Assembly: GCA_910575005.1 (NCBI GenBank) | Contig: CAJTCL010000009.1 | Coordinates: 62,001-126,000 of the forward strand | DNA from: Lachnospiraceae bacterium | GTDB lineage: Bacteria > Bacillota > Clostridia > Lachnospirales > Lachnospiraceae | Direction of reading: 5' to 3' | DNA: 64,000 nt | Shown here: positions 1 through 64,000 of the stretch, piece after piece | Layout of the letters: every line of letters begins with the position of its first letter | How positions within the stretch are numbered: position 1 is the stretch's first letter | Program-made: the position numbers and the translations under genes | Notes under the pieces: model-generated | What the model was told of the DNA's origin: nothing | The model's input: the letters and a program-made list of their open reading frames with translations, nothing else | Database searches by the model: none

Positions 1-2442
1 ATTTCCATACCAGTCATCGAGTTTTTGCAAACCATACTGATAAGTTCTTTCAATTGGAGAATCCAGTAAAATAAGATGCAATTTTTCTCTTTCAGTAACT
101 TCCATTCCATCAAATACAGACTGCGCAATTTTATTTAGATGATATACGTTGCATTCAAATAACAGCAACATCGTCGTGGTTCTCTTAGAAAGCTTCTCCT
201 GTTGTCGTTCCACAACCTCAGTAAGTGTTTTTACAAGTCTTTTAGAACCTGTCTCCAAAATTGAAAGAATCAAACTATCTTTTGGCAGACTCTCCTCTTT
301 GCAGGCCTTCAGTAAAGATACTGTGTTGTATTCCCGTTCTGTCATACCACCATGTTGTGAAATAACGACTAACGTATCTTTTAAGACATCATATGGCACA
401 GAGAATATAATATTTTCTGTGATATCATAAAGGAAATCCGGCATCTTGGTAAAGCTTAACAACAGAGAGGTAAAATAGCGCAGCAACTCTTGCTGTCCCT
501 CTTTGGATGCAGTCTCCATTTTACCGACAGATTTAATCAGTAAATCTATAATCTGTTCGGAAAGTTCTATCTGCTGTTCCAAAAATTCTTCCTTCTTCTC
601 AGCGATAGATTTTAAAAAGGCAGTATACTCGGCGATCGTAAAATGATTGATGTTATCCTCTAAGATACTGTACCATGTTTCTATGGTATCTAAAAAGAGG
701 AACTCAGCAATATGTTCCGGCTGGAATTTTCCGTTTGTCTGTTTAAAATATTTCTTTGCAGCCTCCCACATATCCTCTGAGGATGCATCCATCAAAGAGA
801 TCATAATCTCTGCATCAAACTCTTGCATAGCCTCCAATTGGGGCAGCAATATTTCCTTAAATAATTCTGCTGTTTTTTCATAAGGTATTTTTACAAGTGC
901 AATCAGCTCTTTGATCTCATAAGAGTCAAACTTATGCTGCTCTTTTGCCTTTTTTAATATGGCATAACAGAACTCATGTACCCGTAAAGCCTTTGCGTTC
1001 TTGGCTACAAAAATAATGTCCTCCAGATATCTGTTCCAGATGGAATGCTCTGCCGCCTCATCATTTACAATTACATTGCCGAAATACCTGTCAAAAAAGA
1101 AATTATAACAAATATCCGCATAATACAGATCCATATAATCGTTGTTTTTATAGCTGATCAGCATTTCACGGGCAGCTGTTACAAATTTGACTTCATCCGT
1201 TGCCTTGTATTCGTCAAGTATTCTTCTTAAATAACGTAAATAATAATTGTATGCGCCTGACCTGCCGCTTCCTCTAAAATAATTGGCGGTCCTTGGAATG
1301 TCTAAATAGTATGCTATTTTCCCTAGAGCATCAGCCATCTCATATGCCTTTGCTGTCTGTATAGTATTTTTATAGGCAATATTTTTTACATTTGTGCCGT
1401 CTATGTAAGTATTTTTTTCATAGAGTTCCTGATTGCCAAAACAATAATAAATGTTGTCATAAGCCTTGGGTTTCTCTAAATACTCCTCCAACTCACTACC
1501 TTTTAATTTTACGCCATTCAATGTTAATTTCTTAATCTGAAAATCCATTTCCGGAAGTGTTTTGTAGATAAATTCTTTTTGCTCATTCAGCAGCTTCTCA
1601 TCAAATACGCTTATATATTGCTGAATACAACGATTTAATCCACTGTGATATTCTTTCTTTGCCCACAATACATCGCTTGTATCAATCTGTTTGGCAGTAT
1701 TAAGTAAAATCGGATTCTTCTCGATCGTCAGCTCCTGGAAGATACCACATGCCAATTCTACACTTGCAACTTTTAAGATACGTTCATATTCTTCTACCGA
1801 AGGCTGCATCTTTATAAACTGACTGAGATATTTTCTTCTTGAATATAACCGTTCCTTGGAAAACATATTCACAATGGTCTCCATATATGGGCTGTCAGCC
1901 TCAAAATCAAACAAATCACTGGGGTCCTCAATCAATTCAATATCCTTAAATTCAATTTGGTTTTCCTTTAAATAAGCAATATAATCTGTGTAATTCTTAT
2001 CCTCATAATAAGGGAAAGCCACTGTCTGTTTGATCTGATAAAATTCATCAATAATATACTGCTTATCAATTTCTTCATAATACTCCCAACCTGTGCTGTT
2101 ATTGTAATCCCAATATCTGTGGGCAGTTTTATAGCCGTAGGTATAACAAAGCAGGTTCTTTTTTTTGTAGTAATGTGTATTCGGAATAGAGGGTAAATGT
2201 CCATTTTTTCCATGAAAAATGGCATAATGCGTATACACTACTGTCGGTTTCAAAACATATGCCTCTGTATAATAAGACCGAGGAGAAGATTTTATTTCTC
2301 GCTCAACTTTGTGCTCTCCATACAAAATAAGCAGGCATGGATCTTTCTTGCTATCCCTGCCCCAAAGCATTATTCTGCGAATCGGAGGCTCGTCCAATTT
2401 CCAGAGCCGTTGTTGTTCCTCTGATGTTAAATTCTTCATCAT
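1..2442 (-). CDS. Large uncharacterised protein, 3' end beyond window
   Basis: An uninterrupted minus-strand reading frame gives 814 residues and is still open at base 1, so the C-terminus lies outside the window. I chose ATG 2442 because an AGAAAGGA ribosome site lies about 10 bases upstream; an in-frame ATG at 2451 sits too close to it. The protein is rich in Tyr, Lys, Glu and Leu, has no signal peptide or obvious membrane segment, and looks largely helical. I see no catalytic motif that I recognise. Its size and helical character recall large cytoplasmic MolR/DUF4132-type proteins, but nothing visible confirms that. A sigma-A promoter about 200 bases upstream serves it, leaving a long GC-rich leader. 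Confidence 0.8.
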   Translation of the reverse strand, partial: MMKNLTSEEQQRLWKLDEPPIRRIMLWGRDSKKDPCLLILYGEHKVEREIKSSPRSYYTEAYVLKPTVVYTHYAIFHGKNGHLPSIPNTHYYKKKNLLCYTYGYKTAHRYWDYNNSTGWEYYEEIDKQYIIDEFYQIKQTVAFPYYEDKNYTDYIAYLKENQIEFKDIELIEDPSDLFDFEADSPYMETIVNMFSKERLYSRRKYLSQFIKMQPSVEEYERILKVASVELACGIFQELTIEKNPILLNTAKQIDTSDVLWAKKEYHSGLNRCIQQYISVFDEKLLNEQKEFIYKTLPEMDFQIKKLTLNGVKLKGSELEEYLEKPKAYDNIYYCFGNQELYEKNTYIDGTNVKNIAYKNTIQTAKAYEMADALGKIAYYLDIPRTANYFRGSGRSGAYNYYLRYLRRILDEYKATDEVKFVTAAREMLISYKNNDYMDLYYADICYNFFFDRYFGNVIVNDEAAEHSIWNRYLEDIIFVAKNAKALRVHEFCYAILKKAKEQHKFDSYEIKELIALVKIPYEKTAELFKEILLPQLEAMQEFDAEIMISLMDASSEDMWEAAKKYFKQTNGKFQPEHIAEFLFLDTIETWYSILEDNINHFTIAEYTAFLKSIAEKKEEFLEQQIELSEQIIDLLIKSVGKMETASKEGQQELLRYFTSLLLSFTKMPDFLYDITENIIFSVPYDVLKDTLVVISQHGGMTEREYNTVSLLKACKEESLPKDSLILSILETGSKRLVKTLTEVVERQQEKLSKRTTTMLLLFECNVYHLNKIAQSVFDGMEVTEREKLHLILLDSPIERTYQYGLQKLDDWYGN

Positions 2443-2643
2443 TGTCAACATTTCCTTTCTATCATATGATAAATTTCCAGAACGCCTTGGCGTTCTTGCG
2501 GCGGCGCGCAGGTCAGCTTTGCTGAAAAAAACAATTTTGCACGCCTGCCATCTTATAATATAGAAATACATATTCATCTCTTTTTAAATAAATTTAAGAC
2601 GTTTGATGATGTATTTTCATGAAGTTCTGAACAGTTCTATGAA

Positions 2644-2672
2644 ATTATAGTATAATTTCGACATTTTTTCAA
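2644..2672 (-). promoter_or_regulatory. Sigma-A promoter for the large left-edge gene
   Basis: On the minus strand TTGAAA (2667-2672) and TATAAT (2644-2649) are separated by exactly 17 bases. Transcription would begin near 2637, giving a roughly 195-base leader before ATG 2442. That leader contains small GC-rich hairpins, including an AGAACGCC/GGCGTTCT inverted repeat around 2475-2493. Confidence 0.7.
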
Positions 2673-2702
2673 GTAATTTGACGAAATCTAACAAAAAAAT
2701 GG

Positions 2703-2730
2703 TTGACATTTTGGGAAAATATGATACAAT
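2703..2730 (+). promoter_or_regulatory. Strong sigma-A promoter driving an RNA with no ORF
   Basis: TTGACA (2703-2708) is followed after 16 bases by TACAAT (2725-2730) with an extended TG motif just upstream of it. No credible protein-coding gene follows; instead the predicted start near 2737 coincides with the first arm of a large folded structure. Confidence 0.75.
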
Positions 2731-2736
2731 TTAGGA

Positions 2737-2945
2737 AAAGGTTAGATTTTCTGGTCTATTTGCTTTGGGGAAGCTCCAAGGTTGAGATTTATCATTCATT
2801 ACATCACAATGTTCTGCGTCACTCGCACGGTAGTCGTTACTGGTGCGTTTGGACAGTAGCCTGCGGCGCAAACGCACCAGTAACGCACCGTGCTAAAGTG
2901 TCAGAACAGAGTAAAGGATTGTTAGCAGAAAATCTAGCCTGCTTT
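2737..2945 (+). ncRNA. Candidate structured small RNA (6S-like rod shape)
   Basis: The first bases after the promoter (2740-2753) pair with 2926-2939 (GGTTAGATTTTCTG against CAGAAAATCTAGCC, one G-U). Inside this closing stem lies a long hairpin: 2811-2816 pairs with 2902-2907, further short helices follow, and a perfect 16-bp stem 2836-2851 / 2869-2884 closes a 17-base loop. The 3' arm is followed by a T-rich stretch. A closed rod of about 205 nt with an internal open region resembles 6S RNA in size and shape, but I cannot confirm the family; a miniature inverted-repeat element is the main alternative. The remaining stretch to 3075 shows nothing I can name. Confidence 0.5.
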
Positions 2946-3074
2946 GTTTTACCAGGAGAAAACTTCAACTTCCATAAGCGGTGAATAATCAGGTTTATCT
3001 TAGTTGGACGGCGCTCTGATAATAGTTAGAATGAAAAAGCAGTGGGGACTTAATTTTAAAATCTTATAACTCAC

Positions 3075-3110
3075 AAAAGGACATTTTTGCTTTCTGAAAA
3101 TGTCCTTTTT
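3075..3110. terminator. Bidirectional intrinsic terminator
   Basis: AAAAGGACATTTT (3075-3087) and AAAATGTCCTTTT (3097-3109) form a 13-bp stem around a 9-base loop, followed by T residues on both strands. It can end the acyl-CoA dehydrogenase transcript (minus) and any readthrough from the RNA promoter at 2703 (plus). Confidence 0.8.
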
Positions 3111-3156
3111 ATTGAATGGATAATTGAAAATACCATCTATGAGGTATCATTATATT

Positions 3157-4299
3157 TTATTTAATTCCCATCCATGAGGAAATAACCATTCGCTGTACTT
3201 CACTCGTACCCTCATAAATCTCTGTAATCTTTGCATCACGCATTAAACGCTCAAACGGAAATTCTCTTGAATATCCGTCATAACCTGCAAGTTGGGCGCA
3301 ACGGCGTGTCACATTTGTAGCGGCTTCTGCCGCATATAATTTACCCATAGCCGCAAGATGTGAAAATGGCTCATGATCCTGTTTTGCTTGTGCGGCACGA
3401 TATACTAATAATCGGGCTGCATCAACCCTCGCTTGCATATCAGCAAGTTCAAACTGTGTAAACTGATATTGTGAAATTCTTTGTTCTCCCTGCATATGTT
3501 CTGTAACATATTTTTTGCAATGGTCAATCGCTCCCTGCGCTATCCCCAATGCCTGTGCAGCTACGCCAATACGTCCGCCATCCAAGGTCATAAGAGCCAT
3601 CTTAAAGCCTTTTCCTAATTCACCTAATAGATTTTCTTTCGGAATTTTACAGTCTTGAAAAACCAATTCATATGTGGCAGAACCACGAATCCCCATTTTC
3701 TTTTCCTTTGTTCCGAAAGTAAACCCTGGAGTTCCTTTTTCTACGATGAAGCCGGAAATACCTCTGTTGCGTTGGCTTTTATCTGTCATGGCTGTTACAA
3801 AATAGGTATCAGCATAGAATCCATTTGTAATAAAGATTTTTGAGCCATTCAGCAGCCAATAATCTCCTTTATCAACGGCTGATGTCTGCTGGTTTCCTAA
3901 GTCACTGCCCGCAGACGGTTCTGTTACTGCAAATGCACCAAGCTTTTCTCCCTTCAGAAGCGGAACAAGGTATTTCTGCTTTTGTTCTTCCGTACCAAAC
4001 TCTGAAATAGGGAAAGAGCCTAAAGAGTGGTGGTCAGACAACATAACTGATGTAGTGGAACAGTGTTTTGCCAATTCCTCAATTACTGCAATATATGCAA
4101 GATAGGAATGTCCGCCGCCACCGTATTCTTTCGGATAGCAAATCCCCATCATGCCAAGTTCAGCTAACCTTTTCCTGTTTTCTTCGGGAAAACGCTCCTG
4201 CTCGTCAATCTCTGCCGCCAATGACGCAACCTCATTCACAACAAATACATGAATGAGGTCAATTACTTTTTGCTCGTCCTCATTAAACTTGAAATTCAT
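3157..4299 (-). CDS. Acyl-CoA dehydrogenase (butyryl-CoA dehydrogenase type)
   Basis: This FAD enzyme introduces a trans double bond between C2 and C3 of an acyl-CoA. The 380 residues match the family length. The three domains are visible: helical N-terminus, beta domain with the FAD/substrate motif AVTEPSAGSD near residue 130, and C-terminal helices with the catalytic Glu in EIYEGTSEVQR near 365. ATG 4299 has an AAGGAGG site at good spacing. It stands alone rather than with thiolase, crotonase or EtfAB, so its chain-length preference is open; branched-chain or short-chain acyl-CoA are both possible. A LysR gene is divergently transcribed 132 bases away and probably controls it. Confidence 0.9.
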   Translation of the reverse strand: MNFKFNEDEQKVIDLIHVFVVNEVASLAAEIDEQERFPEENRKRLAELGMMGICYPKEYGGGGHSYLAYIAVIEELAKHCSTTSVMLSDHHSLGSFPISEFGTEEQKQKYLVPLLKGEKLGAFAVTEPSAGSDLGNQQTSAVDKGDYWLLNGSKIFITNGFYADTYFVTAMTDKSQRNRGISGFIVEKGTPGFTFGTKEKKMGIRGSATYELVFQDCKIPKENLLGELGKGFKMALMTLDGGRIGVAAQALGIAQGAIDHCKKYVTEHMQGEQRISQYQFTQFELADMQARVDAARLLVYRAAQAKQDHEPFSHLAAMGKLYAAEAATNVTRRCAQLAGYDGYSREFPFERLMRDAKITEIYEGTSEVQRMVISSWMGIK

Positions 4300-4395
4300 A
4301 TGTAACCTCCTTGAAAACTGATTGATATTTCCTGCCGGCTGTTTTATAATAACACAAGAAATACAATTAAAAAATTTAATATTTTCGATATCTTA

Positions 4396-4411
4396 ATTCA
4401 ATATATTGAAT
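4396..4411. promoter_or_regulatory. Palindromic LysR-type operator candidate
   Basis: A perfect 16-base palindrome ATTCAATATATTGAAT lies between the divergent acyl-CoA dehydrogenase and LysR genes, where LysR proteins normally bind. It sits only about 20 bases upstream of the regulator's start and could mediate autoregulation as well. Confidence 0.5.
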
Positions 4412-4431
4412 ATATTAAGGAGTGATAAAAG

Positions 4432-5328
4432 GTGAATACAAAAAGTTTGGTTACATTCAAAACAATTCTTGAAGTGGGAAGTTTTCAAAAAGCGGCGGAT
4501 AAGTTAGGCTATACGCAGTCTACGGTCACATTCCAAATAAAACAGCTAGAAGAAGAATTAGCTTTGAAATTATTCGAGAAAATAGGCAGACGTATGGAAC
4601 TTACACAAACAGGGAAAGATATTATGCCTTATATTGATATGATTTTGCAGGGAGCAGAGCAAATCAGCAATTACGGTAAAAGTCTGTCTGAAATATCCGG
4701 CTCATTAAAGCTGGCAATTCCAGATTCCATTTTGATATACAATATGCAGCCATTCATGCAGGCATTTACACGTGAAGCCCCCAACGTGCAGCTTATAGTC
4801 AATTCCATACAATCAGGGGAAATCAACCAGTCCATTGTGGACGGTACTGCCGATATAGGCATAAATTGTGAAAAAGACAGTTATCCCGATAGCGTCATAC
4901 ATAAAAAACTCGGCACATATAAAGCGGTTCTTGTTGCTTCTCCCTTTGCCAATAACAATCTGCTTGATTTTATCACACCACATCAGCGCAAATCGATCAG
5001 CCTAATCTGTAATGAGCCGGACGGCTATTATCAGTTGGACATGGATAAATACCTTGCTGAAAAGGATATTGTTCTTAATTCACACATGAAAGTACAGAGT
5101 ATTGAAGCGGTAAAAAGATGTGTTATGAATAATTTAGGAATTGCAGTTGTTCCCACTTATTCTATTGGTGAAGAATTGAAAAATGGTTCTCTTATGCCAA
5201 TTAAAACAGAACTTGATGAAAAAAATTACAATTCTTTTTACATCTATCATAAAAATAAATGGATAAGCCCACAAATGGAATTGGCTATGAATTTGATGAA
5301 GGAGCACTTAGGAATAGAAAATTTATAG
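4432..5328 (+). CDS. LysR-family transcriptional regulator
   Basis: A 298-residue LysR protein. Residues 1-60 form the winged helix-turn-helix (FQKAADKLGYTQSTVTFQIK), followed by the linker helix and a periplasmic-binding-protein-like effector domain from about 90 to 290. The start is GTG 4432, supported by an AAGGAG site nine bases upstream. Its divergent arrangement with the acyl-CoA dehydrogenase suggests that gene is its target; the ligand cannot be read from sequence. Confidence 0.9.
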   Translation: MNTKSLVTFKTILEVGSFQKAADKLGYTQSTVTFQIKQLEEELALKLFEKIGRRMELTQTGKDIMPYIDMILQGAEQISNYGKSLSEISGSLKLAIPDSILIYNMQPFMQAFTREAPNVQLIVNSIQSGEINQSIVDGTADIGINCEKDSYPDSVIHKKLGTYKAVLVASPFANNNLLDFITPHQRKSISLICNEPDGYYQLDMDKYLAEKDIVLNSHMKVQSIEAVKRCVMNNLGIAVVPTYSIGEELKNGSLMPIKTELDEKNYNSFYIYHKNKWISPQMELAMNLMKEHLGIENL

Positions 5329-5346
5329 AGTATGTCTGTTTGAGGC

Positions 5347-5373
5347 TGTCGCACTGATTCAATTAGTGCGACA
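5347..5373. terminator. Hairpin between convergent regulator genes
   Basis: TGTCGCACT (5347-5355) and AGTGCGACA (5365-5373) form a 9-bp stem between two convergent LysR genes. There is no clear T tract on either side, so its strength as an intrinsic terminator is uncertain. Confidence 0.5.
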
Positions 5374-5386
5374 ACTCCATACATAT

Positions 5387-6262
5387 TTAATGAAATCTGT
5401 TTTTCAGCTCATCTAAGAGTAATTCTGCAATCGGTGTAAATACCTGATATTTTTTCCAAATGATATACATTTTTGTTTCGAGCCGTGGAAAGAGAGGGCG
5501 AAAACACAGACCGCTGTCATCGCCTGTATTCATTAAGCGGTCAAAGGTAAGCATACCTCCAAGTCCTTCTTCTACAAATACGCCGCCGTTGTAACAAAGA
5601 TTTATTGTACCGCTTAGATTTAACTGGTCGGCCTTTTCTCCGCACCACCGTGCAATATCAAATTTCATGCCCTGTTCAGAACAAATCAGGTCTATTCCGA
5701 TTAAATCTGCAAAAACAATCTCCTTTTTTTCTGCCAGCGGATGATCTTTTCGGATTGCAAGCCCCCAAATGTCTGCCCCTGGTATTTCGATATGGTTGTA
5801 CCTTTCGAGATTCGGCGGCTCTACGATAAAAGCAAAATCAATCAGTCCCCGGTCTAAGCGTTCCACTACCTGTTCCGTATTTCCGCTTGTAAGATGGTAG
5901 CAAAAACGGGGATAAGCTTCTTTGAAATCCTTAATTACCCGTGCCAGATATTTTATCTGATGTGATTCGGCACACCCTATATAAACTTCTCCCCCAGTAA
6001 TGTTATCAAGTTCCCGAAATTCGTTGGTAGTTTTATCTACCATTGCGAGTATATCTTCTGCCCGCTTTCGCAGAAGCATTCCCTCGTCCGTCAGGCTGAC
6101 ACTGGTACTGCCCCTGCGAAACAACTTTTTTCCGAGTTCGGATTCCAATTCTTTCATTTGTTTCGATAAAGTGGGCTGGGAAACATGAAGTATTTCTGCT
6201 GCACGGGACATATTACTTTCTCTTGCAATTTCTAAAAAATAACGCAAAACACGAATTTCCAT
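5387..6262 (-). CDS. LysR-family transcriptional regulator
   Basis: A 291-residue LysR protein with the helix-turn-helix at residues 1-60 (MSRAAEILHVSQPTLSKQMK) and a co-inducer domain after residue 90. ATG 6262 follows an AAGGAGG site. It is divergent from the small-protein/hydrolase/flavodoxin cluster starting at 6396, and a palindrome lies between them, so it most likely regulates that cluster. LysR genes beside this small protein and flavodoxin- or reductase-type genes are a recurrent arrangement in Clostridia. Confidence 0.9.
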   Translation of the reverse strand: MEIRVLRYFLEIARESNMSRAAEILHVSQPTLSKQMKELESELGKKLFRRGSTSVSLTDEGMLLRKRAEDILAMVDKTTNEFRELDNITGGEVYIGCAESHQIKYLARVIKDFKEAYPRFCYHLTSGNTEQVVERLDRGLIDFAFIVEPPNLERYNHIEIPGADIWGLAIRKDHPLAEKKEIVFADLIGIDLICSEQGMKFDIARWCGEKADQLNLSGTINLCYNGGVFVEEGLGGMLTFDRLMNTGDDSGLCFRPLFPRLETKMYIIWKKYQVFTPIAELLLDELKNRFH

Positions 6263-6303
6263 ACCTTCCTCCTTGTTGTTTTTATCCAGTATAACACAGA
6301 TAT

Positions 6304-6324
6304 GATATTCTTACAAAGAATATC
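6304..6324. promoter_or_regulatory. LysR operator candidate (9-bp inverted repeat)
   Basis: GATATTCTT (6304-6312) and AAGAATATC (6316-6324) are perfect inverted repeats separated by three bases, in the gap between the LysR gene and the divergent cluster, about 20 bases upstream of the predicted -35 box. Confidence 0.6.
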
Positions 6325-6344
6325 ACGATATGAAATATATGTAT

Positions 6345-6372
6345 TAGACATATCAGAAAATGTGCGTATAAT
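6345..6372 (+). promoter_or_regulatory. Promoter of the hydrolase/flavodoxin cluster
   Basis: TAGACA (6345-6350) and TATAAT (6367-6372) are separated by 16 bases. The start point would lie shortly before the AGGAGG site of the gene at 6396. The imperfect -35 box and upstream palindrome fit an activator-dependent promoter. Confidence 0.6.
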
Positions 6373-6395
6373 AACAGGTATAGGAGGTGCAATGA

Positions 6396-6629
6396 ATGTC
6401 AGAGGCATCAGATACAATGGGAATCCTGCATCAGAATCTGATTGACGCAGGGTGCAGCAAAGATTTAATTGAAACCTGTATGGAGCTTGCAAAAGCAAAT
6501 AAGTGGAAATGCCTTTTGCCTTTGCTCTCCAAACAAAGAATCAATCTGCTGGATTCGGTGCATGACGGACAAAAGCAGATAGACTGTCTGGATTTCCTTG
6601 TTTACAGCATTAACAAAAAACATATTTAG
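6396..6629 (+). CDS. Small conserved protein of LysR-linked redox cluster
   Basis: A 77-residue protein with a good AGGAGG site. It is mostly helical, with the pattern LIDAGCSKDLIETCMELA in the first half and LLSKQRINLLDSVHDGQ followed by DCLDFLVYSI near the end. I have seen this pattern in small clostridial proteins next to LysR regulators and oxidoreductases, but its function is not known to me. It is the first gene of the cluster and its stop codon overlaps the ribosome site of the hydrolase gene, which implies coupled expression. Confidence 0.75.
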   Translation: MSEASDTMGILHQNLIDAGCSKDLIETCMELAKANKWKCLLPLLSKQRINLLDSVHDGQKQIDCLDFLVYSINKKHI

Positions 6630-6642
6630 GAGGATTTGTGCA

Positions 6643-7650
6643 ATGGAAGCAAAATTGAATCAGATTCAGGAACTGAATCTTGTACAGGAATGGGATAAGA
6701 CTTTCCCAAAAAGCGAAAAAGTAAATCACAGCAAGGTTACTTTCCACAATCGCTACGGAATTACTTTGGCAGCAGATATGTATATGCCGAAGAATGCAGA
6801 GGGTAAATTGCCCGCTATCGTCGTATGCGGTCCATTCGGTGCAGTCAAGGAGCAGGCGGCGGGCTTGTATGCACAGACAATGGCAGAAAGAGGTTTTCTG
6901 ACGATTGCATTTGATCCCTCTTTCACAGGCGAAAGTGGCGGCGAGCCTCGCTATATGGCTTCTCCCGACATCAATACAGAGGATTTCATGGCGGCGGTGG
7001 ATTTCCTTTCATTACAGGATATTGTTGATTCGGAGAAAATCGGTATTATAGGAATCTGCGGCTGGGGCGGCATGGCAATCCATACTGCGGCGCTCGACAC
7101 CCGTATTAAGGCAACCGTAGCTTCTACGATGTATGATATGAGCCGTGTCAATGCCAACGGATATTTTGACAGCGAGAACAGCGAAGAAGCCCGCTACGAG
7201 AAACGCAAGGCAATGAATGCGCAGCGGCTTGAAGATTACAAAAACGGCACATATGCTCTCGGCGGTGGCGTGGCTGATCCCATGCCGGAAGATGCACCTT
7301 GGTATTTTCAGGACTATCATGCCTACTATAAAACAAAGCGTGGCTATCACCCTCGTTCCCTGAACTCAAACGGCGGTTGGAATGTGATTGGCTGTCAGTC
7401 CTTTATGAATATGCCGATTCTCCAGTACAGCAATGAAATCCGAAGTGCGGTAATGGTACTTCATGGGGACAAGGCGCATTCCTGCTATTTTGGCAAGGAC
7501 GCTTATGCCGCTATGATTGACGGAAACAAGTATCAGGATAACAAAGAATTGCTGCTTGTTCCGGGAGCAAGCCACACGGATTTGTACGATCAGACAGATA
7601 TAATTCCATTTGATAAAATAGAGCAGTTTTTTAGCAAGAATCTGAAATAA
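6643..7650 (+). CDS. Alpha/beta hydrolase with Cys-type nucleophile elbow
   Basis: A 335-residue alpha/beta-hydrolase-fold protein of the dienelactone-hydrolase-like group. ATG 6643 has AGGAGG nine bases upstream; a longer reading frame would overlap the previous gene and is rejected. The nucleophile elbow reads GICGWGG near residue 145, placing Cys where most hydrolases have Ser; the catalytic His is probably in PGASHTDLYD near the C-terminus and the acid in LHGDKAHS. The substrate is unknown. It is cotranscribed with the small protein upstream. Confidence 0.8.
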   Translation: MEAKLNQIQELNLVQEWDKTFPKSEKVNHSKVTFHNRYGITLAADMYMPKNAEGKLPAIVVCGPFGAVKEQAAGLYAQTMAERGFLTIAFDPSFTGESGGEPRYMASPDINTEDFMAAVDFLSLQDIVDSEKIGIIGICGWGGMAIHTAALDTRIKATVASTMYDMSRVNANGYFDSENSEEARYEKRKAMNAQRLEDYKNGTYALGGGVADPMPEDAPWYFQDYHAYYKTKRGYHPRSLNSNGGWNVIGCQSFMNMPILQYSNEIRSAVMVLHGDKAHSCYFGKDAYAAMIDGNKYQDNKELLLVPGASHTDLYDQTDIIPFDKIEQFFSKNLK

Positions 7651-7654
7651 GTAA

Positions 7655-8020
7655 ATGGTGCACATGCTTGGACAGGCTGTAGCTGCATATACAGACGCTA
7701 CACATGGAATGACGCTCGCAGCTGTTTCAATGCCGTATTACCGTTATATTTTATCTTATGGGACAGCGAAGTTTGCACGCTATGCCGTGAATGTATGGAA
7801 TGTGAATCCTGAAGGTAAGACTGAGATGCAAATCGCTAACGAAGGGCTTGACATCATGGAAGCATGGATGAAGAAAATAGGGCTTGTTATGAATATTACG
7901 GAACTTGGTGCAACAAAAGCCCTGCTTGATGGAATGGTAAAAAGCACGCTTATTATGGACGGCGGATATAAAGTGATGGATGCAGACGATATTCGTGCAG
8001 TATTACAGGCAAGCTTTTAA
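7655..8020 (+). pseudogene. C-terminal remnant of iron-containing alcohol dehydrogenase
   Basis: The frame encodes about 121 residues that resemble only the C-terminal third of group III (iron) alcohol/butanol dehydrogenases: the HxxxxxxxxxHG-like region (DATHGMTLAAVSMPYYRY) and the terminal helices. The NAD-binding domain and most metal ligands are missing, whereas intact family members have about 380-390 residues. It begins five bases after the hydrolase stop with no ribosome site, so a deletion has probably joined the two genes. Confidence 0.75.
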
Positions 8021-8036
8021 CGGAGGAATACAGAAA

Positions 8037-8765
8037 ATGAAAAAGATAACAGCAGCATTATTATGTGTATTCGTTCTGCTTGCTTTTACAGGTTGTGGCA
8101 AAGACACTCAGAAAACTGACGATTATTCATTCCATAGTAATTCCACTCAGAGCAATCCAAGTCAAGACAGTACCGGGCAGAATAATACCAATTCCAAACA
8201 GGATGGAGAATCAAAAATCTTAATTGCATACTTTTCCCGTGTAGGAAATACGGATTTTCCTGATGGAATAGATGCTGTTGCTTCTGCAAGTCTGATTGTC
8301 AAGGACAGCGAGTTATACGGAAATACACAGTACATTGCCACGCTGATTCAGAGAGCTACAGGGGGAGATTTGTTTCTGATTGAAACAGAGAACAAATACC
8401 CTGCTGATTATGATGCAACAGATAAACAAGGCGCAAAAGAAAGCAAAGAAAACAGCCGCCCGAAATTGGCATCTCATGTGGAGAATATGGATGGGTATGA
8501 TATTGTGTATCTTGGTTTCCCAAACTGGTATTACGGTATGCCAATGGCGGTATATTCTTTCTTAGAAGAATATGATCTTTCCGGAAAAACAGTTATTCCA
8601 TTTGTTACCAGCGGCGGAAGCGGTTTTTCAAACGCCATATCAGAAATTCAGAACATACAGCCAGACGCAGCGGTACTGTCGGAGGGGTATAAGGTAACAC
8701 ATTCTAAAGCCAGCGATGTGACTTTTGAGGATATTGAAGAATGGATTAACGGTTTAAACAAATAA
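8037..8765 (+). CDS. Flavodoxin-domain lipoprotein
   Basis: A 242-residue protein starting at ATG 8037 after a GGAGG site. Residues 1-20 are a lipoprotein signal with lipobox LAFTGC; residues 21-58 form a Ser/Asn/Gln linker; the rest is a flavodoxin-like domain beginning ILIAYFSRVGNT, with the second FMN-contact region LGFPNWYYGMP and a GGSGFS loop. It probably carries FMN and transfers electrons at the outer face of the membrane. It is the only clearly intact redox gene among several remnants in the cluster. Confidence 0.85.
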   Translation: MKKITAALLCVFVLLAFTGCGKDTQKTDDYSFHSNSTQSNPSQDSTGQNNTNSKQDGESKILIAYFSRVGNTDFPDGIDAVASASLIVKDSELYGNTQYIATLIQRATGGDLFLIETENKYPADYDATDKQGAKESKENSRPKLASHVENMDGYDIVYLGFPNWYYGMPMAVYSFLEEYDLSGKTVIPFVTSGGSGFSNAISEIQNIQPDAAVLSEGYKVTHSKASDVTFEDIEEWINGLNK

Positions 8766-8793
8766 TCGTTCTCTGCAAAAGGTGGTGAGGAAG

Positions 8794-9228
8794 ATGAAAA
8801 CAAAACAGATTGTAAAAATAGCGGTAGATATTGCAATGACAGCGGTACTCTTGCTTTTAATGACATATGAGTTAATTGGGCAAGTATCCCATGAACTGCT
8901 TGGTATCATTATGTTTGTGCTTTTTATTCTGCACCACATTTTAAATAGCAGATGGACAAAAAATTTGATAAAGGGCAAATATACTACCCTGCGAACTCTG
9001 CAAACCGTACTTGTTGTGTTGGTTTTATTTTCAATGGCAGGCTCTATATTCAGCGGCGTAATGTTATCCCGCCATATATTTTCGTTCCTTCCGTTCGGCA
9101 ATGGACTGTCATTTGCGAGAAATCTGCATATGCTCTCAGCTTATTGGGGATTTGTCTTTATGAGCCTGCATATCTGTGATGACCGGTTGCGGTATGAAAG
9201 ACACAGAATCAACAGAAACAAGCACTAA
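8794..9228 (+). pseudogene. DUF4405 membrane protein, C-terminus replaced
   Basis: ATG 8794 follows a GGTGG site. About 128 residues form hydrophobic helices of the DUF4405 (cytochrome b-like) type, with the histidine pattern ILHHILN typical of the family near residue 45. The family normally continues after the last SLH motif, but here the sequence switches to a charged tail (CDDRLRYERHRINRNKH) in a frame antisensical to the next remnant. I infer a deletion at about 9178 that fused it to a DUF362 gene. It may still be translated. Confidence 0.65.
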
Positions 9229-9796
9229 AACAGATTTTGGCTCTTTTGTCAATGGAAATACTATGCGTCCGCCGGAAGGAGCAAACCTGCACCAGTGGCT
9301 GACAAAATCGGAGATGGGTATTTACAGTCCGCTGGTAGATTTGATGGCAAATGCCAATCTCGGCGGCAAAACTGTTTTGTATATGCTGGACGCTTTCATT
9401 TGCGCCCCAAGCGAGGGCGCTTCTATTACCGCTGAAAATTCCAAGTGGCAGCAGACGCCGTTTAACGGAGATTACACTTCAAGCATTTTTGTATCACAAG
9501 ACCCGGTGGCGATTGATTCTGTCGGAGCAGATTTTCTCAATAATGAACCGGCTGTAACAGGCAATAACCATTTGGCGGCAGACATTACCAACGAAAATTA
9601 TCCGCACGAAGCAGGACTTGTGGGAAATGCACCGTCAGGAACAACTTACACAGACGGCAACGGTCATGCTCTTACCAACCTCGGCGTGCATGAGCATTGG
9701 AATAATTCCGAACAAAAGCTGTACTCACGAAATCTCGGAAAAGAGGAAGGAAATAGAACTTGTGCAAATAAAATGACTCCATATTTTCAAAAATGA
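9176..9796 (+). pseudogene. C-terminal part of DUF362-type protein
   Basis: A 206-residue frame resembles the C-terminal half of DUF362-containing proteins (GGKTVLYMLDA, SIFVSQDPVAIDSVGADF, NLGVHEHW). The N-terminal half is missing; the first residues include TGCG, which may be a leftover lipobox from yet another segment. There is no ribosome site at 9176. The overlap with the DUF4405 frame marks a deletion junction, consistent with gene decay. Confidence 0.65.
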
Positions 9797-9853
9797 AGTG
9801 GCGTTGCTATCGGACGAACCATCATTTTAGATTGATGGAAGGCCGACTAAGTG

Positions 9854-9902
9854 AAAATGTCGGGGAATGGCGCTATAATAAGCTACCCTTCCCCGACATT
9901 TT
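9854..9902. terminator. Bidirectional terminator
   Basis: AAAATGTCGGGGAA (9854-9867) pairs perfectly with TTCCCCGACATTTT (9889-9902) around a 21-base loop, with A/T tracts at both ends. It separates the decayed plus-strand cluster from the minus-strand gene at 9915. Confidence 0.85.
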
Positions 9903-9914
9903 TCGTATGGAGAT

Positions 9915-10154
9915 TTAATACAATTCCAAGGAATCTTCCGCATCTACCCATAGCTGCATACCGCCCTCAAGATATAGTCTTGCATATTCCAGAGGTTTAT
10001 CTATTGCCAAAGCATCCAAGGCACATTCGGAACATGGCGTTGTTTTTAATCCTTCTTCCGCTTTGCTGCAATCTATCTGCAAGAAGTAGCCTGCATAAGT
10101 ATATATGTCAATACTGTTATGGTTGATGTTATATGGTGCATAAATGATATTCAT
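9915..10154 (-). CDS. Small protein, DUF6061-like
   Basis: A 79-residue protein with Cys at positions in IDCSKAEE and CSECALDAL and the motif DKPLEYARLYLEGGMQLWV. This ordering resembles DUF6061-type small proteins of Lachnospiraceae, which I recognise only by pattern. The ribosome site is weak (AAAGAAG). Function is unknown. It lies directly after a bidirectional terminator and is not part of an operon. Confidence 0.6.
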   Translation of the reverse strand: MNIIYAPYNINHNSIDIYTYAGYFLQIDCSKAEEGLKTTPCSECALDALAIDKPLEYARLYLEGGMQLWVDAEDSLELY

Positions 10155-10298
10155 TTTTGTTTATCTTCTTTCTTTAAAATTATTGAAAGCATTTCAATCA
10201 GTTACCATACCTGTTCATTTTGTGTTATAATGTTTCCTGTGATTTTGTTTCCCTTAAAAATCATCAAATCACAATCGGGATTTAAGGAGGAATCGAAT

Positions 10299-10673
10299 TT
10301 GGACTTTATGAATGAACTTTTGAAATGTATTAACAGTATTAACTACGATACATTTAGCGAAGATTATTTGAATGAATTACTTGATAACAGAGATAGTGTC
10401 GCGTTTGATATTGAATGGTGCCGCGTTGAGAAAGAAATAAAAGGACTAAAAAATCCCCAAAGTTATACAGACGAAAATGAAGAAGAACAAGGTAAAATAA
10501 GAGAAAAAGCGTTCATGATAATTGAAAAGAATACCGAAAGCGAATTGGCGGATTATGTTTCTGACGACTTTGGATTGATTTATGACAGTTTTGTATTAAA
10601 CTATAAAGATGAATGGCTTGAGAAAGTTATTGCGGCATACAAAAATAAAAAAATTCCTACTGGAGCACTTTAA
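10299..10673 (+). CDS. Hypothetical protein, TTG start
   Basis: The reading frame is open from further upstream, but an AAGGAGG site at 10284-10290 points to TTG 10299 (or ATG 10308). The 124-residue product is acidic and helical, with a DEWLEKVIAAYKNKKIPTG C-terminus, no membrane segment and no motif I recognise. The base composition is AT-rich, like the following regulator gene. Confidence 0.6.
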   Translation: MDFMNELLKCINSINYDTFSEDYLNELLDNRDSVAFDIEWCRVEKEIKGLKNPQSYTDENEEEQGKIREKAFMIIEKNTESELADYVSDDFGLIYDSFVLNYKDEWLEKVIAAYKNKKIPTGAL

Positions 10674-10824
10674 TGCAAATTCAAATTCGGCGGTAAATTA
10701 AAACAAATACATTAATGATTAGTGGTAGACACACCTTGTCGGGTAGTAAATAAGACATTTCTCGCTTTATGTCGTGTTTTTAATCAGAGATTTTTGATAG
10801 GATTTTTCTGAAAGGAGGAAATAA

Positions 10825-11334
10825 ATGAATCAAGCAAAAATCGGGAGATTCTTAAAAGAACTCCGTAAGCAAAAAGGACTTACCCAAGAACAAATTGCAG
10901 AAAAATTTAATGTATCAAACAGAACAATATCTCGTTGGGAGAATGGCAACAATATGCCAGACTTAGATATTTTGATTGAAATATCAGATTATTATGAAGT
11001 TGACCTGCAAGAAATTCTAAATGGAGAAAGGAAAAGCGAGAACATGGATAAAGAAATGAAAGAAACTGTATTGCGGGCAGTAGATTATACAAACACGGAA
11101 GCGGAACGATACAATAAACGTGTACGAATATGTAATGGAATAGCATTTCTTTTAGTATTAGTCTATACCATTATGAAAGACACTAGCCTTTACGATAATT
11201 CAACAATTATGTTAGGATTGGATATTGTACAGGGATTTGCAGTTGGAATGCTTTTGGTGGGTTTGTTATATTCAAGTCGCTATGGTGCAAGAATTAGAGC
11301 ATTCAAACATCGGCTGATGAAAAGACAAAGATAG
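10825..11334 (+). CDS. XRE-family regulator with two membrane segments
   Basis: A 169-residue protein. Residues 5-60 are a Cro/C1-type helix-turn-helix (GLTQEQIAEKFNVSNRTISR). After a charged linker, two hydrophobic segments (about 93-112 and 123-145) suggest membrane attachment. Start ATG follows AAAGGAGG. HTH-XRE proteins with short membrane tails often sit near cell-envelope or stress genes; the target here is not evident. Confidence 0.8.
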   Translation: MNQAKIGRFLKELRKQKGLTQEQIAEKFNVSNRTISRWENGNNMPDLDILIEISDYYEVDLQEILNGERKSENMDKEMKETVLRAVDYTNTEAERYNKRVRICNGIAFLLVLVYTIMKDTSLYDNSTIMLGLDIVQGFAVGMLLVGLLYSSRYGARIRAFKHRLMKRQR

Positions 11335-11357
11335 CTTGTTATTCCTATTAACCAAAT

Positions 11358-11404
11358 AAGTAACGAATCAGCCCCCACAAAAATGTGGTTCTGATTCGTT
11401 ACTT
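11358..11404. terminator. Bidirectional terminator
   Basis: AAGTAACGAATCAG (11358-11371) and CTGATTCGTTACTT (11391-11404) form a perfect 14-bp stem between the convergent XRE and ferritin-like genes. Confidence 0.85.
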
Positions 11405-11412
11405 ATCTTCTA

Positions 11413-11967
11413 CTACTCACACAATTCTTTCAGCAATACTTTTAACAGCATAATATGATACTCTTCATCTTTGATAATCCTTTTCAGCACTGCATTCACA
11501 CAGTCATCCTTGACCATTTTTATATGTGCTTCATACTGGCTGATCGCTGCTCTCTCAGCTTCTATATCAGCCAGCAGCATACTTTTTGCATGTTCTGGGA
11601 TATTGAGATATTCTGGCGTCCACATTTTCTGTTTGCCATTGCGGTATTTCGCCGTAAAATCAATATTTCCCCCAAGCAAAGCAATCATCTGTCCCAATTT
11701 CTGCAAATGCATCATCTCTGCCATTGCAATTCCCAAAAGTGTCTTCGCCATTGGACAATTCTCACAAGAGAGGCGATTCTCATTATTAATATACTGAGTG
11801 ATCGCAGACATCTCCGACACAGAACCACAATAATCAATACTAAGCAGATTCGCATAGCCCATATTCTTTTCCTGTACCGCAATCGGCGGGTATGGCAAGG
11901 CCATCATAATTGGTTCTATGCCCATAAAACTACAGCTATCTGTAAGCGTTTTTTCTCTTTCTTCCAT
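11413..11967 (-). CDS. Ferritin-like/rubrerythrin-type di-iron protein
   Basis: A 184-residue protein with ferritin-like helical repeats: SEMSAITQYINNEN, AMAEMMHLQKLGQ, AERAAISQYEAHIK and KDEEYHIMLLKVLLK supply paired Glu/His di-iron ligands. ATG 11967 lies nine bases after AAAGGAG; an upstream in-frame ATG overlaps that site and is rejected. No rubredoxin domain is present. It could handle iron or peroxide, or resemble manganese-catalase-like spore-coat proteins. It is monocistronic. Confidence 0.75.
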   Translation of the reverse strand: MEEREKTLTDSCSFMGIEPIMMALPYPPIAVQEKNMGYANLLSIDYCGSVSEMSAITQYINNENRLSCENCPMAKTLLGIAMAEMMHLQKLGQMIALLGGNIDFTAKYRNGKQKMWTPEYLNIPEHAKSMLLADIEAERAAISQYEAHIKMVKDDCVNAVLKRIIKDEEYHIMLLKVLLKELCE

Positions 11968-12044
11968 ACACAGCATCTCCTTTATTTATAAAATCTCCCC
12001 TATGATAATATACTGAGATTTTAAGATACTGTGCATCTTTCCCA

Positions 12045-13652
12045 TCAAATAACTTTACCGATAATCGCTCTTCTGGCATAATCTACAGTTCCAGCCGACA
12101 TGCTAAACTCATCTAAGCCAAGCTCCAGCAATTTGGGAATAGCCGCAACGTCTCCGGCAAGCTCTCCGCACATCCCCACCTTGCATTTATATTTATGTCC
12201 AGCCTGAATAATCGTCTCAATCGCTTTCCAAACCGCAGGATGGAAGGAATCATATCGTGAGGCAATTTTTTTATTTCCTCTGTCCACTGCCAGGATATAT
12301 TGGGTCAGATCATTGGTTCCAATACTAAAGAAATCTGCTTCTTTGGCAAATTCCTCAGCCAGAAGCACACTTGCCGGCGTCTCCATCATCATTCCAATTT
12401 CGATTCCTTCATCAAAAGGAATCCCTTCCTGACGCAGCTTATTTTTGCATTTCGCTACGATCTGTTTTGCTTCTAAAAGCTCTTCCACAGAAATCAGCAT
12501 TGGGAACATAATGCGAATATGGCCAAAGACGCTGGCTCTTAAAATCGCCCTGAGCTGTGTCTCAAACATTTCCGGCATATCCAGGGAAATACGAATGGCA
12601 CGCCAACCCAAAAATGGATTTTCTTCTGGCTCAAATTCATAGTATGGCAGACTTTTATCGCCGCCAATATCCAGGGTTCGTATCGTTACCTCCTTCGGGC
12701 AGAGTGTAGCAGCTTCCTTATAGACAGCAAACTGCTCCTCCTCGGTGGGAAAATGGCTGTTTTCCATATATAAAAATTCCGTCCGAAACAGTCCCACTCC
12801 ATCCACATTTTTATCCAAAGCAAGTTTCATTTCTTCCGTATTTCCCACGTTGATGCACAAAGAAATCCGCTTGCCCTGCGGCGTAACCGGCTCCAGAGCA
12901 CGGTATTTTTTGATGTTCTCCTGCTCAATCGCCTCTTCCTCTGACAGCCTTTCGTACGCTTCCAGTACTGCCTGTTCTGGCTCTACTACAATTGTGCCGC
13001 ATTTGGCATCCATGCAGATGGTAAGACCATCTTCCACCTGATCCAAAATACCTGATACCCCTGTCAATACTGGGATTCCATAGTTTTTGGCCATAATCGA
13101 CACATGACTGGTAACGCCGCCCTCTTCGGTGATAATTCCTTTGATATATTTTGGATCCATTTTCACTGTATCAGAAGGAAATAAATCCTTCGCAACCACA
13201 ATCACGGGCTGACGAATCGCCCCCAAATCCTGAATACTGATCTTTTTACATTTTATCAAAAATCGTTTGCCGATATCCAGAACATCTGCCTTACGTTCTC
13301 GCATATACTCATCTTCCATCTGCTCAAAGATGTCCGCCACTTCCTCCACTGCTTCCAAAATTGCCTGCTGTACATTCTTTTTACCTGACTGGATTCTGGT
13401 CACAATCCCTTCCTGAAGTGTATAATCATCCGCAATTCCCATATGCGCTGCAAAAATAGGATTCTCCTGGGCAAGCTGTTCTAGCTCTGTCAATACCGCT
13501 CGTTTCACCTCTTGAAAACGCGCCTCCTCCTGCTCAATCTCGTCTTCTGCAACGGAATATTGATCAGGCGTCAAATCTACTTCGCGGTAAATATATGCCG
13601 AGGCAATGGCGATTCCTCTCGACGCTGTTTTTTGTACCTTAATTTCTACCAT
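12045..13652 (-). CDS. ptsI: PTS Enzyme I
   Basis: Phosphoenolpyruvate-protein phosphotransferase transfers phosphate from PEP to HPr. The 535-residue protein (slightly shorter than the usual 570) shows the HPr-binding N-domain, the phosphohistidine loop GGVTSHVSIMAKN near residue 180, and the PEP-binding barrel with GIFRTEFLY-like VGLFRTEFLYM, FSIGTNDLTQY and GMCGELAGD. It follows ptsH by three bases at the end of the hexitol operon, so this operon carries its own general PTS proteins. An AGGAGAG site precedes ATG 13652. Confidence 0.93.
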   Translation of the reverse strand: MVEIKVQKTASRGIAIASAYIYREVDLTPDQYSVAEDEIEQEEARFQEVKRAVLTELEQLAQENPIFAAHMGIADDYTLQEGIVTRIQSGKKNVQQAILEAVEEVADIFEQMEDEYMRERKADVLDIGKRFLIKCKKISIQDLGAIRQPVIVVAKDLFPSDTVKMDPKYIKGIITEEGGVTSHVSIMAKNYGIPVLTGVSGILDQVEDGLTICMDAKCGTIVVEPEQAVLEAYERLSEEEAIEQENIKKYRALEPVTPQGKRISLCINVGNTEEMKLALDKNVDGVGLFRTEFLYMENSHFPTEEEQFAVYKEAATLCPKEVTIRTLDIGGDKSLPYYEFEPEENPFLGWRAIRISLDMPEMFETQLRAILRASVFGHIRIMFPMLISVEELLEAKQIVAKCKNKLRQEGIPFDEGIEIGMMMETPASVLLAEEFAKEADFFSIGTNDLTQYILAVDRGNKKIASRYDSFHPAVWKAIETIIQAGHKYKCKVGMCGELAGDVAAIPKLLELGLDEFSMSAGTVDYARRAIIGKVI

Positions 13653-13655
13653 AAG

Positions 13656-13919
13656 CTACTCTCCTAATCCGCTCTCAATCAACTCCACTAAGGTCTTTAA
13701 CTCCTGCTCTTCGTTCTCTCCTTCACACTGCAGTTCAATCTCTGTGCCGCATTTAATGCCTGCTGCCATCAGATTTAAAATGCTTTTTACCTGTACCTTT
13801 CGTTCCCCCACTAAAATAAATACATTGGAACTGCATTTCATAGCTGCTTGTGCCAAGATTCCTGCCGGCCTTGCATGAAGCCCTGATTCATTTTTTACGA
13901 TCAATTTTTGTGATACCAT
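13656..13919 (-). CDS. ptsH: Phosphocarrier protein HPr
   Basis: An 87-residue HPr. The phosphorylated His is in NESGLHARPA (about residue 15), and the regulatory serine site used by HPr kinase is in KVQVKSILNLM (about 46), as in Firmicutes. Its position between the dehydrogenase and ptsI places the general PTS within the hexitol operon; it may serve as a dedicated copy or be the cell's main HPr. Confidence 0.95.
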   Translation of the reverse strand: MVSQKLIVKNESGLHARPAGILAQAAMKCSSNVFILVGERKVQVKSILNLMAAGIKCGTEIELQCEGENEEQELKTLVELIESGLGE

Positions 13920-13977
13920 ACGTGTTCCTCCCTTAATTTCGCCCTAATCTAAATTTTTCTAATTGATCTCTTGTCTT

Positions 13978-15246
13978 TTATATTAATTCTACCCCAAAAT
14001 GCTCAAATAAAATCTTCTCAGCCTCTGCGTTCCACATTCCGCGATTGCGCTTACATGCCTCGTCAAGCTTCGCGAATAATGGATCTGTCTTTCCCAGTTC
14101 CTCAAAATCATCAATAGCGGTAAGAGGCATATCAAACTGTGTATAGGTAAGCTTTTTTCCACCTGGGATATTGGGAAGATTTAAAGTGGCTTCGGCAATA
14201 CTGTCAATTCCTCCTACATGTGTCACCATAACGGCCGGTTCAATTTTCCCTGCTGCTGCCAGGCGGTTGGCTTCTATCAAGTCGTCATTGTTGCCGCCCG
14301 TAGTCCCCAGAATGTGAGTACTGGTATAATGTGCGTTATAGAGATTGATCTCTGCCTTAAACTGATTATCTGTCGGCCCTGCAAAGAAATTCATGCAGCC
14401 GTCAAATGCCAAAAGTTTATCGCCCATCTCTGCCACCTGGCGAATTGGCACATATACAAACACATCATCATATCCATGTCCCTCCGTAATTGCCAGCAGC
14501 TCCTCAATCGGATCTTCCATTGCGGCCGTATTTACATACAGAAGTTCTACACCATTTTTCTTTGCCTGATCCTCTGGAATCATTTCCTTGGCTCTGGCAA
14601 TTTTATCCTCACTGACCTCTGTGACCACAATGCGCTTGGGTTTATTTTCAAACTGAATGCCATAGCTGACTGCTCCTAAGCCCATCGGCCCGCAGCCCCC
14701 CATAATCAGAATATTTCCGCCTTCCTTGGTTCCCATAGAATGCTGGTAATTTCTCTTGTTGGTGTGATAGTTCGCATGATAACCGCCAATAATACAGCTC
14801 ATAGGCTCACCTAAGGATGCCTCAAAAAAACTGTCGCCGTCATAATTCATCAGGCATCCTAATTCCATCACCTCATGCGGAATAATGCAGTAAGTGCACG
14901 CACCTCCAAAATATTCATAGGAATATCCTGGGGAAGCAAGACTGCCTTTGTAGTTTAAAGCTGGCTGCTGCGCAAATTTCTGTCCTGGCTGAAATTGATC
15001 CTGCCACTTGGCGCCCACCTTTACAATCACACCTGCAAACTCGTGCCCGACAATAATGGGATTGGTATCAATATTTTGCGGCGCTCTCTTGTGCTTTTTC
15101 CCCTGCTCCACAAGCTTATAAGTCGACATACAAATGCTGTCGCTGATCACTTTTACTAAAATTTCATCTTCTTTCATTTCTGGTAATTCAAACTCCTCTA
15201 ATCTTAAATCTCTGGCTCCATACATTCTCACTGCCTTAGTCTTCAT
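13978..15246 (-). CDS. Zinc-dependent hexitol/ketose-phosphate dehydrogenase (MDR)
   Basis: A 422-residue medium-chain dehydrogenase. The N-terminal GroES-like domain contains DSICMSTYK and GHEFAGVI, with Glu in SLGEPMSC; the Rossmann motif is GGCGPMGLGAV near residue 185. The best match I know is the L-sorbose-1-phosphate reductase type (sugar-phosphate oxidoreductase). There is no classical MtlD or sorbitol-6-phosphate dehydrogenase in the operon, so this enzyme probably oxidises the hexitol phosphate brought in by the PTS to a ketose phosphate for the neighbouring kinase. The exact substrate is inferred, not shown. Confidence 0.8.
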   Translation of the reverse strand: MKTKAVRMYGARDLRLEEFELPEMKEDEILVKVISDSICMSTYKLVEQGKKHKRAPQNIDTNPIIVGHEFAGVIVKVGAKWQDQFQPGQKFAQQPALNYKGSLASPGYSYEYFGGACTYCIIPHEVMELGCLMNYDGDSFFEASLGEPMSCIIGGYHANYHTNKRNYQHSMGTKEGGNILIMGGCGPMGLGAVSYGIQFENKPKRIVVTEVSEDKIARAKEMIPEDQAKKNGVELLYVNTAAMEDPIEELLAITEGHGYDDVFVYVPIRQVAEMGDKLLAFDGCMNFFAGPTDNQFKAEINLYNAHYTSTHILGTTGGNNDDLIEANRLAAAGKIEPAVMVTHVGGIDSIAEATLNLPNIPGGKKLTYTQFDMPLTAIDDFEELGKTDPLFAKLDEACKRNRGMWNAEAEKILFEHFGVELI

Positions 15247-15358
15247 AATAATATCTCATCCTCTCTTCCATATTTCTATATCAATTTCTCTGACAACATT
15301 TCTATCTCATTCTCTCTTACAGTGTGATTCAACTGTAATGTTTGTCACTGTTCTCTTC

Positions 15359-16291
15359 TTACTTTACTTCTTCCAATACTACTTGCTCCAACAGGGAAGA
15401 GACCACATCCATAGAAGGCGGCTTTGTTCCAATCGTCGTTACCGCCCCTGCAGATACTGCCATACACATTTTCATGGTATCTTCTGGTAACTTTCCTTCA
15501 CTCCAGGAATAGGAAAGAGCCGCCACCATAGCATCTCCAGCTCCAACCGTAGAATGTGCTTTGACTTTCAATCCAGGACACTTCACTTTCATGCCTTCCA
15601 TCAGGAATACTGCTCCGCTCTTTCCCATAGATACTGCCACCGTCCCAATGCCCTTTTCCATCAGCTTTTCCGCAGCTGACAATAACTCCTGTTCTGAGGC
15701 AATATAGTCCATACCGGCATACTGTTCCAATTCTACTCTGTTCGGCTTAATGATGTCTGGCACTGCTTTAAGAGCCTTTGTAAACAGTTCCCCATCCGCA
15801 TCCAGCAGCACCTTAGCTCCCCGCTGGTGTACTAGTTCTGTAATCTTGTAGTAGATGTCCTTGGGTACTCCCTGGGGAACGCTTCCTGCCAACACAAACA
15901 AGGTATCTTGATCTGCATACCCCTCAAGCTTATGAAGCAATGCCTTGATATCCTCCTCTTCCACTGTCGGGCCAGGTTCATTCAATTCTGTCAGCTCTCC
16001 TGATTTCTCAAATACTTTGGTGTTCGTCCTGGTCTCGCCAGATACCTCAATAAAATCATTTGCAATCTGCCATTGATCCAGTACGCCGCGGATAATGTTT
16101 CCTGCATTTCCAGCAATAAACCCTGTGGCTACACTTTTTCCTCCAAGTGCGTGGATTGTTTTGGAAACATTAATTCCCTTTCCGCCTGCATCCAGCTCCA
16201 CATGCTGAATTCTATTGAGACCGCCTCGTTCCAGGGCGTCTATATCCACAGTCTTATCAATGGCAGGATTCATAGTCACTGTGACAATCAT
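15359..16291 (-). CDS. PfkB-family 1-phosphofructokinase-like kinase
   Basis: A 310-residue PfkB sugar kinase. It begins TVTMNPAIDKTVDI, as in 1-phosphofructokinase and tagatose-6-phosphate kinase, and has DAGGKGINVS near residue 35 and the catalytic STVGAGDAMVA near 245. ATG 16291 overlaps the stop codon of the EIIA gene (ATGA), showing translational coupling; a longer upstream frame is a shadow. With the dehydrogenase downstream it likely phosphorylates a ketose 1-phosphate to a bisphosphate. Confidence 0.88.
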   Translation of the reverse strand: MIVTVTMNPAIDKTVDIDALERGGLNRIQHVELDAGGKGINVSKTIHALGGKSVATGFIAGNAGNIIRGVLDQWQIANDFIEVSGETRTNTKVFEKSGELTELNEPGPTVEEEDIKALLHKLEGYADQDTLFVLAGSVPQGVPKDIYYKITELVHQRGAKVLLDADGELFTKALKAVPDIIKPNRVELEQYAGMDYIASEQELLSAAEKLMEKGIGTVAVSMGKSGAVFLMEGMKVKCPGLKVKAHSTVGAGDAMVAALSYSWSEGKLPEDTMKMCMAVSAGAVTTIGTKPPSMDVVSSLLEQVVLEEVK

Positions 16292-16761
16292 GCTGCATTT
16301 CCTCCTTTTAACATTTGATAAACATCCTCTGGACTGCCAGAAATCAGACGCTCCATGCTGCCCTCTTCCAAGGCCACCTCTGCAATGGCCGCTAAAATCT
16401 GTAAGTGTTCTTCTCCTACTCCGGCAATACCAACAACCACCTTCACCAATTGACCGCCCCAATCGGTTCCTTCTGGAAATACCATCACTGCAATTCCAGA
16501 AGCTTTGACTTCTTTTTTGGCCTCCTCCACCCCATGAGGCAAGGCAAGCTCATTTCCCATAAATGTCGAAAAAGTTTCTTCTCTTTTTACCATTGCATCG
16601 ACATACGATGGATTCACATATCCAAAATCCACCAGCATCTGTCCCACAGCACGAATCACGTTTTCTTTGGTATCAGATTTACATCCTGTACGCACATTTT
16701 CAGGATACAAAAGCTCCAGCTTCTTGGCAGCCTCTTCTTTCTTTGATTTCTTAAATAACAT
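16288..16761 (-). CDS. mtlF: Mannitol-type PTS EIIA component
   Basis: A 157-residue EIIA of the mannitol/fructose class. The active-site His is in NELALPHGVEEAKK near residue 75. ATG 16761 follows AGGAGG at eight bases; the frame continues upstream but without a ribosome site. It has its own promoter and operator at 16825-16894, and overlaps the kinase gene by four bases. Confidence 0.88.
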   Translation of the reverse strand: MLFKKSKKEEAAKKLELLYPENVRTGCKSDTKENVIRAVGQMLVDFGYVNPSYVDAMVKREETFSTFMGNELALPHGVEEAKKEVKASGIAVMVFPEGTDWGGQLVKVVVGIAGVGEEHLQILAAIAEVALEEGSMERLISGSPEDVYQMLKGGNAA

Positions 16762-16824
16762 AATGTTTTCCTCCTCTTTTTCTCTGTCTCTCTGTTTTTC
16801 TCTGTCCCTGTTGTTGATGGTTAT

Positions 16825-16854
16825 ATTATAAGTTGTACACAATAACTTTTTCAA
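16825..16854 (-). promoter_or_regulatory. Promoter of mtlF-kinase-dehydrogenase-ptsHI
   Basis: TTGAAA (16849-16854) and TATAAT (16825-16830) on the minus strand are separated by 18 bases. The same boxes and spacing occur at mtlA (20541-20570). Confidence 0.75.
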
Positions 16855-16871
16855 TTGAAAGAAGATGGGCT

Positions 16872-16894
16872 TTGGCGTCATCCGTTGGTGTCAA
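16872..16894. promoter_or_regulatory. MtlR operator candidate upstream of mtlF
   Basis: A 23-base imperfect palindrome, minus strand TTGACACCAAC..GACGCCAA, begins 18 bases upstream of the -35 box. It shares TTGACACYAA and the TTGRCRTCAA-type second half with the site at 20588-20610, placed at the identical distance. Confidence 0.7.
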
Positions 16895-16968
16895 TTTTTA
16901 AAATGTTCTCCTGCCCTCCGATGTGACAGGAGCCCTGGCGCCTATATAAACAGCGAACAGAAACTCTA

Positions 16969-19059
16969 TCACTGTATTTTACTCAAATACTGGTTAAAAA
17001 ACTTCTTTAAATGTTTTGACAATAACTCACGTATCTTTTGTTGATCACCCTTGCCCATTATGTCCAAAAATTGATAATCCTCTATCAAGGCACTGCTGAT
17101 CGAACCGAAAATCTCACTGTTGACTTGGATATTTGCATCCACTGGAATTAACATGATAAGCACCAGGCTGATTCCTTTAAAATATGGGTCATAAAACGCT
17201 TCTTGTTCCTTTGCCAGACACACGCTGAACGTGGGACGAACCACCCCTTTGGTCCTGGTATGTAACAGCGCGAACCCAAATTCTGCAAAGATTTGGCTTC
17301 CCAGTTTCTCACGCTTCTCTAAATCTTCTTGTATCATAACCTGTCGATCTCTATAGGGTGACATCTTCTCTGAGATGGCCACAATAAGCTCCTCAAAACT
17401 AATGTCATTGCTGACCCGAAAGACTTCCATATACCGAAGAATCGTCTTAATCTGCATGGCAAGAATATTGATCTGTTCTAACTCTGCTGTAAAACCTGTC
17501 TCTCTCTGTTGTTTTGACGGCATTCGTTCATAATATAGAATTTTCTGCCTGATTTTCTCAATGTCCTCACTGTTCAACAGTGGATTTACTTGTATGACAT
17601 CCATCTCCAATGACCTCAATGGAATACTGCTGATAAAAAAATCGACCTTACTGGCCACATATGGCGTGATATCGTTCTGCCCATAAGCCTCCATCTGAAT
17701 ACTTTCCCGAAAAATCCGTTCTAATTTCGACAACATCAGCCTGGAAATACCAATCCCGCTTGCGCAAACAACCCCCACAGATACTTGACGAATATGTTCT
17801 TGCTTCCTTTCCAGGCGCACCTGTGCCGCACCAAAATGAATAGCCAAAAAACCTACCTCTGTCTCTGGAATCGGTTTGCCAAGCCACTGTTCCAACACCA
17901 CTGCCGCACATCTGCTTTTCTCAAAAATCTCTGGATAAGATTGTTTGATCTCCTCCAGCACTGGATTAGATATTTTCATATCATAGGCAAGACGTACAAA
18001 CGTCGGTTGTAAATGTGCCAGCAATCCTTGTATAAATTCATCGTCTTGTTTGATGGCAAAGGCATACTCTCTGTCATATGCATTGATCATCTCATTGATC
18101 AAATCCAACAATTCCTTACGTTCCATCTCAATTGTCTTTTGACCATTCCATTTAATGCCTTGATGCTTGGCTCCTTTCAAGTGAAGGCAGATATATGCCG
18201 TCTCTATGTCAGGGATCTCTGTCTTAAATTCTTCCTGAAGTCTCTCTACAATCTCTTCTGCTAAACAGTAATCATCATCTCTTTGCAGATCGCTGCTCCA
18301 GTTATCTTTTTGCTCCATAATCTCTCCCTTTAAAATACGGCTCATGGCGATTGAGATATGAAGCACTAAACCCAAATAAGAACTTTCTGTCAAATATCGC
18401 ACACGCTCATCCTTCATGCCTGAAAGACAATTTACCACTCTCTTTAAAATATCGTCCCTTAAAATCTGCCCCACGCTTCCAAATACCGCATTGCCCTCTA
18501 AAGTATCGGCTTTTACTCCATAAAATTCCTGAAGTATATGGGTATCTATATTTTCCTCTATAAATGCGCGGATTGCTCTGCGGTAACATTTCTCGGTACC
18601 GTTTACTTCAATACCGCTTCCAGGCTTTCTTGTCACAATCAATTGATACTCCCTAAGCCATCCCTCAATTGCTTCAAGATCGGAACTGATGGTCGCTTCA
18701 CTAACCTGAAACTGGCTGGCATAATAAAACAGCTTTTTTAATCCCTTTTCTTTTAAAATTTCCAAGATCAAACGTTTTCTGCGCTCTTCCCTGTTTCCTA
18801 CGTCATAACTGTCCATTCCCTGCAATTCTTGCAAAAGCCTGCTTTTGTCCTCCGCACTGCCGGAAAGCCAGACGCCGCTTCCTGTTTTGGTCTCAAAGGT
18901 AAGATGATATGGATTTAAACTGCTTGTAATATGCTCCAACTCACGCTGTACCGTCCTTTTACTCACCCCAATACGTGATGCCAACTCCTTTACTGGAAGT
19001 ACTTCCCCCTCCTGAAGCATTACCTGAAGTATCTGTCTTAAACGTGGTGTCAGACTCAT
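16969..19059 (-). CDS. mtlR: MtlR/BglG-family PTS-regulated activator
   Basis: A 696-residue multidomain regulator: two N-terminal helix-turn-helix domains (residues about 1-170), two PRD domains (about 180-400) whose His residues are phosphorylated by HPr/EII, an EIIB-like domain (VGVVCASGIGISRLM near 415) and a C-terminal EIIA-like domain (FALLHTR near 590). Such proteins activate mannitol operons when the PTS is transporting. It sits 17 bases after mtlA. Two conserved operators at 16872 and 20588 are its likely targets. Confidence 0.9.
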   Translation of the reverse strand: MSLTPRLRQILQVMLQEGEVLPVKELASRIGVSKRTVQRELEHITSSLNPYHLTFETKTGSGVWLSGSAEDKSRLLQELQGMDSYDVGNREERRKRLILEILKEKGLKKLFYYASQFQVSEATISSDLEAIEGWLREYQLIVTRKPGSGIEVNGTEKCYRRAIRAFIEENIDTHILQEFYGVKADTLEGNAVFGSVGQILRDDILKRVVNCLSGMKDERVRYLTESSYLGLVLHISIAMSRILKGEIMEQKDNWSSDLQRDDDYCLAEEIVERLQEEFKTEIPDIETAYICLHLKGAKHQGIKWNGQKTIEMERKELLDLINEMINAYDREYAFAIKQDDEFIQGLLAHLQPTFVRLAYDMKISNPVLEEIKQSYPEIFEKSRCAAVVLEQWLGKPIPETEVGFLAIHFGAAQVRLERKQEHIRQVSVGVVCASGIGISRLMLSKLERIFRESIQMEAYGQNDITPYVASKVDFFISSIPLRSLEMDVIQVNPLLNSEDIEKIRQKILYYERMPSKQQRETGFTAELEQINILAMQIKTILRYMEVFRVSNDISFEELIVAISEKMSPYRDRQVMIQEDLEKREKLGSQIFAEFGFALLHTRTKGVVRPTFSVCLAKEQEAFYDPYFKGISLVLIMLIPVDANIQVNSEIFGSISSALIEDYQFLDIMGKGDQQKIRELLSKHLKKFFNQYLSKIQ

Positions 19060-19076
19060 AGTTCACCTTCTCTTTT

Positions 19077-20456
19077 CTACTGTTTTTTTGCCTCCTGCAA
19101 GTCTACGATCAACTGATCATACTCTGGAGCTGAAAGGAAATTTGTAATTAAAATTAACTTTGCATTGGGATTGCTGTGCGCTGCCCGTTCCCCAAGCTCC
19201 TGATGCGTGACCACAATATCAATATCTGCCGGAATGGATGACACTGGCGTATGGCTGATTTCCACATCCGAAATTCCTGCCTTTTCCACTTTTTTCTTTA
19301 AGACGGTGGCTCCCATTGCACTAGAACCCATGCCCGCATCACAGGCAAACGCCACTTTAATGATTCCATTCTTTTTGATTGTATTTGTCATTCCCTTAGC
19401 AGCCTGCTTCATGTCATCCTTTTTGGCAGTTGCTTCTTCTAGGCTGGTATCTTTTCCAGCAAATTTTAATAGCGGCAATGCAATCAACAGCGATACTGCC
19501 GCTGAGATAACGACGCCTAAGATCAATCCCAAATAGGAATGTCTTTCACACATCATAATAATTGAAATAATACTTCCCGGCGACGCTGTCCCAGTCAATC
19601 CGACATCAAAAATGGTAAATGTAAAGATTCCTGCCGCCCCTCCTGCAATACCTGCCAGCAAAAGCAGTGGATTCATCAAAATATATGGAAAATAAATTTC
19701 ATGGATTCCACCTAGAAAATGAATCACCACAGCCCCTGGCGCCGAAGTTTTCGCGCTTCCCTTGCCTGCAATACAATATGCCAACAATATTCCCAGCCCT
19801 GGGCCTGGATTGGATTCTAATAATAAAAATATTGATTTTCCTACTTCATTGACCTGCTGAATTCCCATTGGAGATAAAATTCCATGATTGATGGCATTGT
19901 TCAAAAACAATACTTTTGCCGGTTCGATAAAAATACTAGCCAGAGGCAGAAGGCTGTGTTCAACAAAGAAGCCAACGCCCATCTCCATAATGGAATTTAA
20001 AGATGTCACAACAGGCGCTACAACATAAATCGAAACACATGCCAGAATCGCCCCAATAATTCCCAATGAAAAATTATTTACCAGCATTTCAAATCCGGCT
20101 TTTACTTTCCCCTCAATGATCTGATCAAACTTCTTTAAGATCCATGCAGACAGAGGACCCATGATCATTGCTCCAAGGAACATAGAGATATCGGAACCGA
20201 CAATCACTCCCATTGTGGCAATGGCGCCAATCACTCCGCCGCGGTGATCCCCCACCACTTTACCGCCTGTATAGGCAATGAGAAGCGGCAGCAGATACTT
20301 TGACATCGGCTCTACCATCTTAGCTAACGTCTCATTGGGAATCCAACCTGTGGCAATAAACAATGCCGCAATCAGTCCCCACGCAATAAAAGCCCCAATA
20401 TTTGGCATTACCATTCCGCTTAATGCCCGCCCAAAAACCTGTACTTTCTCTTTCAT
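19077..20456 (-). CDS. mtlA: Mannitol-type PTS EIICB transporter
   Basis: A 459-residue membrane EIIC with about six to eight transmembrane segments, conserved HGILSPMG and GGIHEIYFPY motifs, and a C-terminal EIIB domain with phosphocysteine in AFACDAGMGSSAMG near residue 375. The start is ATG 20456 after GAGGTG; upstream residues in the frame are leader. It imports and phosphorylates a hexitol, most likely mannitol. First gene of the operon, downstream of an MtlR-type operator. Confidence 0.92.
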   Translation of the reverse strand: MKEKVQVFGRALSGMVMPNIGAFIAWGLIAALFIATGWIPNETLAKMVEPMSKYLLPLLIAYTGGKVVGDHRGGVIGAIATMGVIVGSDISMFLGAMIMGPLSAWILKKFDQIIEGKVKAGFEMLVNNFSLGIIGAILACVSIYVVAPVVTSLNSIMEMGVGFFVEHSLLPLASIFIEPAKVLFLNNAINHGILSPMGIQQVNEVGKSIFLLLESNPGPGLGILLAYCIAGKGSAKTSAPGAVVIHFLGGIHEIYFPYILMNPLLLLAGIAGGAAGIFTFTIFDVGLTGTASPGSIISIIMMCERHSYLGLILGVVISAAVSLLIALPLLKFAGKDTSLEEATAKKDDMKQAAKGMTNTIKKNGIIKVAFACDAGMGSSAMGATVLKKKVEKAGISDVEISHTPVSSIPADIDIVVTHQELGERAAHSNPNAKLILITNFLSAPEYDQLIVDLQEAKKQ

Positions 20457-20540
20457 TAATTTCACACCTCGCCTTTTCCTAGAATAAATGTAATGCTTGC
20501 TGAAGTATGATCGGCCAATCAATATCCTTCTGATAAATCT

Positions 20541-20570
20541 ATTATACTGGCGTATACTGTCTTTTTTCAA
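20541..20570 (-). promoter_or_regulatory. Promoter of mtlA
   Basis: TTGAAA (20565-20570) and TATAAT (20541-20546) on the minus strand are 18 bases apart, the same as at mtlF. The leader to ATG 20456 is about 80 bases. Confidence 0.75.
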
Positions 20571-20578
20571 GAAATAGT

Positions 20579-20619
20579 AAAGTGGATTTGACACTAATCG
20601 TTAATGTCAAATCCACTTT
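20579..20619. promoter_or_regulatory. MtlR operator within long inverted repeat, possible terminator
   Basis: The 23-base core at 20588-20610 (TTGACACTAATCG, then TTAATGTCAA) resembles the mtlF operator and lies 18 bases from the -35 box. Here it is extended to 17- to 19-bp arms (AAGTGGATTTGACACTAA and its complement), so the transcript of the upstream gene would form a strong hairpin. It may therefore act both as operator and as terminator of the gene ending at 20634. Confidence 0.7.
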
Positions 20620-20633
20620 TCAACTGCCATTTT

Positions 20634-20996
20634 TTATTCGCCAAATTGTTGTTTTAAGGCTCGTTCCGTGGGATAGATCGATAAAATCATCACTATAACC
20701 TGTACCAAACACAATATTCCGCCCACCAAACCTACCATGTCTTCCCCCTTACCCAAAACTGGCAGCATAATAATCACTGACAATGGCAAGAGAACTATTC
20801 CAATCCGAAACCATAACCCGCCAATATAATGATGTGCAAAATCCCAGGCTGCCTGACTTTTGCTGGAACGAGCGGTCCGATAACCAAATAAATCATTGAT
20901 CTTCTTTGGCGGTTTATGTAGAAACATCCAGCCAAACAAGATCATCATACCTGAAAGCATTAAGTTCATTATCAGCATAAAAACCCAAAACCACAT
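20634..20996 (-). CDS. SdpI-family membrane protein
   Basis: A 120-residue membrane protein starting at ATG 20996 after AAAGGAG. It has three hydrophobic segments and the family signature FGYRTARSSKSQAAWDFAHHY in the first cytoplasmic loop. SdpI proteins give immunity to the SDP killing peptide in Bacillus; short forms like this one are widespread and mostly uncharacterised. It is monocistronic, just upstream of the mtl promoter. Confidence 0.8.
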   Translation of the reverse strand: MWFWVFMLIMNLMLSGMMILFGWMFLHKPPKKINDLFGYRTARSSKSQAAWDFAHHYIGGLWFRIGIVLLPLSVIIMLPVLGKGEDMVGLVGGILCLVQVIVMILSIYPTERALKQQFGE

Positions 20997-21144
20997 AAAA
21001 TCCTCTCCTTTTGAAATATGAAACTTTTTTATATTTTTATTATAAATCTCAACATATAAATTGTCAATTGAACAAAGTGGGCAACTCCTGCGCAAAATGT
21101 TTCTTTTATCATATAGGAAATCCGAAAAAATTTCCTATATGATA

Positions 21145-21233
21145 ACAAAGATTCCTGCTTTGCAGGATTCTCCGCCTGCGGCGGGTCGCTTTAGTGACAT
21201 ATTTCATTTTCACCACAGTGCGATAATTGTTTA
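21145..21233 (+). repeat. Intergenic repeat, copy A
   Basis: About 89 bases beginning ACAAAGATTCCTGC and containing GCGGCGGGTCGCTTT and ACATATTTC match a second copy at 26862-26950 in the same orientation. It contains a TCCTGC/GCAGGA hairpin. The two copies flank the sigma/anti-sigma region. Confidence 0.75.
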
Positions 21234-21286
21234 TAACAAAAGAACTCTTTATACAACAGATTTGTAACATAATTTTCTATCAAAAC

Positions 21287-21331
21287 AAAAAGGAACTATC
21301 AGCACAATTCCTGGTCTGAAAGTTCCTTTTT
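21287..21331 (-). terminator. Terminator of sigma/anti-sigma operon
   Basis: AAAAAGGAACT (21287-21297) and AGTTCCTTTTT (21321-21331) form an 11-bp stem with T tracts, placed 130 bases after the anti-sigma gene stop. It can work in both directions. Confidence 0.8.
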
Positions 21332-21462
21332 TACGTCACTGACTTATTATGAAAACGGCTCACCTTTGCTGTATCTACAACTTTGCCTGTTATCCGATAT
21401 ATTAGTATTCCCTATTTATATCCGTTCTTATCCCAATCTTTTTTATTCTCATCTTTTTCATA

Positions 21463-22842
21463 TTACTTCACTATCAAATCTTTTTCTATCCCAGACTGCC
21501 CTGGAGTTACCATCTGAATAGGAGCATTGTCTTCCTCTGATCCCTGAGAGTCTTCATTCATACCTGGCTCATTCTCCTGAACAGAATCCTCATCTTCCAC
21601 AGAACCCTGATCTGGCTTATTCTGTTCCAAACCCTCTTTAGGCGGTTCCGTCTGTGAATTTGCATCTCCTGGTTCCACTACTTCACCAGACAAAGATTCA
21701 CCAGCAGATGGTGGCGGTTCCCCAGGTACAGCCTCCTGTGGTAAATTTTTCTCCTCTGGCTGTTGTTCCTCTTCCTCTGGTAAGGAGTCTTCACCATCAA
21801 ATGGTGGTTCCTCTGTCTGCTCATCCTCCTCTGACAGCAGATCATCTGGTTCATCCTTAACCACTGGCTTTTGATCATCTGGCTTCTGATCATCTGGCAT
21901 TTGATTTTTTTGCTTTTGATCGTCTGATTTCTGACCCTTTATCTTCTGATCGTCTTTCTCCTTATCTGCCAAATTTTCCGTTTTTGGAGATACTTTATCC
22001 TCTTTTTTTTGCTGAACTTGAGCTTCTCTTTCCTTTGCGGATACTTCTGATAATTTTAATTCCACAGAAGTATAATCCTGACAATATTGGATTAACTCCA
22101 TCACAGACATCTGCTCTACTTCTTCCTGTCTCATACCACAGCTCTGTTCTAACTCTGCTTCCAATATTTTGCGCCCTTGTTTTGCATGATCAGCCTTGGC
22201 CTGTTGAAAAGCAGTCATCACACCAGGCACCTTCAGTTCTGTCAACTTCCGGTCAATCCCTTCTCCCAGTGCATGTTCTAATTTTTCACAGATCTCTTTG
22301 TCAGGTGCTGAAAGTGTCACTAAAATCCCGCCATTCTCACCAAGATATGATTTATCCACTACATCTTGCAGAAGCACATCCAACAATTCCTGCACCGGTT
22401 CTTCTTTCTTCCATTTCAACTCTTTGACAACATCTTTTCCGTCCTGATTTAATCCTCTTAGGCGTTTGACCTGATTTGCTCTGTTCATCTCAACCTGAAT
22501 GCTGGGATTAATGTCCAACACCATATATACTACATCCTGGCTATTTCCTCGAACGCCAAAAATGCATAGACAAATCACCGCTAAGCACGCGCACATAGAC
22601 AACACATATCTTGGAAATCTGTTTGTAAATGCTTTTCCGAACTCAAAAGATATCCTATCCTGTCCCCCATGTTCTTGTGCCTTAGCCATACAACCATTCT
22701 GCTGATCTGCCAACTGTATGGCATCTGCCTTGAAGCCTACCAATTCCAGTTCTTCTGCTGCTTCCCATACTGTTTCAAAAATATCTGGCGCCAGCTCCGA
22801 AAATCCGTCTTCTATTCTCTTTTTCATTTCCCTCTTTTTCAT
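21463..22842 (-). CDS. RsgI-like anti-sigma protein (copy 1)
   Basis: A 459-residue membrane protein. The short N-terminus (KKRIEDGFSELAPDIFETVW) faces the cytoplasm, a single transmembrane segment lies at about 83-100, and the outer part starts with the RsgI hallmark YMVLDINPSIQVEMN; in RsgI proteins cleavage occurs at the Asn-Pro of this motif. A predicted globular part runs to about 250, followed by a low-complexity acidic/Pro/Gln tail with repeated DDQKPDDQ. The start overlaps the sigma stop (ATGA), so it is coupled to the ECF sigma upstream and presumably restrains it. The classical RsgI N-terminal domain is not obvious. Confidence 0.8.
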   Translation of the reverse strand: MKKREMKKRIEDGFSELAPDIFETVWEAAEELELVGFKADAIQLADQQNGCMAKAQEHGGQDRISFEFGKAFTNRFPRYVLSMCACLAVICLCIFGVRGNSQDVVYMVLDINPSIQVEMNRANQVKRLRGLNQDGKDVVKELKWKKEEPVQELLDVLLQDVVDKSYLGENGGILVTLSAPDKEICEKLEHALGEGIDRKLTELKVPGVMTAFQQAKADHAKQGRKILEAELEQSCGMRQEEVEQMSVMELIQYCQDYTSVELKLSEVSAKEREAQVQQKKEDKVSPKTENLADKEKDDQKIKGQKSDDQKQKNQMPDDQKPDDQKPVVKDEPDDLLSEEDEQTEEPPFDGEDSLPEEEEQQPEEKNLPQEAVPGEPPPSAGESLSGEVVEPGDANSQTEPPKEGLEQNKPDQGSVEDEDSVQENEPGMNEDSQGSEEDNAPIQMVTPGQSGIEKDLIVK

Positions 22843-23387
22843 AGCTTCTCACCAAATTCTTTCCGCAGTTTTCGGATCACTCTGTGATATCTTGATAACA
22901 CTGTCCCTAATGGTAAAGCCAAGAGCTTTGCAATTTCCCTGTACGTTAGACCGCCTATGTCATGTATGATAATTAAATTCCTATCTTCAATAGAAAGCAG
23001 TTCAAACATTTTCTCTAAAACTATTCTGTTATCCACGTTCGTGATATTGTCAAAACTCAACTGATCTTTCATATCTTCATAATTGATAACTGCTTTCTTT
23101 TCTTCTCTAGATTGCATTAGATAGAGATTCTTGGCAATTTTCATCATCCATGCCATTGGATTTCCTTTTTCATGGTACATATGACAGTTCTTAAAAACCT
23201 GAATATAGGTATCCTGCAGCAAATCTTTCGCATCTTCGGCATTTTGAGTATACGAAAGAAGAAATGCATAGAGCGGCCTATATGAAATCTCATATAATAC
23301 TCTAAATGCATCCTGCTCTCCCTGGCGAATACGTTCAAACAGTCGCTCATCAATATGAACTTTTCGCTTTGGAGTGCCTTCCTGCAT
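22839..23387 (-). CDS. ECF sigma factor (copy 1)
   Basis: A 182-residue ECF sigma factor with region 2 (AFRVLYEISYRPLYAFLLSY, DAKDLLQDTYIQVF) and region 4 (LIIIHDIGGLTYREIAKLL, GTVLSRYHR). ATG 23387 follows AAAGGGG. It overlaps the anti-sigma gene by four bases. It is clearly paralogous to the sigma at 25427. Alternative functions are unlikely. Confidence 0.9.
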   Translation of the reverse strand: MQEGTPKRKVHIDERLFERIRQGEQDAFRVLYEISYRPLYAFLLSYTQNAEDAKDLLQDTYIQVFKNCHMYHEKGNPMAWMMKIAKNLYLMQSREEKKAVINYEDMKDQLSFDNITNVDNRIVLEKMFELLSIEDRNLIIIHDIGGLTYREIAKLLALPLGTVLSRYHRVIRKLRKEFGEKL

Positions 23388-23559
23388 TGGGATAAACCCC
23401 TTTCAGCCTTCAATCAACTGCCTTGTACAGTTATTTTCCGATCCTGCCCTGTTTTCTTATGGTTAAAATCAGTGTAACCCCCAAACAGGTATATTGTCAA
23501 CATTTGTGACACAATTCCTTTTATTTTTTTATAGGCAATCCCCCTTTTTGATAATATAA

Positions 23560-23600
23560 AGAGATAATGCAAAAAAAATCCATTTTATTGCATTATCTCT
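23560..23600. terminator. Hairpin downstream of second anti-sigma gene
   Basis: AGAGATAATGCAA (23560-23572) and TTGCATTATCTCT (23588-23600) form a perfect 13-bp stem in the 385-base gap between the two sigma modules; T-rich sequence occurs on both sides. It probably ends the copy 2 transcript. The rest of the gap holds a TTGACA on the minus strand near 23487-23492 but no convincing -10 box. Confidence 0.7.
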
Positions 23601-23772
23601 AAAATTTTTTTAGAAATTTTTAAATTTTATCATCGGACAACCTTTCTCAAGACAACAAAAAATTACTTTTTCATTCCTTTGACACAAACTCTATCTTCTT
23701 TTTCTTAATACCTCCAGAGCCAAAACCTGTATTCTTTTGATCTTCTAAAACAGAATCAATGATAACCGCATC

Positions 23773-24447
23773 CTAGAAAGCTGAATCTATACGTTTTTCA
23801 TCCTTCTTTCTTGAATCTTCATTTTTGCCCTGATTGGTATTATTATTTGTATCTTTGTTATTATCCCTGTCTTTCTCTTTGTCCTTGCCTTTGTCTTTCT
23901 CTTTGTCCTTATCCTTGTCTTTGTCCTTATCCTTGTCTTTGTCCTTATCCTTATCTTTGTCTTGCTCTTTGTCCTTGTCTTTATCCTTGTCTTTGTCCTT
24001 ATCTTTGTCTTTATCCTTATCTTTGTCTTTATCCTTATCCTTGTCTTTGTCCTTGTCTTTATCCTTATCCTTGTCTTTGTCCTTATCTTTGTCTTTATCC
24101 TTATCCTTGTCTTTGTCCTTATCTTTGTCTTTCTCTTTGTCCTTGTCTTTATCCTTATCCTTGTCTTTGTCCTTATCTTTGTCTTTATCCTTATCCTTGT
24201 CTTTGTCCTTGTCCTCGTCTGATGGTTTTTCAGGTTCTTGTACAGAACCATCCCCTGAATCTGACGGTACTGGAGCTACTGGCAATATAGGAGGATCTTC
24301 TGTTAAAGAATCATCTCCGCTCTCAGTATTCTGTTGCAGAGTAGTCTCTTGCGGTTCTTGACTATCCTCTTTTGCTGTTCCTGTATTTGCAGAATTATCT
24401 TTCGGTTTTATTTCTTCAACCTTTTTGTTCTTGATATTCTTTTGTTC
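23773..24447 (-). CDS. Minus-one-frame extension of anti-sigma copy 2 (Asp-Lys tail)
   Basis: This 224-codon frame has no start of its own but is continuous with the 0 frame of the anti-sigma gene through the heptamer A-AAA-AAG at 24447-24453. It encodes a Glu/Gln/Pro-rich linker, then roughly 110 residues of alternating Asp-Lys with occasional Glu or Gln, and a basic end. A -1 slip at the heptamer would give a 552-residue protein (328 + 224). Either programmed frameshifting or an indel in the A7 tract explains it. Confidence 0.6.
   Translation of the reverse strand, partial: EQKNIKNKKVEEIKPKDNSANTGTAKEDSQEPQETTLQQNTESGDDSLTEDPPILPVAPVPSDSGDGSVQEPEKPSDEDKDKDKDKDKDKDKDKDKDKDKDKDKEKDKDKDKDKDKDKDKDKDKDKDKDKDKDKDKDKDKDKDKDKDKDKDKDKDKDKDKEQDKDKDKDKDKDKDKDKDKDKEKDKGKDKEKDRDNNKDTNNNTNQGKNEDSRKKDEKRIDSAF
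23866..24213 (-). repeat. Hexanucleotide microsatellite coding Asp-Lys repeats
   Basis: About 350 bases consist of the hexamer GAYAAR (plus strand YTTRTC) repeated more than 50 times with third-position variation and a few GAG/CAG interruptions. Such a tract can change length by slippage or recombination without changing frame. Long plus-strand frames here encode only Leu/Ser or similar simple sequence and are shadows. Confidence 0.9.
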
Positions 24448-25430
24448 TTTTTTTCCTGATCTTTTTCTTCTGCTTTTGGTTTCTCTCGATCCTGTTTCCT
24501 ATCCTCCTGCTTTTTCTGATTCTTTTGCTTCTTGTCAATGTCCTTACCAGAAGATGAATCTTTCAGTTTCTTTTGTATCTCTTTCTGGTTAGAAAGAATA
24601 TTTTTCTCCTTTTTTGACATATCAGAAGTCTTTAATTCCAAGGATGTATGATTCTGACAATACTCAATAAGTTCTAAGACAGACATTTCTTGAACCTGCT
24701 CTTCTGACAAATCACTCTTTTTCAATAATTCATTCTCTAACAGTTTTCGCCCCTCTTTTGCAGAGCTATCCTGTGATTTTTGAAAAGCTGTTGTTACTCC
24801 AGATACCTCCAACTCTGTCAATTTTTGATCTATCTGTTTCCCCAATATACATTCCAATTCTTCAGGGATATTTTCGTCAGATGTACAAAACGTCACTAAA
24901 ATCCCACCGTTATCTCTGAGATAAGACTGTTCCACTACATCTTCAATCAGCACATCCATCACATCCTGCACCAACTCTTTTTTCTTCCATTTTAAATTTT
25001 TTACAACATCTCTTCCATCCTGATTCAATCCTTTCAAACGCTTCACCTGATAAGATTGATTCATCTCCACCTGAATACTAGGATTGATATCCAAAATCAT
25101 ATAGATTGTGTTCGACCGAATCCCTAATGCGCCATAAATACATAGAAAAAGCATTACAAAACTCGCACAGGCAGAAAAAGCATACTTGTAAAATCTATTT
25201 CCAAAAAACTTCCTGGACTGAACAGGATTCCATTTCTTTGATACGGAAACTTCCATCTCGGGCTGCAGCGACTCATCCTGTTTTGCTGTCTGCATCTGTG
25301 ATTCCTCTGATCTATTCTCAGACAGTATCAACTTCTGTTCTTCTATATTTTCCATTACTGCGTTAAATATATCTGGTGCCAGCTCCGAAAATCCATCCTC
25401 TATTCTCTTTTTCAATTCCCTCTTTTTCAT
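24408..25430 (-). CDS. RsgI-like anti-sigma protein (copy 2), 0-frame product
   Basis: A 340-residue product paralogous to the protein at 21463: same N-terminus (KKRIEDGFSELAPDIF), transmembrane segment at about 80-98, then YMILDINPSIQVEMN and the same globular region, e.g. KRLKGLNQDGRDVVKNLKWKKK. The 0 frame ends at TAA 24408 in a Lys/Gln-rich stretch. Twelve codons earlier the sequence A-AAA-AAG allows a -1 slip into a long Asp-Lys tail. Its start overlaps the ECF sigma stop by four bases. Duplication with copy 1 is obvious from gene order and sequence. Confidence 0.8.
   Translation of the reverse strand: MKKRELKKRIEDGFSELAPDIFNAVMENIEEQKLILSENRSEESQMQTAKQDESLQPEMEVSVSKKWNPVQSRKFFGNRFYKYAFSACASFVMLFLCIYGALGIRSNTIYMILDINPSIQVEMNQSYQVKRLKGLNQDGRDVVKNLKWKKKELVQDVMDVLIEDVVEQSYLRDNGGILVTFCTSDENIPEELECILGKQIDQKLTELEVSGVTTAFQKSQDSSAKEGRKLLENELLKKSDLSEEQVQEMSVLELIEYCQNHTSLELKTSDMSKKEKNILSNQKEIQKKLKDSSSGKDIDKKQKNQKKQEDRKQDREKPKAEEKDQEKKNKRISRTKRLKK
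24447..24453 (-). promoter_or_regulatory. Slippery heptamer A-AAA-AAG
   Basis: The minus strand reads GAT CAG GAA AAA AAG AAC in the 0 frame, so AAA-AAG is preceded by A: the exact X-XXY-YYZ heptamer used by E. coli dnaX. The -1 frame is then open for 224 codons. No strong downstream hairpin is apparent. The same A7 run could also vary by replication slippage (A8 restores the long frame). Confidence 0.6.
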
Positions 25431-25975
25431 AGCTTCTCACCAAATTCTTTCCGCAATTTCCGAATTCCTCTGTTATATCGGGCAATCACTGTTCCAAGAG
25501 GCAGATCCATCAGCTTTGCAATCTCTCTGTGCTTCATTCCACTTATGTCATGCATGATAATCAAATTTCGATCATCCACAGAGAGCAATTCAAACATTTT
25601 TTCTAAAACCATTCGGTTTTCTACACTAGACATATCTTCAAATCCCAATTCATTTTCCAAATCGTCATAGTTAATCCTTGCTTCCTTGTCTTTTCTACAT
25701 TTCATTAAGAATAAGTTCTTGGCAATCTTCATCATCCATGCCATCGGATTTCCCTGTTCTTTATACATATGACAGTTCTTATAGATTTGAATATATGTAT
25801 CTTGCAATAAATCCTGTGCATCGTCCGAATTCATAGTATGTGAAAGTAAGAATGCATAAAGAGACCTGTACGAAGCCTCGTACAGTTCTCTAAATGCATC
25901 CTGTTCTCCCTGGCGAATTCGTTCAAACAGCCGCTCATCAATATAAACTTTTCGCTTTGGAGTACTTTCCCGCAT
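25427..25975 (-). CDS. ECF sigma factor (copy 2)
   Basis: A 182-residue ECF sigma factor, the same length as copy 1 and very similar throughout (both start with ...TPKRKV.IDERLFERIRQGEQDAF). Region 2 includes DAQDLLQDTYIQIY, region 4 includes LIIMHDISGMKHREIAKLM. It lies 53 bases downstream of the secreted protein gene and overlaps its anti-sigma gene by ATGA. Differences cluster in region 4 recognition helices, so the two paralogues may read different promoters. Confidence 0.9.
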   Translation of the reverse strand: MRESTPKRKVYIDERLFERIRQGEQDAFRELYEASYRSLYAFLLSHTMNSDDAQDLLQDTYIQIYKNCHMYKEQGNPMAWMMKIAKNLFLMKCRKDKEARINYDDLENELGFEDMSSVENRMVLEKMFELLSVDDRNLIIMHDISGMKHREIAKLMDLPLGTVIARYNRGIRKLRKEFGEKL

Positions 25976-26028
25976 CTGGATATGCCCCTTTCAATGTCCG
26001 TTTTCCTAGGGAATTACCTTACACCTAC

Positions 26029-26763
26029 TTATTTTACAGTAACAGTTCTGGTAATAGAACCATAGTTCTTCTCTTTCTGTGTTCTAACGCCATTGATTGT
26101 AATTGTGTAGGTATTTCCCTTCTTCATACCAGAAATCTGTACTTTGATATTTCCTTTTGCCTTCTTCACAATCTTAGCTTCACACTCAGTACCCTTAGAA
26201 TCTTTTACGCTAACTGTTGCATCTTTGTAGTATGTTGCAGACTTCATCTTCAAAACTACAAATTTCTTGTTCTCTACACTTACTTTTCCAACTTTGCTCT
26301 GCGTCTTCATCCCTTTTGCTACAAAGCTCTTAGTAATGGTTGCCACCTCTGTGGAATCCTTTCCAAGTACTCCTTCAATGGTGATTGTGTAGGTCTGCCC
26401 TTTTACCAGACCTGCCACAGATACGGTCAACAGGCTCTTATTCTTCTTTGTAATCTTACATGCGATTTCGCGGCCGTCTGCATCCTTAATCACTGCCTTC
26501 AATCCATCTGTATAAGTTACTTTTCCCTTAAAGGAAATGTTTACTTTTCCAGCTGATGTACAAGTTACTTTTCCTACCTTCTGGCTCTCTACCTTGGGCT
26601 TCTTAGTCTCTGGCTTCTTAGTCTCTGGCTTCTTTGCCAATGTTGTGATGGCCACATCATTTGCTGCCCCGTTCGCCTGGCCTGCATACGCCATCGCTGG
26701 TGCTGACACCAACATACTCATTGTCAATAATCCCACTGCCATTCCTTTTACACTTTTTCTCAT
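26029..26763 (-). CDS. Secreted protein with two Ig/Fn3-like repeats
   Basis: A 244-residue protein with a Sec signal peptide (about 1-28, cleavage after AMAYA), a linker of ETKKP repeats at about 45-60, and two similar beta-rich repeats of about 80 residues (TYTITIEGV in the first, TYTITINGV in the second). ATG follows AAAGGAGG. It is directly upstream of the second sigma gene in the same orientation, so it could be a surface or sensing partner, or a target, of the sigma/anti-sigma system. Confidence 0.75.
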   Translation of the reverse strand: MRKSVKGMAVGLLTMSMLVSAPAMAYAGQANGAANDVAITTLAKKPETKKPETKKPKVESQKVGKVTCTSAGKVNISFKGKVTYTDGLKAVIKDADGREIACKITKKNKSLLTVSVAGLVKGQTYTITIEGVLGKDSTEVATITKSFVAKGMKTQSKVGKVSVENKKFVVLKMKSATYYKDATVSVKDSKGTECEAKIVKKAKGNIKVQISGMKKGNTYTITINGVRTQKEKNYGSITRTVTVK

Positions 26764-26861
26764 AAAATCTTCCTCCTTTATATTTGTTTCTTTGTTTGAT
26801 ACTTAGATAATGTCAAAGAAATGGTTTTTATTGCATTAATTTCAAAAATTTTTTAAATAAA

Positions 26862-26950
26862 ACAAAGAATCCTGCAAAACAGGATTCTTTGCTTGCGGCG
26901 GGTCACTTTCACAACATATTTCCTTTCCGCCGCAGTATGATCATTGTTTT
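26862..26950 (+). repeat. Intergenic repeat, copy B
   Basis: Matches copy A (21145-21233) over about 89 bases, beginning ACAAAGAATCCTG. It contains AATCCTG/CAGGATT and TGCGGCGG/CCGCCGCA stems, the second better preserved than in copy A. Lies between the secreted protein gene and the helicase gene, in the same orientation as copy A. Confidence 0.75.
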
Positions 26951-27017
26951 TAATTCTCTAGTATTCTGGCCGCTTGGTAATTATTCTGATATCCAAGTAA
27001 ATCGAATCCTACTATAG

Positions 27018-28610
27018 TTATTTCTGATTCGCCGGTTCAATATTGATGCTCTTTCCCTTAATTCTGGAATTAGTCATTGCCAGCAGAACTTCTTTTCCAT
27101 ACTCTCTGGGTACTTCCACAAAAGTATATTTATCATACATATCAATCGCGCCTACCAGTCTCCCTGGCATTCCAGTCTCGCCTGCAATAGCTCCCAAGAT
27201 ATCGCCAGGCTTTACATGCTGCTTTTTGCCAATGTTGATAAACAGCCGCACCATACCTTCCTCTGCGCCGGTATCTCCAAACTCAAACCCTTCCATAGCG
27301 GCTTTCTGCTCCTCTTCACTGCCGCCCAGAGCCAGCTTCAAAAATGCCGCTGCAATATCCATCGCTGTATAATCAGATTCATTTACTTGCGTCTCGATCA
27401 TATTCACCATTGCGCCCAAGTCTTCTTCCTCAATCACTGTTCCAATATGATCCATAATCTTTTCCAGCTTCACTTGCGCCACATCTTCCATACTGGGAAT
27501 TTTCTGTGCCAGTATTTTGGTCTTACAGTAGCGCTGAATATCCTTTAATTTGTATACCTCTTTTCCTTTTACAAAGGTAAAGGAACGTCCAGTCCTGCCA
27601 GCACGTCCAGTCCTGCCAATCCGGTGAACATAATATTCATCATCTTGGGGCAGATCAAAATTAAATACTGCCTCCACATCATCGACATCAATTCCTCTTG
27701 CCGCCACATCTGTAGCTACCAAAATCTCTGTCTTGCCATTGCGGAAATTATTCATCACACGGTCACGCTGTGCCTGTTTCATATCACCATGAAGCCCTTC
27801 TGCAAAATATCCTCTGCCCTGAAGCGCGTTCACCAACTCGTCTACCATTCGTTTCGTATTACAAAATACCAAAGAAAGTTTAGGATCGTATACATCCAAG
27901 AGACGGCTCAAGACTTCCACCTTATCTTTGCGCTTTACATCATAGTAATATTGGTCGATATTGGGCACCGTCAATTCTTTCTTCACTACTTTAATGGTAA
28001 CGGCGTCCTTCTGATACTTCCTGGTAATATCTAAGATCGGTTTTGGCATAGTGGCGGAAAACAGGACTGTCTGCCGTTCTTCTGGAATATATTCTAAAAC
28101 CGTCTCTATATCTTCCCGAAATCCCATGTTTAGCATCTCATCTGCTTCATCTAAAACAATTGTATTCACATAATCACATTTGATTGTTTTCCTGCGCAAA
28201 TGATCCATCACACGCCCTGGTGTTCCAATAATAATCTGCGTGCCGCCCTTTAAAGAACGAATCTGCTTTACAATATCCTGGCCTCCATAAACTGGAAGTA
28301 TTTTCACACCATGCATATATTTTGCCAGGTTACGAATTTCCTCTGCTACCTGAATTGCCAATTCCCGGGTAGGGCAGAGTACAATCGCCTGTGTTTTCTT
28401 ATTATGAGGATCTACTTTCATTAAAAGAGGAATTCCAAATGCGGCTGTCTTACCAGTTCCTGTCTGTGCCTGTCCGATGACATCTACACCTTCCATCACC
28501 ACAGGGATTGCTTTACCCTGGATTGGTGTGGTCTCCTCAAACCCCATTTCCTGAATTCCCCTCAAAATCTTTGGATTCAAATTTAATTCATCAAATCTTA
28601 CTGCTTCCAT
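27018..28610 (-). CDS. deaD: DEAD-box ATP-dependent RNA helicase
   Basis: A 530-residue helicase with all core motifs: Q motif (TTPIQGKAIP), AQTGTGKT, PTRELA, DEADEML, SAT, and HRIGRTGRAGRTG. The C-terminal domain (from about 455, VRLFINIGKKQHVKPGDILG) is a DbpA-type RNA-binding domain, as in CsdA/DeaD proteins involved in ribosome assembly and cold adaptation. It has a strong promoter at 28650-28678 and stands alone. Confidence 0.92.
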   Translation of the reverse strand: MEAVRFDELNLNPKILRGIQEMGFEETTPIQGKAIPVVMEGVDVIGQAQTGTGKTAAFGIPLLMKVDPHNKKTQAIVLCPTRELAIQVAEEIRNLAKYMHGVKILPVYGGQDIVKQIRSLKGGTQIIIGTPGRVMDHLRRKTIKCDYVNTIVLDEADEMLNMGFREDIETVLEYIPEERQTVLFSATMPKPILDITRKYQKDAVTIKVVKKELTVPNIDQYYYDVKRKDKVEVLSRLLDVYDPKLSLVFCNTKRMVDELVNALQGRGYFAEGLHGDMKQAQRDRVMNNFRNGKTEILVATDVAARGIDVDDVEAVFNFDLPQDDEYYVHRIGRTGRAGRTGRSFTFVKGKEVYKLKDIQRYCKTKILAQKIPSMEDVAQVKLEKIMDHIGTVIEEEDLGAMVNMIETQVNESDYTAMDIAAAFLKLALGGSEEEQKAAMEGFEFGDTGAEEGMVRLFINIGKKQHVKPGDILGAIAGETGMPGRLVGAIDMYDKYTFVEVPREYGKEVLLAMTNSRIKGKSINIEPANQK

Positions 28611-28649
28611 ATATTTCCTTTCGTATACTTTCTTATAAGCCTGTTGCTA

Positions 28650-28678
28650 ATCATAACAGAGAACCGAATAAATGTCAA
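28650..28678 (-). promoter_or_regulatory. Promoter of the helicase gene
   Basis: TTGACA (28673-28678) and TATGAT (28650-28655) on the minus strand with a 17-base spacer, 40 bases upstream of ATG 28610. Confidence 0.8.
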
Positions 28679-28696
28679 ACAAATTTAAAAATTGTC

Positions 28697-28725
28697 TTGA
28701 CTTTGTTTTCCATTTAGTGTAGTAT
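28697..28725 (+). promoter_or_regulatory. Promoter upstream of hemolysin-III gene with long leader
   Basis: TTGACT (28697-28702) and TAGTAT (28720-28725) with a 17-base spacer on the plus strand. The leader to ATG 29019 is about 290 bases. It contains a 68-codon frame (28787-28993) with no ribosome site, which I do not regard as a gene, and no riboswitch I recognise. Confidence 0.6.
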
Positions 28726-29018
28726 CAGCTTATAAATAATGTAGTTTTTAAAACTATGTGAAATATTTTTTTAAACTTTACATATAATGATGGATAGAAC
28801 AATAATTTCAACTATTCAGAATCACAAGCCGCAGATATGCCAGCAAAGCTGTCATACACCTCTTAAGAGGATTTCGTCTATGTCTGAGGAAATTATCTCT
28901 CTCATGGAAATAGAAAATTTGCCCTTTTCAAATAGTATTAACCATCTGACTTTTTATTTTCATAGGGTTGTGAATAGTTACAAACATTTTTAAGTACAGA
29001 AAGGCAGGAGATCATTTT

Positions 29019-29684
29019 ATGAAATTCAAATTAAAAGACCCCGGAAGCTCAATCACCCATTTCATCGGCATGCTGATGGCACTGTTTTCTGCAACTCCGC
29101 TGCTGATTCGTGCCTCCCTAAATCCTGATAAGATCCATGTAATCTCCCTTACAATCTTTATTTTCAGTATGATTTTGCTCTATGGAGCTAGTGCAACCTA
29201 TCATGCACTGGATCTCTCAGAAAAAACAAACTGTATGTTGCGCAAACTAGACCACATGATGATTTTTGTACTGATTGCAGGGACTTACACTCCTGTCTGC
29301 GTCATTGTCCTCGGCGGCACTGTAGGATATAGCCTCTTAGCTTTGGTATGGGGAATTGCCCTTGCTGGAATTTTAATAAAAGCCTTTTGGATTACCTGTC
29401 CGAAATGGTTTTCTTCCTTATTATATATTGCTATGGGCTGGGCATGTGTACTTGCTTTTACGCAGATTATAAATTCGCTGCCGCTTCAGGCTTTCCTTTG
29501 GCTTCTTGCAGGCGGAATTATTTACACAATTGGCGGTGTGATCTATGCATTGAAGCTGCCGATCTTTAATGCAAAACATAAAAACTTTGGCTCCCATGAG
29601 ATTTTCCATCTGTTTGTAATGGGTGGCAGTGTCTGTCATTTTATTATGATGTACTGTTTCGTTGCCAATATGCCATTACTGTAG
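29019..29684 (+). CDS. trhA: Hemolysin III / PAQR-family membrane protein
   Basis: A 221-residue protein with seven predicted transmembrane segments and the family residues in GASATYHALDL, KLDHMMIFVLIAGTYTP and a C-terminal SHEIFHLFVMGG, which supply metal-binding His. Bacterial TrhA homologues affect membrane fluidity and lipid composition; older names call them hemolysin III. ATG 29019 follows GGCAGGAG. Monocistronic. Confidence 0.88.
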   Translation: MKFKLKDPGSSITHFIGMLMALFSATPLLIRASLNPDKIHVISLTIFIFSMILLYGASATYHALDLSEKTNCMLRKLDHMMIFVLIAGTYTPVCVIVLGGTVGYSLLALVWGIALAGILIKAFWITCPKWFSSLLYIAMGWACVLAFTQIINSLPLQAFLWLLAGGIIYTIGGVIYALKLPIFNAKHKNFGSHEIFHLFVMGGSVCHFIMMYCFVANMPLL

Positions 29685-29689
29685 CATAC

Positions 29690-29747
29690 CATCTAAAAGA
29701 GAGCGTCTCACCCCTTTTTATAGGGGTGAGACGCTCTCTTTTAGATG
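29690..29747. terminator. Exceptionally long perfect bidirectional terminator
   Basis: Arms 29690-29714 (CATCTAAAAGAGAGCGTCTC..) and 29723-29747 are perfectly complementary over 25 bp with an 8-base loop. It separates the convergent trhA and PepSY genes. Confidence 0.9.
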
Positions 29748-29783
29748 TTCTGAACGTTTCTTTCCTATGATTTGAAATAGTCA

Positions 29784-30515
29784 CTAATCATAAATAGAAT
29801 CCATATCAATTTCTAAAATAGCTCCTGTCACTGCATGAATAATTATTTCATACTCCATATCATCTTCTACGATTTCCACTTCATATACTGGAACTCCATC
29901 ATCCATATCAAATTCTATTTTTATTACTTTTCCGCCACCTACTTCTTTGAGTGCAATCTGTTTTGCCTTCTTCTCGCCAATGTAATCCTTATTATTTGTC
30001 TTGCGTGTCAATTCCCACTCATACTCCAAGAGCTTTCCTGTTCTGGCATGGAATTTTAACTCATATTTTTTGTTACTCTTCTTCATCACTACTTTATAGA
30101 TATCAATACCATCACTGCGCTTCTTGGCAATGCTGAGAATTGTTCCGCCAGAAACCTCTTTCTTCGCCAGTTTTTTGCATTTACTGAGGCTGATCATTTT
30201 CCCGCTGCCTCTTTTTACATACCAAGGCTGCATTTCCCATCCATAGGAAACTAATTTTGCATCAGAAGCACGATAAACAAGATCATATTCCTTTTTAGAT
30301 TTCAGCATCCGCACTTCATATACAAGAACTCCATCTTCATAATCGCGTTCCACTTCAAGGATGGATGCACCTTTGACCTGTTTCTTAGCCAATTTCTTGA
30401 CCTGCTTCACACTGGTAATTCCCTTGGCCAATACTGGCTCAGAAAAACATAAAACATTGGTAAACACCAAGCACACCATTAAAACAATAATTGCTGATAG
30501 ACTGCGTTTCTTCAT
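29784..30515 (-). CDS. Secreted triple PepSY-domain protein
   Basis: A 243-residue protein with a signal peptide (about 1-30) and three PepSY repeats, each of the form KxAKKxVxGxxILxxxxxxxDGVxVYEV followed by a YELxxxAxTGKLL ending (about residues 35-95, 105-165, 180-240). PepSY domains act in protease inhibition and in regulation of cell-surface processes. It is 130 bases downstream of another PepSY gene in a two-component operon. Confidence 0.8.
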   Translation of the reverse strand: MKKRSLSAIIVLMVCLVFTNVLCFSEPVLAKGITSVKQVKKLAKKQVKGASILEVERDYEDGVLVYEVRMLKSKKEYDLVYRASDAKLVSYGWEMQPWYVKRGSGKMISLSKCKKLAKKEVSGGTILSIAKKRSDGIDIYKVVMKKSNKKYELKFHARTGKLLEYEWELTRKTNNKDYIGEKKAKQIALKEVGGGKVIKIEFDMDDGVPVYEVEIVEDDMEYEIIIHAVTGAILEIDMDSIYD

Positions 30516-30644
30516 AAAATATTCCTCCTCTTTTTATATAATCTTAATATTGTATTAGATAGTTTGATTTTATAATTCTTCTACAAGTGTGTGATAAGTA
30601 AATAAAACATGAACAAACTCAAAATTATATAAATCTCTCGTCCT

Positions 30645-31577
30645 CTAATCGTCCCATTCTGAATCAAATTTTATAATCTCACCTGTTGCTGCAAGAATCT
30701 CATATTCATATTCCATACCATCTTTATAGAATTTAATCTCATAAACCAAATTGCCATCTTCCTTTTCCAATTTCGCTTTGGAAAAAGAAACCTCTGAAAC
30801 CGAAAAATCTGCATGGCTGACAGCAATAGACTTGGCTTGTTCTACTCCAATATCTGCTCCTGTATTCCCATGATGATTATCTTCTATATTAGTATGAAAT
30901 GCCTCTTTATCTTTACTGCGTATCACACCAGTGACTGCGTTAATTTCATATTCATACTCATCTGTGGATGAATAAAATTCAATCTCATAGACTTGAACGC
31001 CTTCCTCATATTCAAGTTCTGTCTTGGTGTATGTGACATCCGCTTCCGACACCCCTGCATCAGAAATTACAATCTCCTTGGCTGCATCCAGACCGATTTC
31101 TGTACCATCTCCTTGTGGCTCCTCTGGTGCTATCGACTCAGCATTCTTTTCCTTTGTCTCCTTAGGAACCTGCTGTGCTCCTGTGTCTGCAGCCTGTTGT
31201 GTTTTGGTCTCTTTCGCAGTTTGTGCCTCTCCATGAGCAGCTATATCCATTTCCTTCTTAACAATTGCACCATCTGAAGCCTTAATCCAATATTCATATT
31301 CCATACCTTCGGCTATAAACTCTATTTCATATACAAAATGCCCTTGTTCAAAATCAAATTCTACATGTACATCTTGTACGGACAGCGGATCAATTCCTAA
31401 ATCTGCAAAAGCAAAATTCTTGGCATTCTCTTCTCCGATAGAAGAACTCCTGACAATCGAAGTTGCCGCAAAAACAGTTCCAGTTCCCACAAGCGCAATG
31501 ACTGCTGCGATGCAGAGTATAGAAATCAATGCTTTTTGGGGTGTATTAAATAACTGTTTTAATCTATTCAAAATCAT
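30645..31577 (-). CDS. Membrane-anchored triple PepSY-domain protein
   Basis: A 310-residue protein. I place the start at ATG 31577, since the upstream frame lacks a site; AAAGGAGG is very close to this ATG. One transmembrane segment at about 15-40 precedes three PepSY domains (EIEFIAEGMEYEYWIKASDG, a middle one, and EIKFYKDGMEYEYEILAATG), with an acidic linker after the first. Direct neighbour of the histidine kinase gene, so it may sense or modulate the same signal. Confidence 0.8.
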   Translation of the reverse strand: MILNRLKQLFNTPQKALISILCIAAVIALVGTGTVFAATSIVRSSSIGEENAKNFAFADLGIDPLSVQDVHVEFDFEQGHFVYEIEFIAEGMEYEYWIKASDGAIVKKEMDIAAHGEAQTAKETKTQQAADTGAQQVPKETKEKNAESIAPEEPQGDGTEIGLDAAKEIVISDAGVSEADVTYTKTELEYEEGVQVYEIEFYSSTDEYEYEINAVTGVIRSKDKEAFHTNIEDNHHGNTGADIGVEQAKSIAVSHADFSVSEVSFSKAKLEKEDGNLVYEIKFYKDGMEYEYEILAATGEIIKFDSEWDD

Positions 31578-31646
31578 TTCCTCCTTTCCTGGCGGCTTCA
31601 TAATCATTATTATACAAAGCAAACATTAAAATAACATTAGAAAACA

Positions 31647-33056
31647 TTAATTTTTATTTTTGAACTTTACGATAAATGAGCTCCCTTTCTCAAGTTCACT
31701 CTCCACGCTGATCGTACCTTCATGAAACTGTACAATCTCATACACCATAGATAAACCTAATCCCGTACCGCTGCCTGAACGAGAATGATCTGCCTGGTAG
31801 AAACGACGAAAAATTTTTTCCTGCTCCTCTGGTGCAATACCCATTCCATCATCAGACACGGACAACTCTATCTCTTGTTCCTGACGTTTTAAGCTTACAA
31901 ATATATGTCCCTGTTCCTTGCCATAGCGATAGGCATTACTGATTAGATTTGTCAACATCCTGGAAAGAAGCTGATGATTGCCATGAAACTCCACCTGTTC
32001 TTGCACTTCGTAATTGAGTACAATCTCTTTCTCCTGAATTAATGCCATATCAAAACATACCGCTCGCACTAGCTCTGTTAGATCAAGCGTCTGACACACA
32101 AATCTTTCTGACCGCATCTCCAGCCTTGTAAAATCCAACATTTGGTTAATTAGTTTTGACATTTTTCTGCCTTGACGCTGAATCGTGTGCAGTGCTTGTT
32201 CATACTCTTCACCGCTTCTTGACTCCTCCAGAGAAAGTTCACATTGTGCTAAGATCACTGATACTGGTGTACGCAACTCATGGGAGACATCTGAAGTAAA
32301 TTGATGTTCTGCCTCAAAAGCCTTCTCCAAGCGCTGAAACATGGCGTTAAAACTCTTTGCAAGCTGATGCAGTTCATCCTTTCCTTCACCTATGGCAATT
32401 CTTTTTTTCAAATCTCCACCTGAACCGATTTGGGAAGCGGATTCTGAAATCTTTTTTATTGGTCTAAACATTCTCCCTGCAATTAGATAACCACCAGACG
32501 CAGATACCAACACCATAAACGGCAATAGCAATAACGATAGCCTTGTAATATCAGACATTTGTGTCATTCCCTGTTTTTCAGATACCACGCCCCGCAGCCA
32601 AAGCCCTTCTAGACCTTTCAAAGTTAATTTGCGGTCAAAACTATAATATAAGGTATGATTCACTTTGATTCTCTGAATCTTAGCATCCACAAATTCCAGG
32701 TCAGAAACTTGCCTTGAAATTGGATTTTCTCCATAAATCAAGGTATGATCAACATGATATAAGGCCGTATAGACCTCATTGACTTGATCGAGAAAATCAT
32801 CATCAATCTCCAGATAACCGCCGCGGAATCGAATAAAATAATCTGACTCATTGTGTAAATCTACATTGTTAATATTATTATAAAACTCAATTTCATCAAC
32901 ATTATGTTCCACAGTCATAATTAGATTATCTCGAATATTCTTCTGTATCACTTGACGATTAGCAGATAATACAATAAAAAAAGTAAAAAATACTACTATC
33001 AGCAATGCCACTGTAAACCACAATGTAATTTTGGAACGTATTGACATACTTTTCAC
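31647..33056 (-). CDS. Sensor histidine kinase
   Basis: A 469-residue kinase: TM1 at about 12-31, an extracytoplasmic sensor of about 140 residues, TM2 at about 174-196, HAMP to about 250, HisKA with the phosphorylated His in SDVSHELRTPVS, and HATPase with N box (NLISNAYRYG), DDGMGIAPEE and GTGLGLSMVY. It overlaps the response regulator gene by four bases. It belongs to the OmpR-partner class. Confidence 0.93.
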   Translation of the reverse strand: MKSMSIRSKITLWFTVALLIVVFFTFFIVLSANRQVIQKNIRDNLIMTVEHNVDEIEFYNNINNVDLHNESDYFIRFRGGYLEIDDDFLDQVNEVYTALYHVDHTLIYGENPISRQVSDLEFVDAKIQRIKVNHTLYYSFDRKLTLKGLEGLWLRGVVSEKQGMTQMSDITRLSLLLLPFMVLVSASGGYLIAGRMFRPIKKISESASQIGSGGDLKKRIAIGEGKDELHQLAKSFNAMFQRLEKAFEAEHQFTSDVSHELRTPVSVILAQCELSLEESRSGEEYEQALHTIQRQGRKMSKLINQMLDFTRLEMRSERFVCQTLDLTELVRAVCFDMALIQEKEIVLNYEVQEQVEFHGNHQLLSRMLTNLISNAYRYGKEQGHIFVSLKRQEQEIELSVSDDGMGIAPEEQEKIFRRFYQADHSRSGSGTGLGLSMVYEIVQFHEGTISVESELEKGSSFIVKFKNKN

Positions 33057-33733
33057 TTGTCATTAACCTCTCTGAGCACATATCCTTTGCCACGTATGGT
33101 ATGAATTAATTTGTTATCATATCCTCCATCAATCTTTTTTCGAAGATAACTAATATACACATCCACTACATTCGTGCCGCCCTCATAGTCAAAATTCCAG
33201 ATATGATTCTCAATCTTTTCCCTAGACAATACAATGCCCTGGTTGTGCATCAAGTATTCCAATAACGCATATTCCTTAGCAGATAATGTAATTTCTTTTT
33301 CCCCCCGTTTTACCACATGGGCAGCACAGTCAAGCGTAAGATCTGCAACTGACAAAATATTGCTGGCTGTACCAAATGCCGCTCGTGTCATTGCTCGTAA
33401 ACGAGCCGATAATTCCTCAAACGAAAAAGGTTTTACTAAATAGTCATTTGCCCCACTGTCTAAGCCTTTCACCCGATCTGAGACCGCATCCCTTGCTGTC
33501 AGAAATAACACAGGTGTAGTTCTGTTAGCCTGCCGCAGAAATCGCAGGACAGCAAATCCATCTGCTTTCGGCATCATAATATCAAGAATCACTGCATCAT
33601 AATCGGTATAAGATAAAATATCGATTGCTTCCTGTCCATCAAAGCAGCGATCCACACTGTAACCATCTGCAGTCAGCTTTTGTGTAATAATATGATTTAA
33701 ATCCTTTTCATCTTCTGCAAGTAAAATTCTCAT
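33053..33733 (-). CDS. OmpR-family response regulator
   Basis: A 226-residue regulator: receiver domain with LLAEDEK, phosphorylated Asp in VILDIMMP (about 51) and Lys in VKPFSFEEL; DNA-binding winged helix at about 130-222 (RGKGYVLRE). The start is ATG 33733, six bases after GAGGTG; two earlier in-frame starts overlap that site. Upstream is a tandem repeat array with palindromic -10-like elements. Confidence 0.92.
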   Translation of the reverse strand: MRILLAEDEKDLNHIITQKLTADGYSVDRCFDGQEAIDILSYTDYDAVILDIMMPKADGFAVLRFLRQANRTTPVLFLTARDAVSDRVKGLDSGANDYLVKPFSFEELSARLRAMTRAAFGTASNILSVADLTLDCAAHVVKRGEKEITLSAKEYALLEYLMHNQGIVLSREKIENHIWNFDYEGGTNVVDVYISYLRKKIDGGYDNKLIHTIRGKGYVLREVNDK

Positions 33734-33759
33734 CTTCATCACCTCGGCTATAGTATATC

Positions 33760-33915
33760 ATGAATTGCTTCACAAATACATGGTATCTCTTGCACACTCC
33801 GGCGCCTATAATATCTGACGATATTATACTATGAATTGCTTCACAAATACATGGTATACTCTTGCACACTCCCGCGCCTATAATATTTGGCAATATTATT
33901 TTATGAATTGCTTCA
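33760..33915 (-). repeat. 71-72-bp tandem repeat upstream of two-component operon
   Basis: Two units (33760-33830, 33831-33902) and the first 13 bases of a third (33903-33915) each start ATGAATTGCTTCACAAATAC on the plus strand. Each unit contains a palindrome: TATAATATC-TGAC-GATATTATA in unit 1 and TATAATATT-TGGC-AATATTAT in unit 2, where paired changes keep the symmetry. On the minus strand each supplies TATAAT-like boxes directed to the regulator gene. Confidence 0.8.
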
Positions 33916-34011
33916 TTAGATATAACCCAGCGCTTCTGTTGGCACTACTTCCTTCGCATATACGAAAGCCTTTTTGTGAATCAAAAAAATTGCCGTATCA
34001 AGAAGAAATAC

Positions 34012-34057
34012 AACAAGATACTGTTGTTTACTACTTACAAATATACAGTATCTTGTT
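34012..34057. terminator. Probable terminator
   Basis: AACAAGATACTGT (34012-34024) and ACAGTATCTTGTT (34045-34057) form a 13-bp stem about 190 bases after the minus-strand gene at 34248. T-rich sequence lies on both sides. The remaining part of 33916-34247 shows nothing else I can name. Confidence 0.6.
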
Positions 34058-34247
34058 TCTATTTCTCAAGACGACAATTCTTGATTTTGAGAGAAAATAA
34101 TATTATAAAAATTCTAACCTCCTGGAAAACATGATATAGCAAATATGTTTTTGTTCAATCTGTTGCATCGAATGACAAATGTGCTGTTTTGTAAACGCTG
34201 TCAGAGTAATCTGCATGTCGTCCTCATAACACCATTGATATTTTCAT

Positions 34248-34877
34248 TTATCCTCTGTAATCGAGCATTGACATCCATTCGTCTGGAAAGAACTGTTCCA
34301 GCAACGCCTGCTGTGTGTCTGAATTCTTCAAAGAGCTGCTCTGCCCTTCCTGATTGCCACCCTGCCGCCATACTTTTGAAGATTCCTGCTCCTCAAGAGT
34401 CTGCTTGAACGTCTTTTTCTTACTATCCTCAACCGCCCCTTTGACTGCTTCCCCGAGCAGCATTCCAAACTGTTCATTTTTCTTACTGACTTGCATCACC
34501 ATCTGATAAGCCTGCTGTATCACTGCCTGCTGTTGTTCCTTGGTGGAAGCCTGAGACAGAGCATGTTTGATCCGTTCGCCCTCTTGCCTGGCAAGCTCCG
34601 CCATCTGTGCAAGCTTAGGATCCACCTGCATCAAAAAACGTTTTTCTTCCGGCGACACAGGTGCCCCTCTTGCAATCCGTTTGGCAATCTCCAAGGCTTT
34701 CTTGACATCTTTCTGACTGTCCTCCACTTCCTTAGGTTCTAAGAGCTGCTGCAAGACAGATTTCTTTTCTTTAATCTGCTCTACACCTGTCACATTACGG
34801 ATTACTTGCGATAAATTAACAGAATTCACCTGTGCCTGTCTCTTTGTCTCATCAATTGGAAACATGATATTAATCAT
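34248..34877 (-). CDS. Uncharacterised cytoplasmic helical protein
   Basis: A 209-residue protein from ATG 34877 after AGGGAGGG. It is hydrophilic, Gln/Glu/Lys-rich and helical with likely coiled-coil at about 45-150 (IAKRIARGAPVSPEEKRFLM). No signal peptide, no motif known to me. In style it resembles the uncharacterised proteins of the LytTR operon at 39.7-42 kb. It precedes nothing in an operon; lgt lies upstream, 86 bases away, in the same direction. Confidence 0.7.
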   Translation of the reverse strand: MINIMFPIDETKRQAQVNSVNLSQVIRNVTGVEQIKEKKSVLQQLLEPKEVEDSQKDVKKALEIAKRIARGAPVSPEEKRFLMQVDPKLAQMAELARQEGERIKHALSQASTKEQQQAVIQQAYQMVMQVSKKNEQFGMLLGEAVKGAVEDSKKKTFKQTLEEQESSKVWRQGGNQEGQSSSLKNSDTQQALLEQFFPDEWMSMLDYRG

Positions 34878-34963
34878 CCAAGCCCTCCCTTCGTACCATA
34901 TCATTCCATTTACATGATATATCGGCACGAAGGGCAAATCTATATATACTATACAAGGAATTT

Positions 34964-35710
34964 TCAGGCAGAACGCTTCTCGGCCAACACAAAACCGCCA
35001 ATTCCCAGCACCAATATCACAATGGAGATCATCTGTGAGGTGGACAGCGCTCCCAAAGCGCCCCGATGATCATTTCGGAACATCTCAATCACAAAGCGGC
35101 CTATGCTATACAAGATACCATAGCCTGCCGCTACTTTTCCTTTTTTTGGTTCACGCTTTGCATAAGCCATCAGCAAAAACGCAAGCGCAAAGTCTCCGAT
35201 GCTGGAATAAATCTGTGTTGGAATCAACTTCACGCCATTGGGGGCATACTCTGACTGCCAGTACTGAATATGAAATATGGAATCCGTCTCTCTTCCATAA
35301 CAACACCCTGCAAAAAAACAGCCAATCCGCCCGCAGCCCTGGGCAAATGCCACTGCTGGAATTACTAGATCAAGATAGCGCACAAAATCTGCCTTCTTAT
35401 AACGGCAGTAAACCATACTCGCCAAGACGCCGCCTATAATACCACCGTAAACTACCCATCCATTCTGAAAATTCCATAAAATAGAGGGATCCTTTAAAAT
35501 ATCGCGGAAACTAACGATATAATAGAGCAGCCTGCTTCCTGCTGACCCTCCCAGCACGGCACACCAGAAAATCCCATAGAGAATATCTGTGTCCATCCCC
35601 ATCTTCTTGCCTCGCCTTTCACTAATTAGAAAGGCGCTCAGATAACCAATTGCTGTCATAATCCCATATACATGTAATGTCAACGGTCCAAGCTGTATAT
35701 TATTGATCAT
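34964..35710 (-). CDS. lgt: Prolipoprotein diacylglyceryl transferase
   Basis: Lgt transfers diacylglycerol from phosphatidylglycerol to the lipobox Cys of prolipoproteins. The 248-residue membrane protein has about seven transmembrane segments, the N-terminal HVYG region, and the family signature GCGRIGCFFAGCCYG near residue 130. Start ATG 35710 follows GAAAGGA. It supports processing of lipoproteins such as the flavodoxin at 8037. Confidence 0.93.
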   Translation of the reverse strand: MINNIQLGPLTLHVYGIMTAIGYLSAFLISERRGKKMGMDTDILYGIFWCAVLGGSAGSRLLYYIVSFRDILKDPSILWNFQNGWVVYGGIIGGVLASMVYCRYKKADFVRYLDLVIPAVAFAQGCGRIGCFFAGCCYGRETDSIFHIQYWQSEYAPNGVKLIPTQIYSSIGDFALAFLLMAYAKREPKKGKVAAGYGILYSIGRFVIEMFRNDHRGALGALSTSQMISIVILVLGIGGFVLAEKRSA

Positions 35711-35806
35711 TTTCTTTTCCTTTCTTATCTTTTGGTCTGATTAAGATTATACGCAATTCTTTGTCTCATTGCAAGGAAAGGTTGATCAAATCATATAATA
35801 GAAATC

Positions 35807-37729
35807 TTAAATATTGACCGGTGGCAGACAACTTTTTTCTCGACAAATATAGAGTGTTGTCTTGCCGTTCAAGAGTGGATAAGACACAGTTTCTTCCCTG
35901 AGCACCAGAATATCTGCACCGTCTCTCTGCTTAGCCTCCAACTCTATGAGATCCTCTTTCGTCTTTAGCACACAGATAATATGTTCTGGCGGGTTCTCTA
36001 ATATCAATTTAGCCAACAGAAAAAAGCTCTGTCCCGCTGGATAATTCTCTGCCGATGCTGCCAAAAATTCCATTTGTCGTTCCACGCAAGGACACCATTC
36101 TTCCTGACCAGTAATCTGCCACAGCTTCACCAAATTGTAGGCCATCACAGAATTCCCACTTGGAATAGCGCCATCATATGTCTCCTTGGGCCTTGCAATC
36201 AGCGATTCATTTTCTCGCCCATAGAGATAATATCCGCCATTTTCTGAATTCTCGAACAATTCCACTGCTCTACTACAGTAATGGGCTGCTTTCCTTATAT
36301 AATCTTCCTTTAAAGTGGCACGATAGAGCTGCAGCAATCCAAATGCAAAAAACGCATAATCATCTAAAAAACCGTTTCCCTGGCGCTTTCCTTGACGGTA
36401 ACTCACAAAAAGGCCTTGTTCTAAAGCTTGTCCTTCTATAAATACACAGGCACGCTCTGCCAATTGCAGACAGCTTTCCTGACCAAACACACGATACATA
36501 TCTGCCAATGCCCCAATCATCAAGCCATTCCACGCTGTGAGCACTTTATCATCCAAGTGCAGATTGCTGCGCCCCTTTCGATAGCTGTAAAGTTTCTGCC
36601 GATTTTTTTCAGACATCGTTCCACTGCTTTCAAAAAGTAAATTAGGTATGTTTTTTCCTTCAAAATTTCCCTTTCGCGTAATGTGATATGCTTGATTGAA
36701 AGCTTCTCCCTCTGCCTCCCCCAGCACTTTCTTGATCTCATCAAACCCAAAAATATAATATTTACCTTCCTCGCCCTCACTGTCTGCATCCTGAGCGGAA
36801 TAAAAACCCCCCTCTGGGGCAGTCATCTCTCTTTGTATATACTCCGTAATCTCTTGTGCTACTCTCTGATACAACTCTTTTCCAGTCAGTGCATATGCCT
36901 GGGTATAGGCCATCAAGAGAAGTGCATTATCATAAAGCATTTTTTCAAAATGGGGCACTAAAAAATATTCGTCTGTAGAGTATCTGGAAAACCCATAACC
37001 AATATGATCAAACAATCCACCCCGATACATCTGCTCCAATGTTTTTTCAGCCATTTTTAGCGCTGACTGCTCCTGGCTGATCTGATAATATTCCATCAGA
37101 AACATCAGATTATGCGGCATTGGAAATTTAGGTGCATTCCCAAATCCTCCATAAGCAGCATCGAAACTGCGCTGAAATTGCAAAAAAGCTTGTTTTGCCA
37201 ACAGATGTGGTTCCACACAAGACTGTCTGCTATCCTCCTGAAGCTGTCTGGTAATTTCCTCCGCTGACTGAAACAGACTGTCTCTGTCCGTCTTCCATTT
37301 TTGATCAATCGCTCTTAACAGCTCTAAAAATCCCATACGACCATAAGCATTTGTCTTAGGAAAATAAGTGCCTGCAAAAAATGGTTTTTGATCTGGTGTC
37401 ATAAAAATGCTAGTTGGCCATCCGCCGCTGCCTGTAAACAACAGGCATACAGACATATACACACTGTCAATATCTGGACGTTCCTCTTTATCCACTTTGA
37501 TAGATACATAGTGCTGATTTAATTCCTGTGCCACTTCTGTATCCTCAAAACTCTCATGTGCCATTACGTGGCACCAGTGGCAGGTACTGTAACCGATACT
37601 CAAAAAAATGGGTTTGTTTTCTCGTTTCGCTTTTGCAAAAGCCTCCTCACACCAAGGAAACCAATTTACTGGATTTTCAGAGTGCTGCAGCAGGTAAGGG
37701 CTGGTCTGATCTTTTAAATGATTTTTCAA
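35807..37729 (-). CDS. DUF255 thioredoxin-domain protein (YyaL/SSP411 family)
   Basis: A 640-residue protein with an N-terminal thioredoxin-like domain ([17 protein letters not shown], redox motif STCHWCHVM near residue 45) and a long alpha/alpha-barrel domain like N-acylglucosamine epimerase/cellobiase folds. I place the start at TTG 37729, six bases after GAGGTG, since family members begin with an NHL.xxxSPYLLQH pattern; GTG 37738 is the alternative. Biochemical function is not established. Confidence 0.88.
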
Positions 37730-37789
37730 TTTTATCACCTCACCCTTACTATTTGCTTTTTGCAGATGCTATATTCGGCAAATATTTTT

Positions 37790-38893
37790 TTACGACTCTC
37801 TGTTGCTCTGGCATCTGTTTTCCATGTGGACTTCTGTTTCTATTTTGATCTCATTCTCTTCTTGTGATTGTCCCTCATTTTGTTCTTCTGTCTCTTGGAG
37901 CGCTTGATGTACATAGGCATCTGCTTGCCGCCCTGGTTCCAATACCGCTGCCAACTCTTCTTTTTCTGCCGACGCTCCTTGCAGTTCTGTCTGCTCTTTT
38001 TGCTCCACTCTCGCTGCCTTCTCCTGTTCCTCAAGTCCTGTCTCTATTTTCCTGCGCTTTTTAAAAAAAGAACCAAAAGCCTGTTTGCGCATGGCTCGTG
38101 CCTGAGATTTTTGCCGTTTGCGGATCTCTTTGCGTTCTGCTTTCTCTCTTGTCTTGCGATTCTTTTTCACTTCTTTGCGTGCTGTTTTTTCAATATCGCG
38201 AATCGTATCTTTGGCCTCCTCGACAACACGTCTGTCCGCGCGATAAGGATTGTGCAAGAAATAGGAGGCAGTGCCAATCAACAGCGCAGCCATGCCAAAT
38301 AAAAGAAAAATCGGCAGCAATAGATCATATTCTAAATATTTCAGTTCAAAACAGACAAAAATTACCATCATCATCGGAAACATCAAAAGATATAACAACT
38401 TACAACAAAAATTTAACACCCTGCCACGTTTGCCTTCCCCTGTGAGAAGTGCTCCCTCAATAGCAGTAAAGGCAACCATAAAAAGACAAATCTGCGACTG
38501 TAAACCGTGAAGTACACCACATAGCGCAGATAGAATCACAGACAATAAAAATAACGAAAATGCACATCCTTGATAATAGGCATTACGATATTCACGCATT
38601 CCTTGCAGCTTATCGGAACTGATGCCATACATAGCATACACTTGGGCATCCATACTCTCCTGAAATTCCTGGTTATACTTTCGCGCCTCCCTAGTTGTCT
38701 GCATATTTTGATTCATGGAATCTCTCAGTGTGTCCAATACCTCTTGTTCTTGTTTCATCTGTAAAAACAGCGCATCTTCTGACTGCCGCTGTCTCTGAAT
38801 CTGTTCCTGAATCCACTCTGTTTTTCGTATTCGCAGATTTTCTCTGTGAAATTCTTGCTCGGATTGCTTTTTTATCTCTTGTTTTTCTTCCAT
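37790..38893 (-). CDS. Uncharacterised membrane protein with charged coiled coils
   Basis: A 367-residue protein starting at ATG 38893 after GGAG; upstream in-frame residues lie in the leader. Residues 1-90 form a Gln/Glu/Arg-rich coiled coil, about four transmembrane segments follow (108-212), then a Lys/Arg-rich helical stretch (about 225-295) and an acidic C-terminus. No known domain. It lies between the DUF255 gene and the toxin-like locus with its own promoter, so it is not clearly part of the five-gene LytTR operon. Confidence 0.7.
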   Translation of the reverse strand: MEEKQEIKKQSEQEFHRENLRIRKTEWIQEQIQRQRQSEDALFLQMKQEQEVLDTLRDSMNQNMQTTREARKYNQEFQESMDAQVYAMYGISSDKLQGMREYRNAYYQGCAFSLFLLSVILSALCGVLHGLQSQICLFMVAFTAIEGALLTGEGKRGRVLNFCCKLLYLLMFPMMMVIFVCFELKYLEYDLLLPIFLLFGMAALLIGTASYFLHNPYRADRRVVEEAKDTIRDIEKTARKEVKKNRKTREKAERKEIRKRQKSQARAMRKQAFGSFFKKRRKIETGLEEQEKAARVEQKEQTELQGASAEKEELAAVLEPGRQADAYVHQALQETEEQNEGQSQEENEIKIETEVHMENRCQSNRES

Positions 38894-38961
38894 CGTTTTT
38901 CTCCATATCGGTAATTTACGCTCTCTGTTTAGAAACTCCTGTACATCCTCTAACTTCTCTA

Positions 38962-38990
38962 AATATATCAAAATAAAAAATTTTTTTCAA
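38962..38990 (-). promoter_or_regulatory. Promoter of the 37790 membrane protein gene
   Basis: TTGAAA (38985-38990) and TATATT (38962-38967) on the minus strand with a 17-base spacer. Confidence 0.65.
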
Positions 38991-39257
38991 TCAATATTCG
39001 CCAAAATTGGAGTTTATGTTTCAGACAAGTGTGAAACCAGATAAGGATAAAATATATTTAAAGCAGATGATACAAAGCCGAGGAGAAAAGGAGTAGGATT
39101 TTTTGCTCGGACGGTAAAAGCAGAAATCAAAAATATCAGCTACACGAGGAAATCACTTTGCAACAGCGTCCACAATGATAACGAGCATCGGATTGTGCCA
39201 ACCATAATCCGAATTGTAAAGTTCTTCCAGAAAGTAATAGAAGAGTATCTACTGATA

Positions 39258-39266
39258 TGTTATAAT
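39258..39266 (+). promoter_or_regulatory. Extended -10 promoter of toxin-like mRNA
   Basis: TGTTATAAT is an extended -10 element; the matching -35 region is poor. Transcription would start near 39273, about 40 bases before the small ORF. Upstream, 38994-39240 shows no gene I can support. Confidence 0.65.
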
Positions 39267-39284
39267 GCTTGTGTTGTCCAACCT

Positions 39285-39308
39285 ACACCCGTCAACGGGA
39301 GGGGGTGT
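39285..39308 (+). promoter_or_regulatory. Hairpin masking the toxin ribosome site
   Basis: ACACCC (39285-39290) can pair with GGGTGT (39303-39308), covering part of the very purine-rich ribosome site GGGAGGGGG at 39297-39305. Stem-loops that limit toxin translation are typical of Fst-type toxin mRNAs. Confidence 0.6.
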
Positions 39309-39312
39309 TTGC

Positions 39313-39411
39313 ATGGAGCTATTCTTCACATTTCTTGTGACTGTCGCGGCAGGTGTGGTTTGCCACCTCATCAGCAAATGGCTAGACAGGCACGACAAAG
39401 ACAACAGATAG
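39313..39411 (+). CDS. Fst/holin-like type I toxin candidate, 32 aa
   Basis: A 32-residue peptide beginning MELFFTFLVTVAAGVVCHLI: a short Glu start, one hydrophobic transmembrane stretch of about 18 residues (4-21) and a charged tail KWLDRHDKDNR. This plan matches Fst/Ldr-type membrane toxins and small holin-like peptides widely found in Clostridia. It has a strong ribosome site, a downstream terminator and a convergent antisense promoter, which together support a type I toxin-antitoxin locus. Confidence 0.75.
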   Translation: MELFFTFLVTVAAGVVCHLISKWLDRHDKDNR

Positions 39412-39435
39412 CCTAGTGGACGCTTTGCCACTATA

Positions 39436-39524
39436 AAAAGAAAAGAAGAATCCCTCGACTGTACGCCATTACGGTCGGGGGATTCGTTCTTTGCCTACAT
39501 GGAATTCTCCACATTTCTTTGCCT
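39436..39524 (-). ncRNA. Antisense antitoxin RNA candidate
   Basis: A strong minus-strand promoter (39531-39559) would start an RNA near 39524, running through the hairpin 39448-39485 whose other side has a T-rich stretch, giving about 85-90 nt. It would be complementary to the 3' part of the toxin mRNA, the convergent layout of the Fst/RNAII system. Confidence 0.55.
39448..39485. terminator. Shared bidirectional terminator of toxin/antisense pair
   Basis: GAATCCCTCGAC (39448-39459) pairs with GTCGGGGGATTC (39474-39485) over 12 bp with one G-U, with T-rich sequence to either side. Confidence 0.85.
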
Positions 39525-39530
39525 ATCGGC

Positions 39531-39559
39531 ATTATAGCATATGCAAATTTTAATTGCAA
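39531..39559 (-). promoter_or_regulatory. Promoter of the antisense RNA
   Basis: TTGCAA (39554-39559) and TATAAT (39531-39536) on the minus strand with a 17-base spacer, 120 bases downstream of the toxin stop. Confidence 0.7.
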
Positions 39560-39604
39560 GATACATTTTTTTAAGATAAAATTTTATCCTTATCTGGTAT
39601 CATA

Positions 39605-39654
39605 CAAGAGCCATTGTCCTATGATAAATCATTATCATAAAACAATGGCTCTTG
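39605..39654. terminator. Inverted repeat after the LytTR operon
   Basis: CAAGAGCCATTGT (39605-39617) and ACAATGGCTCTTG (39642-39654) form a perfect 13-bp stem with an inner TATGAT/ATCATA helix. It lies 70 bases downstream of the last operon gene. There is no clear T tract, so termination is likely but not certain. Confidence 0.55.
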
Positions 39655-39723
39655 GTACAACGAAACAACTGTTGTTAGATTATACTATATCCCTATCTTT
39701 CAAAAACTCAATGACCAAAAAAA

Positions 39724-40197
39724 TTATTTTAGCTCTCCATTGGCCATCCCTTCTGCTATGCCATCCACATTTAAGTTTTCCCCACCAGAACCTTCGACTG
39801 GTTCTTGTGCCTGGGAATGACTGTCATTCTGCATCTTGGTAGCCTCTGACAATTTCAAACTCATAGTCGTCTCCATCCCTGCAACCATAACTTTAATCAA
39901 AAGTACTCTGGAGCCATCTGGCCTCACTAAAATCTGTGTATCTGTCTTACTTTCCTCCTCTGTCGAATCCTCCTTATGTTTGAAAGACTCTAAATCAGAA
40001 ATTTCTTCCTCTAAAGCAGCCTGCCCCCTGAGGGATTCCACTTGATCCTGTACTTTATTTTGCTTTACAATTCTCTCTTCCAGCTTGGCCACATCCTGAA
40101 ATGGTTTGTTGTGGACAGCCGATTTTGAACAAAGCTTATTTTTCCATCTATCAGTATTTCCATTGAATTGGTTGAAATAAATTCCACTATTTGTCAT
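39724..40197 (-). CDS. Uncharacterised protein, last gene of LytTR operon
   Basis: A 157-residue acidic protein with AGGAG site. A helical middle (DVAKLEERIVKQNKVQDQV) is followed by a small conserved-looking beta patch, ILVRPDGSRVLLIKVMVAGMETT, and an acidic disordered tail. No transmembrane segment or signal. It begins 20 bases after the pseudo-receiver gene. I do not recognise the family. Confidence 0.7.
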   Translation of the reverse strand: MTNSGIYFNQFNGNTDRWKNKLCSKSAVHNKPFQDVAKLEERIVKQNKVQDQVESLRGQAALEEEISDLESFKHKEDSTEEESKTDTQILVRPDGSRVLLIKVMVAGMETTMSLKLSEATKMQNDSHSQAQEPVEGSGGENLNVDGIAEGMANGELK

Positions 40198-40217
40198 CTT
40201 ATTCTCCTGTTCTTTTC

Positions 40218-40589
40218 TCAGAAATATCCCAGTATCTTGCGGCGTTCTGCCTCCAGTATGGCTCGCTCAAAGACCTCCAAGAAAGCATCCTCCTCCACTG
40301 GTTCCTGCAGAAAATGAGGTGCTGTAAGATCTGCCTCATTGTATATCTCTGCCGCTGTCATTACGACAAATACGGCGTCTTCACGGAATCTTCTTAATTG
40401 TAATGGCTGTAATTCTTCCCCTTCTGTCAGACTATGTTTCCAAAATACAATATCAAAGGGTTGTCCTGTTCCCAGAAGCTCTGTCCCTGTGACACTGACT
40501 ACACGGCAGTCTGAACGTTGTTTCTTAATCAGATTTCTGATTTTATCTTGGGTATAGGCATCTGCCTCTACAATCGCAATATCAACCAT
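40218..40589 (-). CDS. Degenerate receiver-like protein, no DNA-binding domain
   Basis: A 123-residue protein from ATG 40589 after GAGGTG. It follows the receiver fold and aligns with the N-terminal part of the LytTR regulator at 42048: PHFLQEPVEEDAFLEVFERAI against YLLKPVDEERFAEVFGRAI. However, the acidic pocket is IVEAD instead of CDNE, and the region of the phosphorylated Asp reads FDIVFWKHS with no Asp where LLDIK has it. It is probably a non-phosphorylated partner protein. Confidence 0.75.
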   Translation of the reverse strand: MVDIAIVEADAYTQDKIRNLIKKQRSDCRVVSVTGTELLGTGQPFDIVFWKHSLTEGEELQPLQLRRFREDAVFVVMTAAEIYNEADLTAPHFLQEPVEEDAFLEVFERAILEAERRKILGYF

Positions 40590-40624
40590 AATACACCTCA
40601 AAAATGGCTACTTTCCATGAAAGT

Positions 40625-41359
40625 TTACGTAAACACTAGTTTGTAATCCTGAAACCTATTTACCCTCTGCCGCAGCTGTTCCAGATTTTTGTCTGAAATA
40701 GCCTGCATATATGCTTTTTTAGTCTTTTGTTCTATAGTCTGTGGACTCTCTGAAGATTTTTCACCTCCAAAAGCCTCCTCTATCTGCGCCATCACTTTCT
40801 TAGAAGAGGCAATAAAGGTAGTCTTTAAATCATAAGCATACTTAAGCTCTTCCAATCTGTCCTCCACAGTTTCTTCTCTTCGTGCCCCTGTCACCTCATC
40901 TATCACATAAGTTGTATCTCTGTCACTCCTCGCAAATTCATCCACAATACGGTCATACACCACCTGATAGGCTTTGGCCCTGAGCGTGGCAGCACTCTCC
41001 AGTGAAGCTCCTGTGACCTGGCTGCCCCATACAGCACGCTGTTGTTCTATCACCTCATCCATTTCACTCAGGAAATTGTTAGTGTAATCCATAGTTTTCG
41101 TGTGAAGCTGTTTATCCAACTCTTCTAAATTTGCCTTAATGTCAATTCTTTGGTTCCATCCATTCTCATTCAAATAGTTTCGCATATCCTTGGCACTCTC
41201 TAAGCCTGATTGAGAAAATGTAATTTTATCTTTTGCAAATTGTTGAACCTTAGGCTGTCGATGCTGCTCTTGTTCTTTCGCCCGTGCTGCCAATTCCTCA
41301 TATGTGGGAACATGTTTGTTGATCTTTGGAATCTCTGTCCTTCCGGCATAGATTTTCAT
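40625..41359 (-). CDS. Uncharacterised helical protein of LytTR operon
   Basis: A 244-residue protein from ATG 41359 after AGGTGAG. Mainly helical, with an N-terminal KIYAGRTEIPKINKH segment, no signal peptide and no membrane segment. The N-terminal extended stretch and the helical remainder recall flagellar/secretion accessory proteins in general style only. It lies 10 bases after the FliD-like gene and 35 bases before the pseudo-receiver gene. Confidence 0.7.
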   Translation of the reverse strand: MKIYAGRTEIPKINKHVPTYEELAARAKEQEQHRQPKVQQFAKDKITFSQSGLESAKDMRNYLNENGWNQRIDIKANLEELDKQLHTKTMDYTNNFLSEMDEVIEQQRAVWGSQVTGASLESAATLRAKAYQVVYDRIVDEFARSDRDTTYVIDEVTGARREETVEDRLEELKYAYDLKTTFIASSKKVMAQIEEAFGGEKSSESPQTIEQKTKKAYMQAISDKNLEQLRQRVNRFQDYKLVFT

Positions 41360-41369
41360 ACACACTCAC

Positions 41370-42023
41370 CTATCCCCAGAAATTATATTTATTGGCCTCG
41401 GTAAAATAACTGTTGCCCCAAGCATTATACTGATTGGCAACACTGCCAGCATTTACTTTGGCATTGTCAGATACGCGATCTGCCAAAAATGATATTTTGG
41501 AAGTAAACTCTCCTCCTAGAACCTTTTCTAAGGTATCCACATCTGCTTGCCTTAATTTGTCCTGATCTAGTGTTAAGCTTCCATCTTTTCCTTGTGTGAT
41601 ACCAATACTTTCTAATGCTTCTTTCTGATTAGAAACAAGACCTGTAAATGTCTTTCTGTAATATTCATTTAATGGTGCAGATTTGGAAGTATCCTTCAAT
41701 GATTTTATGGTACTGTTATAATATTTCACCAACTTTTCTGCTTGATCACAGATTGCCTTGGTATCACCACTTGTTTTGGCATCTTCATACAACTTCTTAG
41801 CACTTAGCGCATCTGCAGACTGCTGTAAATCCTCAGCTGATTCCTGCAGATTCTGATAACTCCTCTTTTGTATCTTAGATGCTGTATTGGTTTTATCCAA
41901 ATTACTAAGCAGATTTTTCCTTTGGGTGCTCTTATTACCTATAACATCTAACAGCGACATACTATTGATCGGCAGTCCTGCCTTTCTCATAGTTGCCTGA
42001 AACATTTGTGTTGAAATTCTCAT
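41370..42023 (-). CDS. Small flagellin/FliD-like helical protein
   Basis: A 217-residue protein starting MRISTQMFQATMRKAGL, an opening seen in FlgL-type proteins, and carrying IGITQGKDGSLTLDQDKL, a pattern like the C-terminal region of the FliD cap (DKDGxLSLDxxKL). Between them are helices with few aromatic residues; the end is Tyr/Asn-rich (NAWGNSYFTEANKYNFWG). There are no other flagellar genes in the window. It may be an extracellular filament-type or secreted protein of unknown role. AAGGAGG site present. Confidence 0.7.
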   Translation of the reverse strand: MRISTQMFQATMRKAGLPINSMSLLDVIGNKSTQRKNLLSNLDKTNTASKIQKRSYQNLQESAEDLQQSADALSAKKLYEDAKTSGDTKAICDQAEKLVKYYNSTIKSLKDTSKSAPLNEYYRKTFTGLVSNQKEALESIGITQGKDGSLTLDQDKLRQADVDTLEKVLGGEFTSKISFLADRVSDNAKVNAGSVANQYNAWGNSYFTEANKYNFWG

Positions 42024-42047
42024 ATTTTGCCCTCCTTTTGCTGATAA

Positions 42048-42758
42048 CTACCCTTCTCTTGCCACATATTCCAAATACGCCTTAACAAAATCTGCATATT
42101 TATATTTAGAGATCAAAAGTTTCTCTCCATTGCTAATTGATACTGACGATTTGTTATATCCATCCACAAAGGAAAGATTGACCAGATAACCCTTATGGAT
42201 CCGAAAAAATTGTCCATACAATTCCTCCTCCAAGGCTCCAAGCTTTGCATAATACTCCAGCTTTTCGCCCTCCATATGGAGCACGACTTTATGTCCCTGG
42301 CTTTCCACATAATAAATACTGTCCAGAGAAATTGCTCTGCTCGCCCCTGCATATTGTATCACCAGCGGCGGTTTCTGCTGTCGATCTTCGGAAAGTATCT
42401 GTCTTATGGCTCGCCCAAACACCTCGGCAAAGCGTTCCTCATCCACTGGCTTGAGCAGATACTGAAATGCATCCACATCAAAGGCGTCATAGACATACTC
42501 CTTATAAGCGGTGATGAAAATAATTAGAGGCTGTCTAACATATCGCCCGTTTCGTATTTCTCTTGCCAGCTTAAGACCATCTCCTGGTACCTGCAGCTTG
42601 ATATCCAGAAGTACCAGATCAAATTCTTGATTCTCTGCCAGATATTGTTCACTGGTCGAATACTCTCTAATCTCACACTCTACATCCTGTTTTGTCACAA
42701 GTGCAAAAAGATAGTTTTGCATGTTCTTTTCATTGTCACATATTGCAATTCTTATCAT
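42048..42758 (-). CDS. LytTR-family response regulator
   Basis: A 236-residue regulator from ATG 42758 after AGAGGAG. Receiver domain with AICDNEK, phosphorylated Asp in VLLDIKL (about 56) and Lys in YLLKPVDEE; LytTR DNA-binding domain from about 140 (SIYYVESQGHKVVLH, FFRIHKGYLVNLSFV). No cognate histidine kinase lies nearby. First gene of a tight five-gene operon, and presumably its regulator. Confidence 0.9.
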   Translation of the reverse strand: MIRIAICDNEKNMQNYLFALVTKQDVECEIREYSTSEQYLAENQEFDLVLLDIKLQVPGDGLKLAREIRNGRYVRQPLIIFITAYKEYVYDAFDVDAFQYLLKPVDEERFAEVFGRAIRQILSEDRQQKPPLVIQYAGASRAISLDSIYYVESQGHKVVLHMEGEKLEYYAKLGALEEELYGQFFRIHKGYLVNLSFVDGYNKSSVSISNGEKLLISKYKYADFVKAYLEYVAREG

Positions 42759-42942
42759 ATTCTCCTCTGCTTTCCTAATGTTTATCGGAAACCAGAAATT
42801 ATTTTTTAACATACACCGCACAAATTGACACTTTTATGACGTAAGTGGAAATTATTCATCGGCAAGGCAAAAGAATGCGTGTAGCGAGTGCTACGACAAT
42901 TGATTACAACGTAGCAGATGGAAATTTAGGCAAGTAAAAACG

Positions 42943-42971
42943 TTGATATTTAACCGCCGGAGTAATATAAT
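42943..42971 (+). promoter_or_regulatory. Promoter of the methyltransferase gene
   Basis: TTGATA (42943-42948) and TATAAT (42966-42971) with a 17-base spacer. The earlier stretch 42830-42940 contains a small GTAGC/GCTAC hairpin and nothing else recognisable. Confidence 0.7.
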
Positions 42972-43011
42972 AAAGGAAATCAAATTTATGTTATCTAGGA
43001 AGGAAAATAAT

Positions 43012-43875
43012 ATGTGGATTGCAGACAATTGGAATGATTATCAAGTGCTTGACTGCTCTGCTGGTGAAAAACTGGAACGATGGGGGAATTATACTCTGAT
43101 AAGACCCGATCCCCAAGTAATCTGGGACACGCCCAAAAAACATCCAGCATGGAAGAAAAAAAACGGACATTACCACCGCAGTAAAAAAGGAGGCGGTGAA
43201 TGGGAATTTTTTGATCTCCCAGAACAATGGACCATTCATTATCATTCTCTAACCTTTCATTTAAAGCCTTTTAGTTTTAAACATACTGGATTATTCCCAG
43301 AGCAAGCAGTAAATTGGGATTGGTTCAGCAATAAAATCCGCAATGCAAATCGTCCCATCAAAGTTCTAAACCTCTTTGCATACACTGGAGGAGCTACGCT
43401 GGCGGCCGCCGCTGCCGGAGCAAGTGTCACTCATGTGGACGCTTCCAAAGGTATGGTGACTTGGGCAAAGGAAAATGCTGTTTCTTCTGGCCTTGCAGAT
43501 GCCCCTGTGCGTTGGATCGTGGACGACTGTGTAAAATTTGTGGAAAGGGAAATCCGCCGCGGCAACCATTATGATGCTGTAATTATGGATCCGCCCTCGT
43601 ATGGCAGAGGTCCCAAAGGAGAGATTTGGAAGATTGAAAATGCCATCCACCCTCTGATCAAGCTCTGCACGCAGCTTCTCTCAGAACAACCGCTGTTTTT
43701 TCTGGTAAATTCCTACACCACCGGCCTACAGCCTGCTGTTCTTGCCTATATGCTGGGCATAGAACTGCAAAAATTCAATGGTTCTGTGGAGGCTCAAGAA
43801 ATTGGACTTCCTGTCTCATCTAATGGACTTGTACTCCCCTGCGGAGCCAGTGGTAGATGGGAAACATACAAATAA
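43012..43875 (+). CDS. Class I SAM-dependent RNA methyltransferase
   Basis: A 287-residue enzyme from ATG 43012 after AGGAAGGA. The SAM-binding motif I is LFAYTGGATLAAAAAGA, followed by VTHVDASKGMV (motif II) and the catalytic MDPPSYGRG (motif IV). This is the RlmI/RlmK-like group that modifies 23S rRNA cytosines; the lack of an N-terminal PUA domain leaves the exact target open. Convergent with the pyruvate-kinase-like gene, 20 bases away. Confidence 0.85.
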   Translation: MWIADNWNDYQVLDCSAGEKLERWGNYTLIRPDPQVIWDTPKKHPAWKKKNGHYHRSKKGGGEWEFFDLPEQWTIHYHSLTFHLKPFSFKHTGLFPEQAVNWDWFSNKIRNANRPIKVLNLFAYTGGATLAAAAAGASVTHVDASKGMVTWAKENAVSSGLADAPVRWIVDDCVKFVEREIRRGNHYDAVIMDPPSYGRGPKGEIWKIENAIHPLIKLCTQLLSEQPLFFLVNSYTTGLQPAVLAYMLGIELQKFNGSVEAQEIGLPVSSNGLVLPCGASGRWETYK

Positions 43876-43894
43876 TTTTTAAAACAGCAATTAT

Positions 43895-44941
43895 TTACGC
43901 CTGCCCCAAATAAGCCTGTGCACACTGTACTGTATGGCAAAGATATCGGATCACTTCTAATGGGTAGCTGCCTGCCGCTGTCTCTCCTGTCACCATAACA
44001 CTGGCAGCTCCCTCTAACACAGCTCGAAAAATATCTGACACTTCAGCTCGTGTAGGCACTTTATTTTTCTCCATAGAAGCTAACATCTGTGTCACCACCA
44101 TAAAAGGCTTCCCTGCTTTTTGGCACATAGCTGCTATCTTGGCCTGAACAACTGGAAGTTCCCACAAGGGCATACGATTCCCAAGATCCCCTCTGGCAAT
44201 CACAATATGATCTGCATAGGGCAATAAACTGCCTAGATTCTCAACTCCCTCAAGATTTTCTATTTTGGCAAATATTTTCAGTTCTGATACCTCAGCCTCC
44301 TCTAACTCTTGTCTCAAATTCTGTAAATCCTGCGCTCGACGCACAAAGGGCAGCATTACCCCAGTTATGCCATGTTTCTTGGCTTCTCGAATATTCCTGT
44401 GGTCACTTTCTGTCAATGTTGGCAACTTAATCTCCATATTTGAGAGGGCAATACTTTTTCGAGAAGTAAGCAGACCACCGCGCTGTACTCGACAACAAAT
44501 CTGGCTGACACTGCGCTGAGCCACCGACAATAAAATTTTTCCATCATCCAATAAAATCTGTTGTCCCTGGCTCACAGAACACAACAGAATTTCTGGCACT
44601 GGAATGATACTTCTACTAATTTCTTGATTCCCTTTATCCTCTCGTCTCTCATCTATCTGGTTTGCAGTCAATGGTTTCAGTATTACCTCTTTGCCTTCCT
44701 TTAATTCCAATGTCTGCTCTAACTCCCCAATCCGCAGTTCTGGACCCTGTAAATCAATGAGAAGCTGCGGGATAATTCCCGCAGCCCTGGCCGCTTCTCG
44801 AATCCAATCCGTCCACTGCTGACAATCTGCCAGCTCTGTATGGGAGAGATTGAGACGTATTCCAGTCATTCCCATGCGAAACATTTCTGTAAGCAGTTTG
44901 CAATCTGCACATGCAGGGCCGATGGTTCCATAAATATCCAT
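43895..44941 (-). CDS. Pyruvate-kinase-like protein lacking C-terminal domain
   Basis: A 348-residue protein with the pyruvate kinase A domain and an inserted B domain: YGTIGPACAD and IRLNLSHTE, DLQGPELRIGE, AKIENLEGVEN (catalytic Lys and Glu), IARGDLG, VVTQMLASM and PTRAEVSDI. It ends at about the junction with the C-terminal regulatory domain, so it is about 120 residues shorter than standard enzymes (470-580). It could be a diverged paralogue with altered substrate or regulation. It does not appear frameshifted. Confidence 0.8.
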   Translation of the reverse strand: MDIYGTIGPACADCKLLTEMFRMGMTGIRLNLSHTELADCQQWTDWIREAARAAGIIPQLLIDLQGPELRIGELEQTLELKEGKEVILKPLTANQIDERREDKGNQEISRSIIPVPEILLCSVSQGQQILLDDGKILLSVAQRSVSQICCRVQRGGLLTSRKSIALSNMEIKLPTLTESDHRNIREAKKHGITGVMLPFVRRAQDLQNLRQELEEAEVSELKIFAKIENLEGVENLGSLLPYADHIVIARGDLGNRMPLWELPVVQAKIAAMCQKAGKPFMVVTQMLASMEKNKVPTRAEVSDIFRAVLEGAASVMVTGETAAGSYPLEVIRYLCHTVQCAQAYLGQA

Positions 44942-44971
44942 ATTGCCTGTCTCCTATTCCTCTGGTACTTG

Positions 44972-46447
44972 TTACCCTTCCGCATCTTGTTTGTCTGGAT
45001 CTACATAGGAATATGCATTGGAAATCTTGGCATTCTCTGCAGTCAGTTCCACTTTCTCTCGGTAAAATGCAATCACTGGAGTTCCAACCTTAATGCTTTT
45101 ATATATCTTATCAGCCACTTCAAATGGCAAATTGATGCATCCATGAGAACCGCTGGTCTTATATATGTCACCGCCAAACTGTCCATTTCGCCAAGAAGCA
45201 TCATGGAGCCCCACATTATAGGCAAATGGCATAAAATATGTGACATCCGACTCATAGTCCTCTCCCTTCAAAACTGCAGGGCTGTCCTTATATACAATCT
45301 TAAACACTCCGTCCGGCGAGCCGTTATTTCTGCTGATATTGCCCGTGACCACATCACTCTCCACCACCAACTCTCCATTTTCATAATACCACAGATGCTG
45401 CTTGGTATAATCAATTTCTACATAGGTATTTCCAATATCATCTTTGCCTTCCACAAAGGGACGCTGCGCATAACACAGCTCTCGGCTTACTGGTTTCCCA
45501 GCATCCAAGTCAGCCTTGATCTGCTCTGCCTCTTTTTCCTTGTTCACAATCCAGCCATAATCTCCGCCGCCAATCTCCACCTTGTCCCCAGAAGAAGTCT
45601 GAAACGTGCGCACATCTGCATAAGTGTTATATTTACTGGCAAGTGCCTGTACATATGCTGTGATTTTCTCTTCATCCAATGTCACCGAAAAACCTTCTAC
45701 CTGAAGGAAATCCCGTATCTTCTCCTTGTCCAATTTTTCCTCATAATCCTTAATCTCATAAGTTATCTCAGCATTCTCATAGCTATTAATTCGCTCCATC
45801 AGCCCCTTAATCTCATCACTCTCACTGGTGTATTCTGGACTGACATAATCTTCATCTGTCAATTCTATGGACGGCTCGCCCGCAGAAACAGCCTCCTTCA
45901 CCTTGGCGAGCACATTTTCAAGAATCATATGAGTCCCCGGTTTTTCCGGTTCTATGTAATAACCATCATCCCCAAGCTCTACCCTGGCGCTTTCTGGCTC
46001 TGTAATATTTTCTTCTTGAAAACAGTCCATTCCGGCAACCGCATCGGCAATCAGGTCCTCTTCATATTTCATGGTAATGGGAACTTCCTCCTTATTTTGC
46101 TGAAAGATTCCAAACACCCATTGATAAGGATTTTGCCTTTCAAAAAAGTCATGAATAGAGCCGTCTGGTACATAACTGCAGCCAATATCTTTGCCATAAA
46201 TATGGTGTTTTTCTCCATCTCTGTCATACACTGTCAACAGATAATCTTCCACACTCCGGCCAACCTTTTGCTCTGCTTCGGCTAAATCCATTCCTCCCAC
46301 TTTCCATCCATTGATTTTTGTGCGAAAGAAAAAATGGTTGCTGAAATAGAAGGTCATTGCCAGGTATACTGCTGTCAAAACTAGTATCACCCCAGATATA
46401 GTCCCTATGATGATTCTTTGTCTTCTTCTGCGTTTTCTTTTCCTCAT
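44972..46447 (-). CDS. L,D-transpeptidase with PG-binding domains
   Basis: A 491-residue protein. I chose ATG 46447, six bases after GAGGG. A basic N-terminus (RKRKRRRRQR) and one transmembrane segment (about 12-35) are followed by extracellular PG_binding_4-type repeats (two copies, about 45-330), and a YkuD catalytic domain with SHGCINLPFEVADKI near the end (catalytic Cys). It probably forms 3-3 peptidoglycan cross-links or attaches surface components. The long opposite-strand frame is a shadow. Confidence 0.9.
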   Translation of the reverse strand: MRKRKRRRRQRIIIGTISGVILVLTAVYLAMTFYFSNHFFFRTKINGWKVGGMDLAEAEQKVGRSVEDYLLTVYDRDGEKHHIYGKDIGCSYVPDGSIHDFFERQNPYQWVFGIFQQNKEEVPITMKYEEDLIADAVAGMDCFQEENITEPESARVELGDDGYYIEPEKPGTHMILENVLAKVKEAVSAGEPSIELTDEDYVSPEYTSESDEIKGLMERINSYENAEITYEIKDYEEKLDKEKIRDFLQVEGFSVTLDEEKITAYVQALASKYNTYADVRTFQTSSGDKVEIGGGDYGWIVNKEKEAEQIKADLDAGKPVSRELCYAQRPFVEGKDDIGNTYVEIDYTKQHLWYYENGELVVESDVVTGNISRNNGSPDGVFKIVYKDSPAVLKGEDYESDVTYFMPFAYNVGLHDASWRNGQFGGDIYKTSGSHGCINLPFEVADKIYKSIKVGTPVIAFYREKVELTAENAKISNAYSYVDPDKQDAEG

Positions 46448-46539
46448 ATTCATCCCTCGATTTCTTTTTCCAAAATTTCTTCCTCATCTGTTATCCGGCC
46501 ACAGAGCATTGAGGTGGACCCTGCGTTTCCAATTGATGG

Positions 46540-46935
46540 CTATTCTTCTATATAAACATACATCATAAATTCTTCCAATTCCCCATGCTCTCCCTGCCTG
46601 CTTGGACAGAGCATAGTTGTCACTCTGCGCACTTGTCCATCAACTTTGCGCAGATAAGAATATACCACCCTTTTTTTGCCATTTTGAAATTCTTCCTGTA
46701 AATGTTCCAATGAAAAAATACGAAAAAATTCCTTGCGATAACTTTCTTCAACCATTTCTCGGACTACTAACTGAATCATTTTCTCATATCGGCTGATATG
46801 ATAATCATCTAAAAGAGCTTCTACAAGCCGTCTTTCCTCCTCTGGTCCTTTTACAATCTTGCAGCTATCCGGCTTAAGGCTCACACATGTAATCTTATAA
46901 CAGTCTGCTTCCTTAAAATTTTCCTCAATTTTCAT
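46540..46935 (-). CDS. Stand-alone PAS-like domain protein
   Basis: A 131-residue protein resembling the short PAS-like sensor domains in front of clostridial GGDEF proteins (ISRYEKMIQLVVREMVEESY, REFFRIFSLEHLQEEFQNGKK, REYSYLRKVDGQVRRVTT-type pattern). No output domain is attached. Weak ribosome site. Function unknown. Confidence 0.6.
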   Translation of the reverse strand: MKIEENFKEADCYKITCVSLKPDSCKIVKGPEEERRLVEALLDDYHISRYEKMIQLVVREMVEESYRKEFFRIFSLEHLQEEFQNGKKRVVYSYLRKVDGQVRRVTTMLCPSRQGEHGELEEFMMYVYIEE

Positions 46936-47024
46936 ACTTCAATTTCCCTTTTTAATTTTATCCCTTATAAAACAGAATGTATTTTATCTTTTGCAAATAT
47001 TTTCTTATTCTTTTCTTAAATCTC

Positions 47025-47546
47025 TTAACACTGATACAGGCACACTCTATTCTGCCTTCTACTCTCTACCATATCAATCAATCTCTGATTCTCTGATCCT
47101 CGAAAGGCTAAGGAAATATTTTTTTTCTCCTGTACAAATTCGCCATCCACCAACACATCTATCAGCGACAGTATTTCTTCTGTCACCTCACATCTGGCAC
47201 GGCTTTGCTGCCATAACTCCCTATCAAGAAGATACCCACTGTAACACCAGATACTCTTATGAGGAAACATTCGTTTCACTTGTTTTAGAAATGGCAGCAG
47301 TGCACGTTGATTTGCGGGTTCAAACGGTTCCCCGCCAAGCACTGTCAGCCCAGAGATATACGCTTGTCCAAGTAACCTTAGTAATTCTTCCTCCGTCTCT
47401 TTGGTAAACGGCTGTCCAAAATGAAAATCCCAGGTTTCCTGATTAAAACAACCCAGACAGTGGTGGGTACAACCAGAAACAAACAGTGACACTCTCACCC
47501 CTGGACCATTGGCAACATCTGTCTTTTTTATTTCTGCATAATTCAT
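47025..47546 (-). CDS. nrdG: Anaerobic ribonucleotide reductase activase
   Basis: A 173-residue radical SAM enzyme that generates the glycyl radical of NrdD. The [4Fe-4S] motif is CTHHCLGCFN (CX3CX2C), followed by the SAM-contact region LTVLGGEPFE. Its ATG overlaps the nrdD stop codon (TAATG), so the two are translationally coupled. Confidence 0.94.
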   Translation of the reverse strand: MNYAEIKKTDVANGPGVRVSLFVSGCTHHCLGCFNQETWDFHFGQPFTKETEEELLRLLGQAYISGLTVLGGEPFEPANQRALLPFLKQVKRMFPHKSIWCYSGYLLDRELWQQSRARCEVTEEILSLIDVLVDGEFVQEKKNISLAFRGSENQRLIDMVESRRQNRVCLYQC

Positions 47547-49708
47547 TATAAGTGTAGTACCCTTTCCTGAATTTCCTGAGTTCTACCCTGATTCCAAAAC
47601 TGTGTCCCAATATAACCACAGGTTCTGCGCGCCACATTCATCTGGTCTTCCTCTCGGTTTTGACAATTAGGACATTCCCAGACCAGCTTTCCATCCTCAT
47701 CGGAGACAATGCGAATCTCTCCCTCATAGCCACATACTTGACAATAATCGCTCTTAGTATTTAATTCTCCATACATAATATTGTCATAAATATGCTGCAT
47801 CACTGTTAATACTGCATTGATATTATTCTGCATATTGGGCACTTCCACATAACTGACCGCACCACCTGGTGACAATTTCTGAAATTGTGCCTCAAAGGTC
47901 AATTTCTCAAAAGCGTCAATCTCCTCTGTCACATGGATATGATAACTGTTGGTGATATAATTTCGATCTGTCACCCCCTCAATCACACCAAAACGCCGCT
48001 GTAAGCATTTGGCAAATTTATAAGTTGTAGATTCCAACGGTGTACCATAGAGACTAAAGGCAATATCTGTCTCTTTCGCCCAACGCTGACAGGTCTGATT
48101 CATATATTCCATAATCTTTAATGCAAACGGCGTTGCTTCAGGGTCAGTATGAGATTTGCCAGTCATATACTTTGTACATTCACAGAGACCGGCATAACCC
48201 AGAGAAATGGTGGAATATCCATGATATAAAAGATCATCAATCACCTCTCCCTTATTAAGACGCGCCAAGGCACCATACTGCCACAAAATCGGCGCCACAT
48301 CCGAGGGCGTTCCCAAAAGCCGTTTGTGCCTAAGCATCAGCGCCTCCCGACAAAGATTCAGTCGCTCCTCAAATATCTCCCAGAACTTATCCATATCTTT
48401 GCCAGATGAACAGGCAATATCCACTAGATTTAAGGTCACTACCCCCTGATTAAACCGTCCATAAAATTTAGGTTGATTTTCCTGATCGTGGTATACTGTT
48501 AAAAAGGAACGGCATCCCATACAGGGATAACAATTGCCTTCTTTATTCTGTTTCATTATTTTCTCAGAAATGTAATCTGGTACCATCCGCTTGGCGGTAC
48601 ATTTGGCTGCCAATTTTGTCAACTCCCAGTAGGGGCTTCCCTCTCGAATATTGTTCTCTTCCAGCACATAGATCAACTTGGGGAATGCAGGCGTAATATA
48701 GACGCCTTTCTCATTTTTTACCCCCTGCAGCCTCTGTAATAACATCTCTTTGATCACCAGCGCCAAATCATCCCTTAGACGGCCTTCTTCCACCTCATTC
48801 AAGTACATAAACACTGTCACAAAAGGCGCCTGGCCATTGGTGGTCATCAAGGTGATTACCTGATACTGAATCATCTGTACGCCCCGCCTTATTTCTTCCT
48901 TGACCCGCAGTTCCGCGACTTCATTTATTTTTTCTTCCGATAATGGCAGTCCTGCCGTCATGTATTCCCGTCGCACCATCCGCCTGAGCTTCTGGCGGCT
49001 TACTTCCACAAAAGGCGCTAAATGGGAAAGTGTGATGCTTTGACCGCCATACTGGGAACTGGCAATCTGAGCAATCGCCTGAGTTGCCACATTGCATGCT
49101 GTGGAAAAACTTTTCGGATGGTCAATCATTGTCTCACTGATCACCGTTCCATTCTGAAGCATATCCTCCAGATTTACCAAGCAGCAGTTGTGCATATGCT
49201 GTGCAAAATAATCCGCATCATGAAAATGAATCATCCCCTCCTCATGTGCATGTACAATGTGAGGCGGCAGTAAAAACCTTTTGGTAATGTCTTTGCTGAC
49301 CTCCCCTGCCATATAATCTCGCTGCACACTGTTTACCACAGGATTCTTATTGGAATTTTCCTGTTTAATCTCTTCATTGTTACATTCAATCAAACTTAAA
49401 ATCTGTTGATCTGTGGAATTGGATTTGCGCACTAAGGCACGTTTATATCGGTAGGTAATATACTTTCGAGCTACCTCAAACGCCTTATATGCCATAATCT
49501 CATTTTCAACCATATCCTGGATTTCTTCTACATTATATATTCTGTCCATCGCTGCACAGATCTTTGAAATACTCTGTGCAATCGCCTGAACCTGCTGCTC
49601 TGACAATCTGTCGCTCTCTGCCACTTCCTGATTAGCTTTGGCCACTGCATCCACAATCTTTGTGTTGTCAAATTCCGTCTCTTTGCCGCTTCTCTTAATG
49701 ATTTTCAT
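47546..49708 (-). CDS. nrdD: Anaerobic ribonucleoside-triphosphate reductase
   Basis: A 720-residue class III reductase: N-terminal ATP-cone (1-90, KRSGKETEFDNTKIVDAVAK), catalytic barrel, Zn-binding CQVCGYEG and CPNCQ, and the glycyl radical site RRTCGYIGTQFWNQGRTQE near the C-terminus. It supplies dNTPs under anaerobic conditions. ATG 49708 follows CGGAGG; NrdR-like boxes lie upstream. Confidence 0.95.
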   Translation of the reverse strand: MKIIKRSGKETEFDNTKIVDAVAKANQEVAESDRLSEQQVQAIAQSISKICAAMDRIYNVEEIQDMVENEIMAYKAFEVARKYITYRYKRALVRKSNSTDQQILSLIECNNEEIKQENSNKNPVVNSVQRDYMAGEVSKDITKRFLLPPHIVHAHEEGMIHFHDADYFAQHMHNCCLVNLEDMLQNGTVISETMIDHPKSFSTACNVATQAIAQIASSQYGGQSITLSHLAPFVEVSRQKLRRMVRREYMTAGLPLSEEKINEVAELRVKEEIRRGVQMIQYQVITLMTTNGQAPFVTVFMYLNEVEEGRLRDDLALVIKEMLLQRLQGVKNEKGVYITPAFPKLIYVLEENNIREGSPYWELTKLAAKCTAKRMVPDYISEKIMKQNKEGNCYPCMGCRSFLTVYHDQENQPKFYGRFNQGVVTLNLVDIACSSGKDMDKFWEIFEERLNLCREALMLRHKRLLGTPSDVAPILWQYGALARLNKGEVIDDLLYHGYSTISLGYAGLCECTKYMTGKSHTDPEATPFALKIMEYMNQTCQRWAKETDIAFSLYGTPLESTTYKFAKCLQRRFGVIEGVTDRNYITNSYHIHVTEEIDAFEKLTFEAQFQKLSPGGAVSYVEVPNMQNNINAVLTVMQHIYDNIMYGELNTKSDYCQVCGYEGEIRIVSDEDGKLVWECPNCQNREEDQMNVARRTCGYIGTQFWNQGRTQEIQERVLHL

Positions 49709-49732
49709 TTCGCTTCCTCCGAAATAACTAAA

Positions 49733-49787
49733 TATAGTATTATATCTATTATTTTATACCATATATGTTTGTCTATTATAGTATTAT
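49733..49787 (-). promoter_or_regulatory. Pair of NrdR-like boxes upstream of nrdD
   Basis: The minus strand has two direct copies of ATAATACTATA, at 49777-49787 and 49733-49743, 44 bases apart (four helical turns). NrdR boxes near nrd genes are usually tandem palindromic ACWATATATWGT-type elements; the match here is partial. Confidence 0.45.
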
Positions 49788-49847
49788 CTTCCCAAAAAAG
49801 CAAGACGAAAAATAAAGGTTTCTGTCATATATCTTCATTAATAATCC

Positions 49848-49876
49848 TTGCATCTTAGACAAAAAGGTATTATGAT
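49848..49876 (+). promoter_or_regulatory. Promoter of the Big2/NlpC gene
   Basis: TTGCAT (49848-49853) and TATGAT (49871-49876) with a 17-base spacer, 38 bases before ATG 49914. Confidence 0.6.
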
Positions 49877-49913
49877 AAATATAAATAATTTTTTAACAGG
49901 AGGCATAGATATA

Positions 49914-52517
49914 ATGAAACGCAAAAAATTGATTTCTTTGGTCTTAAGCTGCCTGCTGATCTTAGAGACACCATTTGTCTCTCAGGCAGCTCATTTTTCG
50001 GCTAAAACTTCTTTAAATTCTCTTGAGAGCACATCTTCTCAGTACGAAAAAACAGATATCCTCTCTCTCAAAGGCCTGGATCACCAATCATACCAGACAA
50101 TAGCAGAGGATTTCTCTACCCAGAGAACTCTACAAGGCACATCTGATCAGACAGATTCATCACAGACACCTACTCAGGAAGAAAATACACAACACGAATT
50201 GACCATATGCTTAAATCACAGTACATATAAGTTGTCACTCCCACACGCTGCAACTTTGCAGTTATCTTCCTCAATCTCAAAAGATGACAACACATCTGTC
50301 TCCTCTGATGAACCGATTCAGATCAATTGGATGTCCAATCAGCCTAATATTGCTTCTGTATCTAAGCAAGGACTGGTAACTGCTCACAAAGCAGGAACCG
50401 CAGTTATCACTGTTACGGCAAAAATGCAGACAGAAGACGGTATATACAGCGGTTCTGCCTCCTGTACAATCACGATCGAAAAAAATAATATTTCCTTAAA
50501 CAAACGCAAGCTGACCATGTACACCAGCGAGACAAAACAGTTAAAGGCAAAAGGTGTATCAGACAAAATTGTCACCTGGAAATCTTCCAAACCTAAGATT
50601 GCATCTGTCAACTCTAGCGGAACCATAAAACCGAAAAAAACAGGCCAGACTACCATCACCGCTACGGCAAATGGCGTATCTGCCTCTTGTAAAGTAATCG
50701 TCAAAAATCCATCTTTACAATTAAAATCCAGTGCAATTGTATATTTGGACAACTCCATTACTTTACATGCTGCCGCCGTTCCCAAGAACAGTATCTCCTG
50801 GAAATCCTCAAATTCTAAAATTGCAACAGTCACTCAGACAGGTAAAATCATTCCTAAGAGAACTGGACAAACAACTGTCACTGCTTCCTGCAATGGATTG
50901 AAAAAAGCTTGCAAAATTACTATAAAAAAGCCTTCTGTTGATTTAAACAAGAACACAGTTACTTTCTTTGCAGAGAATAACTATACACTAAAAGCAAAGG
51001 CTCACCCTAACAGCCAACTCAGTTATCGATCCTCCGATCCTAAAGTTGCCACTGTGGACAAGCATGGTAAAATCAAAGGATTAAAGAAAGGTTCCGTTAC
51101 CATTACCGCGGCTGTTCCTGGCGCCAAAGAATCCTGTAAGGTGACAGTGTTAGAAAATAATTACAAACTCAGCCGCAGCTCACAGACCTTGATGAAAGGG
51201 CACAGTGCAACCTTGTATCTGTATCATGCCTCTGATTCTGTCTCCTTTGAACTTTCTGATCAGTCTGTGGCAAAGCTCTCTGCCTCAGGAAACAGTTGTA
51301 AGGTGACAGCGCGCAAAGCTGGCAAAACCACTCTCAATGCTTACTATAAAGTGTATGAAAATAATCAGTGGGTAACATGTAAACGTTCCTGTACTATCCG
51401 TGTGATTAGTTCTGGTATTTCGCAGCAGCAAGCTGCAGTGGCTGTGAAAGCTACCAAAAAATTATCACTGCAAAATATAAAAAAATCCGGTGTACATATC
51501 ACTGGTACTGTTTGGAGTTCTTCTAACTCCAAGATTGCTTCTGTAAACAGCAAAAACGGAGCGGTCACTGGTAAGAAAATTGGTACTGCAAAAATTACAG
51601 CAACTGTCAGCTATTCTGACGGAACTTCAGCCACATACCCTACCAGTGTAAAGGTCTCCGCCCCTAAAACAAAATATGCTTACACTGTACTGTCATTGGG
51701 ACACTCAAAGAAAATTTCCCTCACTGGCCTGACCCCTTACAGCACTGTTAAATGGAGTACCGATAAATCTTCCTTGGTCTCTGTCAACTCCAATGGAACA
51801 GTGACCGCAGGACAGATATCTGGCAAAACCACCGTAAATGTTACCGTAGATGGAAAGACCATTAAACATACAATATATGTGACCAACCCCAGTTTAAGGC
51901 GTACAGATGCCACTTTAACCCCCAAAAAGAAAACCAGAATTACATTATCTGGCGTCTCCTCCCACAGTAAAATTACTTACCGTTCCCGCAAGACATCTGT
52001 TGCCACGGTAAATAAATCTGGTGTAGTGACTGGCCGCGGTCACGGCAATACAGAAATCATTGTCACTGCTGACGGCAATACATTTATCTTCCGGGTATCA
52101 GTATTTTCTAAGCGCGCGCTAGATGCCTGCAATACAGGTTATAACATAATTAACAGTTCCACTTACAGTCAGGCAAGACGCATGAGCCCTGGATTCTACG
52201 ATTGCAGTTCCTTGGTATTCCGCTCCTACGGTTGTGACGCTGGACTTCTTGGCGGCACTCCCTCCTGGGCGCCTACCGCAGCTTCTATGGCACAGCACTT
52301 AGAAAGCACTGGAAAGGTACTCTCCTATCATGGCCTCAGTTCCGCAAAACTGCGTCCTGGAGATTTGATCTTTTACCGTTCATCTTCCTCCAATGGCAGA
52401 TATAAAAATATTTACCATGTTTCCATGTACTATGGCAACGGCTACCGATTGGAAAAACCACTGTGTTATTATTATCCAGAAAGCAATATTGCTATGATTG
52501 CCAGACCGATACCATAA
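49914..52517 (+). CDS. Secreted Big2-repeat NlpC/P60 cell-wall hydrolase
   Basis: An 867-residue secreted protein; ATG 49914 follows ACAGGAGG. A signal peptide (1-26) is followed by a Ser/Thr/Gln-rich region, then about seven or eight Big2 (BIG_2) immunoglobulin-like repeats with recurring WKSSKPKIASVNSSG and TVTA motifs (about 130-715), and a C-terminal NlpC/P60 peptidase (DCSSLVFRSYG with catalytic Cys; YHVSMYYGNG with His). It likely binds the wall through the repeats and cleaves peptidoglycan. Divergent from nrdD. Confidence 0.9.
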   Translation: MKRKKLISLVLSCLLILETPFVSQAAHFSAKTSLNSLESTSSQYEKTDILSLKGLDHQSYQTIAEDFSTQRTLQGTSDQTDSSQTPTQEENTQHELTICLNHSTYKLSLPHAATLQLSSSISKDDNTSVSSDEPIQINWMSNQPNIASVSKQGLVTAHKAGTAVITVTAKMQTEDGIYSGSASCTITIEKNNISLNKRKLTMYTSETKQLKAKGVSDKIVTWKSSKPKIASVNSSGTIKPKKTGQTTITATANGVSASCKVIVKNPSLQLKSSAIVYLDNSITLHAAAVPKNSISWKSSNSKIATVTQTGKIIPKRTGQTTVTASCNGLKKACKITIKKPSVDLNKNTVTFFAENNYTLKAKAHPNSQLSYRSSDPKVATVDKHGKIKGLKKGSVTITAAVPGAKESCKVTVLENNYKLSRSSQTLMKGHSATLYLYHASDSVSFELSDQSVAKLSASGNSCKVTARKAGKTTLNAYYKVYENNQWVTCKRSCTIRVISSGISQQQAAVAVKATKKLSLQNIKKSGVHITGTVWSSSNSKIASVNSKNGAVTGKKIGTAKITATVSYSDGTSATYPTSVKVSAPKTKYAYTVLSLGHSKKISLTGLTPYSTVKWSTDKSSLVSVNSNGTVTAGQISGKTTVNVTVDGKTIKHTIYVTNPSLRRTDATLTPKKKTRITLSGVSSHSKITYRSRKTSVATVNKSGVVTGRGHGNTEIIVTADGNTFIFRVSVFSKRALDACNTGYNIINSSTYSQARRMSPGFYDCSSLVFRSYGCDAGLLGGTPSWAPTAASMAQHLESTGKVLSYHGLSSAKLRPGDLIFYRSSSSNGRYKNIYHVSMYYGNGYRLEKPLCYYYPESNIAMIARPIP

Positions 52518-52543
52518 ACTGTAAATATCATGATAAAATCAAG

Positions 52544-52571
52544 TATCCCCCCTCACGAATGAGGGGGGATA
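52544..52571. terminator. GC-rich bidirectional terminator
   Basis: TATCCCCCCTC (52544-52554) and GAGGGGGGATA (52561-52571) form a perfect 11-bp stem between the convergent Big2 gene and restriction gene. The following 52572-52703 is AT-rich with no feature I can support. Confidence 0.75.
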
Positions 52572-52703
52572 TCAACATTTCAAAAAAAAATTATCCGATA
52601 ATTTGCTTCATAATAACATGTTTTTTATGTACACTTCAATGTATATAATATTTGAATATATTTTTGCTTTTATACAAGCTACATAAAATATTTATATATT
52701 GAT

Positions 52704-53903
52704 TTATACCAAATCATATCTCTTTTTTATATACTTTGCATATTTCGAGGTTACTAATTCCGGCGAAAGATTGGAAACTGTAGTAATTGAATCAATATAT
52801 TCTTCATCTTCTTTTGACAAGTCAACTCTATATGATACTTTCCCTGAAGGTGATAAAAACAGAATATTGGAATCAAACAATTTATGATGATTTTGGCACA
52901 TCCACAAGCCATTTTCGCCATCGGTTGCATATGCCAATTTTTCTTGATCTGATAATGTGGTTACTCGCTTAATATCCGCAACTGGCCAAATATGTGCGCC
53001 TTGTACAATTTCAGTAATCCCACAATTACATAGAACACAATGCTTTTCACCTAATTTTTCTAATAAGTGTGCATGAAATCTAGGAGAACGTAAACTATTA
53101 TTGTTTTCAAACTCTTGTTTTTCTAGTTCATCATCTATATTTACAATTTTTATATTTCCCATAGAACGAATTACAGACAGGCTGGATGCAGGTAATTCTT
53201 TTAAATCTTTTTCATTATACTCATATAATGTTATATGATCCTGAATACATGCTAATTTGCTTATCGCATAACAAATTAAACTCGTATCATATTTATTAGC
53301 GCCATAAGTCTTTCCAAATATTTCATATTCATGAGGCCCATTTTTTATTATGTACGCTGCATTGTTACCTGAATTTTTATCTCCATTTTCTTTCCTAGCA
53401 CGAACAATATCATCTATGGAAGAAAATGCTGTGATTTGTCCTGCAAGTATCGGTGGAATATTTATAAAATGAAAACCAGCTGTTTTCATCAATCTATACA
53501 TAAATAAGTAATATGGCGTTGCATTATTTCCAGCACAGGGAAGAAAATAAAAATATATTTGTTTGTCTTGATGTGGATTTGAATAAAATCTATGAAAAGC
53601 AGTTGGAACACTTTGAATTCCAGAATTTCTTCCCTCACATTTTTCATCTGAAAAACTAATATAAATGGCAGTATTCTGATACTGTAAGATCCCTAGTCTG
53701 CCTTGATTGTATGTAGCATTAAGAAACTCATCTTTATAATCATTTTCTACAAACTGCACATCAAAATCATCTCTTCCAGTTACTTCTATACATATTTGCC
53801 TTATAATCTGATGTGTAATTAATGAATCAAAGTATATGCCCGTTTGAACCGATTTCTGCATATTTCGCTTCATAATAAATTTAGGTTTTTCTCTATAGAT
53901 CAT
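52704..53903 (-). CDS. HNH-type type II restriction endonuclease
   Basis: A 399-residue protein with a unique N-terminal domain and a C-terminal HNH nuclease: CVLCN and CQNHH zinc/core positions, GAHIWPVAD and DGENGLWMCQNHHKLFDSN (about 285-345). It overlaps the methyltransferase gene by 11 bases and is translated after it. HNH restriction enzymes paired with fused D12 methylases usually recognise asymmetric sites (type IIS). The AT-rich composition, lower than its neighbours, suggests acquisition. Confidence 0.8.
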   Translation of the reverse strand: MIYREKPKFIMKRNMQKSVQTGIYFDSLITHQIIRQICIEVTGRDDFDVQFVENDYKDEFLNATYNQGRLGILQYQNTAIYISFSDEKCEGRNSGIQSVPTAFHRFYSNPHQDKQIYFYFLPCAGNNATPYYLFMYRLMKTAGFHFINIPPILAGQITAFSSIDDIVRARKENGDKNSGNNAAYIIKNGPHEYEIFGKTYGANKYDTSLICYAISKLACIQDHITLYEYNEKDLKELPASSLSVIRSMGNIKIVNIDDELEKQEFENNNSLRSPRFHAHLLEKLGEKHCVLCNCGITEIVQGAHIWPVADIKRVTTLSDQEKLAYATDGENGLWMCQNHHKLFDSNILFLSPSGKVSYRVDLSKEDEEYIDSITTVSNLSPELVTSKYAKYIKKRYDLV

Positions 53904-55758
53904 AATTTAATATCAATATCTCCTTTCTGGGCTTACCCGAAATTCCTATGATATCCCCTAATGGAATATAGCTATAATTATTTTTGCTTATCCATTCTTC
54001 TAGTGCTGTATTTGTAATCCCTTTATGCTCTAATACATAGGATAGCATACAAGGAACATTATATTGTGTCATCTCATCTATAAAATCAAACAATTCTTGT
54101 TCTAATTTATCATCCCATCCTTTAAAACCTCGTTTTCCGTCATTATAACTTCCTGTTGTAAGCTTATATGGTGGATCTAAATACAAAAATGTGTTTTCAT
54201 CTATATTAATATGTTCACGAATATCAATATAATCTGTGCTAATAAATGAAATATTCTTCTTCTTAATCACTCTGCTAAAACTTATTAATTTTGCTAAAAT
54301 ACAATCATTAAACCAGCGTACACCTGCCGTATTATTAAAACCATAATTGCTATTAAAACGTATTTGTTGTTGATAACTGTAGAGGATGATAGCAAATAAC
54401 ATCCGTATATCCTTTTTATTTTCTGGTAAAGAATTGTAATATTCCCTAGTTGCCAGATATGTTTCTTTATTGCCTTTTTCCAATTTATTTTTCTCTATAA
54501 ATTTTTTTACATATCTTATATAATCATATGTGTCATAACTTCTGAAAGATTCAATTAAATCTTTTACGATAAAGTTTATATCACTATAGTATAAAATTTC
54601 TGATTCTGAATTAATCCCAACATTAAATCCTCCTCCAAAGAGATCTACAAATATATTAGTTTGCCTAATATTTTCCCTGATATATGGAATTATCTTGTAT
54701 TTGCTTCCAATATAATTGAGCGGAGATTCATAAATAATATCTTTTTCAGGCTTTTTTTCTATAAAAAAAAGATATTCATAGTGTGTTCTAGTATTGTTGG
54801 ATTTCCAGTTTTCATATTTTTTATATGGTATCTTTATACATTCAAAAGTTTCTTCCTTACCATATCTTTTCATAATAGCTTCTATATACTCTTTACTCAT
54901 ATCTCCATCATTATTATAGCTTAGGAAAATATATTCGGCAGAAGTTTCTGCTAAAATCTTATCAAACAAAATATGTACTTTATATATTTTTGACCAATCA
55001 GAACGCATTTCACGTGTGCTTCTTGAGCCAGTAACTTTACTTATCTGTTCTGGTTTATCATTTAATATCAATGTTTCTAACAAATGATATTGTGTACCAT
55101 ATTGATTTTGTGTATAAGGTGGATCAAGGTATAAAATATCACAATTAATATCACCAATAATATTTTCAATCTTATCTGTATAAACATCTATTTGATAACC
55201 TGCCTCTACTCGATCAGATAAATCCAAAAATTTTATATTTTTTAAAGCACGTTCATCCCATTTTTTTAAAAATGCTCCATAGACACCGGCAGTATTAGAA
55301 ACAAATGAAACAGATTCTATTAAACAAGCCAATAAATATCTATATTCTTCCTCTGTAAGTTGATTTTCCTTGTACCAACTTTCAATTGTTTGTCTATAAT
55401 AATCTACACGCCCTGCATTTTTCTCTGTTAAATACATTCTTGAGGAACCACCAGGAGAATATGTCTTGAAAAAAAATCCCTCAATCACTTCATCTGTTGA
55501 ATTTAAAAACACAAATGGGTCAAATCCTAATTGTTCAAATGTACAATTGGCAGCCACCATGCGGCCATAGGCATACGTAGTTGCACAATTTAGGTTATCA
55601 TTAATCACTATATTACAAGTGTCTTTAAAGGCATTTGACACAGAACCTGTACCACAAAAAGCATCAAATATAATAGTCTCAGGTTGAATTTTGACTTTAC
55701 TTAAGATTATTTCTTTTATTTTTGATGTAATAGACTCTTTGTTTCCTAAATATCTCAA
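53893..55758 (-). CDS. Tandem D12-class adenine DNA methyltransferase
   Basis: A 621-residue protein with two complete D12-type N6-adenine methylase domains. Domain 1 has DAFCGTGS near residue 32 and LDPPYTQNQYG near 210; domain 2 has VDLFGGGFN near 370 and LDPPYKLTTGS near 530. Two methylases fused, as in M.FokI, each modify one strand of an asymmetric site. The start is TTG 55758 with AAAGGA nine bases upstream. It precedes and overlaps the nuclease gene. Confidence 0.88.
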   Translation of the reverse strand: MRYLGNKESITSKIKEIILSKVKIQPETIIFDAFCGTGSVSNAFKDTCNIVINDNLNCATTYAYGRMVAANCTFEQLGFDPFVFLNSTDEVIEGFFFKTYSPGGSSRMYLTEKNAGRVDYYRQTIESWYKENQLTEEEYRYLLACLIESVSFVSNTAGVYGAFLKKWDERALKNIKFLDLSDRVEAGYQIDVYTDKIENIIGDINCDILYLDPPYTQNQYGTQYHLLETLILNDKPEQISKVTGSRSTREMRSDWSKIYKVHILFDKILAETSAEYIFLSYNNDGDMSKEYIEAIMKRYGKEETFECIKIPYKKYENWKSNNTRTHYEYLFFIEKKPEKDIIYESPLNYIGSKYKIIPYIRENIRQTNIFVDLFGGGFNVGINSESEILYYSDINFIVKDLIESFRSYDTYDYIRYVKKFIEKNKLEKGNKETYLATREYYNSLPENKKDIRMLFAIILYSYQQQIRFNSNYGFNNTAGVRWFNDCILAKLISFSRVIKKKNISFISTDYIDIREHINIDENTFLYLDPPYKLTTGSYNDGKRGFKGWDDKLEQELFDFIDEMTQYNVPCMLSYVLEHKGITNTALEEWISKNNYSYIPLGDIIGISGKPRKEILILNYDL

Positions 55759-55777
55759 ATTAAAAAATCCTTTCTAT

Positions 55778-55795
55778 ATGTTCTTATAAGAACAT
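55778..55795. promoter_or_regulatory. Palindrome upstream of methyltransferase
   Basis: ATGTTCTTATAAGAACAT is a perfect 18-base palindrome 20 bases upstream of the TTG start, overlapping where promoter or operator elements would lie. It may mediate autoregulation of the restriction-modification operon. No controller (C) protein gene is present. Confidence 0.5.
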
Positions 55796-55924
55796 CACCT
55801 TTAAGGAAATGTATCATTAGCTTTGACCTAATAACACATTATTAGTATTCGGTTAGATTATATATGAAAATTCAGATGAAAGCAAATAAAATAAATTTCC
55901 ATTCGCACAAACGCGCATAATATT

Positions 55925-55956
55925 AAAAAAGACGCCTGTATCTGACTACAGGCGCC
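55925..55956 (-). terminator. Terminator of ATP synthase operon
   Basis: GCGCCTGTA/TACAGGCG-type stem (55931-55956) is followed on the minus strand by six T residues. It directly follows atpC by about 35 bases. Confidence 0.9.
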
Positions 55957-55989
55957 TTTCACTGATTGAATTTTTGTTCAATTAATCTT

Positions 55990-56388
55990 TTATTGTTTCA
56001 TGCCTAAACGAACCAAAGCCTTTTTCAATGCAATCTCTGCGCGCGCCACATCAATTTCTGCGCTGTGGTTATGCAGCCGTTCTTCTGCGCGTGCTTTTGC
56101 GGCCTCGGCACGTCCTATGTCAATCTCATCTGGCCACTCTGCAATCTCCGCGAGAAATGTCACCTTATCCCCAAGAATCTGCACAAATCCAGCATGGATT
56201 GCCGCATCCTTTTTACCATTCTCTTCTGTAATGGTGACAATTCCGGGCGCTAATACGGTAGTCAGAGGAATGTGATGCTTGTAGACACCCATCTCTCCAT
56301 CCACGGAAGTAAACTCCACCATAGAAGCCTCTCCCTCATAAAACACCCGATCAGGGGTAATAATCTGCAACTGAAAATTTTCTGCCAT
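55990..56388 (-). CDS. atpC: ATP synthase epsilon subunit
   Basis: A 132-residue epsilon subunit: N-terminal beta sandwich (FQLQIITPDRVFYEGEASMV, VDGEMGVYKHHIPL) and C-terminal helical pair (IDVARAEIALKKALVR). It couples rotor movement to F1 and inhibits hydrolysis. Last gene of the operon; ATG after AGGGGG, 11 bases beyond atpD. Confidence 0.95.
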   Translation of the reverse strand: MAENFQLQIITPDRVFYEGEASMVEFTSVDGEMGVYKHHIPLTTVLAPGIVTITEENGKKDAAIHAGFVQILGDKVTFLAEIAEWPDEIDIGRAEAAKARAEERLHNHSAEIDVARAEIALKKALVRLGMKQ

Positions 56389-56399
56389 ATGCGTACCCC

Positions 56400-57848
<1,449 letters not shown>

Positions 57849-57880
57849 TTAGAAAAGCCTAAGAGCCTTCCTATGCTTAA

Positions 57881-58076
57881 TTCAGAAAAGCTTTTTGCTT
57901 TTCTTCGCGCGGCTGGCTCGCCGCTTCGCGGCTTCTTCCTCTGAGACAGCCTGCTTTTTCTCAGACCTTATCACTTCTCAGCCTATTTGATTCAGAAAAG
58001 CTTTTTGCTTTTCTTCGCGCGGGCGGTTCGCTGCACCAGTGCAGCACTTTCCTCTGGACCGCCCTGCGATCAATGG
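57881..58076 (-). repeat. Duplicated structured element between atpG and atpD
   Basis: Two copies of a roughly 90-base element, 110 bases apart: identical first parts (57881-57912 and 57991-58022, TTCAGAAAAGCTTTTTGCTT then TTCTTCGCGCGG) followed by non-identical arms that keep pairing. In copy 1 GGCTG/CAGCC with inner CCGC/GCGG; in copy 2 GGGCGGT/ACCGCCC with inner GCTGCAC/GTGCAGC. Both also contain AGAAAAGC/GCTTTTCT. Paired substitutions point to selection on the RNA structure within the atp mRNA. Confidence 0.8.
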
Positions 58077-58105
58077 CAATATCTTAATTAAAATGCAACG
58101 CATTT

Positions 58106-58963
58106 TTAAGATATTGCCTCGGCGCCGGCAATAATCTCCGTCAGCTCCTGCGTAATGGAGCCCTGGCGCGCTCTATTATATTTCAAAGTCAAATCACTGA
58201 TCATTTCATCCGCGTTGCTTGTCGCAGAATCCATCGCCTGCATCCTGGCACCATTCTCACTGGCAACTGCTTCCACCAATGCTCCATAGAAGAGACTGGT
58301 CAAATATTTGGGGATGATCAGATTCAATGCTTCTTCCTCATTCGGTTCATAATTCATCAGCACATTGCTGTCCGCCTCATTCAGCTCTGCCTCATCAAAT
58401 TCTACTGGTAGCAGCTTCATCAGCGTAGGCTCATGGCTTACCGTGTTCTTAAAGTGCGTATAGGCAAGATAGATTTCCCCGATCTCTCCTCTGCCAAACG
58501 CTCCTAAGACCTCCTTACAGATCGCAGAAGCATCCTCGTAAGTGGGACCCTCGATCACATCCGAATAATCCGCCTTAATCTCATATCCCTTGCGCACCAA
58601 AAGCTCTTTTGCCTTGCGCCCGATCATATAAATCTGGATATCCTCTTTGGCGATACCGCTGCCTGTGACAAGTTTCACTACATTGGCATTGTAACCTCCG
58701 GCAAGTCCTCGGTTGGAAGCAATTGTTATAATTGCCTTCTTCTGCGAATTACCTGCCTTTAGATAAGGATGATTCAAATTGCCGCTCCTGGCAAGCATGG
58801 AGGTAACAGTCTGATACATATAATTAAAATATGGATTGGACTGTTCCGCACGGTTGCGCGCCTTCTGCAACTTAACAGTAGAAACAAGCTTCATGGCTTT
58901 TGTGATTTGCTGCGTACTTTGTATGCTGCCTTTTCTTCTTTTAATGTCCCTCATGGACGCCAT
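58106..58963 (-). CDS. atpG: ATP synthase gamma subunit
   Basis: A 285-residue central stalk subunit with N- and C-terminal helices of the rotor (MASMRDIKRRKGSIQSTQQI, TSNADEMISDLTLKYNRARQ) and the conserved ITQELTEIIAGAEA terminus. ATG 58963 after AGGTGG. Lies 24 bases after atpA. Confidence 0.96.
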   Translation of the reverse strand: MASMRDIKRRKGSIQSTQQITKAMKLVSTVKLQKARNRAEQSNPYFNYMYQTVTSMLARSGNLNHPYLKAGNSQKKAIITIASNRGLAGGYNANVVKLVTGSGIAKEDIQIYMIGRKAKELLVRKGYEIKADYSDVIEGPTYEDASAICKEVLGAFGRGEIGEIYLAYTHFKNTVSHEPTLMKLLPVEFDEAELNEADSNVLMNYEPNEEEALNLIIPKYLTSLFYGALVEAVASENGARMQAMDSATSNADEMISDLTLKYNRARQGSITQELTEIIAGAEAIS

Positions 58964-58987
58964 AATGATTCACCACCTAACTGATTT

Positions 58988-61043
<2,056 letters not shown>

Positions 61044-61056
<13 letters not shown>

Positions 61057-61559
61057 GTACTCTCACCTAATTCCTTTAATGTTTCTTCCACCAATGTATC
61101 CTGAACGGATGTATTGATAGCGGCTGCAACTACCTTGCCTGCCATCATGGAGGCAATGGTAATCATTTCCTGCTTTGCCTCGTCCATTACGCGCTTCTTC
61201 TCCAACAGAGCCTCCTCGTTGGCACGCTTGATGATACGGGCAGCCTCTTCCTTCGCCTCATCCACAATTCTCGCTTCATTTTTTAAAGCTTTTTGGCGGG
61301 CCTCACTTAAGATTTCCTCAGCTTCCTTTTCAATACCCTTAAGCTTCTGATCATATTCTTTTTTTACTGCTGAAGCTTCTTCTCTGTCCTTACGCGCTGT
61401 ATCAATATCATTTTTGATACGCTCCTGCCTGTCTTTGAGCATCTTCTTTGCTGGATTAAACAACAGATAAGACATTAACGCAAACAGAAACAAAATAGCG
61501 CACGCAGCAATGATGGTATCTTGTATCAACTGGGGATTTAAGCCAAATAACTGTTCCAA
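61044..61559 (-). CDS. atpF: ATP synthase b subunit
   Basis: A 171-residue subunit with one N-terminal membrane helix (about 12-32) and a long charged coiled coil (KKMLKDRQERIKNDIDTARK). It forms the peripheral stalk. The start is TTG 61559, seven bases after GGAGG, an unusual but well-supported start. Confidence 0.92.
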
Positions 61560-61650
61560 GGCCGGGCCTCCTTTCCTATTTCTTGCGCTGCTTTTTCGCG
61601 CATAAAGGTATACCCACAGGGATTCCTATAGGTTGTTTGTGTCCTTCGCC

Positions 61651-61950
<300 letters not shown>

Positions 61951-62068
61951 TTAATTCCCATTGAAACGTCAATGACGTTGCTCTCAGTCTAAGATCAAAC
62001 TCCCACTGAGACGTTTTTATACACCCGCCATTCAAAAGAGGGAGTCTTCTCAGACAAGATAAAAAATT

Positions 62069-62803
62069 TTAATCCTCTTCACCGATTGCATTGCTGATAT
62101 ATGTCATAGTCAACATACAGAACACATAGGTCTGGATGCATCCAGAAAAGATATCAAAATATGCATGCAGCGCGCCTGGCCAAAAATACGCAACTTTAGA
62201 CAACAGCGCATAAATCAAAGCCATAATAATGGTTCCTGACAAGATATTTGCAAAAAGACGCAGTGACAAGGAAATCGGCACTGCAAACTCACTGATCAAG
62301 TTGATGGGAAACCAAATAGGCAGCCACGGCGGTAATGGGGAACACATATCTGTCCAGATTTCTTTGGGTGTCTGATATTTAAACTGATTAAAATGAATCA
62401 AAATAAAGCTCAACAATGCCAGCGGCAGTGTCACCCCATAATCTGCTGTTGGCGGACGTAATCCGAACAAGCCAGAAATATTAGAAATCAAGATAAAAAT
62501 AAATATTGTTCCAATATAATTGACAAATTTATCACCACTCTTGCCCATTACGCCATGCACCATTTTATCCAACATTTCTACAATCAGCTCTACTACATTT
62601 TGAAAGCCACTGGGAACCTCAGACGCATGTTTCATGGCTCGATTCGCCGCAATAGAAAATCCTATCAATACTAACATCACAATCAGCAGACACACATGCG
62701 TGGTAGTAATCCAAAAGGTATGCCCAAACAATTCATAGGAAAACAGTCCATGCACCATGATATCAATATCCGAACTGGAAGACAGCAAAATCACATCCTG
62801 CAC
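62069..62803 (-). CDS. atpB: ATP synthase a subunit
   Basis: A 244-residue membrane subunit with five to six helices and the stator Arg region ISLSLRLFANILSG near residue 175. Start GTG 62803 follows AAGGAGG. The 160-base gap to atpE contains only a modest inverted repeat. Confidence 0.93.
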   Translation of the reverse strand: MQDVILLSSSSDIDIMVHGLFSYELFGHTFWITTTHVCLLIVMLVLIGFSIAANRAMKHASEVPSGFQNVVELIVEMLDKMVHGVMGKSGDKFVNYIGTIFIFILISNISGLFGLRPPTADYGVTLPLALLSFILIHFNQFKYQTPKEIWTDMCSPLPPWLPIWFPINLISEFAVPISLSLRLFANILSGTIIMALIYALLSKVAYFWPGALHAYFDIFSGCIQTYVFCMLTMTYISNAIGEED

Positions 62804-62858
62804 TTTCTCACCTCCTTACTGTATCATTTTTTATCACTGTGGATCACAAGTGATATTT

Positions 62859-63296
62859 TCATACTTTGTTTGTAGGCTTATCACCTCTTTTTATGATTCT
62901 TTTCTGCATCTGCAGAATAAATTTATGAAGAAAAGGCTGTAAATAAGCAGATGCCTTAAGCCCCATCAACCCCAAAAACATGACAAGCGGATTGCCAATC
63001 TCAAAATACCAAGCACCGACAAAAACGCCAACAACCACCAGATACCGCAAAACGGACCAAAGTCCAGTCCTCACCGCTGTACCTCTGGAAGCCATTACAT
63101 CAACTGCATCTAAAATCACAACAGCCATATTGATGGCCATTCCTATCGCCAGCACAATTCCAATCCATAACCCTATCGTATATTGCAGCTTATCAGACAT
63201 AAACCAGACGCCGCCAAACTGCAGTACCATTCCATATAATACAATCCCTGCCAGAAGCTCAGGCAGTGCTGCATTAATCCTTCTTAGCATGGCCAT
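62859..63296 (-). CDS. ATP synthase subunit I-like protein
   Basis: A 145-residue protein with four hydrophobic helices (NAALPELLAGIVLYGMVLQF, GLWIGIVLAIGMAINMAVVI). The start is taken at ATG 63296 (or 63290), overlapping the end of the upstream gene; an upstream frame is a shadow. AtpI-type proteins assist assembly of the c ring and are the usual first genes in such operons. Confidence 0.8.
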   Translation of the reverse strand: MAMLRRINAALPELLAGIVLYGMVLQFGGVWFMSDKLQYTIGLWIGIVLAIGMAINMAVVILDAVDVMASRGTAVRTGLWSVLRYLVVVGVFVGAWYFEIGNPLVMFLGLMGLKASAYLQPFLHKFILQMQKRIIKRGDKPTNKV

Positions 63297-63570
63297 CGTT
63301 CCTTTCCTGATCCTTGTACTGATCTCTACGCACAATGGGACTTCTTGAAGATGTAGAATCTGCCGTGTAAATCCGCTTTGCCATAATAAAAACATTGCGA
63401 AATCCTGCCAAAGCACCTATCAAAAACAGGGGAATAGTAATCCATTCAACAGAAAATCTTCTGCCAATATAGACACCCGCAATTGTACACAAAAAAATAG
63501 GCACCAACATGTTAATCCCAAACTGCGTAATCAATACCAGAGAACGGTATACGCTCTTGTCATATTTCAC
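63274..63570 (-). CDS. AtpZ/AtpI-family small membrane protein
   Basis: A 98-residue protein. The ATG at 63630 lies one base past the -10 box, so it cannot be used; instead GTG 63570, eight bases after GGGAGG, starts VKYDKSVYRSLVLITQFG. Two transmembrane helices (about 10-30, 37-58) and a charged C-terminus are the AtpZ pattern. First gene of the atp operon. Confidence 0.8.
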   Translation of the reverse strand: MKYDKSVYRSLVLITQFGINMLVPIFLCTIAGVYIGRRFSVEWITIPLFLIGALAGFRNVFIMAKRIYTADSTSSRSPIVRRDQYKDQERNDGHAKKD

Positions 63571-63630
63571 ATGCGGCACCTCCCAAATATTGTTTCCTCT
63601 GAAACCAAAGTATGATTCCCATCTGGACAT

Positions 63631-63659
63631 ATTATATCTATTTTTTGCACAAATGTCTA
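63631..63659 (-). promoter_or_regulatory. Promoter of the ATP synthase operon
   Basis: TAGACA (63654-63659) and TATAAT (63631-63636) on the minus strand with a 17-base spacer, giving transcription from about 63624 and a leader of about 54 bases. Confidence 0.8.
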
Positions 63660-63704
63660 TTCATTCCTTAACTTTTTTAAATTTCTTAATATTTTATGAA
63701 ACTC

Positions 63705-63733
63705 TTGTTCATTTTTTCTTCTTTTTGTATACT
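63705..63733 (+). promoter_or_regulatory. Promoter of the right-edge gene
   Basis: TTGTTC (63705-63710) and TATACT (63728-63733) with a 17-base spacer, 45 bases before ATG 63778 and divergent from the atp promoter. Confidence 0.6.
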
Positions 63734-63777
63734 AATAGGCGAAACAGAACAATTGAACTACAAGGAGTGATCTACTT

Positions 63778-64000
63778 ATGAAAAAACTACCATTTATCGC
63801 AACTCTAGTCTGTGCTTTAGCGCTGCTTTGCTGCTGCGGATTTCTGGGCTTTCAATGTCAGACTCTGGACAAAAATTGTCAAACACTACAGACACAAGCT
63901 TCCCAGTTAAAAAAAGATAATTCTGCACTGAACACAAAGCTTACAGACAGCACAACAAAACTGGAAGAAACAGAAACCTATCTAGAAGGACAAAAACAAT
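63778..64000 (+). CDS. Membrane-anchored or secreted coiled-coil protein, partial
   Basis: The first 74 codons lie in the window; the 3' end is beyond base 64000. AAGGAG precedes ATG 63778. Residues 5-25 are hydrophobic with a run of Cys (ALLCCCGFLGF) that could be a signal anchor or a lipobox; the rest is a Gln/Lys/Thr-rich heptad region (QASQLKKDNSALNTKLTDST) that predicts a coiled coil. No family assigned. Confidence 0.7.
   Translation, partial: MKKLPFIATLVCALALLCCCGFLGFQCQTLDKNCQTLQTQASQLKKDNSALNTKLTDSTTKLEETETYLEGQKQ

Follow-up and report, generated by a model that had tools for sequence, protein, structure and literature searches.

FliD (HAP2), the flagellar cap protein, is usually conceived as a head plus a leg. 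An engineered FliD of P. aeruginosa without D2 and D3 still supports flagella (PMC8533109). On the regulatory side, going by the portions of the papers that were accessible, the autoregulatory repeats published for LytTR regulatory systems are in most cases separated by 12 bp and often lie 10 bp ahead of the -35 element (PMC6193735), AgrA binds near -60 (PMC4227749), and for sigma-28 of Butyrivibrio the consensus TAAA(N16-17)MCGATAa is quoted (PMC3720852). The accessible text on Roseburia and sigma-28 flagellar regulons, on FliD with LytTR or Lachnospiraceae, and on FliD paralogues does not describe the operon presented here, and that on LytTR with FliA/sigma-28 and on FlhA with HTH describes neither the operon nor an HTH-FlhA fusion. 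For DUF6033 and DUF3879, no paper naming either was found in the literature collection searched. New here are a FliD paralogue that is predicted to be reduced to the leg, and a probable LytTR operator joined to a sigma-28 promoter.

The window, a stretch of 64,000 nucleotides, belongs to a Lachnospiraceae genome of 4.29 Mb. The first-pass annotation had described five closely spaced genes in it, and the ORF coordinates bear this out: five minus-strand ORFs occupy 42758-39724, with intergenic gaps of 24, 10, 35 and 20 bases. The features, including a separate gene that had been linked to the same biology, are as follows.

42048-42758, minus strand: LytTR response regulator, 236 aa (Pfam LytTR and Response_reg; receiver Asp, Thr and Lys present)
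41370-42023, minus strand: FliD-like protein, 217 aa ("headless FliD"), predicted D1 leg without the D2-D3 head
40625-41359, minus strand: helical protein, 244 aa, unnamed family
40218-40589, minus strand: degenerate receiver (pseudo-receiver), 123 aa, without DNA-binding domain
39724-40197, minus strand: acidic protein, 157 aa, partly common to small proteins of related loci
39605-39655, minus strand: hairpin, possible transcript end, about 70 nt past the last stop codon and without a clear U-tract
34248-34877, minus strand: protein of 209 aa, possibly also in the sigma-28 regulon
34919-34926, minus strand: sigma-28-type -10 element of the 209-aa gene, with a weak -35

The region around the hairpin (39590-39680) folds with -37.6 kcal/mol (z -7.5), and the hairpin is not among the sites listed by the terminator scan. 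All five genes are retained in the same order in one related genome (G027) and also occur in another (G015), where the homologue of the 157-aa protein was detected by BLAST only; moreover, the linkage of the FliD-like gene to LytTR persists in relatives despite differing flanks. Given this retention and linkage, the arrangement is, on the comparison of sequences, more than chance, in support of the earlier view of one conserved gene set.

Predicted fold of the FliD-like protein

The 217-aa protein is predicted to fold like the D1 leg of FliD and to lack the D2-D3 head. The best ten structural-match rows of its model are all FliD or flagellar cap complexes, and the likeness to D1 covers residues 34-204, residues 1-44 and 197-217 being poorly modelled. 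The matches span FliD from about position 24-43 to 411-423 with only 143-168 residues aligned, so the head is absent from the model. Foldseek alone gave no match at E <= 0.001 for this model, its ranks 2 and 5 being chains of cap complexes amid designed bundles and ClyA. The earlier annotation had named an unrelated fold as the outcome that would speak against its proposal; the structure search was run and the predicted fold is that of FliD.

Pfam FliD_C (PF07195) scores 21.8 bits on the protein of the window, under the curated cut-off of 25.4, and is matched at E <= 0.01 by 37 of 53 family members, the best of which reach E 2e-8. Together with the predicted D1 fold, these matches uphold the proposed relationship to FliD. 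FliD_N, which the true FliD of the same genome matches, was found neither in the 217-aa protein (E <= 1) nor among the families listed for the 53 members (E <= 0.01). Flagellin_N is likewise absent from the protein and from the families listed for the 53 members, which sets the family apart from FlgL (HAP3) and flagellin, although its N-terminus (MRIST/MRVT) resembles, by eye, that of the genome's FlgL. Compared with the FliD of this genome taken as a single sequence, the headless family gives a weak match (25 columns, probability 7.7%); its relation to FliD rests on the fold prediction and on FliD profiles of wider scope. Across the family, the termini and the core are strongly conserved. A phage or defence origin was considered and rejected, since PHROGs had no match at E <= 0.01 to the 217-, 157- or 209-aa protein and, for the 244-aa protein, a single weak one of unknown function, and PADLOC only two weak matches, both to the 217-aa protein (0.0006 and 0.002).

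The protein thus shares with FliD the predicted leg fold, a FliD_C-like segment, a co-occurrence with flagella and a sigma-28-type promoter (see below for both), but it is half the usual length, lacks the head and a FliD_N match, and is encoded away from the flagellar cluster, beside LytTR, whereas the genome's own FliD (758 aa) lies in the cluster. It is leg-only like the engineered P. aeruginosa protein (PMC8533109); that protein, however, is a laboratory construct replacing FliD, and the one described here is a natural paralogue beside an intact FliD.

A sigma-28 promoter and a probable LytTR operator

Two elements were recognized upstream of the LytTR start.

42782-42808, minus strand: sigma-28 promoter, TAAA (42808-42805), 16 nt, CCGATAA (42788-42782), an exact match
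42818-42848, minus strand: probable LytTR operator, a conserved block that lies 11 bp upstream of the -35 and contains a degenerate direct repeat; binding predicted

Exact TAAA-N16-CCGATAW sites number 18 in the genome, versus 5 for the pattern read backward. Four of the 18 shortly precede a gene start, namely those of flagellin, flaG, flgM and the headless-FliD operon; the family identities of the first three were confirmed, and the flaG site also overlaps a small antisense ORF. The other 14 comprise nine sites within ORFs (four of them in a single repetitive ORF), four intergenic sites without a close downstream start, and one near the start of a 393-aa ORF of the window. With such a promoter beside its start, the operon would be a member of the sigma-28 (FliA/SigD) regulon.

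The promoter recurs in relatives. By a fixed window, 20 of 27 LytTR-led loci have a CCGATAW box close to the start, and 23 of 27 have it after correction of over-long frames, as in L079, L081 and L087 the box falls inside an over-long first reading frame (a correction applied to the LytTR-led loci only); the 27 include L089 and L104, which carry a short LytTR protein only. Among control genes of the same loci the box occurs in 6 of 140 (p 7e-19, kinship ignored). One locus, L092, was excluded from the count because its anchor was missed by the gene caller, and its promoter has both elements. Where no LytTR gene lies upstream, the box was found in only 6 of 29 loci; three of a subgroup of this kind (L082, L084 and L085) retain it and the neighbouring L083 does not. 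In 12 further FliD-like genes, the box precedes the called start in two, and in L165 it precedes the conserved start.

The operator block is the most conserved stretch upstream of the promoter in the seven loci of the window clade, and its degenerate repeat consists of 9-mers at 42849-42841 and 42828-42820, with a period of 21 bp. At the same place, other relatives carry direct repeats of period 21 bp whose sequence is specific to the clade (the CCAGTCACAACA, ATTCACGTAA and TTTTGTGC types). The best 11-mer identity at this period averages 8.04 over 25 promoters versus 5.13 for shuffles (z 11.7), where, as in all these promoter and operator tests, related sequences are counted many times; 140 upstream regions of other genes average 5.50, and scores of at least 8 are reached by 16 of the 25 promoters versus 10 of the 140 controls. 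Twelve less related promoters, picked by hand, average 8.5, with L089 scoring 3. In the window clade the repeat is weak, its best scores ranging from 5 to 9 of 11 (L078 has 9, and the window has 7, outside the operator block), while those of the L082-L085 subgroup, which has no upstream LytTR gene, are 6-7 and indistinguishable from the weaker LytTR-led promoters. A second, smaller repeat peak lies at period 30 (6.20, z 5.1; controls 5.16).

The operator pattern of the window clade has one match per genome in seven of seven genomes, at the operon. With the patterns of the other clades, 12 of 14 other genomes have one match, G023 has a second match elsewhere and G025 lacks any; the backward control matched once in total. 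Given that the patterns were built from the loci they match, only the scarcity of other matches is informative. Since the clade-specific versions of the operator are almost confined to the operon, the LytTR gene is, as judged from these sequences, probably its dedicated autoregulator. In the accessible parts of the descriptions of LytTR regulatory systems (PMC6193735) and AgrA (PMC4227749), direct repeats of about 21 bp period likewise immediately precede the -35 of the operon that encodes the regulator; here, by contrast, the promoter is of sigma-28 type and the regulator has a receiver. The membrane inhibitor of LytTR regulatory systems was not found adjacent to the regulator in the window, where the next gene is the FliD-like one.

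Pfam recognizes the LytTR and receiver domains of the regulator with 66.4 and 53.9 bits. The earlier statement that no histidine kinase is present holds for the locus of the window but not for its relatives, as a GHKL kinase (labelled by similarity to one kinase) accompanies LytTR in 15 of 32 LytTR-linked loci. In the window clade, no such kinase, the AgrA/AgrC-type feature, lies near the operon, nor does the genome hold a close copy of the module's GHKL kinase as an orphan (best 26% identity, E 4e-38). The phospho-Asp is missing from 5 of 16 readable LytTR proteins without a nearby labelled kinase (three Glu, one Gly, one Asn) versus 0 of 15 with one (p 0.04), a hint only, as the counts treat related or identical sequences as separate and contig ends truncate some loci. 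Within the window clade, three of seven LytTR proteins (L077, L078 and L079) have Glu at the site, and that of the window has Asp. Given that the kinase is missing from the locus, the LytTR protein of this clade may be governed by another kinase or by its own abundance.

The call of a degenerate receiver downstream was correct: aligned pseudo-receivers have the phosphorylated Asp replaced, and the copy in the window the Lys as well. It was labelled in 3 of 58 loci. Its proposed descent from the neighbouring LytTR gene is not supported. The BLAST similarity to the adjacent receiver is real (30% identity, E 9e-12), but in a tree of receivers cut by alignment columns the three pseudo-receivers group with the regulator of L115 (support 96/73), apart from the LytTR proteins of the window clade.

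Distribution and flagellar context

In the named collection, the FliD-like gene occurs in 57 loci from Lachnospiraceae (two records are titled only "bacterium"). Carriers include Petralouisia muris as well as records deposited as Acetatifactor, Roseburia, Agathobacter, Butyrivibrio, Eubacterium and Blautia. Counting strong matches, 25 of the 29 genomes examined from the genus have full-length relatives. The check for co-occurrence of the five genes favoured a module of LytTR plus the FliD-like gene. LytTR goes with the FliD-like gene, which it precedes by no more than about 3 kb in 27 of 56 loci and follows in six others, but the 244-aa protein is found in only part of the family, and the pseudo-receiver and the 157-aa protein in few close relatives.

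The first-pass annotation had pointed to the lack of flagellar genes nearby, and a flagella-independent surface filament or signalling system had been proposed. For the neighbourhood the observation stands, and it is what favours that proposal; for the genome it does not, as a late flagellar gene cluster and FlhA are encoded elsewhere, away from the operon, and the genome encodes flagellins, FliD, two FlgK, FlgL, FlaG, FlgM, FlgN, FliS, FliW and FlhA. In a set of 160 Lachnospiraceae genomes, a short FliD-like frame occurs in 61 of the 84 that have FlhA and in none of the 76 that lack it (p 4e-25), an association partly expected for any FliD relative. As the A2 profile used also matches true FliD, five of the 66 matched genomes, with long frames only, were dropped, and the remaining 61 were judged by eye to have an open frame below 350 aa. 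A smaller set of 61 genomes, to which the same expectation applies, gave FlhA in 34 of the 35 with any match, and the exception, G009, is only 63% complete. Independence from flagella is contradicted by the sigma-28 promoter and by the presence of FlhA in all 61 genomes with the short frame; considering also the FliD fold predicted, we rejected this explanation as very improbable. The operon is a real conserved module, but a flagellar one.

Proposed role of the operon

We consider it fairly likely that the operon is an accessory part of the flagellar late regulon and carries an autoregulatory switch of its own, with the leg-only FliD paralogue as its main effector. The basis is in silico: the predicted fold, the promoter, the operator in relatives, the linkage and the co-occurrence with flagella; activation, export, action at the tip and the roles of the partners are what we infer. 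The operon is apparently switched on together with the flagella and by its own regulator. Completion of hook and basal body lets FlgM leave the cell; sigma-28 RNA polymerase would then read the operon, and LytTR, its first product, would bind the direct repeat at the -35 and raise its own transcription. With operator and sigma-28 promoter combined, full expression would require active LytTR as well as completed flagella. In relatives, the GHKL kinase beside LytTR would supply the signal, and in the window clade this kinase would have gone from the locus. The headless FliD, consisting of D1 and short termini, would be a late substrate exported by the flagellar type III apparatus, and at the filament tip or joint may serve as an alternative or competing cap subunit tuning filament growth, its small partner proteins being possibly co-exported or acting as its chaperones.

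The partners themselves are diverse. The 244-aa family adjoins the FliD-like gene in 11 loci of the window subgroup, with distant copies in five further loci, some of them duplicates; it has no Pfam match at E <= 0.01, and none of the fold matches to its model was convincing (mean pLDDT 63). The 157-aa protein has a segment in common with small proteins of L130 and L131 (HMM match, 2e-10 and 3e-9). In other genera, the headless FliD gene lies within arrays that encode various small proteins, DUF6033 and DUF3879 members among them, and in several relatives these have, by eye, no visible signal peptides. Proteins of these two families adjoin headless FliD genes in some relatives, but the 244-aa and 157-aa proteins of the window match neither. 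These arrays, together with a DUF6033 gene of the same genome that is preceded, at about 50 nt, by a CCGATAT box, would suit flagellum-dependent secretion of non-flagellar proteins, where headless FliD is an export-competent scaffold only, released with small soluble proteins and acting outside the cell instead of on the filament. We regard this as rather unlikely, given that the strong conservation of the FliD-like termini and core is more in keeping with a fixed binding partner than with a free effector, and that no effector domain was recognized in the scanned proteins.

The 209-aa gene had also been suspected of belonging to the same biology, and a sigma-28-type element, GCCGATAT, about 41 nt upstream of it and seen also in two relatives (L047 and L048), supports the link; its product has no Pfam match at E <= 0.01.

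Another explanation would place the leg domain in the cytoplasm, competing with FliD for a chaperone or FlhA and so reporting the export state to LytTR. It draws on the encoding of the FliD-like gene with a regulator and a pseudo-receiver, and on one Lachnospiraceae genome in which a FliD-like gene stands beside an HTH protein fused to the cytoplasmic domain of FlhA. Such a pairing was, however, found in only one of six fusion loci examined, and we hold this explanation to be decidedly improbable.

Beyond the accessory-operon reading favoured here, we put forward a bolder proposal as tentative: that flagellated Lachnospiraceae have natural headless FliD caps, and that a promoter with two keys, sigma-28 and a dedicated LytTR autoregulator, would act as a bistable switch that exchanges or terminates the filament cap and allows small unstudied proteins to leave through the flagellar export gate.

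A leg-only family beside an intact FliD would be a natural parallel to the experiment in which the leg alone suffices. The flagellins of gut commensals can be pro-inflammatory, according to the accessible portion of PMC3720852, and a LytTR operator with a sigma-28 promoter would let an outside signal gate late flagellar genes in such commensals. The headless FliD loci also offer a first handle on several neighbouring protein families of unknown function.

Neighbours of the headless FliD genes

In several relatives, the operon of the headless FliD (the 217-aa FliD-like protein, predicted as a D1 leg without the D2-D3 head) is adjoined by ABC transporter genes together with genes for a stand-alone LytTR protein and a DUF3021 protein, a set likened to a LytTR regulatory system.

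L057:6568-9406 and relatives, ABC transporter (named by eye), stand-alone LytTR and DUF3021 genes

In five further loci (L094, L100, L107, L115 and L130), headless FliD genes are surrounded by small-protein arrays, in which several families recur with a V-x-I-S-like motif, recognised by eye.

window 39605-39655, long hairpin (-37.6 kcal/mol, z -7.5)

This hairpin has no clear U-tract; it may be either a terminator or a repeat element.

FliD_C-like and DUF6033 genes

L067:9758-10981 (contig C14 of the window's own genome), protein of 407 aa, FliD_C-like in two stretches (PF07195, 55 bits)
L153:8199-8933 (contig C7 of the window's own genome), DUF6033 protein
L154:8917-9645, second DUF6033-like gene, adjoining a LytTR regulator gene

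The sigma-28-type -10 element CCGATAT lies directly 5' of the 407-aa gene, around which no flagellar genes were recognised, and ~50 nt upstream of the L153 gene.

HTH-FlhA fusion proteins

Fusions of HTH_3, a Cro/XRE-type domain, to the FlhA cytoplasmic domain were identified by Pfam in four loci and by eye in L160 and L163.

L157:9605-10507, fusion, its gene following a FliD-like gene
L158:8334-9134, fusion
L159:8070-8810, fusion
L162:8638-9429, fusion

A literature search on FlhA with HTH returned no description of such a protein. The fusion could be a regulator that senses flagellar export substrates.
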